Shown here: positions 1 through 55,927 of the stretch, piece after piece
Position numbering within the stretch: position 1 is the first letter of the stretch
How the letters are laid out: the number at the start of each line of letters is the position of its first letter
Virus record (IMG/VR): IMGVR_UViG_3300013093_000056
Span: 1-55,927 of that record
Origin: a virus
Length of the DNA: 55,927 nucleotides
Reading direction: 5' to 3' (one strand)
Translations under genes and position numbers: made by a program
Notes under the pieces: model-generated
What the model was told of the DNA's origin: nothing
What the model saw: only the letters and a program-made list of their open reading frames with translations
Databases searched by the model: none

Positions 1-5
1 AATCA

Positions 6-24
6 GATTCTTATAATATAGGCA
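6..24 (+). promoter_or_regulatory. Putative promoter (TTATAATATA block)
   Basis: The block ATTCTTATAATATAGGCAA contains a perfect bacterial -10 hexamer (TATAAT at 12-17) and lies just upstream of the first gene. Almost the same block recurs at 655-674 before another small gene, which supports a shared early or middle promoter. No clear -35 box is visible in the available upstream bases. Confidence 0.45.
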
Positions 25-41
25 AACAGAGGAAAACAGAT

Positions 42-440
42 ATGGCTACTCGTTCATTGATCGCCCTTGATAACACTGATGTTTTTACGTCAATCTACTG
101 CCATTGGGACGGATATTTGTCTGTTGTTGGTAGGAGCTTGTTGGAAAACTACAAGGATATCAACGATGTAGAGGAACTCCTTGAATTAGGTGATCTTTCT
201 ACGCTTGGTTATCATCCTACAGAATGCAAGCCTTTTGGAGAATATACAAACGAATGTGCCAAGGATTTCAGCTCGTTACAGAATCTGATCGTGTATTTTA
301 TGAATTCAGATTGTGAATATCTGTATATTTTCAATGGGTTAGGTTGGGAATATATGACAAAGGATATGGATCGGCCTTTGCTGTTGGTTCCTTCTGATGT
401 TAAATCAACCAAATATTCCAATGTTATGTCTGTTAACTAA
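42..440 (+). CDS. Conserved phage hypothetical protein (132 aa)
   Basis: Function unknown. The N-terminus (MATRSLIAL, then YCHWDGYLSVVG, then LLELGDLSTLG) has the look of a small family I recognise from large phages and some bacteria, where a CHWDGY-like motif is followed by a LGDLS motif. Acidic, no membrane segment, no signal peptide. The start has a purine-rich AGAGGA about 8 bases upstream and follows the TTATAATATA promoter block. A strong stem-loop with a T-run follows the stop, so it is probably transcribed alone. The family resemblance is from memory; any role in takeover of the host is speculation. Confidence 0.75.
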   Translation: MATRSLIALDNTDVFTSIYCHWDGYLSVVGRSLLENYKDINDVEELLELGDLSTLGYHPTECKPFGEYTNECAKDFSSLQNLIVYFMNSDCEYLYIFNGLGWEYMTKDMDRPLLLVPSDVKSTKYSNVMSVN

Positions 441-454
441 TTGAATTTACAGCT

Positions 455-516
455 AAAAAACGCCATTGATATTACAGGGTTTTTTATATCCCCTTGATAT
501 TAGTGGCGTTTTTTTT
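455..516 (+). terminator. Rho-independent terminator
   Basis: AACGCCA (459-465) pairs with TGGCGTT (504-510); weaker pairing extends inwards (TGATATTA-like arms around a short T-rich loop), and T509-T516 forms a U-tract. A matching A-run at 455-460 could make it work in both directions. It ends the transcript of the first gene. The rest of this gap, up to the promoter block at 655, is AT-rich with no gene I can support. Confidence 0.75.
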
Positions 517-654
517 CATCTGGTCGTTCAAATTAGAATAAACTGTGTATTCTACCACCAGCTAAACCAACTTAAAAAATTTCCCTGTATTATCAACGGT
601 GTTATTTTTATACGTTTTTTTAAAAAAATCGTTGCCTTTTTATTCTGATTGTCA

Positions 655-674
655 TATTATTATAATATAAGCAA
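655..674 (+). promoter_or_regulatory. Putative promoter (second TTATAATATA block)
   Basis: ATTATTATAATATAAGCAA repeats the block found at 6-24, again with TATAAT (661-666) and GCAA, directly before a small gene. The duplication before two consecutive transcription units suggests a phage-specific promoter class. The expected -35 region is only T-rich. Confidence 0.45.
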
Positions 675-685
675 TGGAGATACAA

Positions 686-886
686 ATGACGATATCAGAA
701 GCAAGTGCAATTATAGACCGTGTCAGGAATGAGAATGGTTTTGGTTTGCTCGAGATTCTTGAGATTATGACAGACGAAAGAGATGCTGGTTATGATTACT
801 GGATCCAGACATACACGTTGCAAGAGCGTCAGGCATATTCTCTATTGATGGATGGTTTCGATAAATTCTTCAATGGAGAAAGCTAA
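686..886 (+). CDS. Small hypothetical protein (66 aa)
   Basis: Unrecognised. Starts MTISEASAIIDRV and is predicted to be largely helical, acidic and soluble. I chose the ATG at 686 rather than the in-frame ATG at 674 because a GGAG at 676-679 gives a normal spacing to 686. Its stop is one base from the next start codon (888), so the two are probably translationally coupled. It heads a run of small genes behind the TTATAATATA block at 655-674. Confidence 0.7.
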   Translation: MTISEASAIIDRVRNENGFGLLEILEIMTDERDAGYDYWIQTYTLQERQAYSLLMDGFDKFFNGES

Positions 887-887
887 T

Positions 888-1031
888 ATGACTACCGTAT
901 TTACTGGCCAGAAGGCCTACGTCACTCGCAAGCTTCGTAACCTTCATGGTCGAGGATATGTGATTGTTCGTTCACATAAACATCCGGATGGGTCTGAGAC
1001 CTATGTAATGGAATATGTTGGAAAGAAATAA
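888..1031 (+). CDS. Small basic hypothetical protein (47 aa)
   Basis: A 47-codon frame immediately after the previous stop. The product (MTTVFTGQKAYVTRKL..., ending YVMEYVGKK) is rich in Lys/Arg and His with alternating hydrophobic residues that suggest a small beta-barrel. The GGAG at 875-878 provides a ribosome site about 9 bases before the ATG. No family recognised. The tight packing with neighbours and the good ribosome site argue that it is real despite its length. Confidence 0.65.
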   Translation: MTTVFTGQKAYVTRKLRNLHGRGYVIVRSHKHPDGSETYVMEYVGKK

Positions 1032-1045
1032 TAGGGGTTGTCGAT

Positions 1046-1351
1046 ATGATACTCGATCAATACGACTTTGATAATACAGCTCAGGCTGTTTACATAATGA
1101 ATCCTTCCGCTCAAGAGCGTTATGACTCTTGGGAAGATCTTAAATCTTTCATGGTAGGTATGGCATATCAATATATGGATGACATGGCAAGCTTCTCTAC
1201 TGGTGGTTTTCAATTGACTTCCTTCAAAGGTAAGGGAGAGCACAGCAAAGAAAACTACGTGCGCGCTAGTGTCTCTGCTTATACAGCAAATGAGTTTGCC
1301 AAGCGAATGGAAAATGCTAGCAAGGCATTCAAGCAACTTATGGGAATATAA
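1046..1351 (+). CDS. Hypothetical protein (101 aa)
   Basis: Unrecognised soluble protein, MILDQYDFDN... with a mixed helical and beta pattern and a Met-rich central part (FMVGMAYQYMDDMA). It sits 14 bases after the preceding gene and 1 base before the following one, in the same direction, so it is part of a small-gene operon. No catalytic motif or membrane segment is visible. Confidence 0.7.
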   Translation: MILDQYDFDNTAQAVYIMNPSAQERYDSWEDLKSFMVGMAYQYMDDMASFSTGGFQLTSFKGKGEHSKENYVRASVSAYTANEFAKRMENASKAFKQLMGI

Positions 1352-1352
1352 T

Positions 1353-1553
1353 ATGAATCAAGAACTACGTGATGCTCTTGATGATGCAGATAAATGGTAT
1401 GAGCTGTATCTTGGTCAGAAGCTTGCCAATGATCGATTGGTTAAGGAAATTAATCAATTGAAAGCCGAGCTGTTGAAATCTGAGCAAGATTATTCTATAG
1501 TATCTGATATGTTAACAGAAGAACAGAATTTAAGGAATCGTGCATATGGCTAA
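1353..1553 (+). CDS. Small coiled-coil hypothetical protein (66 aa)
   Basis: Begins MNQELRDALDDADKW. The middle and C-terminal parts show heptad-like spacing of Leu and Ile (LVKEINQLKAELLKSEQ), so a coiled coil is likely. An upstream in-frame start at 1269 exists but would run inside the preceding gene; the ATG at 1353 follows that gene's stop by one base and is preferred. The last 8 bases overlap the start of the following gene. Function unknown. Confidence 0.65.
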   Translation: MNQELRDALDDADKWYELYLGQKLANDRLVKEINQLKAELLKSEQDYSIVSDMLTEEQNLRNRAYG

Positions 1554-2652
1554 GTCTTTACTTAAAGTTGGACGTGCAAAAAAAATAAAACGTACAACGA
1601 AGTCTGAGACCTATTTGGTTAACTGGAAATATCTTGGTGATGAGCCCAAGAATATTACTTCCAGGGTAGATTTGATTAAGGCATTTACTTGGTATAATAG
1701 CATGATCGAGAACGAAGAGGCTCGACAGTATATCAAGGATTATTTTAAATCTGACAAGCTGATGCAAAAGATTGTTGACAAGATTCCAGAGAGTAAGATT
1801 CCTCTTACTTCTGCCTGGCTTTGTCGTATTGCTACAAATCACAATCGTGATCTAGAACCTAATGAATGGGTTCGTGTAAATGATGAAATTAAAAAAGCTG
1901 TTGGCTATTATGTAGAAGACAGGCCAGCAAAGGCCGTTGAGAAATCCTCAATTCAAGATCGTGTCAAGGATCGTCTTTCGGATATCATTGGTGACATTGA
2001 GGTAATGATTGATAAGGGTGAGAAGTTTTCCCTTTACGAATGGTTTCAAAAGAATGAAATTCCTGCAATGTATGCTAGCAAGATTGGCAATTACTATCGT
2101 CCAATTAAGGAAGAGCTTGTACTTGCTCAGACTGATCCTGCAGTTGCAGAAGGGTATAAGCACTATTCAACTAAGCAGCTTAAAGAAAGAATAGCTTTCT
2201 ATTCACAGCTTGTAGATGATTGTGGACGTTATGGTGACAACACCAAAAAGGCTAGAGCTCCTCGTAAGAAGAAAGCTCCTACCACAGAAAAACTGTTAAA
2301 GAATTTCACATATCTAAAGGCATACAATGAGTATAAATTACAATCGGTTGACCCCTCAACGATTATTGGCAGTCAAGAGCTTTGGACTTTCGATACTAAG
2401 AGTAATAAGCTCTCCGTCTTTCGTGCTAGGGGTCCTGCAGGGCTTACTATTAAGCGCACTGCTATTGATGGTATCGATGTGGACAATTCACTAAGTAAAA
2501 AGATAGGCCGTAAGACAGAAGAAACTCTCAAGAAGGTTCTTTCTTGTGGTAAGATCGTTCTTCGTAAACTGATGGATGAGATCAACACTGAGCCAACCAA
2601 CTTTACAGATAGGATAAATAATAGTACCATCCTACTTAAAGTTGTGAGGTAA
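1546..2652 (+). CDS. Conserved phage protein of unknown function (368 aa)
   Basis: Not confidently recognised. The N-terminal part (AKSLLKVGRAKKIKR, then SRVDLIKAFTWYNSMIENEEARQY) resembles a conserved hypothetical of T4-like marine phages that contains an ALxWYN-like helix. A Lys/Arg-rich linker (KKARAPRKKKAPTTEK, about residues 235-250) separates it from a C-terminal beta-rich part. The basic character would suit nucleic-acid binding, but that is inference. Start chosen at ATG 1546, 9 bases after AAGGA, rather than the GTG at 1540. The stop is one base before the next start. Confidence 0.7.
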   Translation: MAKSLLKVGRAKKIKRTTKSETYLVNWKYLGDEPKNITSRVDLIKAFTWYNSMIENEEARQYIKDYFKSDKLMQKIVDKIPESKIPLTSAWLCRIATNHNRDLEPNEWVRVNDEIKKAVGYYVEDRPAKAVEKSSIQDRVKDRLSDIIGDIEVMIDKGEKFSLYEWFQKNEIPAMYASKIGNYYRPIKEELVLAQTDPAVAEGYKHYSTKQLKERIAFYSQLVDDCGRYGDNTKKARAPRKKKAPTTEKLLKNFTYLKAYNEYKLQSVDPSTIIGSQELWTFDTKSNKLSVFRARGPAGLTIKRTAIDGIDVDNSLSKKIGRKTEETLKKVLSCGKIVLRKLMDEINTEPTNFTDRINNSTILLKVVR

Positions 2653-2653
2653 T

Positions 2654-2998
2654 ATGACTGATAACGTAATAGAGTTTCCTAGAAACAAGTCTCAGATCTT
2701 TCCTATAAATCTCGAAGAGTCCTTAGAACACATCGACGAAGTACGTAAAGAATATTGTGATGAGGTTTGCACAGATGCAGTGGAAGCTGTGTTTTCAGTA
2801 TTTCAATCTTATGGAATATTTGTAAAGCCAGATGAATCTGCAATTAAAAATATAGTATTCATGGAAGAGGCTATTAAATCTCTTCTCTACTCACAAAAAA
2901 ATGTTGAGCATTCATTCCAAGAGATTGCAGATAGTGTTATCACAATTAATGGTGATGCAAGAGAAGAAATGGAAAGAATTATAGAGGAGCACAGTTGA
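2654..2998 (+). CDS. Hypothetical acidic protein (114 aa)
   Basis: Starts MTDNVIEFPRNK, an opening common in small phage proteins. Mostly helical and Glu-rich, with no recognised domain. A GAGGT ribosome site lies just upstream (2645-2649) inside the end of the preceding gene. It is the last gene before the inverted repeat at 3002-3037, so it may end a transcription unit. Confidence 0.65.
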   Translation: MTDNVIEFPRNKSQIFPINLEESLEHIDEVRKEYCDEVCTDAVEAVFSVFQSYGIFVKPDESAIKNIVFMEEAIKSLLYSQKNVEHSFQEIADSVITINGDAREEMERIIEEHS

Positions 2999-3001
2999 TT
3001 A

Positions 3002-3037
3002 ATTAACACATACATACTATAATAATAATGTGTTAAT
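3002..3037 (+). promoter_or_regulatory. Perfect 10-bp inverted repeat around a TATAAT box
   Basis: ATTAACACAT (3002-3011) and ATGTGTTAAT (3028-3037) are exact inverted repeats separated by 16 bases containing TATAAT (3018-3023). It lies 4 bases after one stop and 24 bases before the RNase H start. It could be an operator over a promoter for rnh or an mRNA stem-loop; without a U-tract a simple terminator is less likely. Confidence 0.5.
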
Positions 3038-3061
3038 ATTAAATTAAGTGGAACCTATATT

Positions 3062-3898
3062 ATGATTTTGGTAGATTTCAATCAAGTGATGATTTCCAAT
3101 CTGATGATGCAGCTTGGCAATCATACAAACATACCTATTGAAGAAGGATTGTTTCGACATATGGTCGTCAATTCACTTCGTTCGTACAAGCAAAAATTTA
3201 GCGACCAATATGGCGAAATGGTTATTGCTTGTGACGATAAAAACTATTGGCGTAAGCAAGTATATCCTTACTACAAAGCCAATCGTAAAAAGAATCGAGA
3301 TGCTTCTGAGATTAACTGGACTCAGGTATTCGAAACATTCAATAAAATTAAAAGCGAGATTAAGGATAACTTTCCTTACAGAGTTATTCAAGTTGATTCT
3401 GCAGAAGCAGATGACATTATTGCCACTCTTGTTGGAAATGCAGAAGGAAAAGTATTGATTCTTTCTGGTGACAAAGACTTTATTCAATTACATTCAGATA
3501 AAGTTAAGCAGTATGATCCCGTTCGAAAAAAATGGATCTCACATGATAATCCTCAAAAATATCTTCTCGAACACATCCTAAAAGGTGATGCAGGCGATGG
3601 CATTCCTAATGTGCTATCAAACGACGATGTGTTTGTTACTAATGGTCGTCAGCGTCCACTTACTCAAAAGCGTATAGATAAGATCTATAATGACGGAGCA
3701 GTATTGTTGGATCCTGTTGCTGATAGAAACTTTATGCGTAACAAACAGCTAGTTGACCTTTCACTTGTTCCTGAATATATTAAAAATGAGGTTATTAATA
3801 AATATAACGAGGAATCAGGTAAGGACAAAAGCAAATTGTTCAATTACTTTATTTCTCATAACCTTAAACTATTGATGGAAAACGTAGGTGAATTTTAA
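3062..3898 (+). CDS. rnh: RNase H / 5'-3' exonuclease (T4 Rnh family)
   Basis: A FEN-1-type nuclease that in T4 removes RNA primers from Okazaki fragments. Residues typical of the family are visible in order: VDFNQVM near the N-terminus, ACDDKNYWRK with the basic YYKANRKKNR stretch behind it, EADDII around residue 115, SGDKDF around residue 136 and GDAGDGIPN around residue 175; the acidic residues would bind the two metal ions. The length (278 aa) is close to T4 RNase H (305). The gene follows the inverted repeat at 3002-3037, has a GGA ribosome site and ends one base before the next start. It belongs functionally with gp59 and gp32 further right. Confidence 0.93.
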   Translation: MILVDFNQVMISNLMMQLGNHTNIPIEEGLFRHMVVNSLRSYKQKFSDQYGEMVIACDDKNYWRKQVYPYYKANRKKNRDASEINWTQVFETFNKIKSEIKDNFPYRVIQVDSAEADDIIATLVGNAEGKVLILSGDKDFIQLHSDKVKQYDPVRKKWISHDNPQKYLLEHILKGDAGDGIPNVLSNDDVFVTNGRQRPLTQKRIDKIYNDGAVLLDPVADRNFMRNKQLVDLSLVPEYIKNEVINKYNEESGKDKSKLFNYFISHNLKLLMENVGEF

Positions 3899-3899
3899 C

Positions 3900-4331
3900 A
3901 TGTCACAATTTAAATTTAAAATGGACTCAGTGTCTAAAGTACTAGAACAAATCAACCAAATTAAAAAGAAAGAAGACAGAGTAGAAGCTTTGAAAGCAAA
4001 TGGACATAATGTCCTTAAGTCTGTCTTAAATGGAATGTTTAATCCAAACATTCACTTCGAGCTACCAGAAGGAGCTCCTCCTTATAAGCCAAATCAATTT
4101 GATGAGCCAAAGGCTCTTTTGAATGAGGTTTCACGCTTTTACCTTCTTACAAAAGCTGGACATCCAACATTACCAAAACAAAAAAGAGAACAAATCTTTA
4201 TTCAGATGCTCGAGTTTGTCAATGCTGATGATGCCAAGCTTCTTATTGCAATGAAGGATAAAACCAGTCCTTATAAGAACATTACTAAGGACGTTGTAGC
4301 TGCTGCATTTCCGGAGTTGGGAATCCAATGA
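3900..4331 (+). CDS. Conserved T4-like phage hypothetical protein (143 aa)
   Basis: A soluble protein that I recognise as a conserved hypothetical of T4-like marine phages: an N-terminal helix rich in Lys/Glu, a central FNPNIHFELPEGAPPYKPN segment, and a C-terminal part with FVNADDAKLLIAMKDK and AAAFPELG. The function is unknown. Start taken at ATG 3900 directly after the rnh stop rather than an upstream in-frame start inside rnh. The last 4 bases overlap the next start (ATGA), so translation is coupled. Confidence 0.75.
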   Translation: MSQFKFKMDSVSKVLEQINQIKKKEDRVEALKANGHNVLKSVLNGMFNPNIHFELPEGAPPYKPNQFDEPKALLNEVSRFYLLTKAGHPTLPKQKREQIFIQMLEFVNADDAKLLIAMKDKTSPYKNITKDVVAAAFPELGIQ

Positions 4332-4516
4332 CTATTAAGGCCGAAAAGTATTTTAACAAAAGTACTAAGAGTAAGAAGAAAAATAAATTTATTGACGAAG
4401 AATATGTTTCTCTTAACGATATTAAAAGAGATCGTCACCAAAAGCAATTCCGCAATTATGATAATGCTCTTAGAGCAAAGAACTTGGATAGATTACTATC
4501 CTATGAGGATGACTAA
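4328..4516 (+). CDS. Small basic hypothetical protein (62 aa)
   Basis: Lys-rich N-terminus (KAEKYFNKSTKSKKKNK) followed by an acidic and polar tail; predicted disordered then helical. ATGA overlap with the previous gene and a one-base overlap with the next place it in a tight cluster of very small genes (4328-5111) between rnh and phoH. No family recognised. Confidence 0.65.
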   Translation: MTIKAEKYFNKSTKSKKKNKFIDEEYVSLNDIKRDRHQKQFRNYDNALRAKNLDRLLSYEDD

Positions 4517-4701
4517 TGGATACTTTTATGGCTGCGGCCGGTTACACGATATTGATTATGGTTGTTTCTTACATTTATTTTCTCAGAGGCAAGAAACAAG
4601 GAATGGAAGAAGTGCTTACATTTATTGATCGTCATGAACCTACAGTGTTGAATAAGATTAACCAAAAACTTTCAGAGGAATTTAATGTCACAATTACTTA
4701 A
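4516..4701 (+). CDS. Small single-pass membrane protein (61 aa)
   Basis: Residues about 5-22 (MAAAGYTILIMVVSYIYF) form one hydrophobic segment followed by the positive LRGKKQG, which predicts an N-out, C-in inner-membrane anchor with a short cytoplasmic helical domain. Function unknown; an inner-membrane role during infection is possible. Starts on the last base of the previous stop and overlaps the next gene by 17 bases. Confidence 0.65.
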   Translation: MDTFMAAAGYTILIMVVSYIYFLRGKKQGMEEVLTFIDRHEPTVLNKINQKLSEEFNVTIT

Positions 4702-4882
4702 CAGCAATCCTGAATCATCAACAAAAATAATTGATGAGTATTACAATCCAAAAAACTTGAGTGAGAAAGCTCATTTACAGGATTTGGTCGAAGAGGAAAT
4801 GAGATCCAAAAACCTCGATCCGCTAAATAAGGAAGACGTTCAAAAGTATTGGGCGTCGAAGGGTATCAATTTAAATGGCTAA
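4685..4882 (+). CDS. Small hypothetical protein (65 aa)
   Basis: Begins MSQLLNSNPESS and is rich in Asn, Glu and Lys, with a predicted helix in the second half (LQDLVEEEMRSKNLDPL) and a C-terminal KYWASKGINLNG. No known family. It overlaps both neighbours (17 and 8 bases) within the compact cluster, which argues for translational coupling and against it being a chance frame. Confidence 0.6.
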   Translation: MSQLLNSNPESSTKIIDEYYNPKNLSEKAHLQDLVEEEMRSKNLDPLNKEDVQKYWASKGINLNG

Positions 4883-5111
4883 TTATACTTTTTATAATAA
4901 AGAGACCAAAGAGGAATCTATAATCAGTATGCCAATATCTGAGTTAGATTCATTCAAACAAGCCAACCCTCATCTCGAGCAACTACTCACCGTCCTCACA
5001 ATTGCTGATCCAACCAGACTTGGGCTTAGAAAGCCTGATTCTGGTTTTCGTGATGTTTTAAAGCGTATTAAATCTTCAAGTGGGAGGAAGAATACAATTA
5101 ACACATGGTAA
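4875..5111 (+). CDS. Conserved small phage protein (78 aa)
   Basis: MANYTFYNKETKEE followed by SISELDSFKQANPHL and a C-terminal ADPTRLGLRKPDSGFRDVLKRIK. The last motif is one I recognise as conserved in a small hypothetical family of T4-like phages, sometimes compared with FmdB-like regulatory proteins, although the CxxC zinc pairs of FmdB are absent here. Role unknown. Last gene of the overlapping cluster, 20 bases before phoH. Confidence 0.75.
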   Translation: MANYTFYNKETKEESIISMPISELDSFKQANPHLEQLLTVLTIADPTRLGLRKPDSGFRDVLKRIKSSSGRKNTINTW

Positions 5112-5131
5112 CATAACTTAAGAGGTAACCT

Positions 5132-5935
5132 ATGGAAAGAATCTCACGCGCTGAAAAAAGAATTCAAAAACAACAAAGACGCAACGAGGCTCAACAAAAT
5201 AAAAACCATCTTATACTAAAACACATAGAACCAAAAACAAAAAATCAGGAGTTAGTATTCAGAGAATTTTCCACTGGTAAAAATTTATTAATTCACGGTT
5301 ACCCAGGTACAGGTAAATCATTTATTTCGCTTTATTTGGCACTAGCAGAAATAGAAGATTTTAAATCGTACCACAATATTACAATTATTAGATCAGTAGT
5401 CCCATCAAGAGACATGGGATTCCTTCCAGGATCTATTAAAGAAAAATCAAAGATCTATGAAGCACCATATCAATCAATCTGTACAGAGTTGTATGGTAGA
5501 GGAGATGCTTACGAAATCCTTAAACAAAAAAATGTTATTACTTTTGAAACTTCTTCTTTCTTAAGAGGAGTAACATTTGAAGACACAATTGTAATTGTTG
5601 ATGAATGTCAGAACATGACTTATCAAGAGTTGTGCACTATTATTACAAGAGCAGGAAACAATTGTAAGGTTATTTTCTGTGGTGATTATAGACAAACTGA
5701 TTTAAGATGGGATGATGAAAAGTCTGGTATATTCCAATTCATGAACATCCTACATAAGATGACAAGATATTTTACTTGTATTGAATTGAACGAAGAAGAT
5801 ATTGTTAGATCAGGCTTGGTCAAAGATTTTATTATAAAGAAGATGCAAATTGAAAATACCAACAGAGTTCCACTCAGAGCTGCCGGCTCTTTTAGCCCAA
5901 CGCAAGCACTTCACACATCTCAAAAGGACCCTTGA
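5132..5935 (+). CDS. phoH: PhoH-like P-loop ATPase
   Basis: Predicted RNA/DNA-linked ATPase of the PhoH family, common in marine phages. Walker A is GYPGTGKS (residues 56-63) and Walker B is TIVIVDE followed by CQN (152-161); FCGDYRQTDL further on matches the sensor region. The N-terminus is a basic helix (ERISRAEKRIQKQQRR). Length 267 aa fits phage PhoH. A GAGGT ribosome site precedes the start. The last 86 bases overlap the following nuclease gene, so the C-terminal tail after about residue 240 is constrained by another frame and may not be part of the conserved fold. The exact biological role of phage PhoH is not settled. Confidence 0.92.
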   Translation: MERISRAEKRIQKQQRRNEAQQNKNHLILKHIEPKTKNQELVFREFSTGKNLLIHGYPGTGKSFISLYLALAEIEDFKSYHNITIIRSVVPSRDMGFLPGSIKEKSKIYEAPYQSICTELYGRGDAYEILKQKNVITFETSSFLRGVTFEDTIVIVDECQNMTYQELCTIITRAGNNCKVIFCGDYRQTDLRWDDEKSGIFQFMNILHKMTRYFTCIELNEEDIVRSGLVKDFIIKKMQIENTNRVPLRAAGSFSPTQALHTSQKDP

Positions 5936-6587
5936 TCTTATTGATACAGGTGATTTGCTTGAACAAGTAAATACAGACTCCGGTAGGTATTATAAGACAC
6001 CTACCGGAGCTCTATATCCATCCGTAACAACAGTAACAGGATTATTTGGTGCAGATGCAATTAAGCAATGGCGAGCTAGAGTCGGCGATCAAGAAGCAAA
6101 TAGAATTAGCAGCCAAGCATCTACTCGAGGTACACGCATTCATCAACTCTGCGAAAACTATCTCAATAACGATGACATCGATACCTCTAAATATACTTTC
6201 GATGATGTTGAAAACTTCAGATTACTTAAACAGCAACTCGACACAAACATCGACAACATCCACCTACAAGAAGTAAGATTGTATTCAGATTATCTTAAGA
6301 TGGCTGGTACAGTAGACTGTATTGCAGAATGGAAAGGTAAGTTGGCTATCATAGATTTTAAGACAGCGAGAAAGCCAAAGAATAAAGAATACATATTGAA
6401 TTATTTTTGTCAGGCTTCTGCATATGCAATCATGTATGAAGAAAGATATAATATTCCTGTAAGTAGAATAGTGATTCTTATTTCAGTAGATAATGAACTA
6501 CCTCAAGTGTTTGAAGACTACAGAGACAACTATGTAAAACCTCTAATGGAAATTAGAGAAAAATATAAACAAAAGTTTGGAGTATAA
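5850..6587 (+). CDS. PD-(D/E)XK (Cas4/RecB-like) exonuclease
   Basis: A single-domain nuclease predicted to act on DNA ends in phage recombination or host DNA breakdown. Motifs in order: YPSVTTVTG, RGTRIHQLCENYL (the conserved His-containing helix), GTVDCIAEWKGKLAIIDFKTA (catalytic Asp and the DxK core) and NYFCQASAYAIMYEE (the QxxxY motif). Length 245 aa matches phage RecB-like nucleases. There is no ATG before the catalytic part; the frame is open from a TTG at 5850, preceded by AAGAAG, giving an 86-base overlap with phoH. The start is therefore uncertain. Followed 2 bases later by a tiny basic gene. Confidence 0.85.
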   Translation: MKIPTEFHSELPALLAQRKHFTHLKRTLDLIDTGDLLEQVNTDSGRYYKTPTGALYPSVTTVTGLFGADAIKQWRARVGDQEANRISSQASTRGTRIHQLCENYLNNDDIDTSKYTFDDVENFRLLKQQLDTNIDNIHLQEVRLYSDYLKMAGTVDCIAEWKGKLAIIDFKTARKPKNKEYILNYFCQASAYAIMYEERYNIPVSRIVILISVDNELPQVFEDYRDNYVKPLMEIREKYKQKFGV

Positions 6588-6589
6588 CA

Positions 6590-6763
6590 ATGTTTGGTTT
6601 GTTTGGGAAGGGCAAAACAATTGCTAAATCTAAAACATCAAAGGTCGTTAAGACAAAGAGTGGATCTTCTACATTCAGTAAAATTAAATCTAATGGTAAA
6701 ACCAAATGGATTAAAACTGGTGGTACTGGAAGTTTTAAGAAGCGTGGACGTAAAGCAAAGTAA
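6590..6763 (+). CDS. Very basic small protein (57 aa)
   Basis: A 57-codon gene, MFGLFGKGKTIAK... ending KKRGRKAK, in which roughly a third of residues are Lys or Arg and almost none are acidic. Low-complexity Lys/Ser/Thr/Gly content suggests a disordered nucleic-acid-binding or virion DNA-associated peptide; this is inference from composition only. It fills the space between the nuclease stop and the first oxygenase with 2 and 8 base gaps, in the same direction. Confidence 0.65.
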   Translation: MFGLFGKGKTIAKSKTSKVVKTKSGSSTFSKIKSNGKTKWIKTGGTGSFKKRGRKAK

Positions 6764-6771
6764 GGTTTATT

Positions 6772-7389
6772 ATGGATAGTTTGATACAAGTATTTGATAA
6801 TACATTAGATGAAAAAGCATGTGATGACTTGATCGATTTCTTTAATTCATATCAACCAGAAGATAATGATGACAAGAAACGAAGATACGAATTAAATATG
6901 ATGCCTAATTTTACTCTGTTTAAATTTACTAAACTGAGAGAACAAAAACCAGAACTTCATGATTATTTTCTAAGTTCCGCTCAATATGTAATTGGTGAGT
7001 ATAGAAAAAGAACACCTGCTTCTAATTTTTGGCCTGAGAAGTATGGGTTTGAAGAGTTTAAAGTCAAGTACTATAACAAAGATCTTCAAGACCAATTTAC
7101 CATCCATACAGATGCTACCACATTAGAAAGATCAAAAAGGTTCTTTGCTTTTTTTTGGTATCTGAATGATGTCGAACAAGGTGGTGAAACAGAATTTCCT
7201 GATCTTGGTATAAAAATTAAACCCAAGAAAGGAAGAATAGTAATGTTTCCTCCTTTCTGGATGTATCCTCATATTGGCCATCCTCCTATATCAAATGACA
7301 AATACCTTTTGAGTGTTTACCTACATTATGTTGATAATATTAAACCAGGTGAGCCCAATTATCTTGGTTCAGGACCGTTATTAAAATGA
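6772..7389 (+). CDS. 2OG-Fe(II) oxygenase, prolyl-4-hydroxylase type
   Basis: Non-haem iron dioxygenase that uses 2-oxoglutarate and oxygen to hydroxylate a substrate not identifiable from sequence. The iron ligands are H112 and D114 (IHTDA) and H167 (YPHIGHPP); K177 in ISNDKYLLS is placed to bind 2-oxoglutarate. The strand FFWYLNDVEQGGETEFP is diagnostic of the P4H-like fold. The C-terminal half carries the double-stranded beta-helix; the N-terminal part is helical. It overlaps the next gene, a second oxygenase of another subfamily, by 4 bases. Such enzymes are frequent in T4-like cyanophages. Confidence 0.9.
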   Translation: MDSLIQVFDNTLDEKACDDLIDFFNSYQPEDNDDKKRRYELNMMPNFTLFKFTKLREQKPELHDYFLSSAQYVIGEYRKRTPASNFWPEKYGFEEFKVKYYNKDLQDQFTIHTDATTLERSKRFFAFFWYLNDVEQGGETEFPDLGIKIKPKKGRIVMFPPFWMYPHIGHPPISNDKYLLSVYLHYVDNIKPGEPNYLGSGPLLK

Positions 7390-8060
7390 TAATGAACATT
7401 TTCAGTACACCTATTACTGTCTATAATTTTGGAGAGAATTCTAGACAGTTAAACAAAAGACTGATAGAAGATATAATGTCTGAACAATACTCTCGTCCTG
7501 GCTTTGAAAGATCGGGAGTAAATGTTTGGCAAAGTGATGAAGGTATGGAAAAGAGACATGAAAGTTTTACACTTTTAAGATCTCTTGTGTTTCCTGTTGT
7601 TCATAATTTTATAGATTCTATAGGTGCAAAAGAAACAAACGATAGTAAATTTGCTATCGAAAATTTTTGGGCCAATGTTAACACTAACCAAAATGCATTT
7701 CACTTGCCCCACATTCATGGAGTAGGTCGTACGTTTTTATCTGGTGTGTATTATCCATCTTCTGGTATTAAAAATGATATTGATCTTTCTGATCAACAAG
7801 ACCTAAATGAAAATATTCAAATTGTTTCTACTAACAGGCCACCACCTGGTAGTCTAGTACTTCACGATCCTTCTCAATTTGTTAAAACGCAAGTTAGACC
7901 AGATAACCTTCAAAGCCATCCTTACTTTGGTCTTCCTATTATAGTTGTTCCTAAAGAAGGTGCTCTTGTTTTGTTTCCAAATTATATTCCTCACAGTGTT
8001 GTTCCTACAGCAGAACCTGACTTAACAAGAATCAGTATAGCTTTTGAAGTAACAATATAA
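7386..8060 (+). CDS. 2OG-Fe(II) oxygenase, PF13759-like
   Basis: Second iron/2-oxoglutarate dioxygenase, of the phage type that begins with a FSTPITVYNF segment. Motifs: WANVNTNQNAFHLPHIHG (HxxH region with an iron ligand), FLSGVYYP, GSLVLHDP and, near the C-terminus, GALVLFPNYIPHSVVP with the distal His. The length of 224 aa is normal. Substrate unknown; it may modify a phage or host macromolecule. It is coupled to the preceding oxygenase by an ATGA overlap and is followed by the tmRNA locus. Confidence 0.88.
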   Translation: MIMNIFSTPITVYNFGENSRQLNKRLIEDIMSEQYSRPGFERSGVNVWQSDEGMEKRHESFTLLRSLVFPVVHNFIDSIGAKETNDSKFAIENFWANVNTNQNAFHLPHIHGVGRTFLSGVYYPSSGIKNDIDLSDQQDLNENIQIVSTNRPPPGSLVLHDPSQFVKTQVRPDNLQSHPYFGLPIIVVPKEGALVLFPNYIPHSVVPTAEPDLTRISIAFEVTI

Positions 8061-8087
8061 ATTGTTGACTTGCTAATTATTTTATGC

Positions 8088-8095
8088 TATAAATA
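8088..8095 (+). promoter_or_regulatory. T4-type late promoter TATAAATA (tmRNA)
   Basis: Exact match to the T4 late promoter octamer. A start a few bases downstream (about 8101) would coincide with the 5' end of the tmRNA acceptor segment. The same octamer occurs before late structural genes in this window, and a gp33-like late co-activator is encoded just downstream. Confidence 0.65.
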
Positions 8096-8101
8096 TAATG
8101 C

Positions 8102-8167
8102 TGATGTTGTTGACATCTAGTAGAATAGACATTCTGGACCTGGGGGCAGTACCCAGCGCTTCCACCA
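8102..8167 (+). ncRNA. ssrA: tmRNA acceptor piece
   Basis: Contains the hairpin CTGGG-loop-CCCAG acting as the T arm (8138-8156 region), the 3' half of the acceptor stem CGCTTCC (8157-8163), the discriminator A and an encoded CCA (8165-8167). Upstream are small hairpins (GATGT/ACATC and AGAAT/ATTCT). It would be charged with alanine; I did not verify the G-U identity pair beyond noting two G-U pairs within the acceptor stem. Confidence 0.8.
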
Positions 8168-8244
8168 AAGGTACATATGAGGGTTGAAGTCCCTAGTTGT
8201 TTGGCGGTAGCGGAACATTCCAGCCTCGGGTATGTATCTTTGAT
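8168..8244 (+). other. tmRNA intervening segment (excised)
   Basis: Between the encoded CCA and the mature 5' end of the coding piece. AAGGTACATA (8168-8177) pairs with TATGTATCTT (8231-8240) in a 10-bp helix with one G-U, extending the acceptor stem in the precursor, as expected for a loop removed during maturation. A small AGGG/CCCT hairpin (8180-8194) lies inside. Confidence 0.75.
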
Positions 8245-8402
8245 GGGGGCGAAATAGGATCGACAGGTGTAGTAAAGACAAGATCGAGACTGAAGCAAAC
8301 TCGTAAATGCAAACGATAACAATGCATATGGTGCTTACGCTCTAGCAGCTTGAGTCACATGAGCTTCGTGGGTTGTGCTTGGAAACAGAAACAGCCCACA
8401 CT
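8245..8402 (+). ncRNA. ssrA: tmRNA coding piece
   Basis: Starts with the 5' acceptor strand GGGGGCG, followed by GAAATAGGATCGACAGG and the conserved-looking AGATCGAGACTG before the resume codon. After the tag stop come a 9-bp helix and the end of the RNA, before the next gene's ribosome site at 8418-8423. Confidence 0.8.
8309..8353 (+). other. tmRNA proteolysis tag reading frame
   Basis: Resume codon GCA (8309-8311) opens a 14-codon frame ending with TGA (8351-8353). The peptide ANDNNAYGAYALAA starts with the ANDN typical of tmRNA tags and ends in ALAA, the ClpXP recognition terminus. Confidence 0.88.
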
Positions 8403-8430
8403 TTACACAAACACACAAAGGAGAATAAAA

Positions 8431-8646
8431 ATGACAAAAACACCTTTTGAAATTAGATTTGATTTATTAAATTTTGCTCAAAGTCAATTGTCTAGTGAAT
8501 ACTATGCATCTTTAGAGCTCGTTCGTGAAAAGACATTAGAAAATTCCATCGAACGAAAAGTAGCAGCAGAAAACTTAAAATATCCAACAAAAGATGATAT
8601 TATTAAATTGGCATCAGAACTCAAAGAGTTTGTTGATAGCAAGTAA
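8431..8646 (+). CDS. Conserved T4-like phage small protein (71 aa)
   Basis: Begins MTKTPFEIRFDLLNFAQ and has a C-terminal YPTKDDIIKLASELKEFV. I recognise this as a small conserved hypothetical of T4-like marine phages with a TPFEIR/LDLL opening. Predicted all-helical; function unknown. The strong ribosome site AAAGGAG (8418-8424) decides the start against longer in-frame options that would run into the tmRNA. It probably shares the tmRNA late transcript. Confidence 0.8.
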   Translation: MTKTPFEIRFDLLNFAQSQLSSEYYASLELVREKTLENSIERKVAAENLKYPTKDDIIKLASELKEFVDSK

Positions 8647-8655
8647 CATATATTG

Positions 8656-8675
8656 TGGAGGGAGCAATCCCTCCA
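8656..8675 (+). terminator. Intergenic stem-loop TGGAGGG/CCCTCCA
   Basis: A perfect 7-bp GC-rich stem (8656-8662 with 8669-8675) with a 6-base loop, in the 46-base gap between two genes. There is no U-tract after it, so it may be an mRNA-stabilising or processing hairpin rather than an efficient terminator. Confidence 0.5.
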
Positions 8676-8692
8676 TCATTTAAGGTAAAGAA

Positions 8693-8926
8693 ATGAAATT
8701 AAAAAATATTAAGTCGTCCTCAGATTTTGTAAAAGAGATTGAAGTATTAGTAGTAGAAAAAAATATTGATTTTTTTGAAGCTGTGATGTATTATTGTGAG
8801 ACTAAAGGTATTGAAGTTGAAACTGCTGCCTCATTAATTAAACAAAGCACAACTCTCAAAGCCAAGATACAATTTGAAGCAGAGAACCTTAACCTCTTGA
8901 AAAAGACAGCGAGACTTCCTATATGA
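8693..8926 (+). CDS. 33: Late transcription co-activator, gp33-like
   Basis: In T4, gp33 bridges host RNA polymerase and the sliding clamp to activate late promoters recognised by gp55. The core here (IEVLVVEKNIDFFEAVMYYC, then FEAENLNLLKK) lines up by eye with the T4 gp33 core (an IIEKMVEEFGMSYLEA-like helix and a SEAIDENLL-like end). The protein is shorter than T4 gp33 (77 against 112 aa), missing mainly the N-terminal extension. It overlaps the following cupin gene by 4 bases. The presence of TATAAATA late promoters in the window fits this assignment. The alignment is from memory and should be confirmed by profile search. Confidence 0.7.
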   Translation: MKLKNIKSSSDFVKEIEVLVVEKNIDFFEAVMYYCETKGIEVETAASLIKQSTTLKAKIQFEAENLNLLKKTARLPI

Positions 8927-9318
8927 AAAATGTGAAACAAGAAACCAAAGTTCAGCATTCTAAACCCTGGGGTGGCTATACAATCCTTGACATGGAAGAT
9001 CCAACTGCTATGCCCAATGAAAAGAAATCTCTTGTCAAGGAATTGGTTGTAGAACCAAACCGTTGCCTTAGCTACCAGCGTCACAACAAACGTAGTGAAA
9101 TTTGGTTTGTTAAATCAGGAACAGCTCGTGTCATTACAAACAATGGTCATGGCGATGAAACTAGAATTGTTTATAAACACGAACACATTTTTATTGAATG
9201 TGGAGCTTGGCATCAATTAATTAATCCTAGCGATAAGACTCTTCGTATTATTGAGATCCAATATGGAGATGCTTGTGATGAAAATGACATTATAAGAAAG
9301 CATCATGACTCCGTTTGA
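8923..9318 (+). CDS. Mannose-6-phosphate isomerase type II-like cupin
   Basis: Single cupin domain resembling the C-terminal isomerase half of ManC/ManA-type enzymes. Visible motifs: KPWGGYTIL near the N-terminus, LVVEPNRCLSYQRHNKRSEIWFVKSG (metal-binding QxH..E segment) and HIFIECGAWHQLINPSD (distal His). Predicted to act on mannose-6-phosphate/fructose-6-phosphate in nucleotide-sugar supply; the true substrate could be another sugar. Length 131 aa is that of stand-alone cupins. It overlaps gp33 by 4 bases and gp59 by 14. A link to the large glycosyltransferase at 36846-39611 is possible but inferred. Confidence 0.85.
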   Translation: MKNVKQETKVQHSKPWGGYTILDMEDPTAMPNEKKSLVKELVVEPNRCLSYQRHNKRSEIWFVKSGTARVITNNGHGDETRIVYKHEHIFIECGAWHQLINPSDKTLRIIEIQYGDACDENDIIRKHHDSV

Positions 9319-9877
9319 AGCATATAAACTTTATACTGCCTTAAAGAATCATTTTTCTACAGACTCTTATGACTTCTTTAAGTATCATGGAAAGGTAAGA
9401 GCAGATGAACATAGCTTTGAGATTCGTAAAGACAAATATATGTTCTACAAACTATCCAAACATGAAGATCCTAAGACGTTTCTTGTAGCCAATCTTTCTG
9501 AAAGTAGTAAAGAATGGGTTGGTGATATGTTTGATTTATCTCACCAAATGAACTACAACGAATTCCTTAGACGTAAACAATCACTAACTTATGTTTTTGA
9601 AACCGACATTGATAACTTGTTAGAAGACTTTGACAAAAACTTTGAAGTTTCTTCTTCTGGTTATCCACATCTTCTGAATCTGCTTATTCGTAAAAAAATC
9701 TGCAAAGAATCCTTTATTATTATTCAAGACTGTGTACGTTTTTTTGCAAGATGGAATAAGCAGATTTCAGATCCAGTTTTTTGGCCACAGATAGCAAAGA
9801 ATTGTAAGAAGCTCCATCCATTCTTGGAGTACGATAAAGATAAATACTGTAAGATCCTTAGAAATAAATTCTCTTGA
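9305..9877 (+). CDS. 59: Loader of DNA helicase, gp59
   Basis: T4 gp59 loads gp41 helicase onto forks coated with gp32. The N-terminal AYKLYTALKNHF, the DFFKYHGKVR stretch (T4 DVIKYNWCMRV), the RKDKYMFYKLS motif (T4 RRDKYFFQKLS) and FLVANLSESSKEWVGDM (T4 FISNLVANQDAWIGDI) all correspond. The length of 190 aa is slightly shorter than T4 (217). It lies directly upstream of gene 32, as in T4. Confidence 0.9.
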   Translation: MTPFEAYKLYTALKNHFSTDSYDFFKYHGKVRADEHSFEIRKDKYMFYKLSKHEDPKTFLVANLSESSKEWVGDMFDLSHQMNYNEFLRRKQSLTYVFETDIDNLLEDFDKNFEVSSSGYPHLLNLLIRKKICKESFIIIQDCVRFFARWNKQISDPVFWPQIAKNCKKLHPFLEYDKDKYCKILRNKFS

Positions 9878-9937
9878 TCTTATATTTTATACATCGTAAT
9901 ATTAACATATACCGTAACACACATCGGAGATACTAAA

Positions 9938-10855
9938 ATGACTATTAATTTTGACGCTCTTAAGCAAAACCGCAAGTCTTCTTTTGATAAATTGACCACA
10001 GAGTTAAACAAGTTAACTCAACCTGCAGCGGGACAGGACAATCCAAACAATGACGAACGCTACTGGAAACCAGACATTGACAAAGCAGGCAATGGTTATG
10101 CAATCATTCGTTTTCTTCCCGCTCCCGTGGGAGAGGATGTGCCTTTCGTACGCATTTGGGACCATGGGTTTCAAGGTCCTGGTGGTTGGTACATCGAAAA
10201 GTCCCTTACCACCTTCAACAAGCCCGACCCAGCATCAGAGTACAACTCGAAGCTCTGGGCAACCGGTATTGAGTCTAATAAAACATTAGTTCGTAATCAG
10301 AAGCGCCGTTTGTCTTTCTACAGCAACATTTATGTTGTCAAGGATCCTACTCGTCCTCAGAACGAAGGTAAGGTATTCCTTTACAAGTATGGTAAGCGTA
10401 TTTTTGATAAGATTAATGAAGCTATGCATCCTCAATTTGAAGGTGAAGTTCGTATCAACCCATTTGATCTTTGGGAAGGTGCTAACTTTAAGTTGAAGAT
10501 TCGTAAGCTCGATGGATATCCAAATTATGATAAGTCAGAGTTTGATTCTAAGGGTCCATTGTTACAGGATGACTCAGAATTGGAAGCTATTTGGAAGAAA
10601 GAATATTCTCTCCAAGAACTTCTTGATCCTAAGCACTTTAAGTCTTATGAGGAACTCAAGGCTCGTCTTGAAAAGGCTATTGGTGTCACAACTGAGGCTT
10701 CTGGTGGAGGATTCTCTTCACGTGATGAAGACGAAGATGTTGCATATGCTCCAGCTCCTAAGGCAGCTCCTGCACCATCAGCTCCAGCACAAAGTGCACC
10801 ATGGGATGAGGATGATGAAGATATGAGCTTCTTTAAGAAGTTAGCTTCTGATTAA
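9938..10855 (+). CDS. 32: Single-stranded DNA-binding protein, gp32
   Basis: Coats single-stranded DNA in replication and recombination. The N-terminal basic cooperativity region (LKQNRKSSFDKL, a LAST-like patch), the OB-fold core (GGWYIEKS..., SFYSNIYVVKDP, NEGKVFLYKYGKRIFDKIN, DLWEGANFKLKIRKLDGYPNYDKSEF) and an acidic C-terminal tail (DEDDEDMSFFKKL) are all present. The Cys/His zinc ligands of T4 gp32 are not found in the equivalent stretch TTFNKPDPASEYN. Length 305 against 301 in T4. GGAG lies upstream of the start. Its stop TAA overlaps the stop of the convergent tape-measure gene in a TTAA sequence. Confidence 0.95.
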   Translation: MTINFDALKQNRKSSFDKLTTELNKLTQPAAGQDNPNNDERYWKPDIDKAGNGYAIIRFLPAPVGEDVPFVRIWDHGFQGPGGWYIEKSLTTFNKPDPASEYNSKLWATGIESNKTLVRNQKRRLSFYSNIYVVKDPTRPQNEGKVFLYKYGKRIFDKINEAMHPQFEGEVRINPFDLWEGANFKLKIRKLDGYPNYDKSEFDSKGPLLQDDSELEAIWKKEYSLQELLDPKHFKSYEELKARLEKAIGVTTEASGGGFSSRDEDEDVAYAPAPKAAPAPSAPAQSAPWDEDDEDMSFFKKLASD

Positions 10856-12981
10856 GGTGACATTGCAATTGAGTTAAAACCAAACAGAGCAAAATCCAAA
10901 TCGGATTTGTCAGGCTTGGTAATAACCATACCAGAACTTTGTCTAGGAGGTGGAGAGGATTGTGCTCCACCTCCAACTACGTTATTATTAACTATTACAG
11001 CTGGTGGAGAAGACATTGCTTTTGCATTTTCAGCAGATGCAGCAGCAACTCCTGCAGTTGATTTGTTTGGTATACCTATAGGCATACCAAATTTATTAGA
11101 ATAGTCTATTGATAATTGAGCATCGGATTTACCAGCTTCTGGACCTGGCGTCGGACCGCTAAATGGATCTCCCCCTGTTGTATCCCTCGATACATCCATC
11201 CATTTTTTTGCTAATTTTATATCACCTTGTTTTAATGCTTGTATTGCTTGTTTAGCATTACCAGGTGGTATTGATCCATCTTCTTTACCCTTACGAATTT
11301 GTTCTAATAGATCAACAACATTTTCATTAGAGGTTTCATAAGGAGAAAGAGGCGTAGAGTTAGAATCAGTAGTAGCTCCATTACCCATAGCTTTTGCTCT
11401 TTCACCTGATTGGTTTTGCCAAGCAGTAAGTTGCTCTTGAGTAATCTTTCCTTCCCTCTTTGCAATTTGGGCTTCTTTGTATGAACCAAATTGAGGAGCT
11501 GCAGCAGGGGCTTCTTTCTTTCCTCCTCCAAAGATACTCCAGTTAGCAGGATTTAGACTCGAGGCAAGATTGCTAGCCCATTCAGATACGGCTTTGCCCA
11601 TATCAGAGAATACGTTTTTAACTCTGTCGCCTAGACCACCAAAATAGTCAAATATCATATTTTGAACATTTTGGAAAGTATCTGTAATTATAGCAACAAC
11701 ATCAAAATTTTTCCACCAATCAGATATATCTTTATAAAACCCATTAAACAAATTAGTTACATCAGTATATAAATTTGTAAACCATGCAATAACATCATCG
11801 CCTAATTTGAATGCAGAAGCAATCCAACCATTGACGGTATCCATTGCAGTATTGAATGCTCCTACGATAGCATCCTTTGCTAAATTAATCCAGCCTGTAA
11901 TAATTTCTGCAAGATTGAAAGTGCTAAGATAATCACTAATTGCTTTTCCTGTATCTTCAAAACCAAAGAATGTAAGTATCTTAGAAATTAATGTTCCTAC
12001 ACCTTTAATAATCATATTAGGTATCATTGTAACACCTTCAATTAGAGCACCTAGTATATCTCCATTCATTACATCAGTTATTTCTTTGGAAATGGAATCA
12101 AAGAAAGATCCAAACACAGAACCAATAGTTCCTGTGAATATATCAATATACTGACCAATTTTTCTTCCTATAAAAGTAAATGCGTCTTCTAGGAAATGAA
12201 CTGTATCATCTAGAAAATCTGATATTACTTTTACTAAATCTACACTGTCTAACCAATCATTTATTTCTTTTGCAATATTATCAAAACCAAAAAAGCTTAG
12301 AATGTTTGCAACAAGTCTTCCAAGACCCGTCAATAACAAACCACCAATTGCTCCTAGCCCATCAGTTAATGCTTTTACCCAATCACCATTCATAAGATCG
12401 TCAAATACTTTGATTACACCATCAAAGAACTTTGCCCAATCTTGTTGTTTAAGAGATGCAAAGATACCTACAAGAATTGCTATGGGACCAGCAAACTCTA
12501 AAGCAAATGTTCCAATACCTTCTAGTACAGGAATCAAACCTGTGATTAAGCCTTCTATGGGTCCTAAGAATTTAGTAACGTCTCCTAGGAATCCTGGACC
12601 TTTTGCTTGTTGAGCTGCAGCAGGAGCAGCACCACCTTCACCACCTGCTGCAGGAGGAGCAGAAGGAGCAGATCCTCCAAGACCACCTTTCAATGCATCA
12701 AGGATATCAGTAGTCATTGTTTCAATAGATTCTGTAAGATTTTCTATTGATCTGTTTTGTTGTTTTAATGTTTTGTTAATTTCAGAAAGAATGCTTTGTG
12801 ATTTTTCATCACTAGTTTTAGCAATACCTTCACCCTTACCACCAACGGCAGCTTGCATACCTGCAGCAGCTCGTGCTTGGTTTTCAGCTAATGCAGCTTG
12901 AATCTGAGCAAGGATTTTAGGATTTGTCTTTTCCGGATCGAGATCACTAGCTTTTGCTGGACCTCCTGGTAGTTTAGCCAT
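10852..12981 (-). CDS. Tape-measure / baseplate hub protein (gp29-like)
   Basis: 709 aa. A Pro/Ala/Gly-rich segment near residues 105-130 follows an N-terminal coiled-coil-like SEINKTLKQQNRSIENLTESI. The long centre is amphipathic and hydrophobic (FLGPIEGLITGLIPVLEGIG, LGAIGGLLLTGLGRLVANIL), as in tail tape-measure proteins, and contains an approximate internal repeat: ILSFFGFDNIAKEINDWL and ILTFFGFEDTGKAISDYL. The C-terminus is Ser/Pro-rich and ends FGFNSIAM. Its position after the gp26/gp51-like pair matches the place of gp29-type genes after their chaperones. Sequence identity to T4 gp29 is not evident by eye, so the role rests on composition and context. The start (12981) overlaps the gp51-like frame by 8 bases. 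Confidence 0.75.
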   Translation of the reverse strand: MAKLPGGPAKASDLDPEKTNPKILAQIQAALAENQARAAAGMQAAVGGKGEGIAKTSDEKSQSILSEINKTLKQQNRSIENLTESIETMTTDILDALKGGLGGSAPSAPPAAGGEGGAAPAAAQQAKGPGFLGDVTKFLGPIEGLITGLIPVLEGIGTFALEFAGPIAILVGIFASLKQQDWAKFFDGVIKVFDDLMNGDWVKALTDGLGAIGGLLLTGLGRLVANILSFFGFDNIAKEINDWLDSVDLVKVISDFLDDTVHFLEDAFTFIGRKIGQYIDIFTGTIGSVFGSFFDSISKEITDVMNGDILGALIEGVTMIPNMIIKGVGTLISKILTFFGFEDTGKAISDYLSTFNLAEIITGWINLAKDAIVGAFNTAMDTVNGWIASAFKLGDDVIAWFTNLYTDVTNLFNGFYKDISDWWKNFDVVAIITDTFQNVQNMIFDYFGGLGDRVKNVFSDMGKAVSEWASNLASSLNPANWSIFGGGKKEAPAAAPQFGSYKEAQIAKREGKITQEQLTAWQNQSGERAKAMGNGATTDSNSTPLSPYETSNENVVDLLEQIRKGKEDGSIPPGNAKQAIQALKQGDIKLAKKWMDVSRDTTGGDPFSGPTPGPEAGKSDAQLSIDYSNKFGMPIGIPNKSTAGVAAASAENAKAMSSPPAVIVNNNVVGGGAQSSPPPRQSSGMVITKPDKSDLDFALFGFNSIAMSP

Positions 12982-13153
12982 TCTTCCTGTTTCTCTCTTC
13001 CTCTAATTGCTTAAGATGTTGCATAAGCAATTCAACAAATAAATCTCGTTCGTAAGGATACATTTCGTATACCTCTGTCAAACTATATTTATGATGCTGG
13101 ACAAGAGCAAAGAGAGTATTGTAATAAATGCCTATATTACTATACCCTGTCAT
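12974..13153 (-). CDS. gp51-like hub assembly frame (59 aa), probable frameshift extension of gp26
   Basis: A short frame, MTGYSNIGIYYNTLFALVQHHKY... with YEMYPYERDLFVELLM and an acidic/basic end. The YPYERDLF motif is typical of the second frame of tape-measure chaperones. The ATG lies in TAATG with the gp26-like stop, so it can start by reinitiation, but the upstream frame carries U UUU UUU (13165-13159) exactly where a -1 slip would enter this frame and give a fusion of about 290 aa. It overlaps the tape-measure gene by 8 bases. Genome position and motif argue strongly that it is real. Confidence 0.75.
   Translation of the reverse strand: MTGYSNIGIYYNTLFALVQHHKYSLTEVYEMYPYERDLFVELLMQHLKQLEEERNRKNG
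13086..13093 (-). promoter_or_regulatory. Near-match late promoter CATAAATA (minus)
   Basis: One mismatch from TATAAATA on the minus strand, inside the gp51-like frame, about 105 bases upstream of the tape-measure start. It could provide internal late transcription, but a single octamer in coding sequence may be chance. Confidence 0.3.
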
Positions 13154-13845
13154 TACGTAAAAAAATTGTTCAGACCTTTAATAGTAACAGTTTTTTGTTT
13201 ACCCTTAGAATTCTTCAAAACAACTTCATGTTCTACGGCAGGCATTGTATCAAAGAATGTTTTAATCTTTTGCATTGCATCCATAGGAAGACTATTAACA
13301 AATTCCTTCATTTCTTCATCTGTGAAATCAGTGTATACAGTATCTTCATCAAACACTTGTTCGATACAATTAATAAGAATATCTGTGACAGAATCTGTAT
13401 TGTCAGATTCCTGTAAAATGCCAACTTGGCTAACAGAAGGATATTTCATTTTAATTCCAACTTTGTCTTGAATATTAATGAGGTTGGAATGGTTGTCACG
13501 ATACCTTACTTCTACATTATCTAAGTTAATTTTAAATTTGATAGTTTCTTCTGATTCTGGATCTTTGTATTCAAGATCTACTATTTCTCCAATTGACTTT
13601 GCTCTTAACTTTAGGAACAAATATTCAATATCAAATGTAGCCAATTTATCTACATCGATAGATTCGATAACACAATTAGAAATAATTTGCTTTACAGCAT
13701 TTAAGATATCTTCAGATTTTTCTGAAGATTTAGCCATCATAAGAAGCTTTTCTTCTTGAACTGTAAATGGTTTAATGTTAATAGGTTGCTTTGTAGAAGG
13801 TATCTTCAATGCATATGTTGGATGTTTAATTTTTGGTAAAGCCAT
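13153..13845 (-). CDS. 26: Baseplate hub/tail assembly protein, gp26-like
   Basis: Matches the T4 baseplate hub gp26 family (T4_baseplate) in layout: MALPKIKHPTYALKIPSTKQPINIKPFTVQEEKLLMMAKSSE-type opening, then NCVIESIDVDKLATFDIEYLFLKLRAKSIGE. In this family the FTVxEEKLLLxA and DIEYLFLxLRAKSIGE motifs are hallmarks. Length 230 against 208 aa in T4. The end, ...LNNFFT, contains a seven-U run that is a textbook -1 slippery heptamer leading into the gp51-like frame. By analogy with lambda gpG/gpGT it may chaperone the tape-measure protein encoded next. Confidence 0.85.
   Translation of the reverse strand: MALPKIKHPTYALKIPSTKQPINIKPFTVQEEKLLMMAKSSEKSEDILNAVKQIISNCVIESIDVDKLATFDIEYLFLKLRAKSIGEIVDLEYKDPESEETIKFKINLDNVEVRYRDNHSNLINIQDKVGIKMKYPSVSQVGILQESDNTDSVTDILINCIEQVFDEDTVYTDFTDEEMKEFVNSLPMDAMQKIKTFFDTMPAVEHEVVLKNSKGKQKTVTIKGLNNFFT
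13159..13165 (-). promoter_or_regulatory. Probable programmed -1 ribosomal frameshift site U UUU UUU
   Basis: Read on the minus strand the codons are AAT TTT TTT ACG TAA. Tandem slippage by -1 on T TTT TTT gives TAC GTA ATG, which is in frame with the 59-residue gp51-like gene. The stop of frame 0 comes two codons after the slip site. No downstream stimulatory structure was assessed. Confidence 0.72.
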
Positions 13846-13869
13846 AATATAGTTCCTTTATAATATAAA

Positions 13870-14580
13870 TTATCTTACACCAGCAGGTAGTGATCCTGGA
13901 TTAGAAAATGGGTTATAATTAAGATTTGAGTTGCCTTGATTGACTTGTTGATCTATTCTAGTAATAGTATCTTGTGTTGAATTAGCTCTTGTCTGTGTAA
14001 CTGAATTGGTAGTTCCAGGATCAAGAGTATCAGAAGACCAAGATGTGTATGCAAATGTGACAGGAAGTCTTACAAGTTGATTTTCTTGAGCCCAATCTAC
14101 CTGAACATCTCCAATGGTGATTGGAAACACATCTATAAAATCATACTTAAGAACTGGCTTACCATCATCAGCAAAATGAGTAAGAGATAGTCCTCCATAG
14201 TAATCCTTTGGATATGCAAATGTTGCATAAGAGGATCCAGCAGCAGTTCCATTAGGATTAGTCTTCTTATTGAAATTCATAATCGACTGCATCCACTGAT
14301 GGAAAAATTTAAATATCTTAGCTTGAGAATCAGTAAAAAATGTCAATTGTATGTCTTGAAAAGTAGCACCATGAGGTCTCTTTTCACTTATACCATATCC
14401 AGAGGGTTTGATGTCCTCTGTTTGAAAAGAAATACCTGGCAAATGAGCACTCTCACAATAGTAAGTTAACAAAGGTTCATTGGCATTAGGACCAGTGATC
14501 ATAGCTTCAAATTTAGAAGTTCTGGTAAGACCACCACCTTCATTTACTCTACTAATTAAATCGTTGACATTAAACGCCAT
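13870..14580 (-). CDS. 54: Tail tube initiator / tube-like protein (gp54-like)
   Basis: 236 aa, MAFNVNDLISRVNEGGGLTRTSKFEAMI opening, followed by ESAHLPGISFQTEDI and QDIQLTFFTDSQAKIFKFFHQWM, then a DVFPITIGDVQVDWAQENQLVRLPVTFAYTSW ending. This is the tail-tube fold pattern shared by T4 gp19, gp48 and gp54; position in a hub operon favours gp54, which starts tube polymerisation on the baseplate. Start set at ATG 14580 because longer in-frame starts (to 14658) run back into the upstream gene; the remaining overlap is 11 bases. Confidence 0.72.
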   Translation of the reverse strand: MAFNVNDLISRVNEGGGLTRTSKFEAMITGPNANEPLLTYYCESAHLPGISFQTEDIKPSGYGISEKRPHGATFQDIQLTFFTDSQAKIFKFFHQWMQSIMNFNKKTNPNGTAAGSSYATFAYPKDYYGGLSLTHFADDGKPVLKYDFIDVFPITIGDVQVDWAQENQLVRLPVTFAYTSWSSDTLDPGTTNSVTQTRANSTQDTITRIDQQVNQGNSNLNYNPFSNPGSLPAGVR

Positions 14581-15160
14581 TAATAATTGCTCTCGAATCT
14601 TTGTAAACAACATTCTTGTTTCTTTTTTGGAATCTTTCCAACGGTAAGAATAATGCAATATCCCATTCGTTTGCTGGAATCAAAAGAAACTTAGTTTTAA
14701 GGTGATCATATAGATATCTTTTAATACATGGTTCAAAATATTTATACTTGGCAGCAGAATTAAGTAAGCTATAAGAAGCTCTCAACCTAGTTGTATCATC
14801 AAACTTCATATTGTTAACTAAAGGATACAATGCATCCATCAACCTTGCTCTATAGACAGGATGGATGTAGTGTAGATTCATACCAAGGAATCCATCCTCA
14901 TCCTTTTTGAAAGGAAACACCAAAGGAAACATATCCCAATAAGGAAGATCATCTTTGGTTTTTGGATCATATTGGTAGAGATACAAAGATCCTGGTTGAA
15001 TAGACTGCTTTTGATATTGAGTATTCTTGCCAATAATTGTTCTTGGATTTGCGTTGCGGACATCCATAGCTTTAGAACGATACCAATCTCTGGCATCCAT
15101 CGAACCTGGCTTGTTGACAGCAGTTCTTCCCTGCTCTAGTAATTTAGTAAAAATTGTCAT
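14570..15160 (-). CDS. Conserved T4-like virion protein (196 aa)
   Basis: Central motifs YLYQYDPKTKDDLPYWDMFPLVFPF and GFLGMNLHYIHPVYRARLMDAL define a conserved T4-like phage family that I recognise without being sure of its T4 number; annotations in related phages vary and include DNA-end-protector-like and hub proteins. C-terminal FLLIPANEWDIALFLPLERF is also typical. No membrane segment. It begins on the last base of the gp4 stop region (shared position 15160) and overlaps the gp54-like gene by 11 bases, so it belongs to the gp4-initiated minus operon. Confidence 0.75.
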   Translation of the reverse strand: MTIFTKLLEQGRTAVNKPGSMDARDWYRSKAMDVRNANPRTIIGKNTQYQKQSIQPGSLYLYQYDPKTKDDLPYWDMFPLVFPFKKDEDGFLGMNLHYIHPVYRARLMDALYPLVNNMKFDDTTRLRASYSLLNSAAKYKYFEPCIKRYLYDHLKTKFLLIPANEWDIALFLPLERFQKRNKNVVYKDSRAIINGV

Positions 15161-15603
15161 TAAACTTTACCTAAACCTAACTCTTTTTCTGTAAGTACTT
15201 TGAATTGCCACTTTCTATTCAAGCAAAATTGTTCTGCAGCTTTCCACTTTGCATCATTAACACCAAACGTTTTTAGCTCGCTAATATATCGTCTGGTTGT
15301 CTTTTGCTTTCTTTCTGGCATTCTTGTTTGAATATCAGGTTTGATCTCTATTATCATAGTATTTATCGTAGTCTCATTGACCCTTGCTTTTACCCAAAAG
15401 TCTGGAAAATAACGATGGACTTTTTTGTCTACAGGACTATAATAAGGAATTACGATCTCTTCTGATGCCCATTCCAATATTAATGGATTGGTATCCAAAT
15501 ATCTCATAAATCTCAGTTCCCACAGACTTCTATATACTATGTTAGTATAGTCTCCCCTATATTTACTGGGGTTGTGAGGTTTAAACTTTCCTTTATATGC
15601 CAT
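15160..15603 (-). CDS. 4: Head completion protein, gp4
   Basis: T4 gp4 (gp50/65) completes filled heads before tail joining. The N-terminus MAYKGKFKPHNPSKYRGDYTNI followed by VYRSLWELRFMRYLD, and then EEIVIPYYSPVDKKVHRYFPDFWV, match the gp4 family closely; length 147 against 150 aa. IPYYSPVD...HRYFPDF...MIIEIKP has the arrangement of a PD-(D/E)XK nuclease core (Asp in PDF, then ExK), as noted for this family. First gene of the minus-strand operon, 28 bases from a perfect late promoter on the same strand. Confidence 0.93.
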   Translation of the reverse strand: MAYKGKFKPHNPSKYRGDYTNIVYRSLWELRFMRYLDTNPLILEWASEEIVIPYYSPVDKKVHRYFPDFWVKARVNETTINTMIIEIKPDIQTRMPERKQKTTRRYISELKTFGVNDAKWKAAEQFCLNRKWQFKVLTEKELGLGKV

Positions 15604-15616
15604 TGTAAGTTCTCAC

Positions 15617-15624
15617 TATAAATA
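15617..15624 (+). promoter_or_regulatory. T4-type late promoter TATAAATA (plus, gp48 operon)
   Basis: Exact octamer 24 bases before the gp48 start codon, giving a short leader that includes AGGAG at 15639-15643. Confidence 0.75.
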
Positions 15625-15631
15625 TATTCAG

Positions 15632-15639
15632 TATTTATA
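15632..15639 (-). promoter_or_regulatory. T4-type late promoter TATAAATA (minus, gp4 operon)
   Basis: TATTTATA on the plus strand, an exact late octamer for the minus strand, 28 bases from the gp4 start codon. It faces the plus-strand octamer at 15617-15624, only 7 bases away. Confidence 0.75.
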
Positions 15640-15648
15640 GGAGCAATA

Positions 15649-16455
15649 ATGAATTATTCATTTCCAAAAGAACAGTCGCAATACTGTACTAGATTGATGC
15701 TTAAGAAATATAGCAGACCTAGACCAGGCGCTAGCACAACTATTACAAGCGATTACATTTTCCGTTTTCCTTTGCCACAGCAGCTTCAAGATGCATATAA
15801 TATCAATGTGTCTTCTACCAATCTAGAATTGCTTGGTAATTCTCCTACTAATTTGCTAGCTGCTGGTAAGTCCGTTGCAGAAGATTTTAAGAATACTGCT
15901 GCTACCGGTAATTTTGGTGTATCCAAAATACTTCAGGTTGCAACAGATGTTGCTGCTCTTTCTCCTGCAGTATCTGATTCGCTACAACACGTAGCACAAT
16001 TGCAAGCTGGTATCGTAAGAAACCCTCACTTGACAACTCTGTTCCAAGGTGTCAATCTAAAGCATTACAATTTTACATGGAAGATATCTCCTAGATCTGC
16101 AGATGAGTCAAGAGATTTAAACGAATGCATAAGATTGATTAAAGCATATATGCATCCTGCAATCATTGGAGGAGGTTTTGCTTTGGAATACCCTTATCTT
16201 GCAGAAGTACAATTTGATGCTGGCAATAACACAACTATGCCTAATGTTAGTGATTCGTTTATTACCAGCTTCACTGTAAACAATTCTGGTAGTGGTGGAG
16301 CTGCTTTCTTTAACGATGGTAATCCTGTTTCTGTAGAATTGACTTTAGGATTCCAAGAAATTGATATTAAGACAAGAGAAAGTTTTGGAGAAAGTGGTTC
16401 CAATCGTACTATTAATACTAGTATAAATGCTAGTCAAACTTCAAGGGTAGGATAA
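15649..16455 (+). CDS. 48: Baseplate tail tube cap, gp48
   Basis: gp48 caps the hub and connects it to the tail tube. Diagnostic stretch: IVRNPHLTTLFQGVNLKHYNF followed by TWKISPRSADESRDLNECI and RLIKAYMHP; C-terminal ELTLGFQEIDIKTRE continues the tube-like fold. Length 268 aa is somewhat shorter than T4 gp48 (364). AGGAG ribosome site 5 bases before the ATG. First gene of the long plus-strand tail operon, under the late promoter at 15617; the next gene starts one base after its stop. Confidence 0.9.
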   Translation: MNYSFPKEQSQYCTRLMLKKYSRPRPGASTTITSDYIFRFPLPQQLQDAYNINVSSTNLELLGNSPTNLLAAGKSVAEDFKNTAATGNFGVSKILQVATDVAALSPAVSDSLQHVAQLQAGIVRNPHLTTLFQGVNLKHYNFTWKISPRSADESRDLNECIRLIKAYMHPAIIGGGFALEYPYLAEVQFDAGNNTTMPNVSDSFITSFTVNNSGSGGAAFFNDGNPVSVELTLGFQEIDIKTRESFGESGSNRTINTSINASQTSRVG

Positions 16456-16456
16456 C

Positions 16457-17020
16457 ATGTCGTCACTTTTTGATTACGTACCTACAATTAAATACAATTC
16501 AATTACTTCTGTAAACATATTAGAAGAAGCAACGGTTATTAGTCAATATACAAATGACTACAGAACTTTTTATAATTACCTATTAAAAGATGGTGAAAGA
16601 GCAGACATTGTTGCATACAATGAATATGGCGATCCAACATTAGATTGGATTATATTCATGGTAAATGGTGTTACTGATCCTTATAAAGATTGGTTGTTAG
16701 ATTATAACCATTTTATTTTATATCTAGAAAACAAATACAACAGAACATCATATAGTCTTACTTCTACTACTGATCCAACAGCGATTAAGTATTATTATTA
16801 CCAAGGATTGGCATCAGATGATTCTGCAACGATTGCTTCGTATAATTATACAATGTCGTACAACACATACGTAAGTTTGGGTAGTCCTGCTGGATGGGTT
16901 GCTAAAACAATATATGATTATGAGTTTGATATCAATGAATCAAAAAGAAATATAAAGCTTCTTAAACCTCAATATATTTCTGATTTCAAACAACAGGTAA
17001 AAAATATATTCAATGGCTAA
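16457..17020 (+). CDS. 53: Baseplate wedge protein, gp53
   Basis: The N-terminal half has the gp53 signature: a short FDYVP opening, then FYNYLLKDGERADIVAYNEYGDPTLDWIIFMVNGVTDPY and KDWLLDYNHF, corresponding to the T4 YYIKGSPRPEELANAIYGNPQLYWVLLMCN...DPYYGW part. gp53 locks wedges around the hub. Length 187 against 196 aa. It overlaps the following hub gene by 8 bases. Confidence 0.88.
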   Translation: MSSLFDYVPTIKYNSITSVNILEEATVISQYTNDYRTFYNYLLKDGERADIVAYNEYGDPTLDWIIFMVNGVTDPYKDWLLDYNHFILYLENKYNRTSYSLTSTTDPTAIKYYYYQGLASDDSATIASYNYTMSYNTYVSLGSPAGWVAKTIYDYEFDINESKRNIKLLKPQYISDFKQQVKNIFNG

Positions 17021-18431
17021 TTTGAATCCTTTAGACATTAAAATTATTAATGTTGAAATTCAAAAATTTAATGGAAATGACAAAATGAGTATACAGGCTC
17101 AATTTGTTGAATTGTCGTTGTTCCAATCTATGTTTGAACCAACAATAAAAGCAGAAATGCTTGTAAACGATCAGATTGGGTTATTTGTCAACTATCCATT
17201 TACTGGTGAAGAACTCGTAATTATAACATACGAACAAATTAATAGCGTCTCAGGAATTGCTGCAAGAGAAGCTAACTCTCCAACTCAAACATTTACTCTA
17301 AAATTTATTATCAAGGGTGTACGTAATGTTATTGTTGGTGATCGTGCAAGATCATTAATGTATATTGTTGACCTTGTAACACCATACTATCTACAAAATG
17401 TAAGAAAGTATGTTTCTCATGCATACAACGATCTTTTGGAAGATGCAGCAGAAAAAGTGTATAATGAATACATTGCACAAGATACACAAGATAAATTTCA
17501 AATATCAAAACCATTTGTAAAAGAGGTTTCTACAAAGGTAAGACATATGGTTGTTCCTAACCTTAGACCTCTTGCTGCAATTAAGTGGCTTGCAAAACAT
17601 ACTGTTGCTAGTGATTATGATAATCACTTTGTATATTTGTTTTATGAAGATCTAGATAATTTCAACTATTTAACAATTCAAAAACTAGTTGAAGATGCTT
17701 ATAAGGTAAAAGAACAAATTAGAAGAAAAAAATACAAGTATGTTTCTGATACAGAAATAGAAAGTGCATCTCCTAGTGGCGATCCGGATCAAGATACAAG
17801 ATTAATTATGAACATTGTTTATAATAGAAGATTTTCTACAATTGAAAAGATTGCTGGTGGCTATTATCAAAATGAATTAGTGGAAATTAGTATGTTGCAA
17901 AAAAGCTACAATAGTACTCCATCAGAATTGGATAATGCAAACCCAGACAAGTTTATGCTTGGTAACCATCCATTGAATACACCAGAGTATATAAATTACG
18001 TAAAAAACCAAAAAGACAAAACAGAATATTCAAACAGAATAAGATACATTATTAATAACTACGAAGATTTTGGTCCTGGTAATTTATCACAACCTTCGTA
18101 CAGAAGTAAGTTTGGTAAAACTACAAGATATCTATTTGCATTGAATCAAATAGATCTTACTATCACTATTCCTGCCAACATGAGTATTAAAGCTGGTGAT
18201 ATTATTTGGTGTGATCTTCCAGAAAATCATGGATTCAATATAGTTGATCAAGACATATATCTTTCAGGATTTTTTATCGTTTCTGAAGTAAAGCAAGTTT
18301 TAACTTCTGGAGAAAGAGCTGCAACTTCTCTAAGAATATACAAAGATGGTTACTTGTCTACATTGTTAGAATCATCAGAATACAATACTTCTGTTAGCTC
18401 CCCTGTTATTAGAAACTATGGTCACCAATGA
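17013..18431 (+). CDS. 27: Baseplate hub subunit, gp27-like
   Basis: gp27 forms the trimeric torus joining the tail tube to the gp5 spike. MANLNPLDIKIINVEIQKF, the early beta-domain (SLFQSMFEPTIKAEMLVND) and RPLAAIKWLAKHTV with the late MSIKAGDIIWCDLPE are typical of gp27/gpD-like hub proteins. Length 472 aa exceeds T4 gp27 (391). It overlaps gp5 by 4 bases (ATGA), consistent with the stoichiometric gp27-gp5 complex. Confidence 0.85.
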   Translation: MANLNPLDIKIINVEIQKFNGNDKMSIQAQFVELSLFQSMFEPTIKAEMLVNDQIGLFVNYPFTGEELVIITYEQINSVSGIAAREANSPTQTFTLKFIIKGVRNVIVGDRARSLMYIVDLVTPYYLQNVRKYVSHAYNDLLEDAAEKVYNEYIAQDTQDKFQISKPFVKEVSTKVRHMVVPNLRPLAAIKWLAKHTVASDYDNHFVYLFYEDLDNFNYLTIQKLVEDAYKVKEQIRRKKYKYVSDTEIESASPSGDPDQDTRLIMNIVYNRRFSTIEKIAGGYYQNELVEISMLQKSYNSTPSELDNANPDKFMLGNHPLNTPEYINYVKNQKDKTEYSNRIRYIINNYEDFGPGNLSQPSYRSKFGKTTRYLFALNQIDLTITIPANMSIKAGDIIWCDLPENHGFNIVDQDIYLSGFFIVSEVKQVLTSGERAATSLRIYKDGYLSTLLESSEYNTSVSSPVIRNYGHQ

Positions 18432-19390
18432 TATCAGATGATTTTTATGGAGACAGTTATAGATGGTTTACCGGTATCGTTCAAGATATTGGTGATGATC
18501 GTTCACGTGTACGTGTAAGAATATTTGGTATTCATCATACAGAAGATACGGAAAAGGTATCCAACGAAGATCTTCCATGGGCATTAGTATTGTATCCAAC
18601 AACTGGAGGTCAGACTTCTGGAGGAACTGCTAGCCATGGTCTTGTTAGAGGTACATGGGTTGTTGGTTTCTTTGCAGATGGTGAAGATTCACAACAGCCA
18701 ATAGTTTTAGGTGTTATCAATGGAGGACAAAACTCCATGAATAATTCGCCTGGTGGAACACCAACTGCATCAGGAGCTACTGCATCTACTGCTGCTGCAA
18801 CTACAACAAACAATGCTAACATTCCTTCAGATAACAGTCAGCCAACTTCACAGCTTACAGGAAATGATAACCAAACAAAAGTATACAATTACTTTTGGGA
18901 AAGAATTTCTGCAGAAGGTGCATACTCAGGAGATCTTAAGGCTATTGTAGCAGCACTTGTAGGTAACTTCAATGTTGAGTCAAGTTGCAATCCTCAATCA
19001 TTCAATGGTAACGACAGAGGAGAAACATCTGTAGGTTTGGCTCAATGGAGAGGTGGCAAGTACGACAGAATTACACCACTTTTAAATTTTTGTGGTGGTG
19101 GTGTTGCTGCAAAAGGAAGTCTTCCTCCACTAGAAAGACAATTAGACTTTGTCTGGCATGAGTTGCATACTGGAGAAAAAACAGCATACAATAAACTAAT
19201 AACTTCTACAACAATCCAAGATGCTGTTGCAGGAATTATTTTTTACGAAAGAGATGCATCCTATCAAAAAATAAATGGTGTTTGGACTGTCAACAGAGAT
19301 TCACCTTACTATCAAAGTAAGTTAAGTGCTGCAAGAAAAGTATACTCTTCACTATCATATACTGGATCAACTACAGGAGCAAAAGGATGA
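18428..19390 (+). CDS. 5: gp5-like hub OB-fold with tail lysozyme domain
   Basis: Residues 1-100 form the gp5/VgrG OB fold (RWFTGIVQDIGDDRSRVRVRIFGIH, then LPWALVLYP and GTWVVGFFADGEDSQQPIVLGVINGG). A Ser/Thr/Gly-rich linker (about 105-145) leads to a lysozyme domain of the Phage_lysozyme2 type: NFNVESSCNPQSFN with the probable catalytic E184, then GLAQWRGGKYDRI. It would puncture peptidoglycan during injection. The beta-helix spike that T4 gp5 carries at its C-terminus is absent here and is encoded separately two genes downstream. ATGA overlaps on both sides. Confidence 0.9.
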   Translation: MISDDFYGDSYRWFTGIVQDIGDDRSRVRVRIFGIHHTEDTEKVSNEDLPWALVLYPTTGGQTSGGTASHGLVRGTWVVGFFADGEDSQQPIVLGVINGGQNSMNNSPGGTPTASGATASTAAATTTNNANIPSDNSQPTSQLTGNDNQTKVYNYFWERISAEGAYSGDLKAIVAALVGNFNVESSCNPQSFNGNDRGETSVGLAQWRGGKYDRITPLLNFCGGGVAAKGSLPPLERQLDFVWHELHTGEKTAYNKLITSTTIQDAVAGIIFYERDASYQKINGVWTVNRDSPYYQSKLSAARKVYSSLSYTGSTTGAKG

Positions 19391-19767
19391 ACATTGTAAG
19401 TCCAGAAGCTGTTTCCTATAGCAAAGATTTATATTTTACTTTTTCTAAAACTCTAAAAGATGAAAAGGTAAATTTAAACGATTATGCTTCCAGCACATTT
19501 ATTATAGACATAGATGGAACTGTGTATCAAGGAGCACAAGCCAATCATGATAATGCCTCAATTACATTGATTGGTGGTATTAATATGTTCATAAATTCCA
19601 AAGCTGTTTACAGTGCTTCCCAATATTACATTACAGAACAACAAAAAATAACACTATATAAAATAATGAGAGAACAAGCTAGATATTATGACAGCTCTAC
19701 AATCACCAGTGATAACGACAAGCTAGAACAATCATTGAATGCCCTTTACTTAAATTACTGCGGATAA
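19387..19767 (+). CDS. Degenerate amidase/PGRP-like protein (126 aa)
   Basis: The segment FIIDIDGTVYQGAQANHDNASITLIGGINMF resembles the T7-lysozyme/N-acetylmuramoyl-L-alanine amidase fold (FVIxRDGxIxxG...NxxSIGICLIGG), followed by a TEQQKITLYKIM helix equivalent to the TxxQxxAL helix. The N-terminal zinc histidine and the late HxxxxxxxC zinc ligands of active amidases are not seen, so it is probably not catalytic and may bind cell wall or serve structurally. It is sandwiched by 4-base overlap between the gp5-like gene and the spike gene. The fold call is by eye. Confidence 0.6.
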   Translation: MNIVSPEAVSYSKDLYFTFSKTLKDEKVNLNDYASSTFIIDIDGTVYQGAQANHDNASITLIGGINMFINSKAVYSASQYYITEQQKITLYKIMREQARYYDSSTITSDNDKLEQSLNALYLNYCG

Positions 19768-19770
19768 TAG

Positions 19771-21570
19771 ATGGCTGATACATTTACAAACCAGACCGAA
19801 CAAGTTAAACAAATAACCAATCCGGAAGGAGATGGAGTAGGAAGAACTGTATCTCCACAAAATATGGGTACTGGTAATCCAGCTCCTTATTATGAAGTCA
19901 CAGTAAAAGATAAACCTGGTGTAGGTAGTGACCAGACAATTACCCATACAGGTCCAGGAGCTGGTATTGTTGGAGGAACTGGACAAGCAACAGATATGCA
20001 AGGATTTGTTTCTGCAACAGGAAACAAAATTCTAATTGATAACACATTTGGTGCAGATACTATTACTATGCAGCATCATTCCGGTGCAACTATTATGATA
20101 GATGCAGATGGATCTATTCATCTTATTTCTTCTGGTAAAAAAGGTGTTGGAATTATTTCACCAAGAGGAGATTTGACTGTATATTCAAGAGGTCATTTAA
20201 TTCTTAAGGGTGAAGGTAAGATTACTATGGAGACTCAAGGAGACCTAGATTTTAACGTTGGAGGAAATTTAGGATTCCATGTTGGTGGTGATATGATTAC
20301 TTCCGTATCAGGTTCAGTTGATGAATCGATCGATGGAAGTAAATCATTTGAAGTAGCCAAAGATATGAGTACTATGATTGCTGGTGACTATAGAATCACA
20401 TCAGCAGGTAAAATGAGATTACAATCTTCTACAACTATAGAAGTTGATGCTGCACAAGACATTAATGTCAGAACTGATGGCAACTATGCAATTAATGCTC
20501 AAGGAATGATTTCACTTATTTGTCAAGCCTCTATGAATTTAAGTACAAGCAATAAATTTTATTTGTTTACTGCCAGTGACTCCACTCACCAAACCCAAGG
20601 TAACCATACAATTATTTCTACTGGGTCTACTAAGATATCTTCTTCTGGTGCTTCTTCTATTCATTCAGGTTCTTCATTAGATCTACTTTCAGGCGCAAAG
20701 ATTCAAGTAAAAGGATCTGGTACTGATGTGCAAATAGGTGGTACATTAAATCCAGATGGAGCACAATCTCCAACTGCTGCTGTACTTGCACAATACCCTC
20801 CTGCAAATACTGTTATAGATTCTATTACTTCAATAAGAGTTGCTCCAGATTTCCCTCTCAATGCAAAGAAGATGTCTGCTGCTGAATTTTCATTATATAA
20901 AAATGAAGGAGGAAGTCCAAATCCTCAAGCAGAAGCATTGGCTGCTGGTAATAAGGGAGCAGGTGCAGTTTATCAAGTTCAAGATTCTGGATTAACTGCA
21001 GAGGCTGTAGCAACAGGAATATACGATAGACCAGCTGGTACAGTTACTAATAATGGTATTGCGGAAAAGAATCCTCTTCCTATGCCAACATCAATTTACA
21101 ACACAAATGATAAGTTATCTAAGCACATTACAGTTGGTCAGTTAATTAACATTAGAAGTGCTCCTGCAAGTAGTCACAAACAAATCCTAACAGAAGCAAT
21201 GAATGTATCTTGGAACATCTTAGATCCTCTTTATGAAAAGTTTGGTGGCAAGTTAATGATCTCAAGTTGGTACAGAGACAATTCACATAACCATGTTAAA
21301 GGTGGTGCAGTAGACGTTCATGCTGGTTATCACGATCATGCAGGAACAGCTGAAATTGCTGCATTTGTTAGAGATTATCTTCCATACAACAAGGTATTGT
21401 TAGAAAAGAACGATGAGGGAAGCATCCACTGTCACGTAGAAGCTGCACAACCTGGTCAATCAGGTGGTGGAACTGTTCTTACTTGTGCTGATCCACATTG
21501 TGCTTCTTCTGTACCTGGATTACAGCTTTCTTATGCAGTAGCAGCATTACAAGGAAAAACATATGGTTGA
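19771..21570 (+). CDS. Baseplate beta-helix spike with M15 peptidase domain
   Basis: 599 aa. Residues about 90-325 are repetitive short beta strands (ILIDNTFGADTITMQHHSGA, GDLTVYSRGHLILKGEGKI, GGNLGFHVGGDMITSVSGSV) like the gp5/VgrG triple-stranded spike. A linker follows, then a C-terminal domain with SSWYRDNSHNHVKGGAVDVH and SIHCHVE: the HxxGxAxD and HxH pattern of M15 D-Ala-D-Ala/L-Ala-D-Glu peptidases, with zinc ligands H508, D515 and H555. It would cut peptide crosslinks during penetration. The separate encoding of spike and OB/lysozyme is unlike T4. Overlaps the next gene by 8 bases. Confidence 0.85.
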   Translation: MADTFTNQTEQVKQITNPEGDGVGRTVSPQNMGTGNPAPYYEVTVKDKPGVGSDQTITHTGPGAGIVGGTGQATDMQGFVSATGNKILIDNTFGADTITMQHHSGATIMIDADGSIHLISSGKKGVGIISPRGDLTVYSRGHLILKGEGKITMETQGDLDFNVGGNLGFHVGGDMITSVSGSVDESIDGSKSFEVAKDMSTMIAGDYRITSAGKMRLQSSTTIEVDAAQDINVRTDGNYAINAQGMISLICQASMNLSTSNKFYLFTASDSTHQTQGNHTIISTGSTKISSSGASSIHSGSSLDLLSGAKIQVKGSGTDVQIGGTLNPDGAQSPTAAVLAQYPPANTVIDSITSIRVAPDFPLNAKKMSAAEFSLYKNEGGSPNPQAEALAAGNKGAGAVYQVQDSGLTAEAVATGIYDRPAGTVTNNGIAEKNPLPMPTSIYNTNDKLSKHITVGQLINIRSAPASSHKQILTEAMNVSWNILDPLYEKFGGKLMISSWYRDNSHNHVKGGAVDVHAGYHDHAGTAEIAAFVRDYLPYNKVLLEKNDEGSIHCHVEAAQPGQSGGGTVLTCADPHCASSVPGLQLSYAVAALQGKTYG

Positions 21571-23038
21571 TAATGTTCCTGTAAATAGAGATACTAATGC
21601 TCTTATTCAAAGAGGCGTAATTCAAAAACCTGGTTTCTATGGAAGTCAGGAATTAAAACCTTCTAACGATTCATTTAATGGTGCAGTAGATACATCTGCT
21701 CAACTAGCAGGATTTGCTAATTCATTAAAAACTGCTTCTGCTCCTCCTACAAACTATGTAAGAACTCCTAGCAATTATATTCTTACTACTTTGGAGAAAC
21801 AAACAATTACCAACAAATGTAATGAGCTTGCAGCAAATGGAGTTGTTCCATATGGAACATTAGAACAATTTTTCTATATTCTTGCAGCAAACCAAAGCTA
21901 TGATACATTGGTTCAAATTTCTGATGTCGTAGGAATACCAGAGCTTGCAGATGAAAACAATATTCAAAATATTGTTGCTATTTGTGCTATTCAAGATATC
22001 TACAAGGTTGGATATCTTTCACAAGGTGTTGCTTCTGTTAATAATGCATATGGAACACAATATTCTCAAGTTCAACAATATAGCGATCCTAATCAAGGAA
22101 GCTATGGTAGTGTTCTTTCTGCTGCTAACTTAGGAACCAATCTTGGTGTAATAGGAGCAGCATTGATTGGACAGGCTTATAATAACAATGGTTGGAGTGG
22201 TCCACTTGGACAATCACCAAGTTTATCGTTCAGTTCAATTACAGGTTCTATATCTAATTATCAAGGATTGGCTAATGGAACCCTTCCTCCTTCCACAATT
22301 AATTCATTATTAAATCCAGCAGCATCTATTCAACAATCAGCTTCTCTTGCAGGAGGATCTTTAATAGGAAGTCTGATTAATCAAACTCCTCTTGGCGGTG
22401 CTCTAGGACAATTTGGTTCTCTTGGTGGCATTGTTGCAGGTCTGCTGTTAGGAAGATCTGGTGGAAATGCATTGGGTGGCTATATGTCTCAGGTAGTTCT
22501 TGGACAAAGACTAACTACTTCCAAACTAGCAAATAATCCTATGTTGACTCCTCCATCATATGCAGGAAAAAGTTTCTTTGGAGAAGCTCCAGTTGCATTA
22601 CCTGCTGTTGATCAGGTGTTTTGTAGAAGAGTAGGTGCATTTGGAACTACACAAGGAGGAAATGGTGTAGTGTCTTTTGGATTGCAAAATTTCTCTTCAT
22701 ATGGAGGAACACAAACAATTGCATCTGTTGTTTCTAGAATGTTAACTGGAAATTCTACACCTCCTCCAACAAATACTTTTTATGGTCAACAAATTACCTC
22801 AATGACCAACAATATGACAAACGTGATGAACGTGCAACCTTCTACAAGTATTGAAATGAGAAGATCGGACCATTCTATTCCATTCATGTTAGCAATGAGT
22901 GCTGTTTCAGTAGGAGAAACATTCTCACCTTTTGGATCTTCTGCATTTACATCGGGATGGAAATTGGCCGCTTCTACTGCAAATGACGTCCAAAAATACA
23001 ATCCACAGTATTTACAAACATGTAGAACCTCGTTATAA
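21563..23038 (+). CDS. Unknown virion protein (491 aa), Gly/Ser-rich
   Basis: No recognised domain. The N-terminal 170 residues look globular and helical (LTTLEKQTITNKCNELAANGVV); the middle is Gly/Ala/Ser/Leu-rich with two hydrophobic stretches (GVIGAALIGQAY and GGIVAGLLLGRSGGNALGGY). Such stretches could pack in the baseplate or insert in membrane during DNA delivery; neither is shown. It lies between the spike gene and gp25, overlapping the former by 8 bases and ending 7 bases before the latter, so it is almost certainly a tail component. Confidence 0.7.
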   Translation: MVDNVPVNRDTNALIQRGVIQKPGFYGSQELKPSNDSFNGAVDTSAQLAGFANSLKTASAPPTNYVRTPSNYILTTLEKQTITNKCNELAANGVVPYGTLEQFFYILAANQSYDTLVQISDVVGIPELADENNIQNIVAICAIQDIYKVGYLSQGVASVNNAYGTQYSQVQQYSDPNQGSYGSVLSAANLGTNLGVIGAALIGQAYNNNGWSGPLGQSPSLSFSSITGSISNYQGLANGTLPPSTINSLLNPAASIQQSASLAGGSLIGSLINQTPLGGALGQFGSLGGIVAGLLLGRSGGNALGGYMSQVVLGQRLTTSKLANNPMLTPPSYAGKSFFGEAPVALPAVDQVFCRRVGAFGTTQGGNGVVSFGLQNFSSYGGTQTIASVVSRMLTGNSTPPPTNTFYGQQITSMTNNMTNVMNVQPSTSIEMRRSDHSIPFMLAMSAVSVGETFSPFGSSAFTSGWKLAASTANDVQKYNPQYLQTCRTSL

Positions 23039-23041
23039 ATA
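23034..23041 (+). promoter_or_regulatory. TATAAATA octamer before gp25 (doubtful)
   Basis: Exact late octamer, but it overlaps the stop codon of the preceding gene and ends only 4 bases before the gp25 start, so transcription would begin inside gp25. It could serve gp6 and later genes or be chance. Confidence 0.25.
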
Positions 23042-23045
23042 TTAG

Positions 23046-23435
23046 ATGGCAACAAACAGTTTATATTCAGATATACCAACTAACTTTGACATCCATCCTA
23101 TCAAAGAGGATTTGGTAACGATAACTGATGATGTTGCCGTAAAAAGATCAATTCGTAATCTAATACTAACTGATCCTTTTGAGAGATTCTACAATCCTCA
23201 ATTAGGTTCAGGAGTAAGGAAGAGTTTATTTGATAATATAAGTTCTGATACTGAATTTACTTTAAAAAAATACATAACTGAAACTATTGTTAATTATGAA
23301 CCAAGAGCCAATTTGATTGCTGTAAATGTTACTGCTTTACCAGATCAAAATGCTTACAGTGCTACTATAATATTCTCGATCAACAACAATGTTAATCCAA
23401 TAACATTAAATCTAATATTAAAAAGAGTAAGATAA
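23046..23435 (+). CDS. 25: Baseplate wedge, gp25-like
   Basis: gp25 is the conserved sheath-initiator wedge protein, distantly related to tail lysozymes but non-enzymatic. Typical segments: VKRSIRNLILTDPFERFYNPQLGSGV, then FDNISSDTEFTLKKYI, and VNYEPRANLIAVNV carrying the invariant EPR motif. Length 129 against 132 aa in T4. It shares its last base region with the gp6 start (overlap at 23435). Confidence 0.95.
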   Translation: MATNSLYSDIPTNFDIHPIKEDLVTITDDVAVKRSIRNLILTDPFERFYNPQLGSGVRKSLFDNISSDTEFTLKKYITETIVNYEPRANLIAVNVTALPDQNAYSATIIFSINNNVNPITLNLILKRVR

Positions 23436-25225
23436 TGGCAAATACTGGCTTTCTTGATGTATCGTTGTTAAGTTTTGATGGAATTAAAAACAACCTAAAA
23501 ACGTTTTTAAGTTCTCAAGCTCAATTTCAAGATTACAATTTTGAAGGATCAAACCTTGGTGCGTTAATTGATATTCTTGCATACAACACATACTATAATT
23601 CTTTCTATGTTAACATGGTTGGAAGTGAGATGTTTTTGGATTCATCTCAGCTTCGAAGCTCAATAGTTTCCCATGCAAAAGAATTGAATTATACTCCAAG
23701 ATCTAGAACATCTGCATCAGCATTGGTTACTTTTGCAATTAATACAGGAACAGATAGTCCTGTTAACGTAACCATTCCACCTTTCTTTACATCTACTGCA
23801 ACAGTGGATGGTGTAAAAATGTACTATTCTACAGATGGTGCTATTACAATTAATCAAAATGCTCAGGGACAATATATAAGTCCTCCAACCTACATTTATG
23901 AAGGTGTTTTGGTATCTGAATATTTTACAGTTGATGGATCTACAAGATACATTATGAATTCTGAATATGTTGATTCTACTAGTATCAATGTTACTGTAAT
24001 TAATTCATCGACAGATTCTACAAATACCGTATATAATATGGCAACTTCTTTATACGGACTTACACCACTTTCACAAGTATACTTTGTTCAAGGATATGGT
24101 GACAACCAATATGAAATTATATTTGGTGATGGTACATTAGGAAAAGCTCTTGCTAATGGTAACATTGTAAATGTAACTTATCGCTCAACAAATGGTGAAT
24201 TGGGTAACAAAGCTTCTTCATTTACTCCAACAACAACAGTTGGTTTGTATCCTGTCGCTGTAAGTACAATTACTCCTGCTCAAAATGGTTCTGAAAGAGA
24301 ATCAGATGATTCTATTAAGTTCAATGCACCTCGCCATTTTACAACACAAAACAGAGCTGTCACAGCAGATGACTATTACAATCTTCTTCTAGAAAATTAT
24401 CCACAAATTAAAACACTTTATGTTTATGGAGGAGAGGATGCAACACCTCCTCAATATGGTACTGTTATCATAAGCATTATTCCATATGGAAATGCTCCAA
24501 CTATTTCCAATGAACTAAAGGCTAATATGATTTCGTTCCTTAAGACAAAAAGTATTACAACAATTCCTGTAATTGTAGATCCAGAATATTTGTATGTTGA
24601 AATTGTATCTACTGTAAGTTATAACCCATCATTGACTACACTAAGTGCTTCACAACTACAATCAGAAGTACTCAACCAAATTATTAACTATGATACAACA
24701 TATCTTACAGATTTTGGTAATGATTTAAGAAAATCTAAATTGACATCAATGATTGATGTTGCAGATCCGTCAATTATCAGTAACCAAACTTATCTAAGAG
24801 CAATCTATAAAATTGCTCCTACTATTGGTGTATCATCTACAATTACTTTCTCATTTGGTAACCAACTAAACAGACCATTCTTAAGAGCATATGCTTTAGG
24901 TGAAGAAGAAACAGTAAGAAGTGATTTCTTCTCGTACTATCAAAATGGAGTATTGTATTCTGCAAGAATTGCTGATGATGGTCAGGGAACATTGATTATC
25001 TATTATTATACTGCACAAGGGACTAAGATTGTTCTCAATTCTAATATAGGAACTGTTAACTACCAAACTGGTGATATGCAATTTACATTTACACCATACA
25101 ATTATGTCAATATAATTAACTTCTATGCAATCACATACTATGATGATATTGTTGTCACTGCAAACAAATATCTAAAAATTGACTATACCAACGTTAATGT
25201 AACCATGACTGTGTTTAAACAATAA
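23435..25225 (+). CDS. 6: Baseplate wedge, gp6-like
   Basis: gp6 (gpJ-like) dimers form the wedge ring. LLSFDGIKNNLKTFLSSQAQFQDYNFEGSN at the N-terminus and LIDILAYNTYYNSFYVNMVGSEMFLD are family signatures; EIIFGDGTLGKAL and the central RAVTADDYYNLLLENYPQIKTLYVYGGED match the gpJ core. 596 aa against 660 in T4. It ends where the gp7-like gene begins (1-base overlap). Confidence 0.93.
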   Translation: MANTGFLDVSLLSFDGIKNNLKTFLSSQAQFQDYNFEGSNLGALIDILAYNTYYNSFYVNMVGSEMFLDSSQLRSSIVSHAKELNYTPRSRTSASALVTFAINTGTDSPVNVTIPPFFTSTATVDGVKMYYSTDGAITINQNAQGQYISPPTYIYEGVLVSEYFTVDGSTRYIMNSEYVDSTSINVTVINSSTDSTNTVYNMATSLYGLTPLSQVYFVQGYGDNQYEIIFGDGTLGKALANGNIVNVTYRSTNGELGNKASSFTPTTTVGLYPVAVSTITPAQNGSERESDDSIKFNAPRHFTTQNRAVTADDYYNLLLENYPQIKTLYVYGGEDATPPQYGTVIISIIPYGNAPTISNELKANMISFLKTKSITTIPVIVDPEYLYVEIVSTVSYNPSLTTLSASQLQSEVLNQIINYDTTYLTDFGNDLRKSKLTSMIDVADPSIISNQTYLRAIYKIAPTIGVSSTITFSFGNQLNRPFLRAYALGEEETVRSDFFSYYQNGVLYSARIADDGQGTLIIYYYTAQGTKIVLNSNIGTVNYQTGDMQFTFTPYNYVNIINFYAITYYDDIVVTANKYLKIDYTNVNVTMTVFKQ

Positions 25226-26874
25226 TGATTACTGAACTTAAAAATATAGCTCCTTTTGTACAACAGCAATTTCCTGCATTTTATCAGGAAGAAGGACCCA
25301 ACTTTGTTCAATTTGTAAAAGCATATTATGAGTGGTTAGATCAACAAGGTCCTACTTCCTATGGAAGAAATCTATTAGAAACAACAGATATTGATACAAC
25401 TGCTCAACAATTTATATCTCATTTTATCAATGATTACATGCATGGTATACCTCTTTCAATTGTCTCAAATCCAAGATTATTGGAAAAACATATTCTTGAT
25501 GTTTATAGAGCAAAAGGATCAATTGAGGGATTAAAGCTTCTTTTTAGATTACTTTATAATCTAGATGTTAATATCAATTTACCCTACAAGGATGTATTAA
25601 GATCATCTGATGGACAATGGGTAAGAAATGCATACATTGAAGTAGAATTTAGAGATTCTAATTTTAGTTATTCTCAAAGAACTATAAAAGGTGCGATTTC
25701 AGGAGCAACTGCGTTTGTTACAAATCCAGCTAAAATCTATACTAGCAAACAAATAGTTTCTGCATTTTATGTCACCAACATTCAAAATGGATCAACAGGT
25801 TCTCCATTTATTGTAGGCGAATATTTACTTTATGATGGATTGGATATTAGACAAGCTACGTTTATTAAAGGATCACCTGTAAGTGCTACGGTAACAGGAT
25901 CTTCAATCAACAATGCTTTGAGTGATAATTTAGTTTCTATAACAGGGAGAGGTGAAGGCCTTTCGTTCAACGTAGCAACATTAGTAAATCCTTCTTTACT
26001 AAATGGATATATTACTTTTGGAATTGTTGATGGTGGTTTTGGTTACACAAATAATTCAATAGTTAATATTTCGTATCTTGGTGCATCTACAGGATCTGGT
26101 GCCTCATTTTATGTAAAACAGCTTTCTAATGTTGTACCATTCAGATATAATACAAACTTACTGGATCCTAACCACGATAATTATCAAATGAATATGTTGA
26201 TTAGTGCATCAAACTATGGAGCTAATCTTCTTCTTGCTAATTCTCAATCTGTTATTGGTAATGCTCTGACAGACGCTAATTTAAATATTGGAACTATTGC
26301 AGCTCTTGGTGGATTGACGTCAGGTGATCATAACTACAATGGTTCTGTATATCCATATGTTTACGATTCAAGAATTTTAGGTTATGGTATCCCAGATGCA
26401 AATGGAAATTTCTGGGGAAACAATGCTGTAATATTTGGAAATCCAACTACAGGAAATGGTATTATAGGATCTGTCGAATTACAATCTTCTGGTTTTGGAT
26501 TCAATAAACAAAATCAAAAAGTGACTTTCTTAAACCAAAACAATACACAATTACAATCAACGTTGACACTTAATATTGGTGCTATTGGATATGAAGCTGG
26601 TCAATGGATTGATACAAGTGGATTCTTAAATTCAGACAAATACTTGACAGACAGTTATTATTATCAGCAATTCTCTTATGAATTACAACTAGAAAAATCA
26701 CTAGATAAATATATCGATGTGCTAAAACAAGTTATGCATCCAGTAGGAAATAAGGTGTTTGGTCAGCCAGTAATTTCAGATAGTAATTACCTTAATATTA
26801 ACTTGGCTTATGAAGAAACAGCTTATACACAACCTTCTGGTCGTACAACCGTAACAGTTATAACTTACCCTTAA
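25225..26874 (+). CDS. Baseplate wedge, gp7-like (tail protein I-related N-terminus)
   Basis: The N-terminus ITELKNIAPFVQQQFPAFYQEEGPNFVQFVKAYYEWLDQ and YRAKGSIEGLKLLFRLLYN are typical of the wedge protein that follows gp6 in T4-like cyanophages, with a tail-protein-I-like helical domain. The remainder (about 130-549) is beta-rich and repetitive. Position gp25-gp6-X-gp8 corresponds to gp7, but at 549 aa it is about half of T4 gp7 (1032 aa), hence no symbol is given. The next gene starts 13 bases after its stop. Confidence 0.75.
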   Translation: MITELKNIAPFVQQQFPAFYQEEGPNFVQFVKAYYEWLDQQGPTSYGRNLLETTDIDTTAQQFISHFINDYMHGIPLSIVSNPRLLEKHILDVYRAKGSIEGLKLLFRLLYNLDVNINLPYKDVLRSSDGQWVRNAYIEVEFRDSNFSYSQRTIKGAISGATAFVTNPAKIYTSKQIVSAFYVTNIQNGSTGSPFIVGEYLLYDGLDIRQATFIKGSPVSATVTGSSINNALSDNLVSITGRGEGLSFNVATLVNPSLLNGYITFGIVDGGFGYTNNSIVNISYLGASTGSGASFYVKQLSNVVPFRYNTNLLDPNHDNYQMNMLISASNYGANLLLANSQSVIGNALTDANLNIGTIAALGGLTSGDHNYNGSVYPYVYDSRILGYGIPDANGNFWGNNAVIFGNPTTGNGIIGSVELQSSGFGFNKQNQKVTFLNQNNTQLQSTLTLNIGAIGYEAGQWIDTSGFLNSDKYLTDSYYYQQFSYELQLEKSLDKYIDVLKQVMHPVGNKVFGQPVISDSNYLNINLAYEETAYTQPSGRTTVTVITYP

Positions 26875-26887
26875 TAGTAGAATAATA

Positions 26888-28387
26888 ATGTCAGGTATTT
26901 TTAATAATAACATTCTAAGTAAGTTTGTTTCTCAAATGATTGAGGATGTCAACTATCCTTATTCAAATTACTATATCACTTTTGGTAAATTTAACAATTG
27001 GCCAGATGACTCAAATCCTCCTGTTCCAAACACAAGCATTCAATCATCATTTTATGATGTAAGCTCTAATATGCTTGTTGGTAAAAAACTAGCTCCAACA
27101 GATTTTGCATACATGGCCAACAAGTATGTTTGGTCAAGTGGAACAGTGTATAATTACTATACTCATACTGATCCTGCAATCTTTAGCGAACAATATTATG
27201 TCGTAACAAGTAAGAATAGAGTTTATAAATGCTTGTTTAATAACTTTGGTGCTCCATCTACAGTAGAACCATCATTGACATTGAACACAGGTGACTTTAA
27301 TACAGCTGATGGATACAAATGGAAATATCTTTATTCAATTGATAGTTTAAGTAACAAAAAGTTTACAACTACAACTTACATACCTATTATCCCAAACCAA
27401 TCAGTTACTAACTTTGCTGAAAATGGTGCAATACATGTATTGTTGGTGGATAATCCTGGCCAAGGTTACATTTCTGCAAATGGTAGTATTGTTAGTACAA
27501 TTGATACTCAGACATTCCAAATCTCTAATAGTGGTTCTTCTAGTATTTCTGGATCTTACAATGGATCTACGATGTACATCTATGGAGGAAGTGGACTTGG
27601 AGCGACCTCTACAGTTACAAATTATGTTGTAAATACTACTGGCAAGTTTGTATTCACAAACAGTTCAATTCCTGGAACTGATAGTACTTCGTTGTTTTCT
27701 ATTACACCAAGAGTTAGCGTAGTAGGTGATGGTCAAAACCATAGAGCTCTAACAACTGTGGATCCAACAACTGGTTCTATAACTGGTATACAAGTTATTA
27801 AAAGAGGTACTGGTTATTCTTTTGCTAATGTGGCAATTGTTGCAAATTCCAATTTTGGTAATGGTGCAACTGCTCATGCTATTATTTCACCTCCAGGTGG
27901 TCATGGTTCAAACACAATTTCAGAAATGGGTTGTACAACACTTGGTATTTCTATGACAACTACACAAGGTGATAACTTTCCATCTTGGTTAACATATAGA
28001 CAAATTGCACTTGCTTATAATCCTACTGCTTCTGCTAATGCAACAACATTCCAAGATGCAACTTTCAATCAAATGACTAATATGGGTGTATTGGTTGCTC
28101 AAAGTCTTTTAAATACTGGCGAAGTAATCAAAGGATTCAATAGCGGTGCAACTGCCACTATTGCATATATGAATACAACTAGCATGTATGTTCTTGGAGA
28201 TGTTGGTTCGTTTACACCATATGAATCTATTACATCATTATCATCTGGTAAAACTATTATTATTTCTACTATAAATACTAAACAATTGGTACCTAACTCT
28301 GCACAAATTCTTTATTATAAGAATATTCAACCAATTAGCAGACAAGGAATCAATTCAGAAGAAGTAAAGCTGTACTTTAATTTTTAA
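26888..28387 (+). CDS. 8: Baseplate wedge, gp8-like
   Basis: The N-terminal 160 residues carry gp8 features: YYITFGKFNNWPDDSNPPVPN, then VWSSGTVYNYYTHTDP and YYVVTSKNRVYKCLFNNFGAPSTVEPSL with GYKWKYLYSI. An inserted beta-rich region follows, containing a repeated RGTGYSFANVAIVANS-like element; the C-terminus returns to LYYKNIQPISRQGINSEEVKLYFNF, the conserved gp8 end. At 499 aa it is longer than T4 gp8 (334 aa) because of the insertion. Confidence 0.88.
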   Translation: MSGIFNNNILSKFVSQMIEDVNYPYSNYYITFGKFNNWPDDSNPPVPNTSIQSSFYDVSSNMLVGKKLAPTDFAYMANKYVWSSGTVYNYYTHTDPAIFSEQYYVVTSKNRVYKCLFNNFGAPSTVEPSLTLNTGDFNTADGYKWKYLYSIDSLSNKKFTTTTYIPIIPNQSVTNFAENGAIHVLLVDNPGQGYISANGSIVSTIDTQTFQISNSGSSSISGSYNGSTMYIYGGSGLGATSTVTNYVVNTTGKFVFTNSSIPGTDSTSLFSITPRVSVVGDGQNHRALTTVDPTTGSITGIQVIKRGTGYSFANVAIVANSNFGNGATAHAIISPPGGHGSNTISEMGCTTLGISMTTTQGDNFPSWLTYRQIALAYNPTASANATTFQDATFNQMTNMGVLVAQSLLNTGEVIKGFNSGATATIAYMNTTSMYVLGDVGSFTPYESITSLSSGKTIIISTINTKQLVPNSAQILYYKNIQPISRQGINSEEVKLYFNF

Positions 28388-28396
28388 GGACCAATA

Positions 28397-31300
28397 ATGG
28401 CTACTCTACAAACAAATTTTAATGTTGCTCCATATTATGATGACTTTGATCCAAACAAGCAGTATTACAGAATATTGTTTCGTCCAGCCACAGCTGTCCA
28501 AGCAAGAGAACTAACTCAGCTTCAATCAATTCTTCAAAATCAAATTTCTGTATTTGGTTCCAGCATTTACCAAGATGGGACAATTATTTCTGGATGTGGA
28601 TTTACACAGTATCCTAATATTCCACAAGTAAAATTCAAGGACAGTAACACAACTACATTAGATTTTGGTGTACTTACATTGAATCATTCTGATCTAGCAA
28701 ATGCAAATATGCTAGTTTCTAACACCACAGGTGTAAGAGCCGTAGTATTTAGAGCTTTCAATGGAGCAGAATCTGCTGTTAATGCAGGTTTAGCAGATAC
28801 CAACAGAGCTTATATTCAATACCTTACTACTGGTAATAATGCTGGTGTTCAAGTTTCTACTTTTAATACGACAAGTGAACAGATTGATGTTTATTCACCA
28901 GCACAAGATTATATGGGTCCTCTTGTAGCAGCAAACAAACTAGGATCAATTTATACTCTTTCATCAAATGCTACTGTTAATGCACTAGGTGTTGGATATG
29001 GTATTCATTTGGCTCAAGGTCAAATCTATCAAAAAGGATTTTTCCTAAAAACAAATCCTGATAATTTTATCATAAGAGAGCATGTTTCAAATGCTGTTGG
29101 AATCAAGGTAGGATTCAGTACTCAAGAATATATTGTACAACCATCAGCTGATCCTTCACTATACGACAATTCAATTGGTAGCGTTAACTATAGTGCTCCA
29201 GGAGCTCACAGATTACAACTTGTTCCCACTGCTGTTTACTATGATTCATCCAATACACTAGTATCTGTCCCTACTGGATTCCTTCCAGTTCTTGATTTTA
29301 GTGGCGGTCCTGGTACTCCTGTTACTTCTAATCCAGATCCTCAATTGGCAGCAATTGGTGATATCATGGCAAAGAGAACATTTGAGGAATCAGGTGACTA
29401 TGTTGTTACGCCATTCCAAATTGATGTCACTTCTCACGAATCAAACAACCAATTGTTTTATTATGGATTGACTCCAGGTATTGCATATGTTGACGGTTAT
29501 AGAGTAGAACTTCTTTCAACAAAGAAGGTAGCTGTTCCTAGAGCTATTACTACTGATTGGCAAGGCAATCAAAAAGTTACTGCTAACTTCGGTAATTATA
29601 TTAGACTTAGAAACGTAGCAGGTACATTTGATATTGGTAACCTTCAAGAAATTACATTCTATAGTGCAAACCAAAATATTCTAAGTCTTAATAACACTAT
29701 GAATAATCCATTGGGTAATCCTGTTGGAAAAGCAAACATTAGAGCTATTAACTATAGCACAATCAGCTCTACTCAAAATTATAAGGGCTTCCCTACAGGT
29801 GAAATGTTGGCTTATATTTTCAACGTAAGAATGAACCAAGGTTCTTCTTTTGCTGCAAACGCAAAAAGCATATTTGCTACAGGTTCTACTGGAGGAAACT
29901 TTGGTGCAGTATGGGGTGATCTTGTACCAAATGCAATCACAGGTCAATCAGAAATTCTAGAACCTACCAATGGACTGTTAATTTATAATACAGGTTTGAC
30001 TGGTGTAAAGAGCTTAACAAGTAATACTGGTGTTAATGTTACAAACTATATCTATAGAGTAACACAAACTACTGCAATGACAAGAAGTGGTGGTGGAGCT
30101 GCTGCTAACTTTACTGCTCCTTATGATACTTATAATTACGGTCTAGGAGCACTTTCAGTATCTAACGAAACTGCTGTAAACTTAATGTTTGCGCAAGATA
30201 CAGAATCTAACCCAGTTCTTACACCTTCATCTTCTCCAACAATTAATACACATTGTGTTGGATCTCAAGGTATTTCATCTACTACATCTAATATTAACTT
30301 CTTAGACACTTCATTCAATTATTCTTCTCTTTCTAGCAATGCTTATATGAGAGCAGGAGCAGGTGTAAAACTATACTATAACAATGGATCTGGTGTTACA
30401 AATTCTATTCATACTATTGTTTCTATCAATAGTGCTAATAGTATGACAGTATATCCTGCTTTGACTGGAATACCGGTAGCTAACACTATTACAATTTCTA
30501 AGTGGTTTAAAAAGGGTACATATGTAGATTTCTCTGGTAGCGGAAACTCTATCATTATGACTTCTTCTACAACTTGTACTGCAAACGTATCGTTTGATCC
30601 TCTTACTGGTCAATCATATTCTTTTAATCTCCAAATGCCTCTATCAAAGGCATCTGCTCTTCCAATTCAAAAAGTTCCTAACAAAGGAATTTACGTTGCA
30701 ATCAACTGCGCATCACATTGGGCTGGATCTGCTGGTCCATGGAATCTAGGATTGCCAGATGTATACAGTATTTCTAACATATATGTAGGAAGCACTTTTG
30801 ATATTGCAAATCCAGATAAAACTGGTTGGTTCCAATTGAATCCTAACCAATCAGATACTGCTTACAACCTTTCACAATTAAACTTGCTTCCTCAGTATAA
30901 AGGTTACATTAATTCATCTTCTAGAATTCTTGTTAAGTTGAATAGTTTTACAGCAAATGTCTCTACAACAAAAGCAGGATTTTTCTCTATTGATTCTTAT
31001 CCTATCGATGATGCAAATACAGCAAATACTCAAGCAATTCAAACAGCACAAATTCCTGTATACAATTCTGTTTCAGGATTAATATATGATCTTAGAAATT
31101 GGATTGATTTTAGACCTGTTTTTGCTAATACTGCTGTAGTAACAAACGTATTTTCTTCTGCTACAATTAATCCTGCAAATAATAATTCAGTATTTGTCAC
31201 AGGTGGTAATCCAATAGCAATTGAACCTAATGCTAATTTCGTATACAATGTTCTTTATTACCTTCCAAGAATTGACAATTTGGTTATTAATAAAGATGGT

Positions 31301-31429
31301 ACATTAGATACCAAGTTTGGAACACCTTCACTTAACCCTGTACCTCAATCAATAAATACATCTGGATTAAAGGTAGCAACTATCAGCGTTCCTCCTTATC
31401 CTTCATTAACATTTACAGAAGCGCAGTAA
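28397..31429 (+). CDS. DUF4815-type baseplate protein, N-terminal part (1010 aa)
   Basis: Opens with ATLQTNFNVAPYYDDFDPNK followed by YYRILFRPATAVQARELTQLQSILQNQISVFGSSIYQDG, the recognisable start of DUF4815 structural proteins found after gp8 in T4-like marine phages. The rest is a long series of beta domains. In homologues I recall, this region continues into an IGxLDxRIxNLEYYT segment; here that segment begins the next gene after a stop and one extra base (TAA T ATG), so the protein appears split into two polypeptides. Function: peripheral baseplate or fibre attachment, by position. Confidence 0.8.
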   Translation: MATLQTNFNVAPYYDDFDPNKQYYRILFRPATAVQARELTQLQSILQNQISVFGSSIYQDGTIISGCGFTQYPNIPQVKFKDSNTTTLDFGVLTLNHSDLANANMLVSNTTGVRAVVFRAFNGAESAVNAGLADTNRAYIQYLTTGNNAGVQVSTFNTTSEQIDVYSPAQDYMGPLVAANKLGSIYTLSSNATVNALGVGYGIHLAQGQIYQKGFFLKTNPDNFIIREHVSNAVGIKVGFSTQEYIVQPSADPSLYDNSIGSVNYSAPGAHRLQLVPTAVYYDSSNTLVSVPTGFLPVLDFSGGPGTPVTSNPDPQLAAIGDIMAKRTFEESGDYVVTPFQIDVTSHESNNQLFYYGLTPGIAYVDGYRVELLSTKKVAVPRAITTDWQGNQKVTANFGNYIRLRNVAGTFDIGNLQEITFYSANQNILSLNNTMNNPLGNPVGKANIRAINYSTISSTQNYKGFPTGEMLAYIFNVRMNQGSSFAANAKSIFATGSTGGNFGAVWGDLVPNAITGQSEILEPTNGLLIYNTGLTGVKSLTSNTGVNVTNYIYRVTQTTAMTRSGGGAAANFTAPYDTYNYGLGALSVSNETAVNLMFAQDTESNPVLTPSSSPTINTHCVGSQGISSTTSNINFLDTSFNYSSLSSNAYMRAGAGVKLYYNNGSGVTNSIHTIVSINSANSMTVYPALTGIPVANTITISKWFKKGTYVDFSGSGNSIIMTSSTTCTANVSFDPLTGQSYSFNLQMPLSKASALPIQKVPNKGIYVAINCASHWAGSAGPWNLGLPDVYSISNIYVGSTFDIANPDKTGWFQLNPNQSDTAYNLSQLNLLPQYKGYINSSSRILVKLNSFTANVSTTKAGFFSIDSYPIDDANTANTQAIQTAQIPVYNSVSGLIYDLRNWIDFRPVFANTAVVTNVFSSATINPANNNSVFVTGGNPIAIEPNANFVYNVLYYLPRIDNLVINKDGTLDTKFGTPSLNPVPQSINTSGLKVATISVPPYPSLTFTEAQ

Positions 31430-31430
31430 T

Positions 31431-34400
31431 ATGACATATGGTAGACCCGATCTTGCAGTTCAAGTTGCTCTAAGCAATTACAAAGGCTACACAATGAAAG
31501 ACATTGGTGGCCTCGATCAAAGAATTAAAAATCTAGAATATTACACAGTATTGAATGCACTTGCATTGGATACTCAAACTACTTCTGTAAGAGATTCGAC
31601 TGGTACAATCGAAAGATTTAAGAACGGTATTTTTGCTGATCCTTTTAATGATCCTACATTGTCAAGAACAAACGATATTGAATATAGTATGGCAGTAGAC
31701 TCTACTAAATCTATTGCTCGTCCTAATTTTAACGAATTGTTTATTAACTTTGATTTGGCATCTTCTACTAATCTTACCATTGCTGGTAAGACAATCATGC
31801 TCAATTATACAAATGAAAAGTTAACAGCTAATCCATTTGCTACCACTTACCGCAATTGTACAGAACAATATTTCAGCTTTAAGGGTAAATTAACAACATA
31901 TCCTAGTTTTGACAATTCAAATGTGACTAACAATGCTGCACCACAAAATGTTACTGTAGACATTGCAAGTTCATTTTCTGCTGCTGCAGCTAATGGTGCA
32001 TTCAAAGACATTAGTTCTATTGCAGCAGCACCTGTTTTAACAACATCTACCAATAATGGTTCTTCGCAATCTAATTATTGGTCACAGACAACAACAAACA
32101 CCATTACAGATATTAAAGTACAATCAAGTCAAATCCAACAAGATCTTGGTAACTTTGTAAAAGACGTAGCTCTTTTACCATATATGAACTCAAGAACAAT
32201 TGCAATTGTTGCAACTGGAATGAAGCCAAATACAGTACTTCATCCTTTCTTTGATGGAACAGATGTTACACAATATTGTTCTCCAGCATCTGTTGCTAGT
32301 GCTTATCAATTGACTGATGGTTCAGGAAGATTAGATGCAACCAAAATTAATGGTATAGCTGCTGGAAGTGAAAATTCAATACTTCAACAAGCAGGTGCTA
32401 TGGGTTCTACAATCATATCAGATCAATATGGTAATGCTTATTGCATTTTTATTATTCCTGCAAATAAATTTAGATCTGGTGATAGAACATTTACTTTAAC
32501 CAACACCACAGATTTAACTACACCTGCTTCAATAACAACTATTGCAGAAGGAATTTATACTTCTTCTTCACTCGCAGTTACTCAACAGCCTCTTTCCTTC
32601 TCATTAATTCAACCAACATTTACTCCAACAACAACATCATATAATACAAATGTTACATGGGTAGACACTGTTAATTTTCCTCCACCTCCACCTCCTCCTC
32701 CTTCTTCTGGCGGAGGACATGGATGTTGTTTTGATGGAGAAGCCAATGTTACTATGGCAGATGGGTCATTAAAACAAATTAAATTGATAGAAATAGGAGA
32801 TTTGGTTTTAAATTCTAATGGTAATTATAGCAAAGTAGTTGGAATTGAAAAACCAATCCTAGCCAATAGAAAAATGTACAGCTTTAATAACAATTATGCT
32901 TTCGTATCTGAGGAACATCCTTTCCTTACTACTGAAGGTTGGGGTGCTTTTAATCCAGAAAGCTGGGCAGTAGAAAAACCATTTAAAAATAAACTTATTA
33001 AAATTAAAGAAGGCACTACACTTAAAACTCTGAACGGAGAAGAAACTGTTACTGATATTAAAGAAGTAACAGAGGATGCTAACAAAATAATTTATAATTT
33101 GCTATTAGAAGGTGATCATACTTACTATGTTGAAAACTACCTTGTACATAACAAGGATCCAGTAGGTGAAACTTTTGTTATTGGTAATCTAATTCAAGAA
33201 AGAATTCCAGGCACATACTTAACACAAGTTGGTGTATACTTCCAAAGCAAGAGTCCTACTCTTGGTATCAGTTTGGTTGTAGTTCAAACATTGGCTGGTT
33301 TGCCTGACAGTACTAAGATAGTTGGCCAAGCATACCTACATAGTTCTCAAGTCGTAACAAGTGACGATTCATCAGCCGAAACTGTGTTTACACTTTATAC
33401 TCCTGCTCTACTTCAAGCAGATGCTACATATGCATTTTATCTTTCTCCAGATGGACCAAATCCTGACTACAATGTGTTTATTTCAGAAGTAGGTGGTGTT
33501 GATATTCTAACTGGTCAATACATTTCTCAACAACCTTATACTGGAGTACTTGTTGCTTCTTCTAGTGGAACTACATGGACAACTTATCAAGCCCAAGATA
33601 TTAAATTTAATCTATACAGAGCTAAATTTACTTCTACATCAGGTACAGCAGTGTTTAGAAATACTCCTGATGATTATATTACAGTTCAAAACATCTATAG
33701 AACATCAGCTAATGGATATCCAATTCAACCTGGTGACTTAGTTTATTGTGCAAACAATTCTAATCCTTCTCAAACACTTTATACCAACAACCAAATTTAT
33801 CCTTTTGGTAAGGTAAAATATGCCGATGAAACAAAAGGTATTATCTACATTAATCGTTCAAATGGATTGTTTACAAACCAAGCAGGTATCTATAGTAACC
33901 TAAGAATTTATAGAACTCCTGATCCTTCAAACACATCGTACATTAATAGTTCTTACCAAATAGCAAACTGTCAAATTGTTTCAGTTGATGATATTATCTA
34001 CCATGGTTTTGTTCCAAAATATAATATCTTCCAACCTGTAGGAACAACAGTTTCTGGTTCTTATTATGGAACAAGCAATAGTTCAAGTAGCTTCCAAAAA
34101 GATTCAATAGGATTGTCTACATTAAATGAAACATTATTCCTACAAAATGACTATGAAAGAGTTGTAAGAAGCTATTCTAATGAAGTTGCTCAAGGTGGTT
34201 TTGGTTCCAATGGAACAGCAACAGAAGTATGGACATTGAATTCAGGTAATATGTATTTGTCACCTGTAATTGATCTAAGAACAAGATCTTTTGACTATAT
34301 CCAAAACTTGATTAATAATGATGCAACAAACGAATATACACGTTATGGAAATGCAAAAACAAGATATATTTCTAAAGTAATTTCCCTAAACACTCTTTCA

Positions 34401-34859
34401 CAAGACTTGCTTGTATATTTGACAGCCTATAAGCCAGTTCAAGCACAACTTCTTGTGTTTGCTAAGTTCTTTAGAAGTGATGTTGATTCAAGCCAGTTTG
34501 ATAACAAACTATGGACTCAGTTACAGTTTAAGAGTACTAACCTCTACAACCAAGCTCCTACAACTACAGTAATTCCTGATAGTTCACAATCAGATTTAAA
34601 TGATTACAGAGAATTGGTTTTTGGTATACCTCAAGCTATAAATGGTTCTGGTACAATTACGTCACCTACATCTTTGGCAACTACTGGATGGGGTGATATT
34701 AATAACAAGGGTATTCTAACATATACAGATGAGCTTGGTGCACTACATCAAGGATTCAATATGTTTGCTCTTAAGATTGTATTCCTTTCTTCTGATCCAA
34801 CAAAAATACCTACTCTAAGAGACGTTAGAGGAATTGCAACTATGTTAAGCAGTGGTTGA
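31431..34859 (+). CDS. DUF4815-like baseplate protein, C-terminal part, with embedded Hint domain (1142 aa)
   Basis: Begins MTYGRPDLAVQVALSNYKGY, then MKDIGGLDQRIKNLEYYTVL, which in related phages continues directly from the preceding protein. Residues about 1-415 are the structural core; a proline run (VNFPPPPPPPP) and SSGGGHGC lead to a Hint domain at residues 433-574; then DPVGETFVIGNLIQERIPGTYLTQVGVYFQSKS resumes the virion protein (DPxxxTF...GxxLT motif). The C-terminal half is beta-rich. If the Hint domain cleaves, two separate virion pieces would result. Preceded by no clear ribosome site; probably coupled to the upstream stop. Confidence 0.8.
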   Translation: MTYGRPDLAVQVALSNYKGYTMKDIGGLDQRIKNLEYYTVLNALALDTQTTSVRDSTGTIERFKNGIFADPFNDPTLSRTNDIEYSMAVDSTKSIARPNFNELFINFDLASSTNLTIAGKTIMLNYTNEKLTANPFATTYRNCTEQYFSFKGKLTTYPSFDNSNVTNNAAPQNVTVDIASSFSAAAANGAFKDISSIAAAPVLTTSTNNGSSQSNYWSQTTTNTITDIKVQSSQIQQDLGNFVKDVALLPYMNSRTIAIVATGMKPNTVLHPFFDGTDVTQYCSPASVASAYQLTDGSGRLDATKINGIAAGSENSILQQAGAMGSTIISDQYGNAYCIFIIPANKFRSGDRTFTLTNTTDLTTPASITTIAEGIYTSSSLAVTQQPLSFSLIQPTFTPTTTSYNTNVTWVDTVNFPPPPPPPPSSGGGHGCCFDGEANVTMADGSLKQIKLIEIGDLVLNSNGNYSKVVGIEKPILANRKMYSFNNNYAFVSEEHPFLTTEGWGAFNPESWAVEKPFKNKLIKIKEGTTLKTLNGEETVTDIKEVTEDANKIIYNLLLEGDHTYYVENYLVHNKDPVGETFVIGNLIQERIPGTYLTQVGVYFQSKSPTLGISLVVVQTLAGLPDSTKIVGQAYLHSSQVVTSDDSSAETVFTLYTPALLQADATYAFYLSPDGPNPDYNVFISEVGGVDILTGQYISQQPYTGVLVASSSGTTWTTYQAQDIKFNLYRAKFTSTSGTAVFRNTPDDYITVQNIYRTSANGYPIQPGDLVYCANNSNPSQTLYTNNQIYPFGKVKYADETKGIIYINRSNGLFTNQAGIYSNLRIYRTPDPSNTSYINSSYQIANCQIVSVDDIIYHGFVPKYNIFQPVGTTVSGSYYGTSNSSSSFQKDSIGLSTLNETLFLQNDYERVVRSYSNEVAQGGFGSNGTATEVWTLNSGNMYLSPVIDLRTRSFDYIQNLINNDATNEYTRYGNAKTRYISKVISLNTLSQDLLVYLTAYKPVQAQLLVFAKFFRSDVDSSQFDNKLWTQLQFKSTNLYNQAPTTTVIPDSSQSDLNDYRELVFGIPQAINGSGTITSPTSLATTGWGDINNKGILTYTDELGALHQGFNMFALKIVFLSSDPTKIPTLRDVRGIATMLSSG
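32727..33152 (+). other. Hint (intein-like) domain within baseplate protein
   Basis: 142 residues. Block A: CFDGEANVTMADGS with the N-terminal Cys433 and LIEIGDLVL. Block B: SEEHPFLTTEGW with the catalytic His. C-terminal blocks: IIYNLLLEGDHTYYVENYLVHN, ending His-Asn. The next residue is Lys, not Cys, Ser or Thr, so the splicing nucleophile is missing, as in bacterial intein-like domains that cleave rather than splice. No homing endonuclease is inserted. Flanked by a poly-Pro/Gly linker upstream and the DPVGETF motif downstream. Confidence 0.85.
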
Positions 34860-34862
34860 TAA

Positions 34863-35087
34863 ATGAAAGACATTAATGGTGGCTTTTTTCAACAACCTGG
34901 CAATCCTGGTGCATTGATAAACAATGACTTGGATGGATACAATGCTTTTCTTTTGGCTGAAAAGCATAGAGAAGAAACAAGAAACAAATTAAACGAAATA
35001 AATAATATTAAACAAGAAGTAGATGGAATAAAACAAGACATCTCAGATATTAAGAGTCTTCTATTAAAGGTATTGGAAAATAAATGA
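34863..35087 (+). CDS. Small coiled-coil virion protein (74 aa)
   Basis: N-terminal KDINGGFFQQPGNPGALINNDLDGYNAF followed by a heptad-rich helix (LNEINNIKQEVDGIKQDISDIKSLLLKVL). Such a short trimerising coiled coil between large baseplate and fibre genes suggests an attachment or assembly factor, but no family is recognised. It overlaps the following fibre gene by 4 bases. Confidence 0.65.
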   Translation: MKDINGGFFQQPGNPGALINNDLDGYNAFLLAEKHREETRNKLNEINNIKQEVDGIKQDISDIKSLLLKVLENK

Positions 35088-36859
35088 CAGTTGCAATTCC
35101 TCAGATTATACAATCAACTGATTCGTTTGGTCAGTGGCTGACTAAAACCAATTACCTTCTTGCAATTGCAAATAACCTTGCAGTTACAGTAAATTCTAAC
35201 ACTGCAGTAGGTGATGCAGGAATCACAGGATTCTTTACTGCTAATAATCTACTAGCAAATTCTGGTTCTGTATTTGTAGGAATATCTGCTGCAAATTCTG
35301 TAGTTAATGCTACTGCTCTTACATTCCAAACATCTACAACAACCAATACAATCTATAGCGCTTCTGGTTTGGTTATTAATGGGGTCACCGCTCTAAGTCA
35401 ATATACATTGAATATGGGCAACACATTAATTACAAGTTCGAACATTACCACTAACTCTGCATACTTTACAAGTAATGTTGCTATTGGTGGAAATGTAACA
35501 ATTTCTAATACTTCAATTACAACTATTAATTCAAATACTCAATATTCTTGGGTATCACAAATTCAAAACGTTGGCGATGTTCTTGCTAACACCTTCATTA
35601 ACAGAAATGGTGTTGCTGTCTATAGTAATCCTACAGGATCACAAGTTGTTAATAGTTATATGACATCTACTGATCTTTGGATTAGTAGAGTACATTGTGA
35701 TCAAGTTCTTCTTTCTGGATTAGCAGGTGGAACAACATCTTTCCCAGGTAATACTCACTTCCTTGGTGCAAACAATTACTTTGATTATGGATTGAATTCT
35801 AACGGTGACATCACTATTGTAAATGGTGGAAGATTACACATCATTACTAGCAATCCACTTGGTGCAGAACCTATCAACAGCAATGCAGCTATCATCATTG
35901 ACAACAATGGTCAAAATCTAATTCAATTTCGAAACAGTGCTGATACTGGTCAATATAGTGGCCTTATCTTTAGTGACAATTCACAAGGTGCATACATTGT
36001 ATATCAATCACCTGGTGGAACTGCTGGAGCAAATGGTGATATTCTAAACTTTGGAGCCAATACTGGTTTTAACTTCTCCATTGGTCCTTCTGATACAAAC
36101 AATGGTGTTGCATTTGAGCCTAATTTGTTTGCTCAAATACTTGCATCAGGTACTACAATTAACAAATATAATGGAACACCATCTTCACCAACACAATCTG
36201 CTGATTGGCCATATCCTGTACTTTCTCTAAGAGGATACAATGACCACTATACAACAGAGTCTATGTTGTCATTTGGTTTTTCAAACGATCCAATCTACAA
36301 ATCTGATGGATCTGTATGGAATTTCAGACTAGTACAAGGTGACGGATCTACAGCACCAAGAACATCAACATCAGCTACTAATCTACAGCTTGGTGGTCCT
36401 GGTGAATTGTGGTTTGGTGTTAACAATACTTTTGGTAATCCAGTAAAAATTCAAAGCACTGGATTGCAAGCTACTTCACTTGGTATTGGTGTAGCTGCAT
36501 CAGGAACTGGTGGTGAAATAAGAGCAACCAATAACATCACTGCTTACTATGCATCAGATAAAACACTTAAAACAAATGTTTCTAACATTACTGATGCACT
36601 AGACAAAGTATTGCAAATTAATGGTGTAGAGTTCGATTGGACCGATCAGTATATCGAGCAACAAGGTGGAGAAGATGGATACTTTGTAAGAAAGCACGAT
36701 GTTGGTGTTATAGCTCAAGAAATTGAACAAGTACTTCCTGAGGTAGTTGCAACAAGAGAAAACGGCACAAAGGCCGTTAAGTATGATCGTATAGTTGCAT
36801 TGTTAATTGAAGCTGTCAAAGAACTTAAAGCGGAAATTGAAACGCTTAAGAAACAGTAA
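35084..36859 (+). CDS. Tail fibre with S74 intramolecular chaperone
   Basis: 591 aa. The body consists of repetitive beta strands with Asn/Ser/Thr-rich repeats; the last 100 residues form a peptidase S74 (endosialidase-type) chaperone: SDKTLKTNVSNITDALDKVL, NGVEFDWTD, DVGVIAQEIEQVLPEVV and a final amphipathic helix (IVALLIEAVKELKAEIETLKK). In this family the chaperone trimerises the fibre and cleaves itself off just before the Ser of the SDxxLK motif. The 3' end overlaps the convergent glycosyltransferase gene by 14 bases. Confidence 0.9.
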   Translation: MTVAIPQIIQSTDSFGQWLTKTNYLLAIANNLAVTVNSNTAVGDAGITGFFTANNLLANSGSVFVGISAANSVVNATALTFQTSTTTNTIYSASGLVINGVTALSQYTLNMGNTLITSSNITTNSAYFTSNVAIGGNVTISNTSITTINSNTQYSWVSQIQNVGDVLANTFINRNGVAVYSNPTGSQVVNSYMTSTDLWISRVHCDQVLLSGLAGGTTSFPGNTHFLGANNYFDYGLNSNGDITIVNGGRLHIITSNPLGAEPINSNAAIIIDNNGQNLIQFRNSADTGQYSGLIFSDNSQGAYIVYQSPGGTAGANGDILNFGANTGFNFSIGPSDTNNGVAFEPNLFAQILASGTTINKYNGTPSSPTQSADWPYPVLSLRGYNDHYTTESMLSFGFSNDPIYKSDGSVWNFRLVQGDGSTAPRTSTSATNLQLGGPGELWFGVNNTFGNPVKIQSTGLQATSLGIGVAASGTGGEIRATNNITAYYASDKTLKTNVSNITDALDKVLQINGVEFDWTDQYIEQQGGEDGYFVRKHDVGVIAQEIEQVLPEVVATRENGTKAVKYDRIVALLIEAVKELKAEIETLKKQ

Positions 36860-39611
36860 ACACATGGGATCCTGTGTGATCACACAGGATTGAAGTATCT
36901 GCGTACAACTTGAATCCCTTGCTCTGAGCCATCTTTGCAAAATAAAGATCCTCTGAGAATGTATGGTTGTGATCTAAAGCAGACTTATATAAGAATTGTG
37001 GATATCCAATATCAACCATCACTTGTTTCTTAACAAGAACGCAACCAAATCCACAAGCACCTACTTCAACCAATCCTTTTCCTCTAATTGTATCATAGTC
37101 GATATGATCATATCCACCTTGTGGATTATTTGCAAACAATTCAATTACCTGTCTATCATGAAGTCTTTGTCTGTATACACCAGAGACTACATCTTTATCA
37201 TGTGACAACAGTTTAACTAATGTGTCTGCAGGAAAAGAAATGTCATGGTCGACACCAAACAAATAATCAAAAGGACCTTTACACACCCATTCTGCAATAA
37301 GGTTTCTTACTTGATCAACCTGATATCCATAAAAGAATTGAAACGTAGTATCATATCCTTCTGGCACAATAAGATCATAAATTGCCTTGAAAGTTGTGGG
37401 CTCTATGTTTCTAGCTGTTGGTATTGCTATTAAAATGTTTTTTTTTGGCATAATGTTTTTTACTACCACTTCTTTTGTTGGAACAATATCTACATTCAAA
37501 GAACGTGGAGTAGAATTTACATCCACTTTGTTAATTTGTAACTTAGCATCGCCTGCAATTTTACTTGCATTTTTGTTTTGCAATTCACCATTGACTTTGT
37601 AATCGTTCAATGGGTTCTTATCATTATAAAGCATAACAATATCCTGAACTACTTTAATCTTGTTAGGATCTGCTTGTTCTAAAATATTATAGAATGTGGC
37701 ATTATCACCACCTGCTTTGAACCATTCTCCACTCTCATCTTTAAACACAGCATCGTCAATATAGTTCAAAAGCTCTCTACGAAATGTTCTTAGATGAGGA
37801 TAAGGCATACCCCAGTTAAATTTGTAGTTACGATAGTCTTTTGCATCTCTAACAGCCTTAGGATAAGGTTGTGCAATAAGAGGAATATTATCTACTTCTG
37901 ACCAGCAACTTCCATAGGAATAATCTACATTACCACTTGCATACAAGTTGTTGTAGAAATTAAAAATGTTGTTGTCGTTTATTAATGCATCATCACCATC
38001 TAGCAATACAACAATTGTATCTTGACCAAACACAGCATTTCTTAAAGTATTAATTTGATTGTATACTGCACCTTTGTTTTCTGTATTTGTAATAACTTCT
38101 ATCTTTGAACTAATATCTTCTGGTAATGTTTTTAGCTTATGATTGATAGCAAACTTAGATCCATCAGTACTTGCATCGTTAATTAAATACAATGACCAAT
38201 TGTTGTAGTTTTGTGTAACGACAGAATCAATACATCTAAGAATATATTGTTCTGCATTGTAAAATGGAGTAACTACAGCAATGTGGCTTTCTTTATTCTG
38301 AGAATATGTACCCCATTCTTCCTTATTACTAAAACGTCTTCCAAATACTTTATGAACACGTTGGTTAATGTAAGAAACTTTATTATATTCTTCTTTAGAA
38401 AGATACAATCCAAATTGCTTAACAAAATGTTGCTTCCATTGTAATGCAACTGTATCCCATGTATTAATATCTTTAATCACATTGCAATAGTATTGCTTTT
38501 GCTGGTGAAGATATGGATTGTTGTATGCATTAATAACTAATCCTGCAAATCGTTCACATTGTTGATCAATATTAATGTTTGGAAATAATCCATTTGGTTC
38601 AATAGCATAATTGATAAAGTAAGATGCTTGATCTATTGCAGTTTCTTCCAGTGCACCAAATCGAGTAGCAACAAGAGGTGTATTATATGTCAAAGATTCT
38701 AATGTAGAAATACCAAACGTCTCTGGAAATGCTCCAGGAAACAAGAACATAGATGACTTAGCGAGAATTTCTGCAATTTCGTTCTGAGGAATAATTCCTG
38801 TAAACTCAATATCCATTGCATTGTATTTTGGATCTTTCACAAGCTCATGAAGTTTCTTACCTTGATCGTCTAATGGAGCATCTTCACGGAAACGATAGTA
38901 ACCACCAATAACTTTCAACTTTGCTTGAGGAATAGCAAGTTTAATTTTAGGCCAAATACGATCAATAAGAGGAATCATTCCTTTTGTTAATGAAGCATTG
39001 TATACAAAAAGATTTCTATCCTTTTCCATCATATTTACTTCGTCAATATACTGAACGACAGCATTACGAGTTTGGAAAATCTTGTCTTTCAATACTTCAA
39101 AATTGCGTCTCTTTCCATGATCGCAAGTAGAAACGTAAGAAGTGTGGAAATCACTCAGAGTAAAGATTTTATCTATATAATTGTTTATGGCCAAATCTTC
39201 TACGTTAATGTCACCATTACAAAACGTATCATGCATCCAAAGCACTTTGTATTTTGCTTTGTTTCTTAGGTTTTGAAAAATCTGTGGAGGATAACGAGTG
39301 GCAGTTTGATATGCTTGGTAATATTGTTCTGGAATAAAAGGTACAACGGTGCGTGATGATATTAAAATATCAAATTGATCAGAAGCAGTTATTGAAGAAA
39401 CTGGTCTGTAATTTACACCAGCGTAAATACCTGGAGAACAATCCTCTTCACCACAAGCATTAAAAACAGTGACAGGAAACCCCAATTTTGCCAATTCTTT
39501 GGAGATAAGAATGACAGCAGACTCAGATCCTCCCAAACCTTTCTTAGAAAGTGTGGATCCGTCATACACAAGTCCAATCAAATCAAGGATAGCAATTGAA
39601 GGCAAACTCAT
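36846..39611 (-). CDS. Three-domain glycosyltransferase (GT-B plus two GT-A-like)
   Basis: 921 aa on the opposite strand to all surrounding fibre genes. Residues 1-400: GT4-like GT-B fold with GLGGSE near the N-terminus and FPETFGISTLES (about 296-307, the ExxxxxxxE nucleotide-sugar motif). Residues about 442-680: GT2-like domain with VVTPFYNAEQYILRCIDSV and LLDGDDAL (DxD, about 537-543). Residues about 723-921: a second GT-A-like domain with ILIAIPTARNIEP and FGVDHDISF. No signal peptide or membrane segment, so it acts in the cytoplasm. Likely targets are phage fibres or a host glycan; the location favours virion glycosylation (inference). GAGGT-type ribosome site upstream. Confidence 0.88.
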   Translation of the reverse strand: MSLPSIAILDLIGLVYDGSTLSKKGLGGSESAVILISKELAKLGFPVTVFNACGEEDCSPGIYAGVNYRPVSSITASDQFDILISSRTVVPFIPEQYYQAYQTATRYPPQIFQNLRNKAKYKVLWMHDTFCNGDINVEDLAINNYIDKIFTLSDFHTSYVSTCDHGKRRNFEVLKDKIFQTRNAVVQYIDEVNMMEKDRNLFVYNASLTKGMIPLIDRIWPKIKLAIPQAKLKVIGGYYRFREDAPLDDQGKKLHELVKDPKYNAMDIEFTGIIPQNEIAEILAKSSMFLFPGAFPETFGISTLESLTYNTPLVATRFGALEETAIDQASYFINYAIEPNGLFPNINIDQQCERFAGLVINAYNNPYLHQQKQYYCNVIKDINTWDTVALQWKQHFVKQFGLYLSKEEYNKVSYINQRVHKVFGRRFSNKEEWGTYSQNKESHIAVVTPFYNAEQYILRCIDSVVTQNYNNWSLYLINDASTDGSKFAINHKLKTLPEDISSKIEVITNTENKGAVYNQINTLRNAVFGQDTIVVLLDGDDALINDNNIFNFYNNLYASGNVDYSYGSCWSEVDNIPLIAQPYPKAVRDAKDYRNYKFNWGMPYPHLRTFRRELLNYIDDAVFKDESGEWFKAGGDNATFYNILEQADPNKIKVVQDIVMLYNDKNPLNDYKVNGELQNKNASKIAGDAKLQINKVDVNSTPRSLNVDIVPTKEVVVKNIMPKKNILIAIPTARNIEPTTFKAIYDLIVPEGYDTTFQFFYGYQVDQVRNLIAEWVCKGPFDYLFGVDHDISFPADTLVKLLSHDKDVVSGVYRQRLHDRQVIELFANNPQGGYDHIDYDTIRGKGLVEVGACGFGCVLVKKQVMVDIGYPQFLYKSALDHNHTFSEDLYFAKMAQSKGFKLYADTSILCDHTGSHVFTVS

Positions 39612-39630
39612 ATTAACCTCATTATAAAAA

Positions 39631-39638
39631 CATAAATA
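39631..39638 (+). promoter_or_regulatory. Near-match late promoter CATAAATA (plus, fibre operon)
   Basis: One mismatch from TATAAATA, 41 bases before the start of the large collagen-like fibre gene, in the 68-base divergent gap. Confidence 0.5.
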
Positions 39639-39654
39639 TCATCATAGTACTATA

Positions 39655-39662
39655 TATTTATT
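39655..39662 (-). promoter_or_regulatory. Near-match late promoter AATAAATA (minus, glycosyltransferase)
   Basis: TATTTATT on the plus strand; one mismatch from the late octamer on the minus strand, 43 bases before the glycosyltransferase start. It faces the plus-strand near match at 39631-39638, as in the gp4/gp48 gap. Confidence 0.45.
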
Positions 39663-39679
39663 CATAGTTAAGGCCATAG

Positions 39680-42600
39680 ATGTCACTGATTTTATACAGT
39701 CAACAATTAGTAGCCAATGGAACTGCTAATTCGTTCTCACTTAGCAATACTGTTACTACAGCAAACAGCATTATTGTTAGCGTTAATGGCCTTGTACAGG
39801 TGCCAGGTGTCGATTATTACATTACTAATAACAATACCTTAAATTTAAATTATAGTCCACAAATAAACGAAAATATAGAAATAAGATACATCACAACAGA
39901 CAATGTTGGGTATCAAGGTTCTGCAGGTGCTAACGGATATTCAGGCTCAACTGGATACTTTGGATCACAAGGTTATTTTGGATCATTAGGCTATTTTGGT
40001 TCTCAGGGTTACTTTGGTTCTACTGGTTACCAAGGTTCTCAAGGTGCTCCTGGTGGAGCGCAGGGTTATACAGGTAGCTTTGGTTATACTGGTTCTATAG
40101 GTTTTACTGGTTCACAAGGTGTCCAAGGACCTGTAGGTCGTCCTTCTGGATCCGATAGATTCATTGGTAATGGTACAAATAACACATTTACATTAGGCAC
40201 ATATACATCTGATCCTAATTACATTTTTGTATTTACTAACGGTATTCAAGAAACACCAAATATAGACTATACCGTTGATGGGTACAACATTTATTTCACA
40301 ACACCTCCAAATGCAGGTGCAGAAGTTGAAGTAAGATATTTTAATACAACCATAGGTCCTGTTGGATTCCAAGGATCGACTGGTGTTCAAGGATCTGTTG
40401 GTTATAAAGGTTCTCTTGGTTCTACAGGTTACCTAGGATCATTGGGTTATTTTGGTTCTACTGGTTACATTGGTTCTGCTGGTTATCAAGGTTCTGCTGG
40501 TACACCTGGTGGTCCTCAAGGTTATACAGGTTCTTATGGATATACTGGTTCACAAGGTGCAGGCTATGTAGGTTCAAGAGGCTATGCTGGTGTTCCTTAT
40601 AAGAACGACATGTATATGGGTAATGGTAGCAATACCCAATTTACTCTTTCAGACATTACTCCTGATCCATTAAACATTCTAGTAACCATTAATGGTCTTA
40701 CACAGATTCCTGGAGTAGACTATACTATTCCTGATGGAATCACTCTTACATTTTCAACTGCTCCATTAATTAATGAAGACATCGAAGTAAGATATTTTGG
40801 TGTTACGATTGGTGGAACTGGTTATTTTGGATCTGTAGGTTATCGTGGATCTCTTGGTGTTACAGGTTACAGAGGTTCTACAGGTGAAACAGGTTACATA
40901 GGTTCTAAGGGTGATCAAGGTTATACAGGTTCTTTTGGTTACACTGGATCTTTTGGTTATACTGGTTCGTTTGGTAATACAGGCTTTGTTGGATCAAAGG
41001 GCGACACAGGTTACTTAGGATCATTTGGTTATACTGGTAGCTTTGGTTACACTGGTTCTTTTGGTAACACAGGTTTTGTTGGTTCTAAAGGTGACACTGG
41101 TTTCACTGGTTCTGTTGGTCCTACTGGTGCGTTTGGTGGTCAAGCATTCTATTATAACTTTAATGCTAACACAGATAGTTCAGAACCTAGTACTGGTAGA
41201 GCAAAATTAAGTAACACTAACGTAACTCTTGCAACACATCTTTACATCAGTGAATTTGATTCTCTTGGTGATGACAACTATCAATTTTTGACTACTGTTG
41301 ATGCTTCTACTTCTGCAATTAAAGGTCACGTACAGATTACAGAAGTTGCTAACGTAAATCATTTTGCGTTCTTTAGTATCGTAGGTAACCATACATTTAA
41401 TACTGATTGGTTTGACATTAATGTTTCCTATGTGTCTGGTCCTGCAACTTCATTCAACAACAATTCAAATGTTGTTTTCACATTTGCTGTTACAGGTGAT
41501 AGAGGTGATACAGGTTACACAGGTTCAAGAGGTGATCTAGGATACTCAGGCTCTCAAGGTTATCTTGGTTCATTTGGTTATACAGGTAGCTTTGGATATA
41601 CAGGTTCTTTTGGTAACACAGGCTATACTGGCTCGTTTGGTTACACAGGTTCATTTGGTTATACAGGATCACAAGGTATAACAGGCTACTCTGGATCTCA
41701 AGGTGATCAGGGTGTTCAAGGTATAAGAGGTGATACAGGTCCTACAGGGTATACTGGTTCCAAAGGTGATTTAGGATATACTGGTTCACAAGGTTACTTT
41801 GGATCGTTTGGTTACACAGGTTCGTTTGGTTACACAGGTAGCTTTGGTAACACAGGCTACACAGGATCGTTTGGTGCAACAGGATATGTTGGATCGTTTG
41901 GTTATACTGGATCGTTTGGATATACAGGCTCACAAGGTGTAACAGGTTACACAGGTTCTTCTGGATTTACAGGATCGCAAGGTAATGCTGGTTTCTTAGG
42001 ATCATTTGGTTACACAGGTAGCTATGGTGATACTGGTTTCACAGGTTCGCAAGGTGTTGCAGGATATCTTGGATCGTTTGGTTATACTGGTTCATTTGGT
42101 GCAACCGGATATACTGGTTCACAAGGTATTCAAGGTGACGTAGGTAACATTGGTCCTATTGGTTTCACTGGTTCACAAGGTGTAGGATACTCTGGTTCAA
42201 AGGGTGATACTGGTTATCTTGGATCGTATGGTTTTACAGGATCACAAGGAACAGGCTATACAGGTTCAGCAGGTTTTGCTGGTTCCCAGGGTCCTTCTGG
42301 TCCTTATGGTGACAGAGGTTTCACTGGTTCTCAAGGTGATGTGGGATACGTTGGTTCACAGGGAGACATAGGTTTCACTGGTTCTCAAGGTATTATCGGT
42401 TACACCGGTTCGTTTGGTAGTTTAGGTTACACAGGTTCTATTGGTTATTCTGGTTCACAAGGTATTATTGGCTATACTGGATCTTATGGTAATCTAGGTT
42501 ATTCAGGTTCAATAGGTTATACTGGTTCACAAGGTGTAGGATACACAGGTTCTCAAGGTAATGATGGTCAACCTGGTTCATTTGGTGGTACAGTTTTCCT

Positions 42601-44665
42601 TTACTACTATGATGCAAATACAACTGCTGATAATCCAGGTACAGGTACAGTAAGATTCAGTAACACATATCTTGCTAATGCAACATTGTTATACATTAAC
42701 AAGAATGCGTTGGATTACACATATGTGTTCAATACGTTGTTGATTGTAGATAGTTCGACTTCTGGTATTAAAGGTCACTTTAAGATCCAGTCAACTACAA
42801 ACACTCAAAACTATGTCACGTTCATGATTATTGATAATCTGACTGATAATGGTTCTTATGCTACAATTCCTATTTCATATTTGTCTGGTGATCATGGTAC
42901 TGCTACAACAATAACCAACGGTACTATTTCATCGATGACTTTTGCAAGAACTGGTGATGCAGGTCCTGCAGGTTATGCTGGTTCTATTGGTAGTGCTGGT
43001 CCAACTGGTTCTGGTTATGATGGATCAAGAGGTTTCACTGGTTCTGTAGGTTACTTTGGATCTGTAGGTTATGTAGGATCTAATGGAGATCTAGGTTACA
43101 CAGGATCAATAGGATTTACTGGATCATATGGTGATACCGGTTATACAGGTTCTACTGGTGATTTAGGTTATACAGGTTCAACTGGTGCTGGGTATGTTGG
43201 TTCTCAAGGAACAACTGGCTATACAGGATCAACAGGTGATCTTGGTTACACAGGCTCTACAGGTGCTGGTTACGTTGGATCTAAAGGTGATCAAGGCGAT
43301 CTTGGTTACACTGGTTCAACAGGTGCAGGTTATGTAGGATCTCAAGGTGACACAGGATTCGTAGGATCTACTGGTAATCAAGGTTATACTGGTTCAAGAG
43401 GATTTGGTTATACAGGTTCTTCTGGTACTCAAGGTGATAAGGGTGACACTGGTTATGCTGGATCTATTGGTTCACAAGGATATGCTGGTTCTGTAGGTGC
43501 TGTTGGTTATGCAGGATCTACAGGTACTGCTGCAGGGGTATATGTAGTTTCTAATATCAATTCTGTTGTGACAGGAGCTGCTATCAGTGTTTCATTCTCC
43601 TCTAACTCAACTTATCCAAATATCTTTACACTTTCTCAAGTTCCTACTTTTGCATTCACATCAGACAACAGATATTGGGTATACAACACAAGTGCAACAA
43701 AAAATGCTTTCCAGGCATATTATGGTCCAGGAAACACAAACAATGTTCCTATTACTAGTGATGTATATCTTGCATTTGAACTTTCAAATGGAGCTTTAAT
43801 TAATATTCAATCTGGTGACTTTATTAGTTTCAGTGGTGGTTCTAACACATATAACATTCCTAATCTTCCTTCAATCTCTGGTCAGAGCAACACATTTACA
43901 GTTGTTAATACAGATCTTGCTGCTTGGATATTCACAACCCAAAACTTGACAATCAACTATGGATTGTCGTACACAAGATTAGGAACCACACAACAAATGT
44001 CTGGTTCTACAACAACATTGTTTAATACTCAACCAACAATGTTCAACGTTGCAAGTATTTCAGGTAGCTATGCATCTCCTGTTCCTTATTGGAATCTTGG
44101 TGGTACATTTAACTGGAGCTTGAGTGGTATTACTGGATCAATTACATCAAGTACTGCAACTTATACTTACAATGGTAATGGTCACGTAAATGCACTTTCA
44201 ACAGGAACAAGCACATCAGGAACAGGACCATATGTTTCTGATACTACACAAACTATTACATTAAGCTATACACCATCTGGTAATGGTCTAAATCCAAATA
44301 CAAATACAACTTCTGCAACAAGAACAGCAACTATTGCAGCAGCTTCTAAGTATTATCCAGCATTTTACATTATTAACTCTTCAAGTTCAGCACCTTCATT
44401 TGACCCTACATCATATAGTAGAATAACAAATACTACATTTGCTCCTGGTCAAACTGTTACTACTTCTGGAACTGCTTCAAACTATCTTTGGGTTGCAACA
44501 CCACAATCTGTTTCTTGGTCAAAGACTTGGACATTTACTGTAAGTGGATTTACTGCTACAGCAACTCCTGCTGTAACAACAACACAAACAATTTCTGGTG
44601 TTGCTTATGATGTGTTTGGATTTACTAACTATACATCTGCAACAGTTCTAACATCGGTCGCATAA
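39680..44665 (+). CDS. Giant collagen-like tail fibre protein (1661 aa)
   Basis: Alternates beta modules with collagen-like Gly-X-Y arrays of the type GYTGSQGYTGSFG. Three related N-terminal modules (about residues 1-75, 155-232, 310-377) share a GNGxxTxFxL ... VNGxxQxPxxDYT ... EVRYF pattern. Two further beta domains of about 120 residues (from GGQAFYYNFNAN and GGTVFLYYYDAN) interrupt the arrays. The last 370 residues are a Thr/Ser-rich beta region without repeats, probably the distal end. The arrays contain very little proline. Likely trimeric, forming a long fibre; receptor unknown. Divergent from the glycosyltransferase gene. Confidence 0.88.
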   Translation: MSLILYSQQLVANGTANSFSLSNTVTTANSIIVSVNGLVQVPGVDYYITNNNTLNLNYSPQINENIEIRYITTDNVGYQGSAGANGYSGSTGYFGSQGYFGSLGYFGSQGYFGSTGYQGSQGAPGGAQGYTGSFGYTGSIGFTGSQGVQGPVGRPSGSDRFIGNGTNNTFTLGTYTSDPNYIFVFTNGIQETPNIDYTVDGYNIYFTTPPNAGAEVEVRYFNTTIGPVGFQGSTGVQGSVGYKGSLGSTGYLGSLGYFGSTGYIGSAGYQGSAGTPGGPQGYTGSYGYTGSQGAGYVGSRGYAGVPYKNDMYMGNGSNTQFTLSDITPDPLNILVTINGLTQIPGVDYTIPDGITLTFSTAPLINEDIEVRYFGVTIGGTGYFGSVGYRGSLGVTGYRGSTGETGYIGSKGDQGYTGSFGYTGSFGYTGSFGNTGFVGSKGDTGYLGSFGYTGSFGYTGSFGNTGFVGSKGDTGFTGSVGPTGAFGGQAFYYNFNANTDSSEPSTGRAKLSNTNVTLATHLYISEFDSLGDDNYQFLTTVDASTSAIKGHVQITEVANVNHFAFFSIVGNHTFNTDWFDINVSYVSGPATSFNNNSNVVFTFAVTGDRGDTGYTGSRGDLGYSGSQGYLGSFGYTGSFGYTGSFGNTGYTGSFGYTGSFGYTGSQGITGYSGSQGDQGVQGIRGDTGPTGYTGSKGDLGYTGSQGYFGSFGYTGSFGYTGSFGNTGYTGSFGATGYVGSFGYTGSFGYTGSQGVTGYTGSSGFTGSQGNAGFLGSFGYTGSYGDTGFTGSQGVAGYLGSFGYTGSFGATGYTGSQGIQGDVGNIGPIGFTGSQGVGYSGSKGDTGYLGSYGFTGSQGTGYTGSAGFAGSQGPSGPYGDRGFTGSQGDVGYVGSQGDIGFTGSQGIIGYTGSFGSLGYTGSIGYSGSQGIIGYTGSYGNLGYSGSIGYTGSQGVGYTGSQGNDGQPGSFGGTVFLYYYDANTTADNPGTGTVRFSNTYLANATLLYINKNALDYTYVFNTLLIVDSSTSGIKGHFKIQSTTNTQNYVTFMIIDNLTDNGSYATIPISYLSGDHGTATTITNGTISSMTFARTGDAGPAGYAGSIGSAGPTGSGYDGSRGFTGSVGYFGSVGYVGSNGDLGYTGSIGFTGSYGDTGYTGSTGDLGYTGSTGAGYVGSQGTTGYTGSTGDLGYTGSTGAGYVGSKGDQGDLGYTGSTGAGYVGSQGDTGFVGSTGNQGYTGSRGFGYTGSSGTQGDKGDTGYAGSIGSQGYAGSVGAVGYAGSTGTAAGVYVVSNINSVVTGAAISVSFSSNSTYPNIFTLSQVPTFAFTSDNRYWVYNTSATKNAFQAYYGPGNTNNVPITSDVYLAFELSNGALINIQSGDFISFSGGSNTYNIPNLPSISGQSNTFTVVNTDLAAWIFTTQNLTINYGLSYTRLGTTQQMSGSTTTLFNTQPTMFNVASISGSYASPVPYWNLGGTFNWSLSGITGSITSSTATYTYNGNGHVNALSTGTSTSGTGPYVSDTTQTITLSYTPSGNGLNPNTNTTSATRTATIAAASKYYPAFYIINSSSSAPSFDPTSYSRITNTTFAPGQTVTTSGTASNYLWVATPQSVSWSKTWTFTVSGFTATATPAVTTTQTISGVAYDVFGFTNYTSATVLTSVA

Positions 44666-44666
44666 C

Positions 44667-45074
44667 ATGTCAGCAATTGTACAATTTCCAACCCCAACAA
44701 CGTTCAGAAATCTTGCAGATCCTACACAATCGACAGATGGTGCAACAAAAAGTTATGTAGATTCTGCTATTAGTTCTGGAGCGGCTACTCCTAATTTAAC
44801 AATTTTAAGTATTTCGTCAGAATATGGAACTGTAAATACTTCTGTACATCTTACTGCTAACATCTACTTTGATGAGAGTTCAGGATTAAAAGTAAAAAGT
44901 GAAGGTTCCGGTAACGTATTCATTACCAATACTAAAGTAGCTAATGTTATTGTTCAAAATACTGCTCCTTCTGGAGTATATCCTGGACAACTATGGATGG
45001 ATTCTGATTATGGTATTTTAAGTGTAAATGTAGGAACAGATTATAGTAACGTAGTATGGATTGAAGTAGCATAA
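44667..45074 (+). CDS. Small tail fibre-associated protein (135 aa)
   Basis: SAIVQFPTPTTFRNLADPTQSTDGATKSYVDSAI resembles the ADPTxxTDAATKxYVD segment common in phage tail fibres. The C-terminal part has NTAPSGVYPGQLWMDSDYGILSV, a PxxPxxGxLWxD fibre motif also seen in the 874- and 1270-residue fibre proteins here. It is probably a fibre subunit or adaptor. It starts one base after the 1661-residue protein and overlaps the next gene by one base. Confidence 0.72.
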   Translation: MSAIVQFPTPTTFRNLADPTQSTDGATKSYVDSAISSGAATPNLTILSISSEYGTVNTSVHLTANIYFDESSGLKVKSEGSGNVFITNTKVANVIVQNTAPSGVYPGQLWMDSDYGILSVNVGTDYSNVVWIEVA

Positions 45075-45859
45075 TGTCATTAAGTTTTCCAAGTAATCCT
45101 CAAGTTAATGACACAACCATTACAGGTGGAAAAACCTGGACATGGGATGGCTCTCGTTGGAGACATACTTATCCTGTTGGTTACCAAGGTTCTGCAGGTA
45201 ATACAGGATATCAAGGATCTCAAGGTGTGACAGGTTATATGGGATCTGTTGGTTATATGGGATCGATGGGTTACACAGGATCAAAGGGTGACATAGGATA
45301 TTCTGGATCTCAGGGATATGGTTTTTATCCTTTAGCAGGTACGACAACTTATCCAACTGATAGTTCATATATTGGCTCTGGAATTTATTTTTATGTTCCA
45401 TCTTACAGTGCATTTGCTGTTGGAGATTTTGTTAATGTGTTTGATCAAACTAGTGGATCAACATATTTCATGTATGGAAAAATTACTGCTATCATTGATG
45501 CAGGAGGAATGGGATGGCAAGTAGATATACTTGTTAATTCTGTAGGTGGAACACCTGTCGGTGGTTCATCTTCTAGTTGGACAGTACAATTAACTGGTTC
45601 TGTAGGTTATACAGGATCAACAGGATATACCGGATCATATGGTTATACTGGTTCTTTTGGATACACAGGATCGTTTGGATATACAGGTTCAGCAGGAACT
45701 ACATTGTTGTCAGGTTTATCAGATGTTGTGATTCCAGAAGAAATAGGAAATAATTATATTTTGGCTTACAATGCATCCGATTATAAATACCACATAACAC
45801 CTATTTACGTTGCAGATACAACATTATCAAATACAGAAATTGACGGAGGAAGCTTCTAA
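45074..45859 (+). CDS. Collagen-like fibre protein (261 aa)
   Basis: The N-terminal module SLSFPSNPQVNDTTITGGKTWTWDGSRW is shared with the proteins at 50560 and 55300. Then a short collagen-like array (GYQGSAGNTGYQGSQG), a beta domain of about 100 residues (from YPLAGTTTYPTDSSYIGSGI) and a second array (GYTGSTGYTGSYGYTGSFG). The C-terminus is a small LLSGLSDVVI...EIDGGSF segment; the GGSF/GGTF ending recurs in the next protein. Likely a minor fibre subunit. Confidence 0.8.
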   Translation: MSLSFPSNPQVNDTTITGGKTWTWDGSRWRHTYPVGYQGSAGNTGYQGSQGVTGYMGSVGYMGSMGYTGSKGDIGYSGSQGYGFYPLAGTTTYPTDSSYIGSGIYFYVPSYSAFAVGDFVNVFDQTSGSTYFMYGKITAIIDAGGMGWQVDILVNSVGGTPVGGSSSSWTVQLTGSVGYTGSTGYTGSYGYTGSFGYTGSFGYTGSAGTTLLSGLSDVVIPEEIGNNYILAYNASDYKYHITPIYVADTTLSNTEIDGGSF

Positions 45860-47593
45860 ATGTCGAGCCCAAGTAATCTAATTCAAATTAAACGTTCCCA
45901 AACGGTAGGGACCCCAACCTCGCTAGCGAACGGTGAATTAGCTTTCTCCGCTTCGAGCAACACACTTTTCATTGGTAATTTTGGAACAGTAACTCCAATT
46001 GCTGGTGGTAGAAATCCTGGTGTACTTACTGCTAACCAAGCTTTGGTAGCAAATAGTACATATGGTCTTAACTTTATAAAGACTGCTAACCTTCAAGTTC
46101 AATCTATTACAGCCAATGGTGTTTCTTCACCTGGTGCTGGTTATCTAATTGCAGTAGATGCTGGTGGTAATACTTACTGGCAAAACCCTACAACTTTTGG
46201 TGTTGGTTCTCAGTATGTAACTAACACGGATTCGAGAGTTCTTTCTGGTAACCTAACATTCTCTGGAGCACTTACACAATTTACTGGAGCTAACGTCAAC
46301 ATTACTACTGGCGTTCTTTCTGGTAACGGTATGTATTTGACAGGCGTTAATGCACAGCAATTAAATGGTAATACATTCTCTGATGTTACCATCATTGTAA
46401 ATGCTGCATATGCAAATGCTGCTGCAAAAGCAGAAAATGCATTTTCAAATGCTGCCTCAAGAGCTGACAGTGCATATTCTAACGCAGTTGCAAAGTCTAT
46501 TTCTATTGCCCAAGGTTATGCTGATTCTGCATATTCAAATGCTGTTACAAAAGCAGTTGGTATTTCTGAAGCTTACACACAAGGCTATACTGTTCCTCTT
46601 GGTACACAGACATCTGGTGATTACGTAGCTGATATCTATGCAGGTTCTGGTATTAATGTTTCTACTGGAACTGGCGCAGGATCTACTCCTACTATTTCCA
46701 CTGTTCAGGATATTAATCCAACATCTAACGTATCTTTTGCAAACGTAGTTGCTGGTATTCTTACTTCATCAGGAAACACAGTACTAGGTACAACCTCTGC
46801 AGATAAAGTAACTGTTAATGGTTCAGTTGCATCTAATCTTGTTCCAGATGGTAATAATACACGCAACTTAGGTTCATCTGGTGATCAGTGGGCTTCATTA
46901 CATTCAGTACAGGTAGATGTCAATGGCGTAGCTATTACAGCTTCTGGCTCTAACATTAATGTTCAAGGAAGCCTGTCTGTTAATACATCACTATCTGCTA
47001 ATGCACTTGTTGTTGCACACAACTTGTCTGTTGGTGGTGATCTATATGTAACAGGCAATGTTGTTTCTGCAAACATATATGCAATTTCAGTATCAGATCC
47101 ATTAATTCATCTTGGTGCAAACAATACCACAGATTCTTTAGATCTTGGTTTCTATGCAAGCTACAATACTGGAACAACAACAAACTATGCTGGTTTGGTA
47201 AGAGATTCTTCTGACAAGGTATTCAAGCTATTTACTAACTTGACTACTGATCCAGAAGGTGCTGGTCCTATCTCGTTTGACAATTCAGACGAAGGAACAT
47301 TGAAAGCATTCTTGATTTCTGGTGCTTTGGTTTCAAACTCTCAGACACTTACTCTAACTGCAACATCATCAACTAACGTTAATATTATAGCGAATACTTT
47401 GCAATTGTCAACTGCTCTTAACTACCAATATGGTGGTACAGGATTCAGTTCATATGGTCAGGGTGATTTGCTAGTAGGTAATACTACTGGTGGTCAAGGA
47501 TTGAGCAAGTTGGGTCTTGGAACATCTGGTTATGTTCTAATGTCAGATGGAACAAACCTTGTTTATTCAACACTTGATGGTGGCACATTCTAA
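45860..47593 (+). CDS. Tail fibre protein with Mtd-N-like head (577 aa)
   Basis: The N-terminus LIQIKRSQTVGTPTSLANGELAFS followed by SNTLFIGNFGTV resembles the small tail-fibre attachment domain in which a Q(I/L)KR motif precedes a LxxGELAxxxxxxxLYxG motif. The remainder is a beta-rich shaft with ANxxVxG repeats, a coiled-coil/Ala-rich stretch (AYANAAAKAENAFSNAASRA), a DPLIHLGANNTTDSLDLGFYASY segment common in phage fibres, and a GGTF end. No collagen array. It starts immediately after the previous stop. Confidence 0.8.
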   Translation: MSSPSNLIQIKRSQTVGTPTSLANGELAFSASSNTLFIGNFGTVTPIAGGRNPGVLTANQALVANSTYGLNFIKTANLQVQSITANGVSSPGAGYLIAVDAGGNTYWQNPTTFGVGSQYVTNTDSRVLSGNLTFSGALTQFTGANVNITTGVLSGNGMYLTGVNAQQLNGNTFSDVTIIVNAAYANAAAKAENAFSNAASRADSAYSNAVAKSISIAQGYADSAYSNAVTKAVGISEAYTQGYTVPLGTQTSGDYVADIYAGSGINVSTGTGAGSTPTISTVQDINPTSNVSFANVVAGILTSSGNTVLGTTSADKVTVNGSVASNLVPDGNNTRNLGSSGDQWASLHSVQVDVNGVAITASGSNINVQGSLSVNTSLSANALVVAHNLSVGGDLYVTGNVVSANIYAISVSDPLIHLGANNTTDSLDLGFYASYNTGTTTNYAGLVRDSSDKVFKLFTNLTTDPEGAGPISFDNSDEGTLKAFLISGALVSNSQTLTLTATSSTNVNIIANTLQLSTALNYQYGGTGFSSYGQGDLLVGNTTGGQGLSKLGLGTSGYVLMSDGTNLVYSTLDGGTF

Positions 47594-47628
47594 TAAAATT
47601 ACATTAAAATTGTGAAGGATTTTTTGTT

Positions 47629-47844
47629 ATGAATAATGAAATTTTTAATATCTACATTGACAAGTTAACAACAATGGTATCTGAGCTGACTAAGACAAGT
47701 ATTCTTCAGTCAGCTCAGATTTCTTATTATGAGAAGAATTTTCCTTTGCTAAATAATAAGATTGATGAACTTCAAAAAAGATTAGACGAAGCTTTAAATA
47801 AAGCAGAAACTAAGCAAAAAAAAGTTGATCTTACTAATTTATAA
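47629..47844 (+). CDS. Small coiled-coil protein (71 aa)
   Basis: Almost entirely helical, with heptad patterns (FNIYIDKLTTMVSELTKTSIL and LLNNKIDELQKRLDEALNKAE), flanked on both sides by fibre genes. An AAGGA ribosome site lies 10 bases upstream. Possibly a fibre assembly chaperone or hinge oligomeriser, by position only. Confidence 0.65.
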   Translation: MNNEIFNIYIDKLTTMVSELTKTSILQSAQISYYEKNFPLLNNKIDELQKRLDEALNKAETKQKKVDLTNL

Positions 47845-47859
47845 AAAGTATTGTTGTCA

Positions 47860-47871
47860 CAGTATATACTG
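47860..47871. repeat. 12-bp perfect palindrome CAGTATATACTG
   Basis: Exact palindrome in the 45-base gap before the 874-residue fibre gene. It could be a regulator site or chance in AT-rich DNA. Confidence 0.3.
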
Positions 47872-47889
47872 ACTTGAGAGACATGCCAC

Positions 47890-50514
47890 ATGGCACACGC
47901 CAATAACCTATTTCAACTTAAACGTACGTCTGTATCCGGACGTCAGCCAAACACCACAAATCTTGCAGTCGGTGAATTGGCTCTTAACATGGCTGATGGA
48001 ATTGTTTATTCCTCAAATGGCACATACGTTTTTGAAATAGGTTCTAATAACACTAACGCTAGTGTTTCTGGTAATCTCACAGTCAAAGCTATCATAGCAA
48101 ACAATAATCTAGGAACTGCTGGTCAAGTACTTGCTGCTAATAGCACTGGTGGTGCTTATTGGGGCTCTCCATCTTCATTAATTGGATATACTGGTTCACA
48201 GGGAACATCTGGATTCACAGGTTCACAAGGTGGAACAGGTTACATTGGATCCCAAGGTGTTCAAGGATCAACAGGATTTACTGGTTCTGTTGGTAATGAA
48301 GGTTACACAGGGTCGTCTGGATTCACAGGATCAATAGGTTCATTAGGTTACACAGGTTCTTTTGGTACAACTGGATTTACAGGTTCACATGGCACTCAAG
48401 GTGATACAGGTTTTGTTGGATCACAGGGTACACAAGGAACAACTGGATTTGTAGGTTCTCAGGGTGGAACAGGTTATACAGGATCTCAGGGTTCTCAAGG
48501 TTCGTTAGGTTATACTGGTTCATTTGGTTCAACAGGTTTCACTGGTTCACAGGGTACACAAGGAACAACAGGTTTTGCTGGTTCTCAGGGTACACAAGGA
48601 ACAACTGGGTTCACAGGTTCACAAGGAACGCAGGGTACAACAGGTTTTGCAGGATCGCAAGGTACACAAGGAACAACAGGATTTGTTGGTTCTCAGGGTG
48701 GAACAGGTTATACTGGTTCATTCGGTTCAACTGGTTATGTAGGATCACAAGGTGTTGGTTATACTGGTTCTACAGGCTACGTAGGATCGAAAGGTGATGT
48801 TCAACCAGCAAACGTTGTGTTTGGTGATACTCCTCCTTCTTCACCTTACACAGGATTACTTTGGTTCGATACTAACAATGCTATCTTTAATGCTTACTAT
48901 CAACCAGCTAACAATTGGATTGGTATCAACGGTGGTGGTTTTGGTCCTACAGGATACACAGGATCAGTAGGTGCATTTGCAGCAATTGGATATACTGGTT
49001 CTCAAGGTATTCAAGCTAATCTATTAAATGTAAATTCTGATATTATTCCTTCACAATCAAATGTGTTTACACTGGGCAACTCAACATTCTCTTGGGCTTC
49101 ACTTTATCTTGGTTCTAACTCAATTACGTTTACTGACGTATTGACAAATACCTCTCAGATTCTTTCTGTTGCAAATAGTGTTTTCTATATTACATCAGGA
49201 GCAGGAACAAATACTCAGTTTAATCCTAATGCAGGATTCAATGCTGGTGGTATTATTCTTCAAAACTATCAAGTTAAATTAGCAAATACTCAACAGCTTC
49301 TTTACTTTAATACTCCACTTGGTATTGGTAATGCTGTTGCTAATTCTGCACAGACTGCATTCTTTGTAAGTAATACTGGGTTTACTACTATTCAAAATAA
49401 TCTTCAAATTATTAACCCTATTACGCAGACTAATGTTGCACCATTTACTATTCAAAGTCAATTAGGAACCCCACAACCATTTACGTATACAGGTACAACA
49501 ATCTATACTATTAATTCTGCTAATCTTTCTAATAGAACTGTATATGATTCTTATGGAAATGGCACATATGTTTCTATTGCTGCTCGTACTTCAAGAGGAA
49601 CAATATCAAATCCTTCAGGGCTACAGGCTAATGATATAATTCTTCGTATATCTGCAAATGGATATAGAACAACAGGTTTTGGTTCACAGGGTTCTGCACG
49701 TATAGATTTTAGATCAATAGATAGTTTCTCTGATGTTCAAAATGGTTCTCAAATTGATTTCTGGGCAACCCCATTAGGTTCAAATGTAATTACAGAGGTG
49801 GCTACAGTAACAGCAACCGGTATAACTGCAACCTCATTTACTGCAGGTTATAGTACACAAAATACATACGTATCCCCTACTACAGTTTCTACAAATAATA
49901 TAGTATTAGCCAACACATTTAGTGCTAATGGTAGTACAGGATTATCTGGACAAATCTTGACATCAAGTGGTGCTAACAATGCATCATGGCAATGGAAAAA
50001 CCAGTCATTTACTCTAGGTTCAAATTTAGCTTTAAGTACAGCCACAGTTGCCCAGAGTCTATTTGGTGTAGGTGTACAAGTAGCAAATAATTCTAGATAT
50101 GCTATTTCTATGTCAGGTTCAATGACATATACTGGTGGTGGTCCTGCAGGTGCAGGTAATATGGGATTTGGTTTTGGTGGCACTGCAAACTTATCTAGTG
50201 TATACTATCAAACATCTACTCTAGTTAGTGCTACAGAAACAGTATCAGGCTCTGCTGCTGATTATCAAGCATTTAGATTAACAAGCGGATTTACTGCAAA
50301 TTCATCAACTAATCCTGTAACTAACTTTAACAAGACATATTTAATTTTCAATGTACAAGGTGTGATTAATGTTGCAAATGGTGGTACTTTAATACCCCAA
50401 TATGATTCAGATCACTCACCTACATCACTTACATTACTTGCCCTTTCATCGGTTACATTAGAATTGCTAGGTAATGATAGTAAGTCAAATTCAGTGACTG
50501 GGACATGGGCATAA
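47890..50514 (+). CDS. Collagen-like tail fibre protein (874 aa)
   Basis: Starts with the QLKR...LAVGELALN attachment module shared with the 577-residue protein, then a NLGTAGQVLAANSTGGAYWGSP unit. A long Gly-X-Y array (GYTGSQGTSGFTGSQGGTG..., residues about 98-310) follows, rich in Thr, Ser and Gln with almost no proline. After a TPPSSPYTGLLWFDTNNAIF motif and a short second array, the C-terminal 480 residues are beta-rich and Asn/Thr-rich and end without a recognised chaperone. Likely a homotrimeric fibre. Confidence 0.85.
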   Translation: MAHANNLFQLKRTSVSGRQPNTTNLAVGELALNMADGIVYSSNGTYVFEIGSNNTNASVSGNLTVKAIIANNNLGTAGQVLAANSTGGAYWGSPSSLIGYTGSQGTSGFTGSQGGTGYIGSQGVQGSTGFTGSVGNEGYTGSSGFTGSIGSLGYTGSFGTTGFTGSHGTQGDTGFVGSQGTQGTTGFVGSQGGTGYTGSQGSQGSLGYTGSFGSTGFTGSQGTQGTTGFAGSQGTQGTTGFTGSQGTQGTTGFAGSQGTQGTTGFVGSQGGTGYTGSFGSTGYVGSQGVGYTGSTGYVGSKGDVQPANVVFGDTPPSSPYTGLLWFDTNNAIFNAYYQPANNWIGINGGGFGPTGYTGSVGAFAAIGYTGSQGIQANLLNVNSDIIPSQSNVFTLGNSTFSWASLYLGSNSITFTDVLTNTSQILSVANSVFYITSGAGTNTQFNPNAGFNAGGIILQNYQVKLANTQQLLYFNTPLGIGNAVANSAQTAFFVSNTGFTTIQNNLQIINPITQTNVAPFTIQSQLGTPQPFTYTGTTIYTINSANLSNRTVYDSYGNGTYVSIAARTSRGTISNPSGLQANDIILRISANGYRTTGFGSQGSARIDFRSIDSFSDVQNGSQIDFWATPLGSNVITEVATVTATGITATSFTAGYSTQNTYVSPTTVSTNNIVLANTFSANGSTGLSGQILTSSGANNASWQWKNQSFTLGSNLALSTATVAQSLFGVGVQVANNSRYAISMSGSMTYTGGGPAGAGNMGFGFGGTANLSSVYYQTSTLVSATETVSGSAADYQAFRLTSGFTANSSTNPVTNFNKTYLIFNVQGVINVANGGTLIPQYDSDHSPTSLTLLALSSVTLELLGNDSKSNSVTGTWA

Positions 50515-50523
50515 AATGACATC

Positions 50524-50531
50524 AATAAATA
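50524..50531 (+). promoter_or_regulatory. Near-match late promoter AATAAATA
   Basis: One mismatch from TATAAATA in the 45-base gap, 28 bases before the 1270-residue fibre gene, the same spacing as the confirmed-looking octamer before gp48. Confidence 0.45.
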
Positions 50532-50559
50532 TCAATAGTGTAATTATAAAGTAAGATAG

Positions 50560-53500
50560 ATGGCTTTAAGTTTTCCTTCAAATCCGTATCAGGGTCAGAC
50601 AGCAACAACTGGTGGTAGAAACTGGGTGTTCAATGGATCTGAGTGGGTAAGCTCAGGTGCAGTAGGTTATCAAGGATCGACTGGTTACTTTGGGTCCACT
50701 GGTTATTTTGGCTCGACTGGATTTTTTGGTTCAACTGGTTATCAAGGCTCTGTTGGTGTAGGTTATCAAGGTTCACAGGGTTATACAGGATCTCAAGGTC
50801 CTCAGGGTGTTGCTGGTTCTTCTACAACATCATTTAAATATCATGCAAATACTACATCTACTGCTAATGGATATCCTGGAGCTGGTTATTACACTTATAA
50901 TAATGGTTCGCAAATTTCTGCGACGGCAATTTACATCAGTCATGTTACAGCAGATTCACCAGGCGTAGATATTGATTTGTATCTTGGATTACTTGCTAAT
51001 CAGCAACCTTTAATTATCCAAGATCAATCTAGCAGTGAAAACAATCAGCACTTTTTAATTTCTGCTACACCAATAAACTATAACTCAGGCACTGCAAATA
51101 GTTATTGGTATGTTCCTGTTACTATTGTTTCTGCTAATGGTACAGGTGATACCAATTTCTCTCAATCAACTTCATTGTTTCTTTCTGTTGTCTATGGAGC
51201 GACAGGTTATACTGGATCTCAAGGTGGTAATGGCTATACTGGATCACAAGGGTATAATGGATCTGTAGGTTTCACTGGTTCTCAAGGTAATGATGGTTAT
51301 CTTGGTTCTATTGGATTCACTGGTTCACAAGGAACTTCTGGATATACAGGATCGCAAGGTGGAACTGGATATAATGGTTCTACTGGTTTCACAGGTTCGT
51401 TGGGGTATACAGGTTCGTTTGGTTCTACTGGATTTACAGGATCTCAGGGTACACAAGGAACAACAGGATTTGTTGGTTCACAAGGTGGTACTGGATACAC
51501 AGGTTCTCAAGGATCTCAAGGTTCAACTGGTTTTACAGGATCACAGGGTACGAATGGTTTCACTGGATCTACTGGTTTTGTAGGTTCACAAGGAACCGTA
51601 GGCTATACTGGTTCATTTGGTTCTACTGGGTTTACTGGTTCTCAAGGTAATCAAGGAACTTCTGGTTTCACTGGTTCGCAGGGAACTCAAGGAACTACAG
51701 GATTTGTTGGTTCACAAGGTGGAACAGGATACACTGGTTCTCAAGGATCTCAAGGCTCTGTTGGTTACACAGGATCGTTTGGTTCAACTGGTTTTACTGG
51801 TTCACAAGGTAATCAAGGAACAACAGGTTATGTAGGTTCTACAGGTTCTCAGGGTTCAGAAGGATATACAGGATCCCAAGGTACAAATGGTTTTACTGGT
51901 TCACAAGGAACTCAAGGAACAACTGGTACTACTGGTTTTACTGGCTCTCAAGGTGGAACAGGTTATATTGGATCACAGGGTGCTCAAGGAACAACTGGTT
52001 TTACAGGATCTACAGGATTCGTTGGTTCTCAGGGTATTGCTGGATATGTTGGTTCTACAGGATTTGTTGGATCTCAGGGTATTGCTGGATATGTTGGTTC
52101 TACAGGATTCGTTGGTTCTCAGGGTATTACTGGATATGTAGGTTCCACAGGTTTTGTTGGATCCCAAGGTGTAAACGGATATACAGGATCACAAGGACCA
52201 CAAGGAACATTTGGTGGTGAGACTGTTGATTATATATTCAACACATCCACATCAGCAGCTAATCCTGGAACAGGTCAAGTTGCATTTAACAGTGCAAACG
52301 TTTCTTCTGCTTCATACTTATATATCAATCAAAATGATAACTACGGAACAAACACATATAACTTCCTACTAACTATTGATGCTTCGACTTCTTCTATTAG
52401 AGGTCACTTCATGATTATGGACAGTGCAAACAATGCAGATTATGCAATGTTTGCTATTACAGGATCGCACACATATTCGTCACCTTATGTTACTGTTCCA
52501 GTTTCCTATCTTTCTGGTGTAACTTCATTTAATGCAAGTCAAAATGTAGTATTGACATTTGCTGTTACTGGTGACAAAGGTGATATTGGTTATACTGGAT
52601 CACAAGGTGTACAAGGATCTTTGGGATATACAGGTTCTACTGGATTTGTTGGTTCACGTGGTACAACTGGTACCACAGGTACAACTGGTTATACAGGATC
52701 ACAAGGAACTTTTGCTAACGGTTCTTCTGCAACAATAAACAATCTTGTAATTACTGGTGTACTAACTGCTAATGGAGCAAATGGTGCAGGACAGTTCCTT
52801 GTTTCAAACAATACAGGTGGTATCTATTGGGCTTCAGAATCTATTGCAAATACTGTAACTGCTAATTCTATTAATGCAGTAGCTATTGTTACTTCAACTC
52901 TAAATGCTGATTATCTAAACATTGGTAAGGGTTATCTTACTGTAGGTAATTCTACCTCAAACACTATTATTACCAACAACTCAATTGTAGTAACATCTGC
53001 CAATGTAAACTATATTGCAGCTAACGGTGTTTATGGTACAACAGGTCAAGTTCTCACTTCAAATAGTACAGGTGGAGTATATTGGTCCACAACTGTTGGT
53101 TATTCAGGTTCTGCAGGATTTACAGGTTCTCAAGGTGGAACTGGATATGTAGGATCAGCAGGTTCTACAGGATTCACAGGATCACAGGGAACTCAAGGTA
53201 CAGTTGGATATACAGGTTCACAAGGATCTAATGGATCGACTGGATTCACAGGATCACAAGGAACTACAGGTTATACCGGTTCGACAGGTAGCCAAGGAAC
53301 TGCTGGTTATACTGGTTCAACGGGTAGCCAAGGAACTGCTGGTTATACTGGTTCTACTGGTGTTGGATATACAGGTTCTGCTGGATTTGCAAATGGCCAA
53401 TCACTATCTGTAAACAATATTATTATCACTGGAACATTTACTGCTAATAGTGTAGTAGGTACTGGTGGACAAATACTAACATCAAATAGTTCTGGTGGCG

Positions 53501-54372
53501 TTTATTGGTCTAACAGCTCTTATTCTATAACATCTAACGTTGTTACTTCTAATGTAATCATTACTAATACATTAGCTTCCGACTTTATCAACATTGGTAT
53601 AGGTAACCTTACAGTTGGTAATTCAACATCAAACTCTGTAGTAAGTAATTCTGGATTAATTGTTTCCACAACAGCAACTAATACGGTGTATGGTATTGGT
53701 ATTACAGCCAACAATACTCTAGGAACAGCTGGCCAAGTATTAACAACGAATGGTACTGGAATATACTGGGCAACTTCTACAGGTGGTAGTGGTAGTGGAA
53801 ATTATATGTTCACTTCGAGCAATACAGCTCCTTCAAGCCCTGCAGTTGGTGATCGTTGGTATAATACTGATTACGGAATTGAACTAGTTTACTTACTAGA
53901 TCCTAATGGTCAAGCATATCAGTGGGTCGATATGTCTTCTGGTGGTTTAACAGGTGCTAACGGTGCTATTGGTTACACAGGATCACAAGGTTCTGGATAC
54001 ACAGGTTCTGTTGGTTATACTGGTTCTATTGGACCTGCAGGTAATGCAGGATTCACTGGTTCCACTGGTTACAGCTATGTAGTTTCAAATAAAACAACTT
54101 CTTATACACTACAAGTTTCTGATTACATTAGCTTGATAACAACAAATAGCAATATAATTATTCCAGCTAGTACATTTACTGCTGGTCAATCAATTAGTGT
54201 ATTTAATTCTAATAGTTCTAATATCTCTATTTCATCAGCATCGGGAGTTACCGCATATCTTGTTGGTACATCTAATACGAGTACAAGAACTGTATTACCA
54301 TATGGTTTAGCTACCATCCTATGCGTTAATACATCTAACGTGTTCGTTATTACCGGTGGAGGTGTGTTCTGA
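50560..54372 (+). CDS. Collagen-like tail fibre protein (1270 aa)
   Basis: N-terminal module ALSFPSNPYQGQTATTGGRNWVFNGSEW as in the proteins at 45074 and 55300, then collagen-like arrays (residues about 30-85, 215-545, 675-720, 845-945) separated by two related beta domains (from TSFKYHAN and GGETVDYIFN) and GQVLTSNSTGGVYW units. The DNA of the second array holds a 45-bp tandem repeat at 52012-52191. A SNTAPSSPAVGDRWYNTDYG motif and a C-terminal NKTTSYTLQVSDYISLI beta domain close it. Proline is rare in the arrays. It overlaps the next gene by one base. Confidence 0.87.
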   Translation: MALSFPSNPYQGQTATTGGRNWVFNGSEWVSSGAVGYQGSTGYFGSTGYFGSTGFFGSTGYQGSVGVGYQGSQGYTGSQGPQGVAGSSTTSFKYHANTTSTANGYPGAGYYTYNNGSQISATAIYISHVTADSPGVDIDLYLGLLANQQPLIIQDQSSSENNQHFLISATPINYNSGTANSYWYVPVTIVSANGTGDTNFSQSTSLFLSVVYGATGYTGSQGGNGYTGSQGYNGSVGFTGSQGNDGYLGSIGFTGSQGTSGYTGSQGGTGYNGSTGFTGSLGYTGSFGSTGFTGSQGTQGTTGFVGSQGGTGYTGSQGSQGSTGFTGSQGTNGFTGSTGFVGSQGTVGYTGSFGSTGFTGSQGNQGTSGFTGSQGTQGTTGFVGSQGGTGYTGSQGSQGSVGYTGSFGSTGFTGSQGNQGTTGYVGSTGSQGSEGYTGSQGTNGFTGSQGTQGTTGTTGFTGSQGGTGYIGSQGAQGTTGFTGSTGFVGSQGIAGYVGSTGFVGSQGIAGYVGSTGFVGSQGITGYVGSTGFVGSQGVNGYTGSQGPQGTFGGETVDYIFNTSTSAANPGTGQVAFNSANVSSASYLYINQNDNYGTNTYNFLLTIDASTSSIRGHFMIMDSANNADYAMFAITGSHTYSSPYVTVPVSYLSGVTSFNASQNVVLTFAVTGDKGDIGYTGSQGVQGSLGYTGSTGFVGSRGTTGTTGTTGYTGSQGTFANGSSATINNLVITGVLTANGANGAGQFLVSNNTGGIYWASESIANTVTANSINAVAIVTSTLNADYLNIGKGYLTVGNSTSNTIITNNSIVVTSANVNYIAANGVYGTTGQVLTSNSTGGVYWSTTVGYSGSAGFTGSQGGTGYVGSAGSTGFTGSQGTQGTVGYTGSQGSNGSTGFTGSQGTTGYTGSTGSQGTAGYTGSTGSQGTAGYTGSTGVGYTGSAGFANGQSLSVNNIIITGTFTANSVVGTGGQILTSNSSGGVYWSNSSYSITSNVVTSNVIITNTLASDFINIGIGNLTVGNSTSNSVVSNSGLIVSTTATNTVYGIGITANNTLGTAGQVLTTNGTGIYWATSTGGSGSGNYMFTSSNTAPSSPAVGDRWYNTDYGIELVYLLDPNGQAYQWVDMSSGGLTGANGAIGYTGSQGSGYTGSVGYTGSIGPAGNAGFTGSTGYSYVVSNKTTSYTLQVSDYISLITTNSNIIIPASTFTAGQSISVFNSNSSNISISSASGVTAYLVGTSNTSTRTVLPYGLATILCVNTSNVFVITGGGVF
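52012..52191 (+). repeat. Four tandem 45-bp units in a collagen-like array
   Basis: Units start at 52012, 52057, 52102 and 52147 and encode TGFVGSQGIAGYVGS or close variants. The first three differ at only a few positions; the fourth is more diverged. Near-identity at DNA level contrasts with the heavily scrambled synonymous codons elsewhere in the arrays, suggesting recent duplication. Confidence 0.88.
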
Positions 54373-55277
54373 TGCTTGGTTCTCTATTTACCGGTCAAGG
54401 TACAGGACCTGGTGGAGGTCCAGAAGTAATATATGGAAGTAATACATTCACTACCCCTGGTACATTTACGTGGAATTGTCCAACAGGTGTGACGCTCGTA
54501 TCGGTAGTATGTATTGGTGGTGGTGGAGGTGGTGGCAATTCTCTCAACTCAGGTTCTGCAGGCGGCGGTGGCGGTGGAGTTGGTTGGAAAAATAATATTC
54601 CAGTTACACCAGGAAATGGTTATACTGTAGTAGTGGGTGCTGGTGGTATTCCAAGTGGTGCTAATGCAACAGCTTCTCCTCCTGGATCCAATAGTTATTT
54701 TATTAGTAATACAACTGTAATGGGAATAGGTGGAGGTGGTGGATTTAATTCTGCTGGCGGCACAGGTGGTGGGTATGTTGGCGATGGTGGAGGTGCTGGT
54801 GGATCAGGTGCTAATACACCAGTAAACTACAATAGCTCTGGTGGTGGTGGAGCAGGAGGTTATTTAGGAGCTGGTGGTAATGGTGGTGATGTATCAGGAG
54901 GTGGTAGTAATCCTGGTAGCGGTGGTGGTGCTGCAGGTGGGTCAGGTGGAGGAAATGCTTCTGCTGGAGGTGGTGGAGGTACTGGTATTTTAGGTATAAG
55001 TTTAAGTGGATTAGGAGCTGCAAATTCTACTACTGTTGGTAACGCAACTGTGGGGTATGGTGGTAGTAGTGGTTCTGATGGATCCTATGGTAGCACATCA
55101 ACATCAAATTTAGGCGTAGGTACTTCAAACTATGGAGGTGCTGGTGGACTATATGGAGGTGGTGGTGGTGGAGCAACTATTGAATTTGGAGGATCGTTTG
55201 GTGGTTCAGGTGCTAACGGTGCTGTAAGAATTATTTGGGGATTGAATGTATCTTTCCCATACAATGCCCGATACTAA
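54372..55277 (+). CDS. Glycine-rich adhesin-like protein (301 aa)
   Basis: A TFTTPGTFTWNCPTGVTLVSVVCIGGGGGGGN opening, followed by YTVVVGAGG and repeated glycine-rich loops (up to seven consecutive Gly), ending GANGAVRIIWG. This is the pattern of the glycine-rich tail-tip domains of T-even-like adhesins (gp38 type) and PF21722-like proteins, where Gly-rich loops form a polyglycine-II sandwich and carry receptor-binding variability. Likely the receptor-binding tip of one of the fibres encoded upstream. The start overlaps the stop of the preceding gene by one base. Confidence 0.8.
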   Translation: MLGSLFTGQGTGPGGGPEVIYGSNTFTTPGTFTWNCPTGVTLVSVVCIGGGGGGGNSLNSGSAGGGGGGVGWKNNIPVTPGNGYTVVVGAGGIPSGANATASPPGSNSYFISNTTVMGIGGGGGFNSAGGTGGGYVGDGGGAGGSGANTPVNYNSSGGGGAGGYLGAGGNGGDVSGGGSNPGSGGGAAGGSGGGNASAGGGGGTGILGISLSGLGAANSTTVGNATVGYGGSSGSDGSYGSTSTSNLGVGTSNYGGAGGLYGGGGGGATIEFGGSFGGSGANGAVRIIWGLNVSFPYNARY

Positions 55278-55299
55278 ATAAAAATAAAAGGTAATATAA

Positions 55300-55800
55300 A
55301 TGGCAACCAATTTTCCAGCAAATCCTATTCAAGGTCAAACTTATACAAATGGGTATAAGACCTGGAGTTATACTGGTGTTTTTTGGCAAGCTGTTTTAAC
55401 TTCCGGATCATCAGCAGGATCTACTACATATGACTTTGATGACATATCATACTATATAAACGGATATAATAATACTTTTCAATTATCATATAACCAAAGC
55501 AACGTTGCTATAACAAGTACTTCAAGTTTAATTGTAGCTGTTAATGGAATACTACAAAGATCTTTTTCATATAACGTTGATACGGTATGGATGAGTGGAG
55601 TACTTTTTGCAAATAAAGGATATACTGTCGTTACCTCAAATACAGCAGTAACAAATACAGCAATTTCTTCTGGTGTATTAAAATTTGCAGAGGCTCCTCC
55701 AATTAATGCTGACGTGTATATCAGATATATTGGTGGAACACCAAATACCACAACAAAAATTTACCCATTCACACCAGTTGACATTGTAATGGGCTTTTAA
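55300..55800 (+). CDS. Short fibre protein (166 aa)
   Basis: Combines two modules seen elsewhere in the locus: the N-terminal ATNFPANPIQGQTYTNGYKTWSYTGVFW (as at 45074 and 50560) and a beta module with NGYNNTFQLSYNQ, VAVNGILQ and VYIRYIGG, matching the modules of the 1661-residue protein. No collagen array. Probably a small fibre or connector. AAAGGT ribosome site upstream. Confidence 0.75.
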   Translation: MATNFPANPIQGQTYTNGYKTWSYTGVFWQAVLTSGSSAGSTTYDFDDISYYINGYNNTFQLSYNQSNVAITSTSSLIVAVNGILQRSFSYNVDTVWMSGVLFANKGYTVVTSNTAVTNTAISSGVLKFAEAPPINADVYIRYIGGTPNTTTKIYPFTPVDIVMGF

Positions 55801-55807
55801 TTAATTT

Positions 55808-55815
55808 TATAAATA
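55808..55815 (+). promoter_or_regulatory. T4-type late promoter TATAAATA
   Basis: Exact late octamer in the 50-base gap, 35 bases before the last gene; AGGGA (55840-55844) supplies its ribosome site. Confidence 0.7.
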
Positions 55816-55850
55816 GAAGACAGATTATTATTATTTTCAGGGAATGAAAA

Positions 55851-55927
55851 ATGGCTAGAAAAGCAATTTTAGATACTTATTATACATTTAATCCTGCAAC
55901 AAGAACTATTGTTGTACCAAGAGCAAT
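55851..55927 (+). CDS. Virion protein, 5' part only (cut by window edge)
   Basis: MARKAILDTYYTFNPATRTIVVPRA is the start of a conserved T4-like phage structural protein that I recognise by its DTYYTFxPxTRTIVIPR opening; the T4 equivalent is not certain. Only 25 codons are in the window. Preceded by a good late promoter and ribosome site. Confidence 0.75.
   Translation, partial: MARKAILDTYYTFNPATRTIVVPRA

Follow-up and report, generated by a model that had tools for sequence, protein, structure and literature searches.

A permuted two-piece tmRNA gene behind a probable composite sigma70 and late-type promoter in T4-like phages

As an explanation for the tmRNA genes of lytic phages we found a single published proposal for this group, which rests on an 'early promoter'. 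In a set of 133 unique phage tmRNAs, 53 were predicted to be two-piece (PMC9004378, 2022). Two-piece tmRNAs have been published for methylophage Melnitz, where the gene adjoins gp33, and for pelagiphage Mosig; the Melnitz authors assigned the tmRNA to an early promoter and proposed that it acts early, with early tagging of host proteins (PMC9004378). Here we analyse a related locus in IMGVR_UViG_3300013093_000056, for which the window is the whole 55,927-nt stretch of that record. A first-pass annotation made from the sequence had presented the locus with an implied novelty that is overstated, given that phage two-piece tmRNAs have been in print since 2022 (PMC9004378). A phage two-piece tmRNA is not new, and the one in the window belongs to a kind known from a few marine phages. 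The parts worth following are a composite promoter and the linkage to gp33: the promoter, which is conserved, offers a concrete, testable alternative in which tmRNA expression would extend to the late phase.

The window gene is confirmed as a permuted two-piece tmRNA, with a score far beyond chance. The RF01849 (alpha_tmRNA) model matches positions 8061-8400 over its full length (1-355) at 129.5 bits (E = 4.5e-35), and RF04321 (tmRNA_permuted) matches 8105-8353, again over the full model, at 107.6 bits (E = 4.4e-20), ending at the stop codon; the Rfam gathering cut-offs are 50 and 47 bits, respectively. These scores, with the T4 core genes described below, bear out the first-pass reading of a permuted two-piece tmRNA in a T4-like phage, and the covariance-model check that it had proposed yields a high-scoring alpha_tmRNA match that includes both pieces. 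Apart from the two tmRNA models, Rfam returned only a chance microRNA match in the window region at E-values up to 5. ARAGORN found nothing when run on the window gene in every mode, so routine annotation would miss this tmRNA.

All parts of the gene lie on the + strand. The acceptor piece (8101-8167, 5' end predicted), delimited with RF01849 and RF04321, stands upstream of the coding piece (8245-8400, with a 3' end predicted at ~8400, where the RF01849 match stops). It contains a T arm (CTGGG / GGCAGTA / CCCAG, 8140-8156, from the Rfam alignment and direct reading), the 3' strand of the acceptor stem with U70 (CGCTTCC, 8157-8163), the discriminator A at 8164 (direct reading) and an encoded CCA (8165-8167). 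The 5' strand of the stem, GGGGGCG with G3 (8245-8251, direct reading and fold), opens the coding piece. The earlier coordinates of CGCTTCC, CCA and GGGGGCG are all correct on the sequence; the description of the stem as pairing completely stands in that 7/7 positions pair, but two of the pairs are G-U wobbles (3-70 and 4-69), the former being the G3-U70 alanine identity pair. Between the pieces lies a 77-nt intervening segment (8168-8244), for which removal is expected; its fold is a long hairpin (-30 kcal/mol, z = -3.1) closed by 10 bp, with an outer helix nearly continuous with the acceptor stem. The coding piece contains the conserved GAAATAGGATCGAC segment and, as had been claimed, an intact tag frame with a stop (8309-8353), ANDNNAYGAYALAA at 8309-8350 followed by TGA at 8351-8353 (direct reading and RF04321). 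It ends in a 9-bp 3' hairpin (GTGGGTTGT / ACAGCCCAC, 8368-8399), supported by the fold and by pairing in phage loci. The limits first assigned to the locus also agree with these features: 8102 is within ~1 nt of the predicted transcription start at 8101, and 8402 is near the base of the 3' hairpin (8399). With model scores above gathering, an acceptor piece with CCA upstream of the coding piece, G3-U70 and an open tag frame that has a hydrophobic degron end and a stop, the window tmRNA is real and functional-looking.

For comparison, a pattern scan of IMG/VR returned at least 120 stretches, from which 108 distinct phage-side loci were parsed for both pieces. The bacterial comparison set comprised 156 alpha ssrA genes; the bacterial contig scan with the pattern used returned almost only Rhizobiales, and a low-GC control set was taken from low-GC alphaproteobacterial genomes of 0.6-2 Mb. 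Acceptor-stem pairing and the tag frame, the loss of which in related phages would have counted against the first-pass reading, are both retained, although stem retention is partly built in because the locus finder demanded at least 6/7 acceptor pairs. G3-U70 is kept in 108/108 listed phage and 156/156 bacterial genes, and 13 of the 108 phage loci have exchanged C6-G67 for U6-A67. Tags were read in 95/108 listed phage loci by a finder that sought an alanine- or glycine-like start; 91 start with AND or ANE and 78 end in LAA. A 3' hairpin of at least 7/8 bp is present in 68/96 listed phage loci, compared with ~11 expected when arms are swapped between loci, the best arm offset being used for the count and chosen alike for the control. 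Apart from this offset choice and the tag start, the compensatory exchange, the tag frames and the 3' hairpin are not built in by the finder. The ends of the intervening segment pair with each other in most listed phage loci, usually over 8-10 bp. The median length of this segment is 83.5 nt in phage loci L001-L124 (some >250) versus 34 nt in bacteria; in the longest phage segments the CCA positions may be mis-assigned.

Upstream of the gene, window positions 8065-8095 (+) read TTGACT-17nt-TATAAATA. By direct reading, the -35 element TTGACT (8065-8070) lies 17 nt upstream of TATAAATA (8088-8095), which is preceded by an extended -10 TATGc (8083-8087) and can be read in two ways: its first six bases are a sigma70 -10 hexamer, TATAAA, and the whole is an exact T4-type late octamer. 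The combination occurs once in the window, with ~0 expected, and the sigma70 and late readings both predict a start at ~8101, where the acceptor piece begins. The first-pass annotation had suggested action late in infection; the octamer gives this some basis, but late alone is incomplete, given the near-consensus sigma70 site. NATAAATA has been described for cyanophage S-PM2, and overlapping early and late promoters for RB49 and cyanophage 'middle' genes (PMC2984593). The latter resemble the window promoter in having sigma70 and late elements before one gene (PMC2984593) and differ in that the window promoter serves a structured RNA gene and that its boxes, here and in relatives, are often fused into one -10 region. 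Elsewhere in the window, divergent copies of TATAAATA at 15617 (+) and 15639-15632 (-) lie between a head closure gene (-) and a baseplate tube cap gene (+); these octamers, within 15604-15648, occupy a site at which late promoters of the T4 type are to be expected.

The composite arrangement is common among the phage loci, not universal. TATAAATA is found upstream of 79/108 listed phage tmRNAs versus 0/156 bacterial ssrA genes (Fisher, 3e-43), and with GC < 0.45 in 72/100 listed phage loci versus 0/36 bacterial ones; it is also absent from 19 further distinct loci of low-GC alphaproteobacterial orders. The listed loci are related by descent and their counts are not independent events, yet the upstream spacers have diverged and 73 of the 79 remain after dereplication. 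When these 73 upstream regions are aligned on the octamer alone, cTTGACa appears at exactly 17 nt together with an extended -10 TATG, and the spacer is unconserved; with the -35 as the sole anchor, exact TATAAATA follows 17 nt downstream in 53/73 listed loci. In related listed phages TTGAC or TTTAC exactly 17 nt upstream is the rule, and the octamer lies 54-71 nt before CCA. Within the same listed loci, a -35 at 16-18 nt accompanies 57/79 tmRNA TATAAATA sites versus 4/85 other TATAAATA sites. Other loci, such as L051, L082, L100 and L105, read TATAATATAAATA, a consensus TATAAT -10 plus a separate late octamer, and in L086 and L087 the TATAAT -10 and TATAAATA boxes are further apart; such separate elements in several phages argue for selection on both. 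The octamer is missing in 29/108 listed phage loci, isolate Mosig among them, and HTVC008M is without it too. One of the 19 low-GC loci (L361) itself looks phage-like. It belongs to a bacterial assembly (G312) in which a single tmRNA of the chromosomal type (185 bits) is accompanied by two permuted ones that score lower (~108-110 bits; L361, which is G312:C5, and G312:C3). With TTGACA-17-TTTAAATA upstream, L361 probably represents phage DNA inside a bacterial assembly.

The window genome is T4-like, with gp32, a gp59 domain, RNase H, tail tube, head closure, DNA end protector and baseplate proteins as T4 core genes. The gene order is RNase H, PhoH, exonuclease, two 2OG-Fe(II) oxygenases, the tmRNA, a 71-aa ORF and a gp33-like gene, followed by cupin, gp59, gp32 and then tail and baseplate genes; the series tmRNA, gp33, gp59, gp32 echoes the T4 order, 33-59-32. 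The ORF directly downstream of the tmRNA (8431-8646, +), with AAGGAG ahead of it, belongs to no known family and had no match in Pfam, PHROGs or 50,697 phage records. Behind it, the gp33-like late-transcription coactivator gene (8694-8926, +) resembles Melnitz QZI94373 and Mosig QOI69109, the latter annotated as 'putative late promoter transcription accessory', and is probably co-transcribed with the tmRNA. A search profile built from the gp33-like proteins of the window, Mosig and Melnitz recovered a gp33-like ORF in 55 listed phage loci, always downstream on the tmRNA strand and mostly within ~1.1 kb, which is shared synteny among related phages and not 55 independent events. The synteny points to excision of the tmRNA from the gp33 transcript leader. 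No gp55 or gp45 was identified among the window proteins scanned in this 56-kb fragment. The baseplate and gp32 proteins are nearest, at 35-53% identity, to a mix of DLP6, HTVC008M, Cr30, Rhizobium phages and cyanophages, which sets the window phage apart as a lineage of its own, without a closely related isolate.

The explanation that we regard as best, and hold with good confidence, is a phage two-piece tmRNA expressed both early and late that uses host SmpB. The analysis shows the gene, its structure, the promoter elements with their conservation and the gp33 synteny; processing, charging, SmpB use, timing and benefit are inferred. The composite promoter, together with the accepted idea of overlapping promoters in RB49 and cyanophages, leads us to propose expression of the window gene in both the early and the late phase. 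Host sigma70 RNA polymerase would use TTGACT-17-TATAAA early, with a start at ~8101, and gp55/gp33-type phage late machinery would use TATAAATA late, and the tmRNA is thus probably made throughout infection. The transcript probably extends to include the 71-aa ORF and gp33. Excision of the hairpin between the pieces (8168-8244) would leave the acceptor and coding pieces held together by the acceptor stem; host AlaRS would charge the CCA via G3-U70, host SmpB would deliver the charged tmRNA to stalled ribosomes, and products given the tag ANDNNAYGAYALAA would be degraded by host proteases such as ClpXP. No SmpB gene was found in the 16 phage records searched, complete Melnitz and Mosig included; absence from the fragmentary records proves little. 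The likely benefit is that ribosomes are kept free during host mRNA breakdown and heavy phage gene expression. More broadly, we lean, with some reserve, towards a large T4-like group keeping an alpha-type tmRNA first in the gp33 transcript, under a composite promoter, where it would supplement or replace host rescue during all of infection with its output tied to the late switch.

It is unlikely that the tmRNA is an early gene only, as has been proposed for Melnitz, transcribed from a sigma70 promoter of the host type in which TATAAATA is merely an AT-rich -10 region. TTGACT-17-TATAAA with its extended -10 is indeed near the sigma70 consensus, and the Melnitz authors name their promoter early (PMC9004378). 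However, sigma70 has no need of the two bases that end the octamer, yet the exact octamer recurs in 53/73 listed loci when the -35 is the only anchor; in several phages a consensus TATAAT is retained with TATAAATA as an additional, separate element, and sampled bacterial ssrA genes, low-GC ones included, never carry it. The Melnitz gene itself has TTGACA-17-TATAAATA, which makes the published early-only reading incomplete.

Acceptor stem, G3-U70, tag frame and stop persist under divergence, and a decoy would not need them. We therefore find it improbable that the phage RNA acts against the host by competing with or inhibiting host tmRNA/SmpB instead of performing full trans-translation, although phage tags are unlike sampled host tags and a tag-less tmRNA-like RNA of phage DS6A is reported to inhibit E. 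coli tmRNA when expressed (PMC11915505). That the gene is a captured host fragment, decaying or mainly a leader of gp33, seems very improbable. The tmRNA does sit before gp33 in many phages, and ssrA fragments occur at prophage junctions; but the tag frame is intact in most related listed loci, the stem shows compensatory exchange, the gene has its own promoter and there is no close bacterial donor within the sample.

The first-pass annotation had also taken the permuted architecture to point to the host, which does not hold up: permuted tmRNAs occur in phages of OM43 (Melnitz) and Stenotrophomonas (DLP6) as well, and among the loci listed the nearest tmRNA from a sampled bacterium reaches 46% identity versus 71% for another phage. 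On these grounds we rejected the tmRNA as a basis for assigning the host: when a phage carries the permuted form, this does not mark which bacterium it infects. Alphaproteobacterial ssrA genes (RF01849) share the permuted order, the acceptor and T arm, G3-U70 and an AND...AA tag with the window tmRNA, whereas they have shorter intervening segments, no TATAAATA and, behind a 5' hairpin, a CTATGGnnATAAA segment that is missing from the window. Stenotrophomonas, the host of DLP6, is a gammaproteobacterium. A blastn match in Streptomyces phage TunaTartare was set aside as not permuted; it fits the standard-form tmRNA model (RF00023).

The Methylophilales phage Melnitz likewise has a permuted alpha-type gene upstream of gp33 with TTGACA-17-TATAAATA, but differs in its 142-nt intervening segment, its tag (ANDNYVPVDYALAA) and a glutamine riboswitch 3' of the tmRNA; a Melnitz-like riboswitch in the intervening segment or leader was rejected for the window locus, where none was found at E-values up to 5. 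The Pelagibacter phages Mosig and HTVC008M also have a permuted tmRNA upstream of gp33, without TATAAATA in front and with the tmRNA gene overlapping the end of the upstream ORF. Such genes go unannotated, in the window (ARAGORN) as well as in the HTVC008M and DLP6 records. In HTVC008M (NC_020484.1, L336) the permuted tmRNA at 145161-145370 (90.6 bits; ARAGORN tag ANFNEYALAA), upstream of gp33, is missing from the record and overlaps the annotated end of I899_gp194. In DLP6 (KU682439.2, L335) a permuted tmRNA at ~102838-103059 (RF04321, 136.8 bits; tag ANDDSFAPMAIAA), inside a tRNA cluster, is absent from the record annotation and from the DLP6 paper. In one listed phage locus (L084, 12995-13192) the tmRNA core is nearly identical to that of the window up to the resume codon and the tag differs (ANDNFAPSLALAA), which suggests faster turnover of tags than of the remaining tmRNA.
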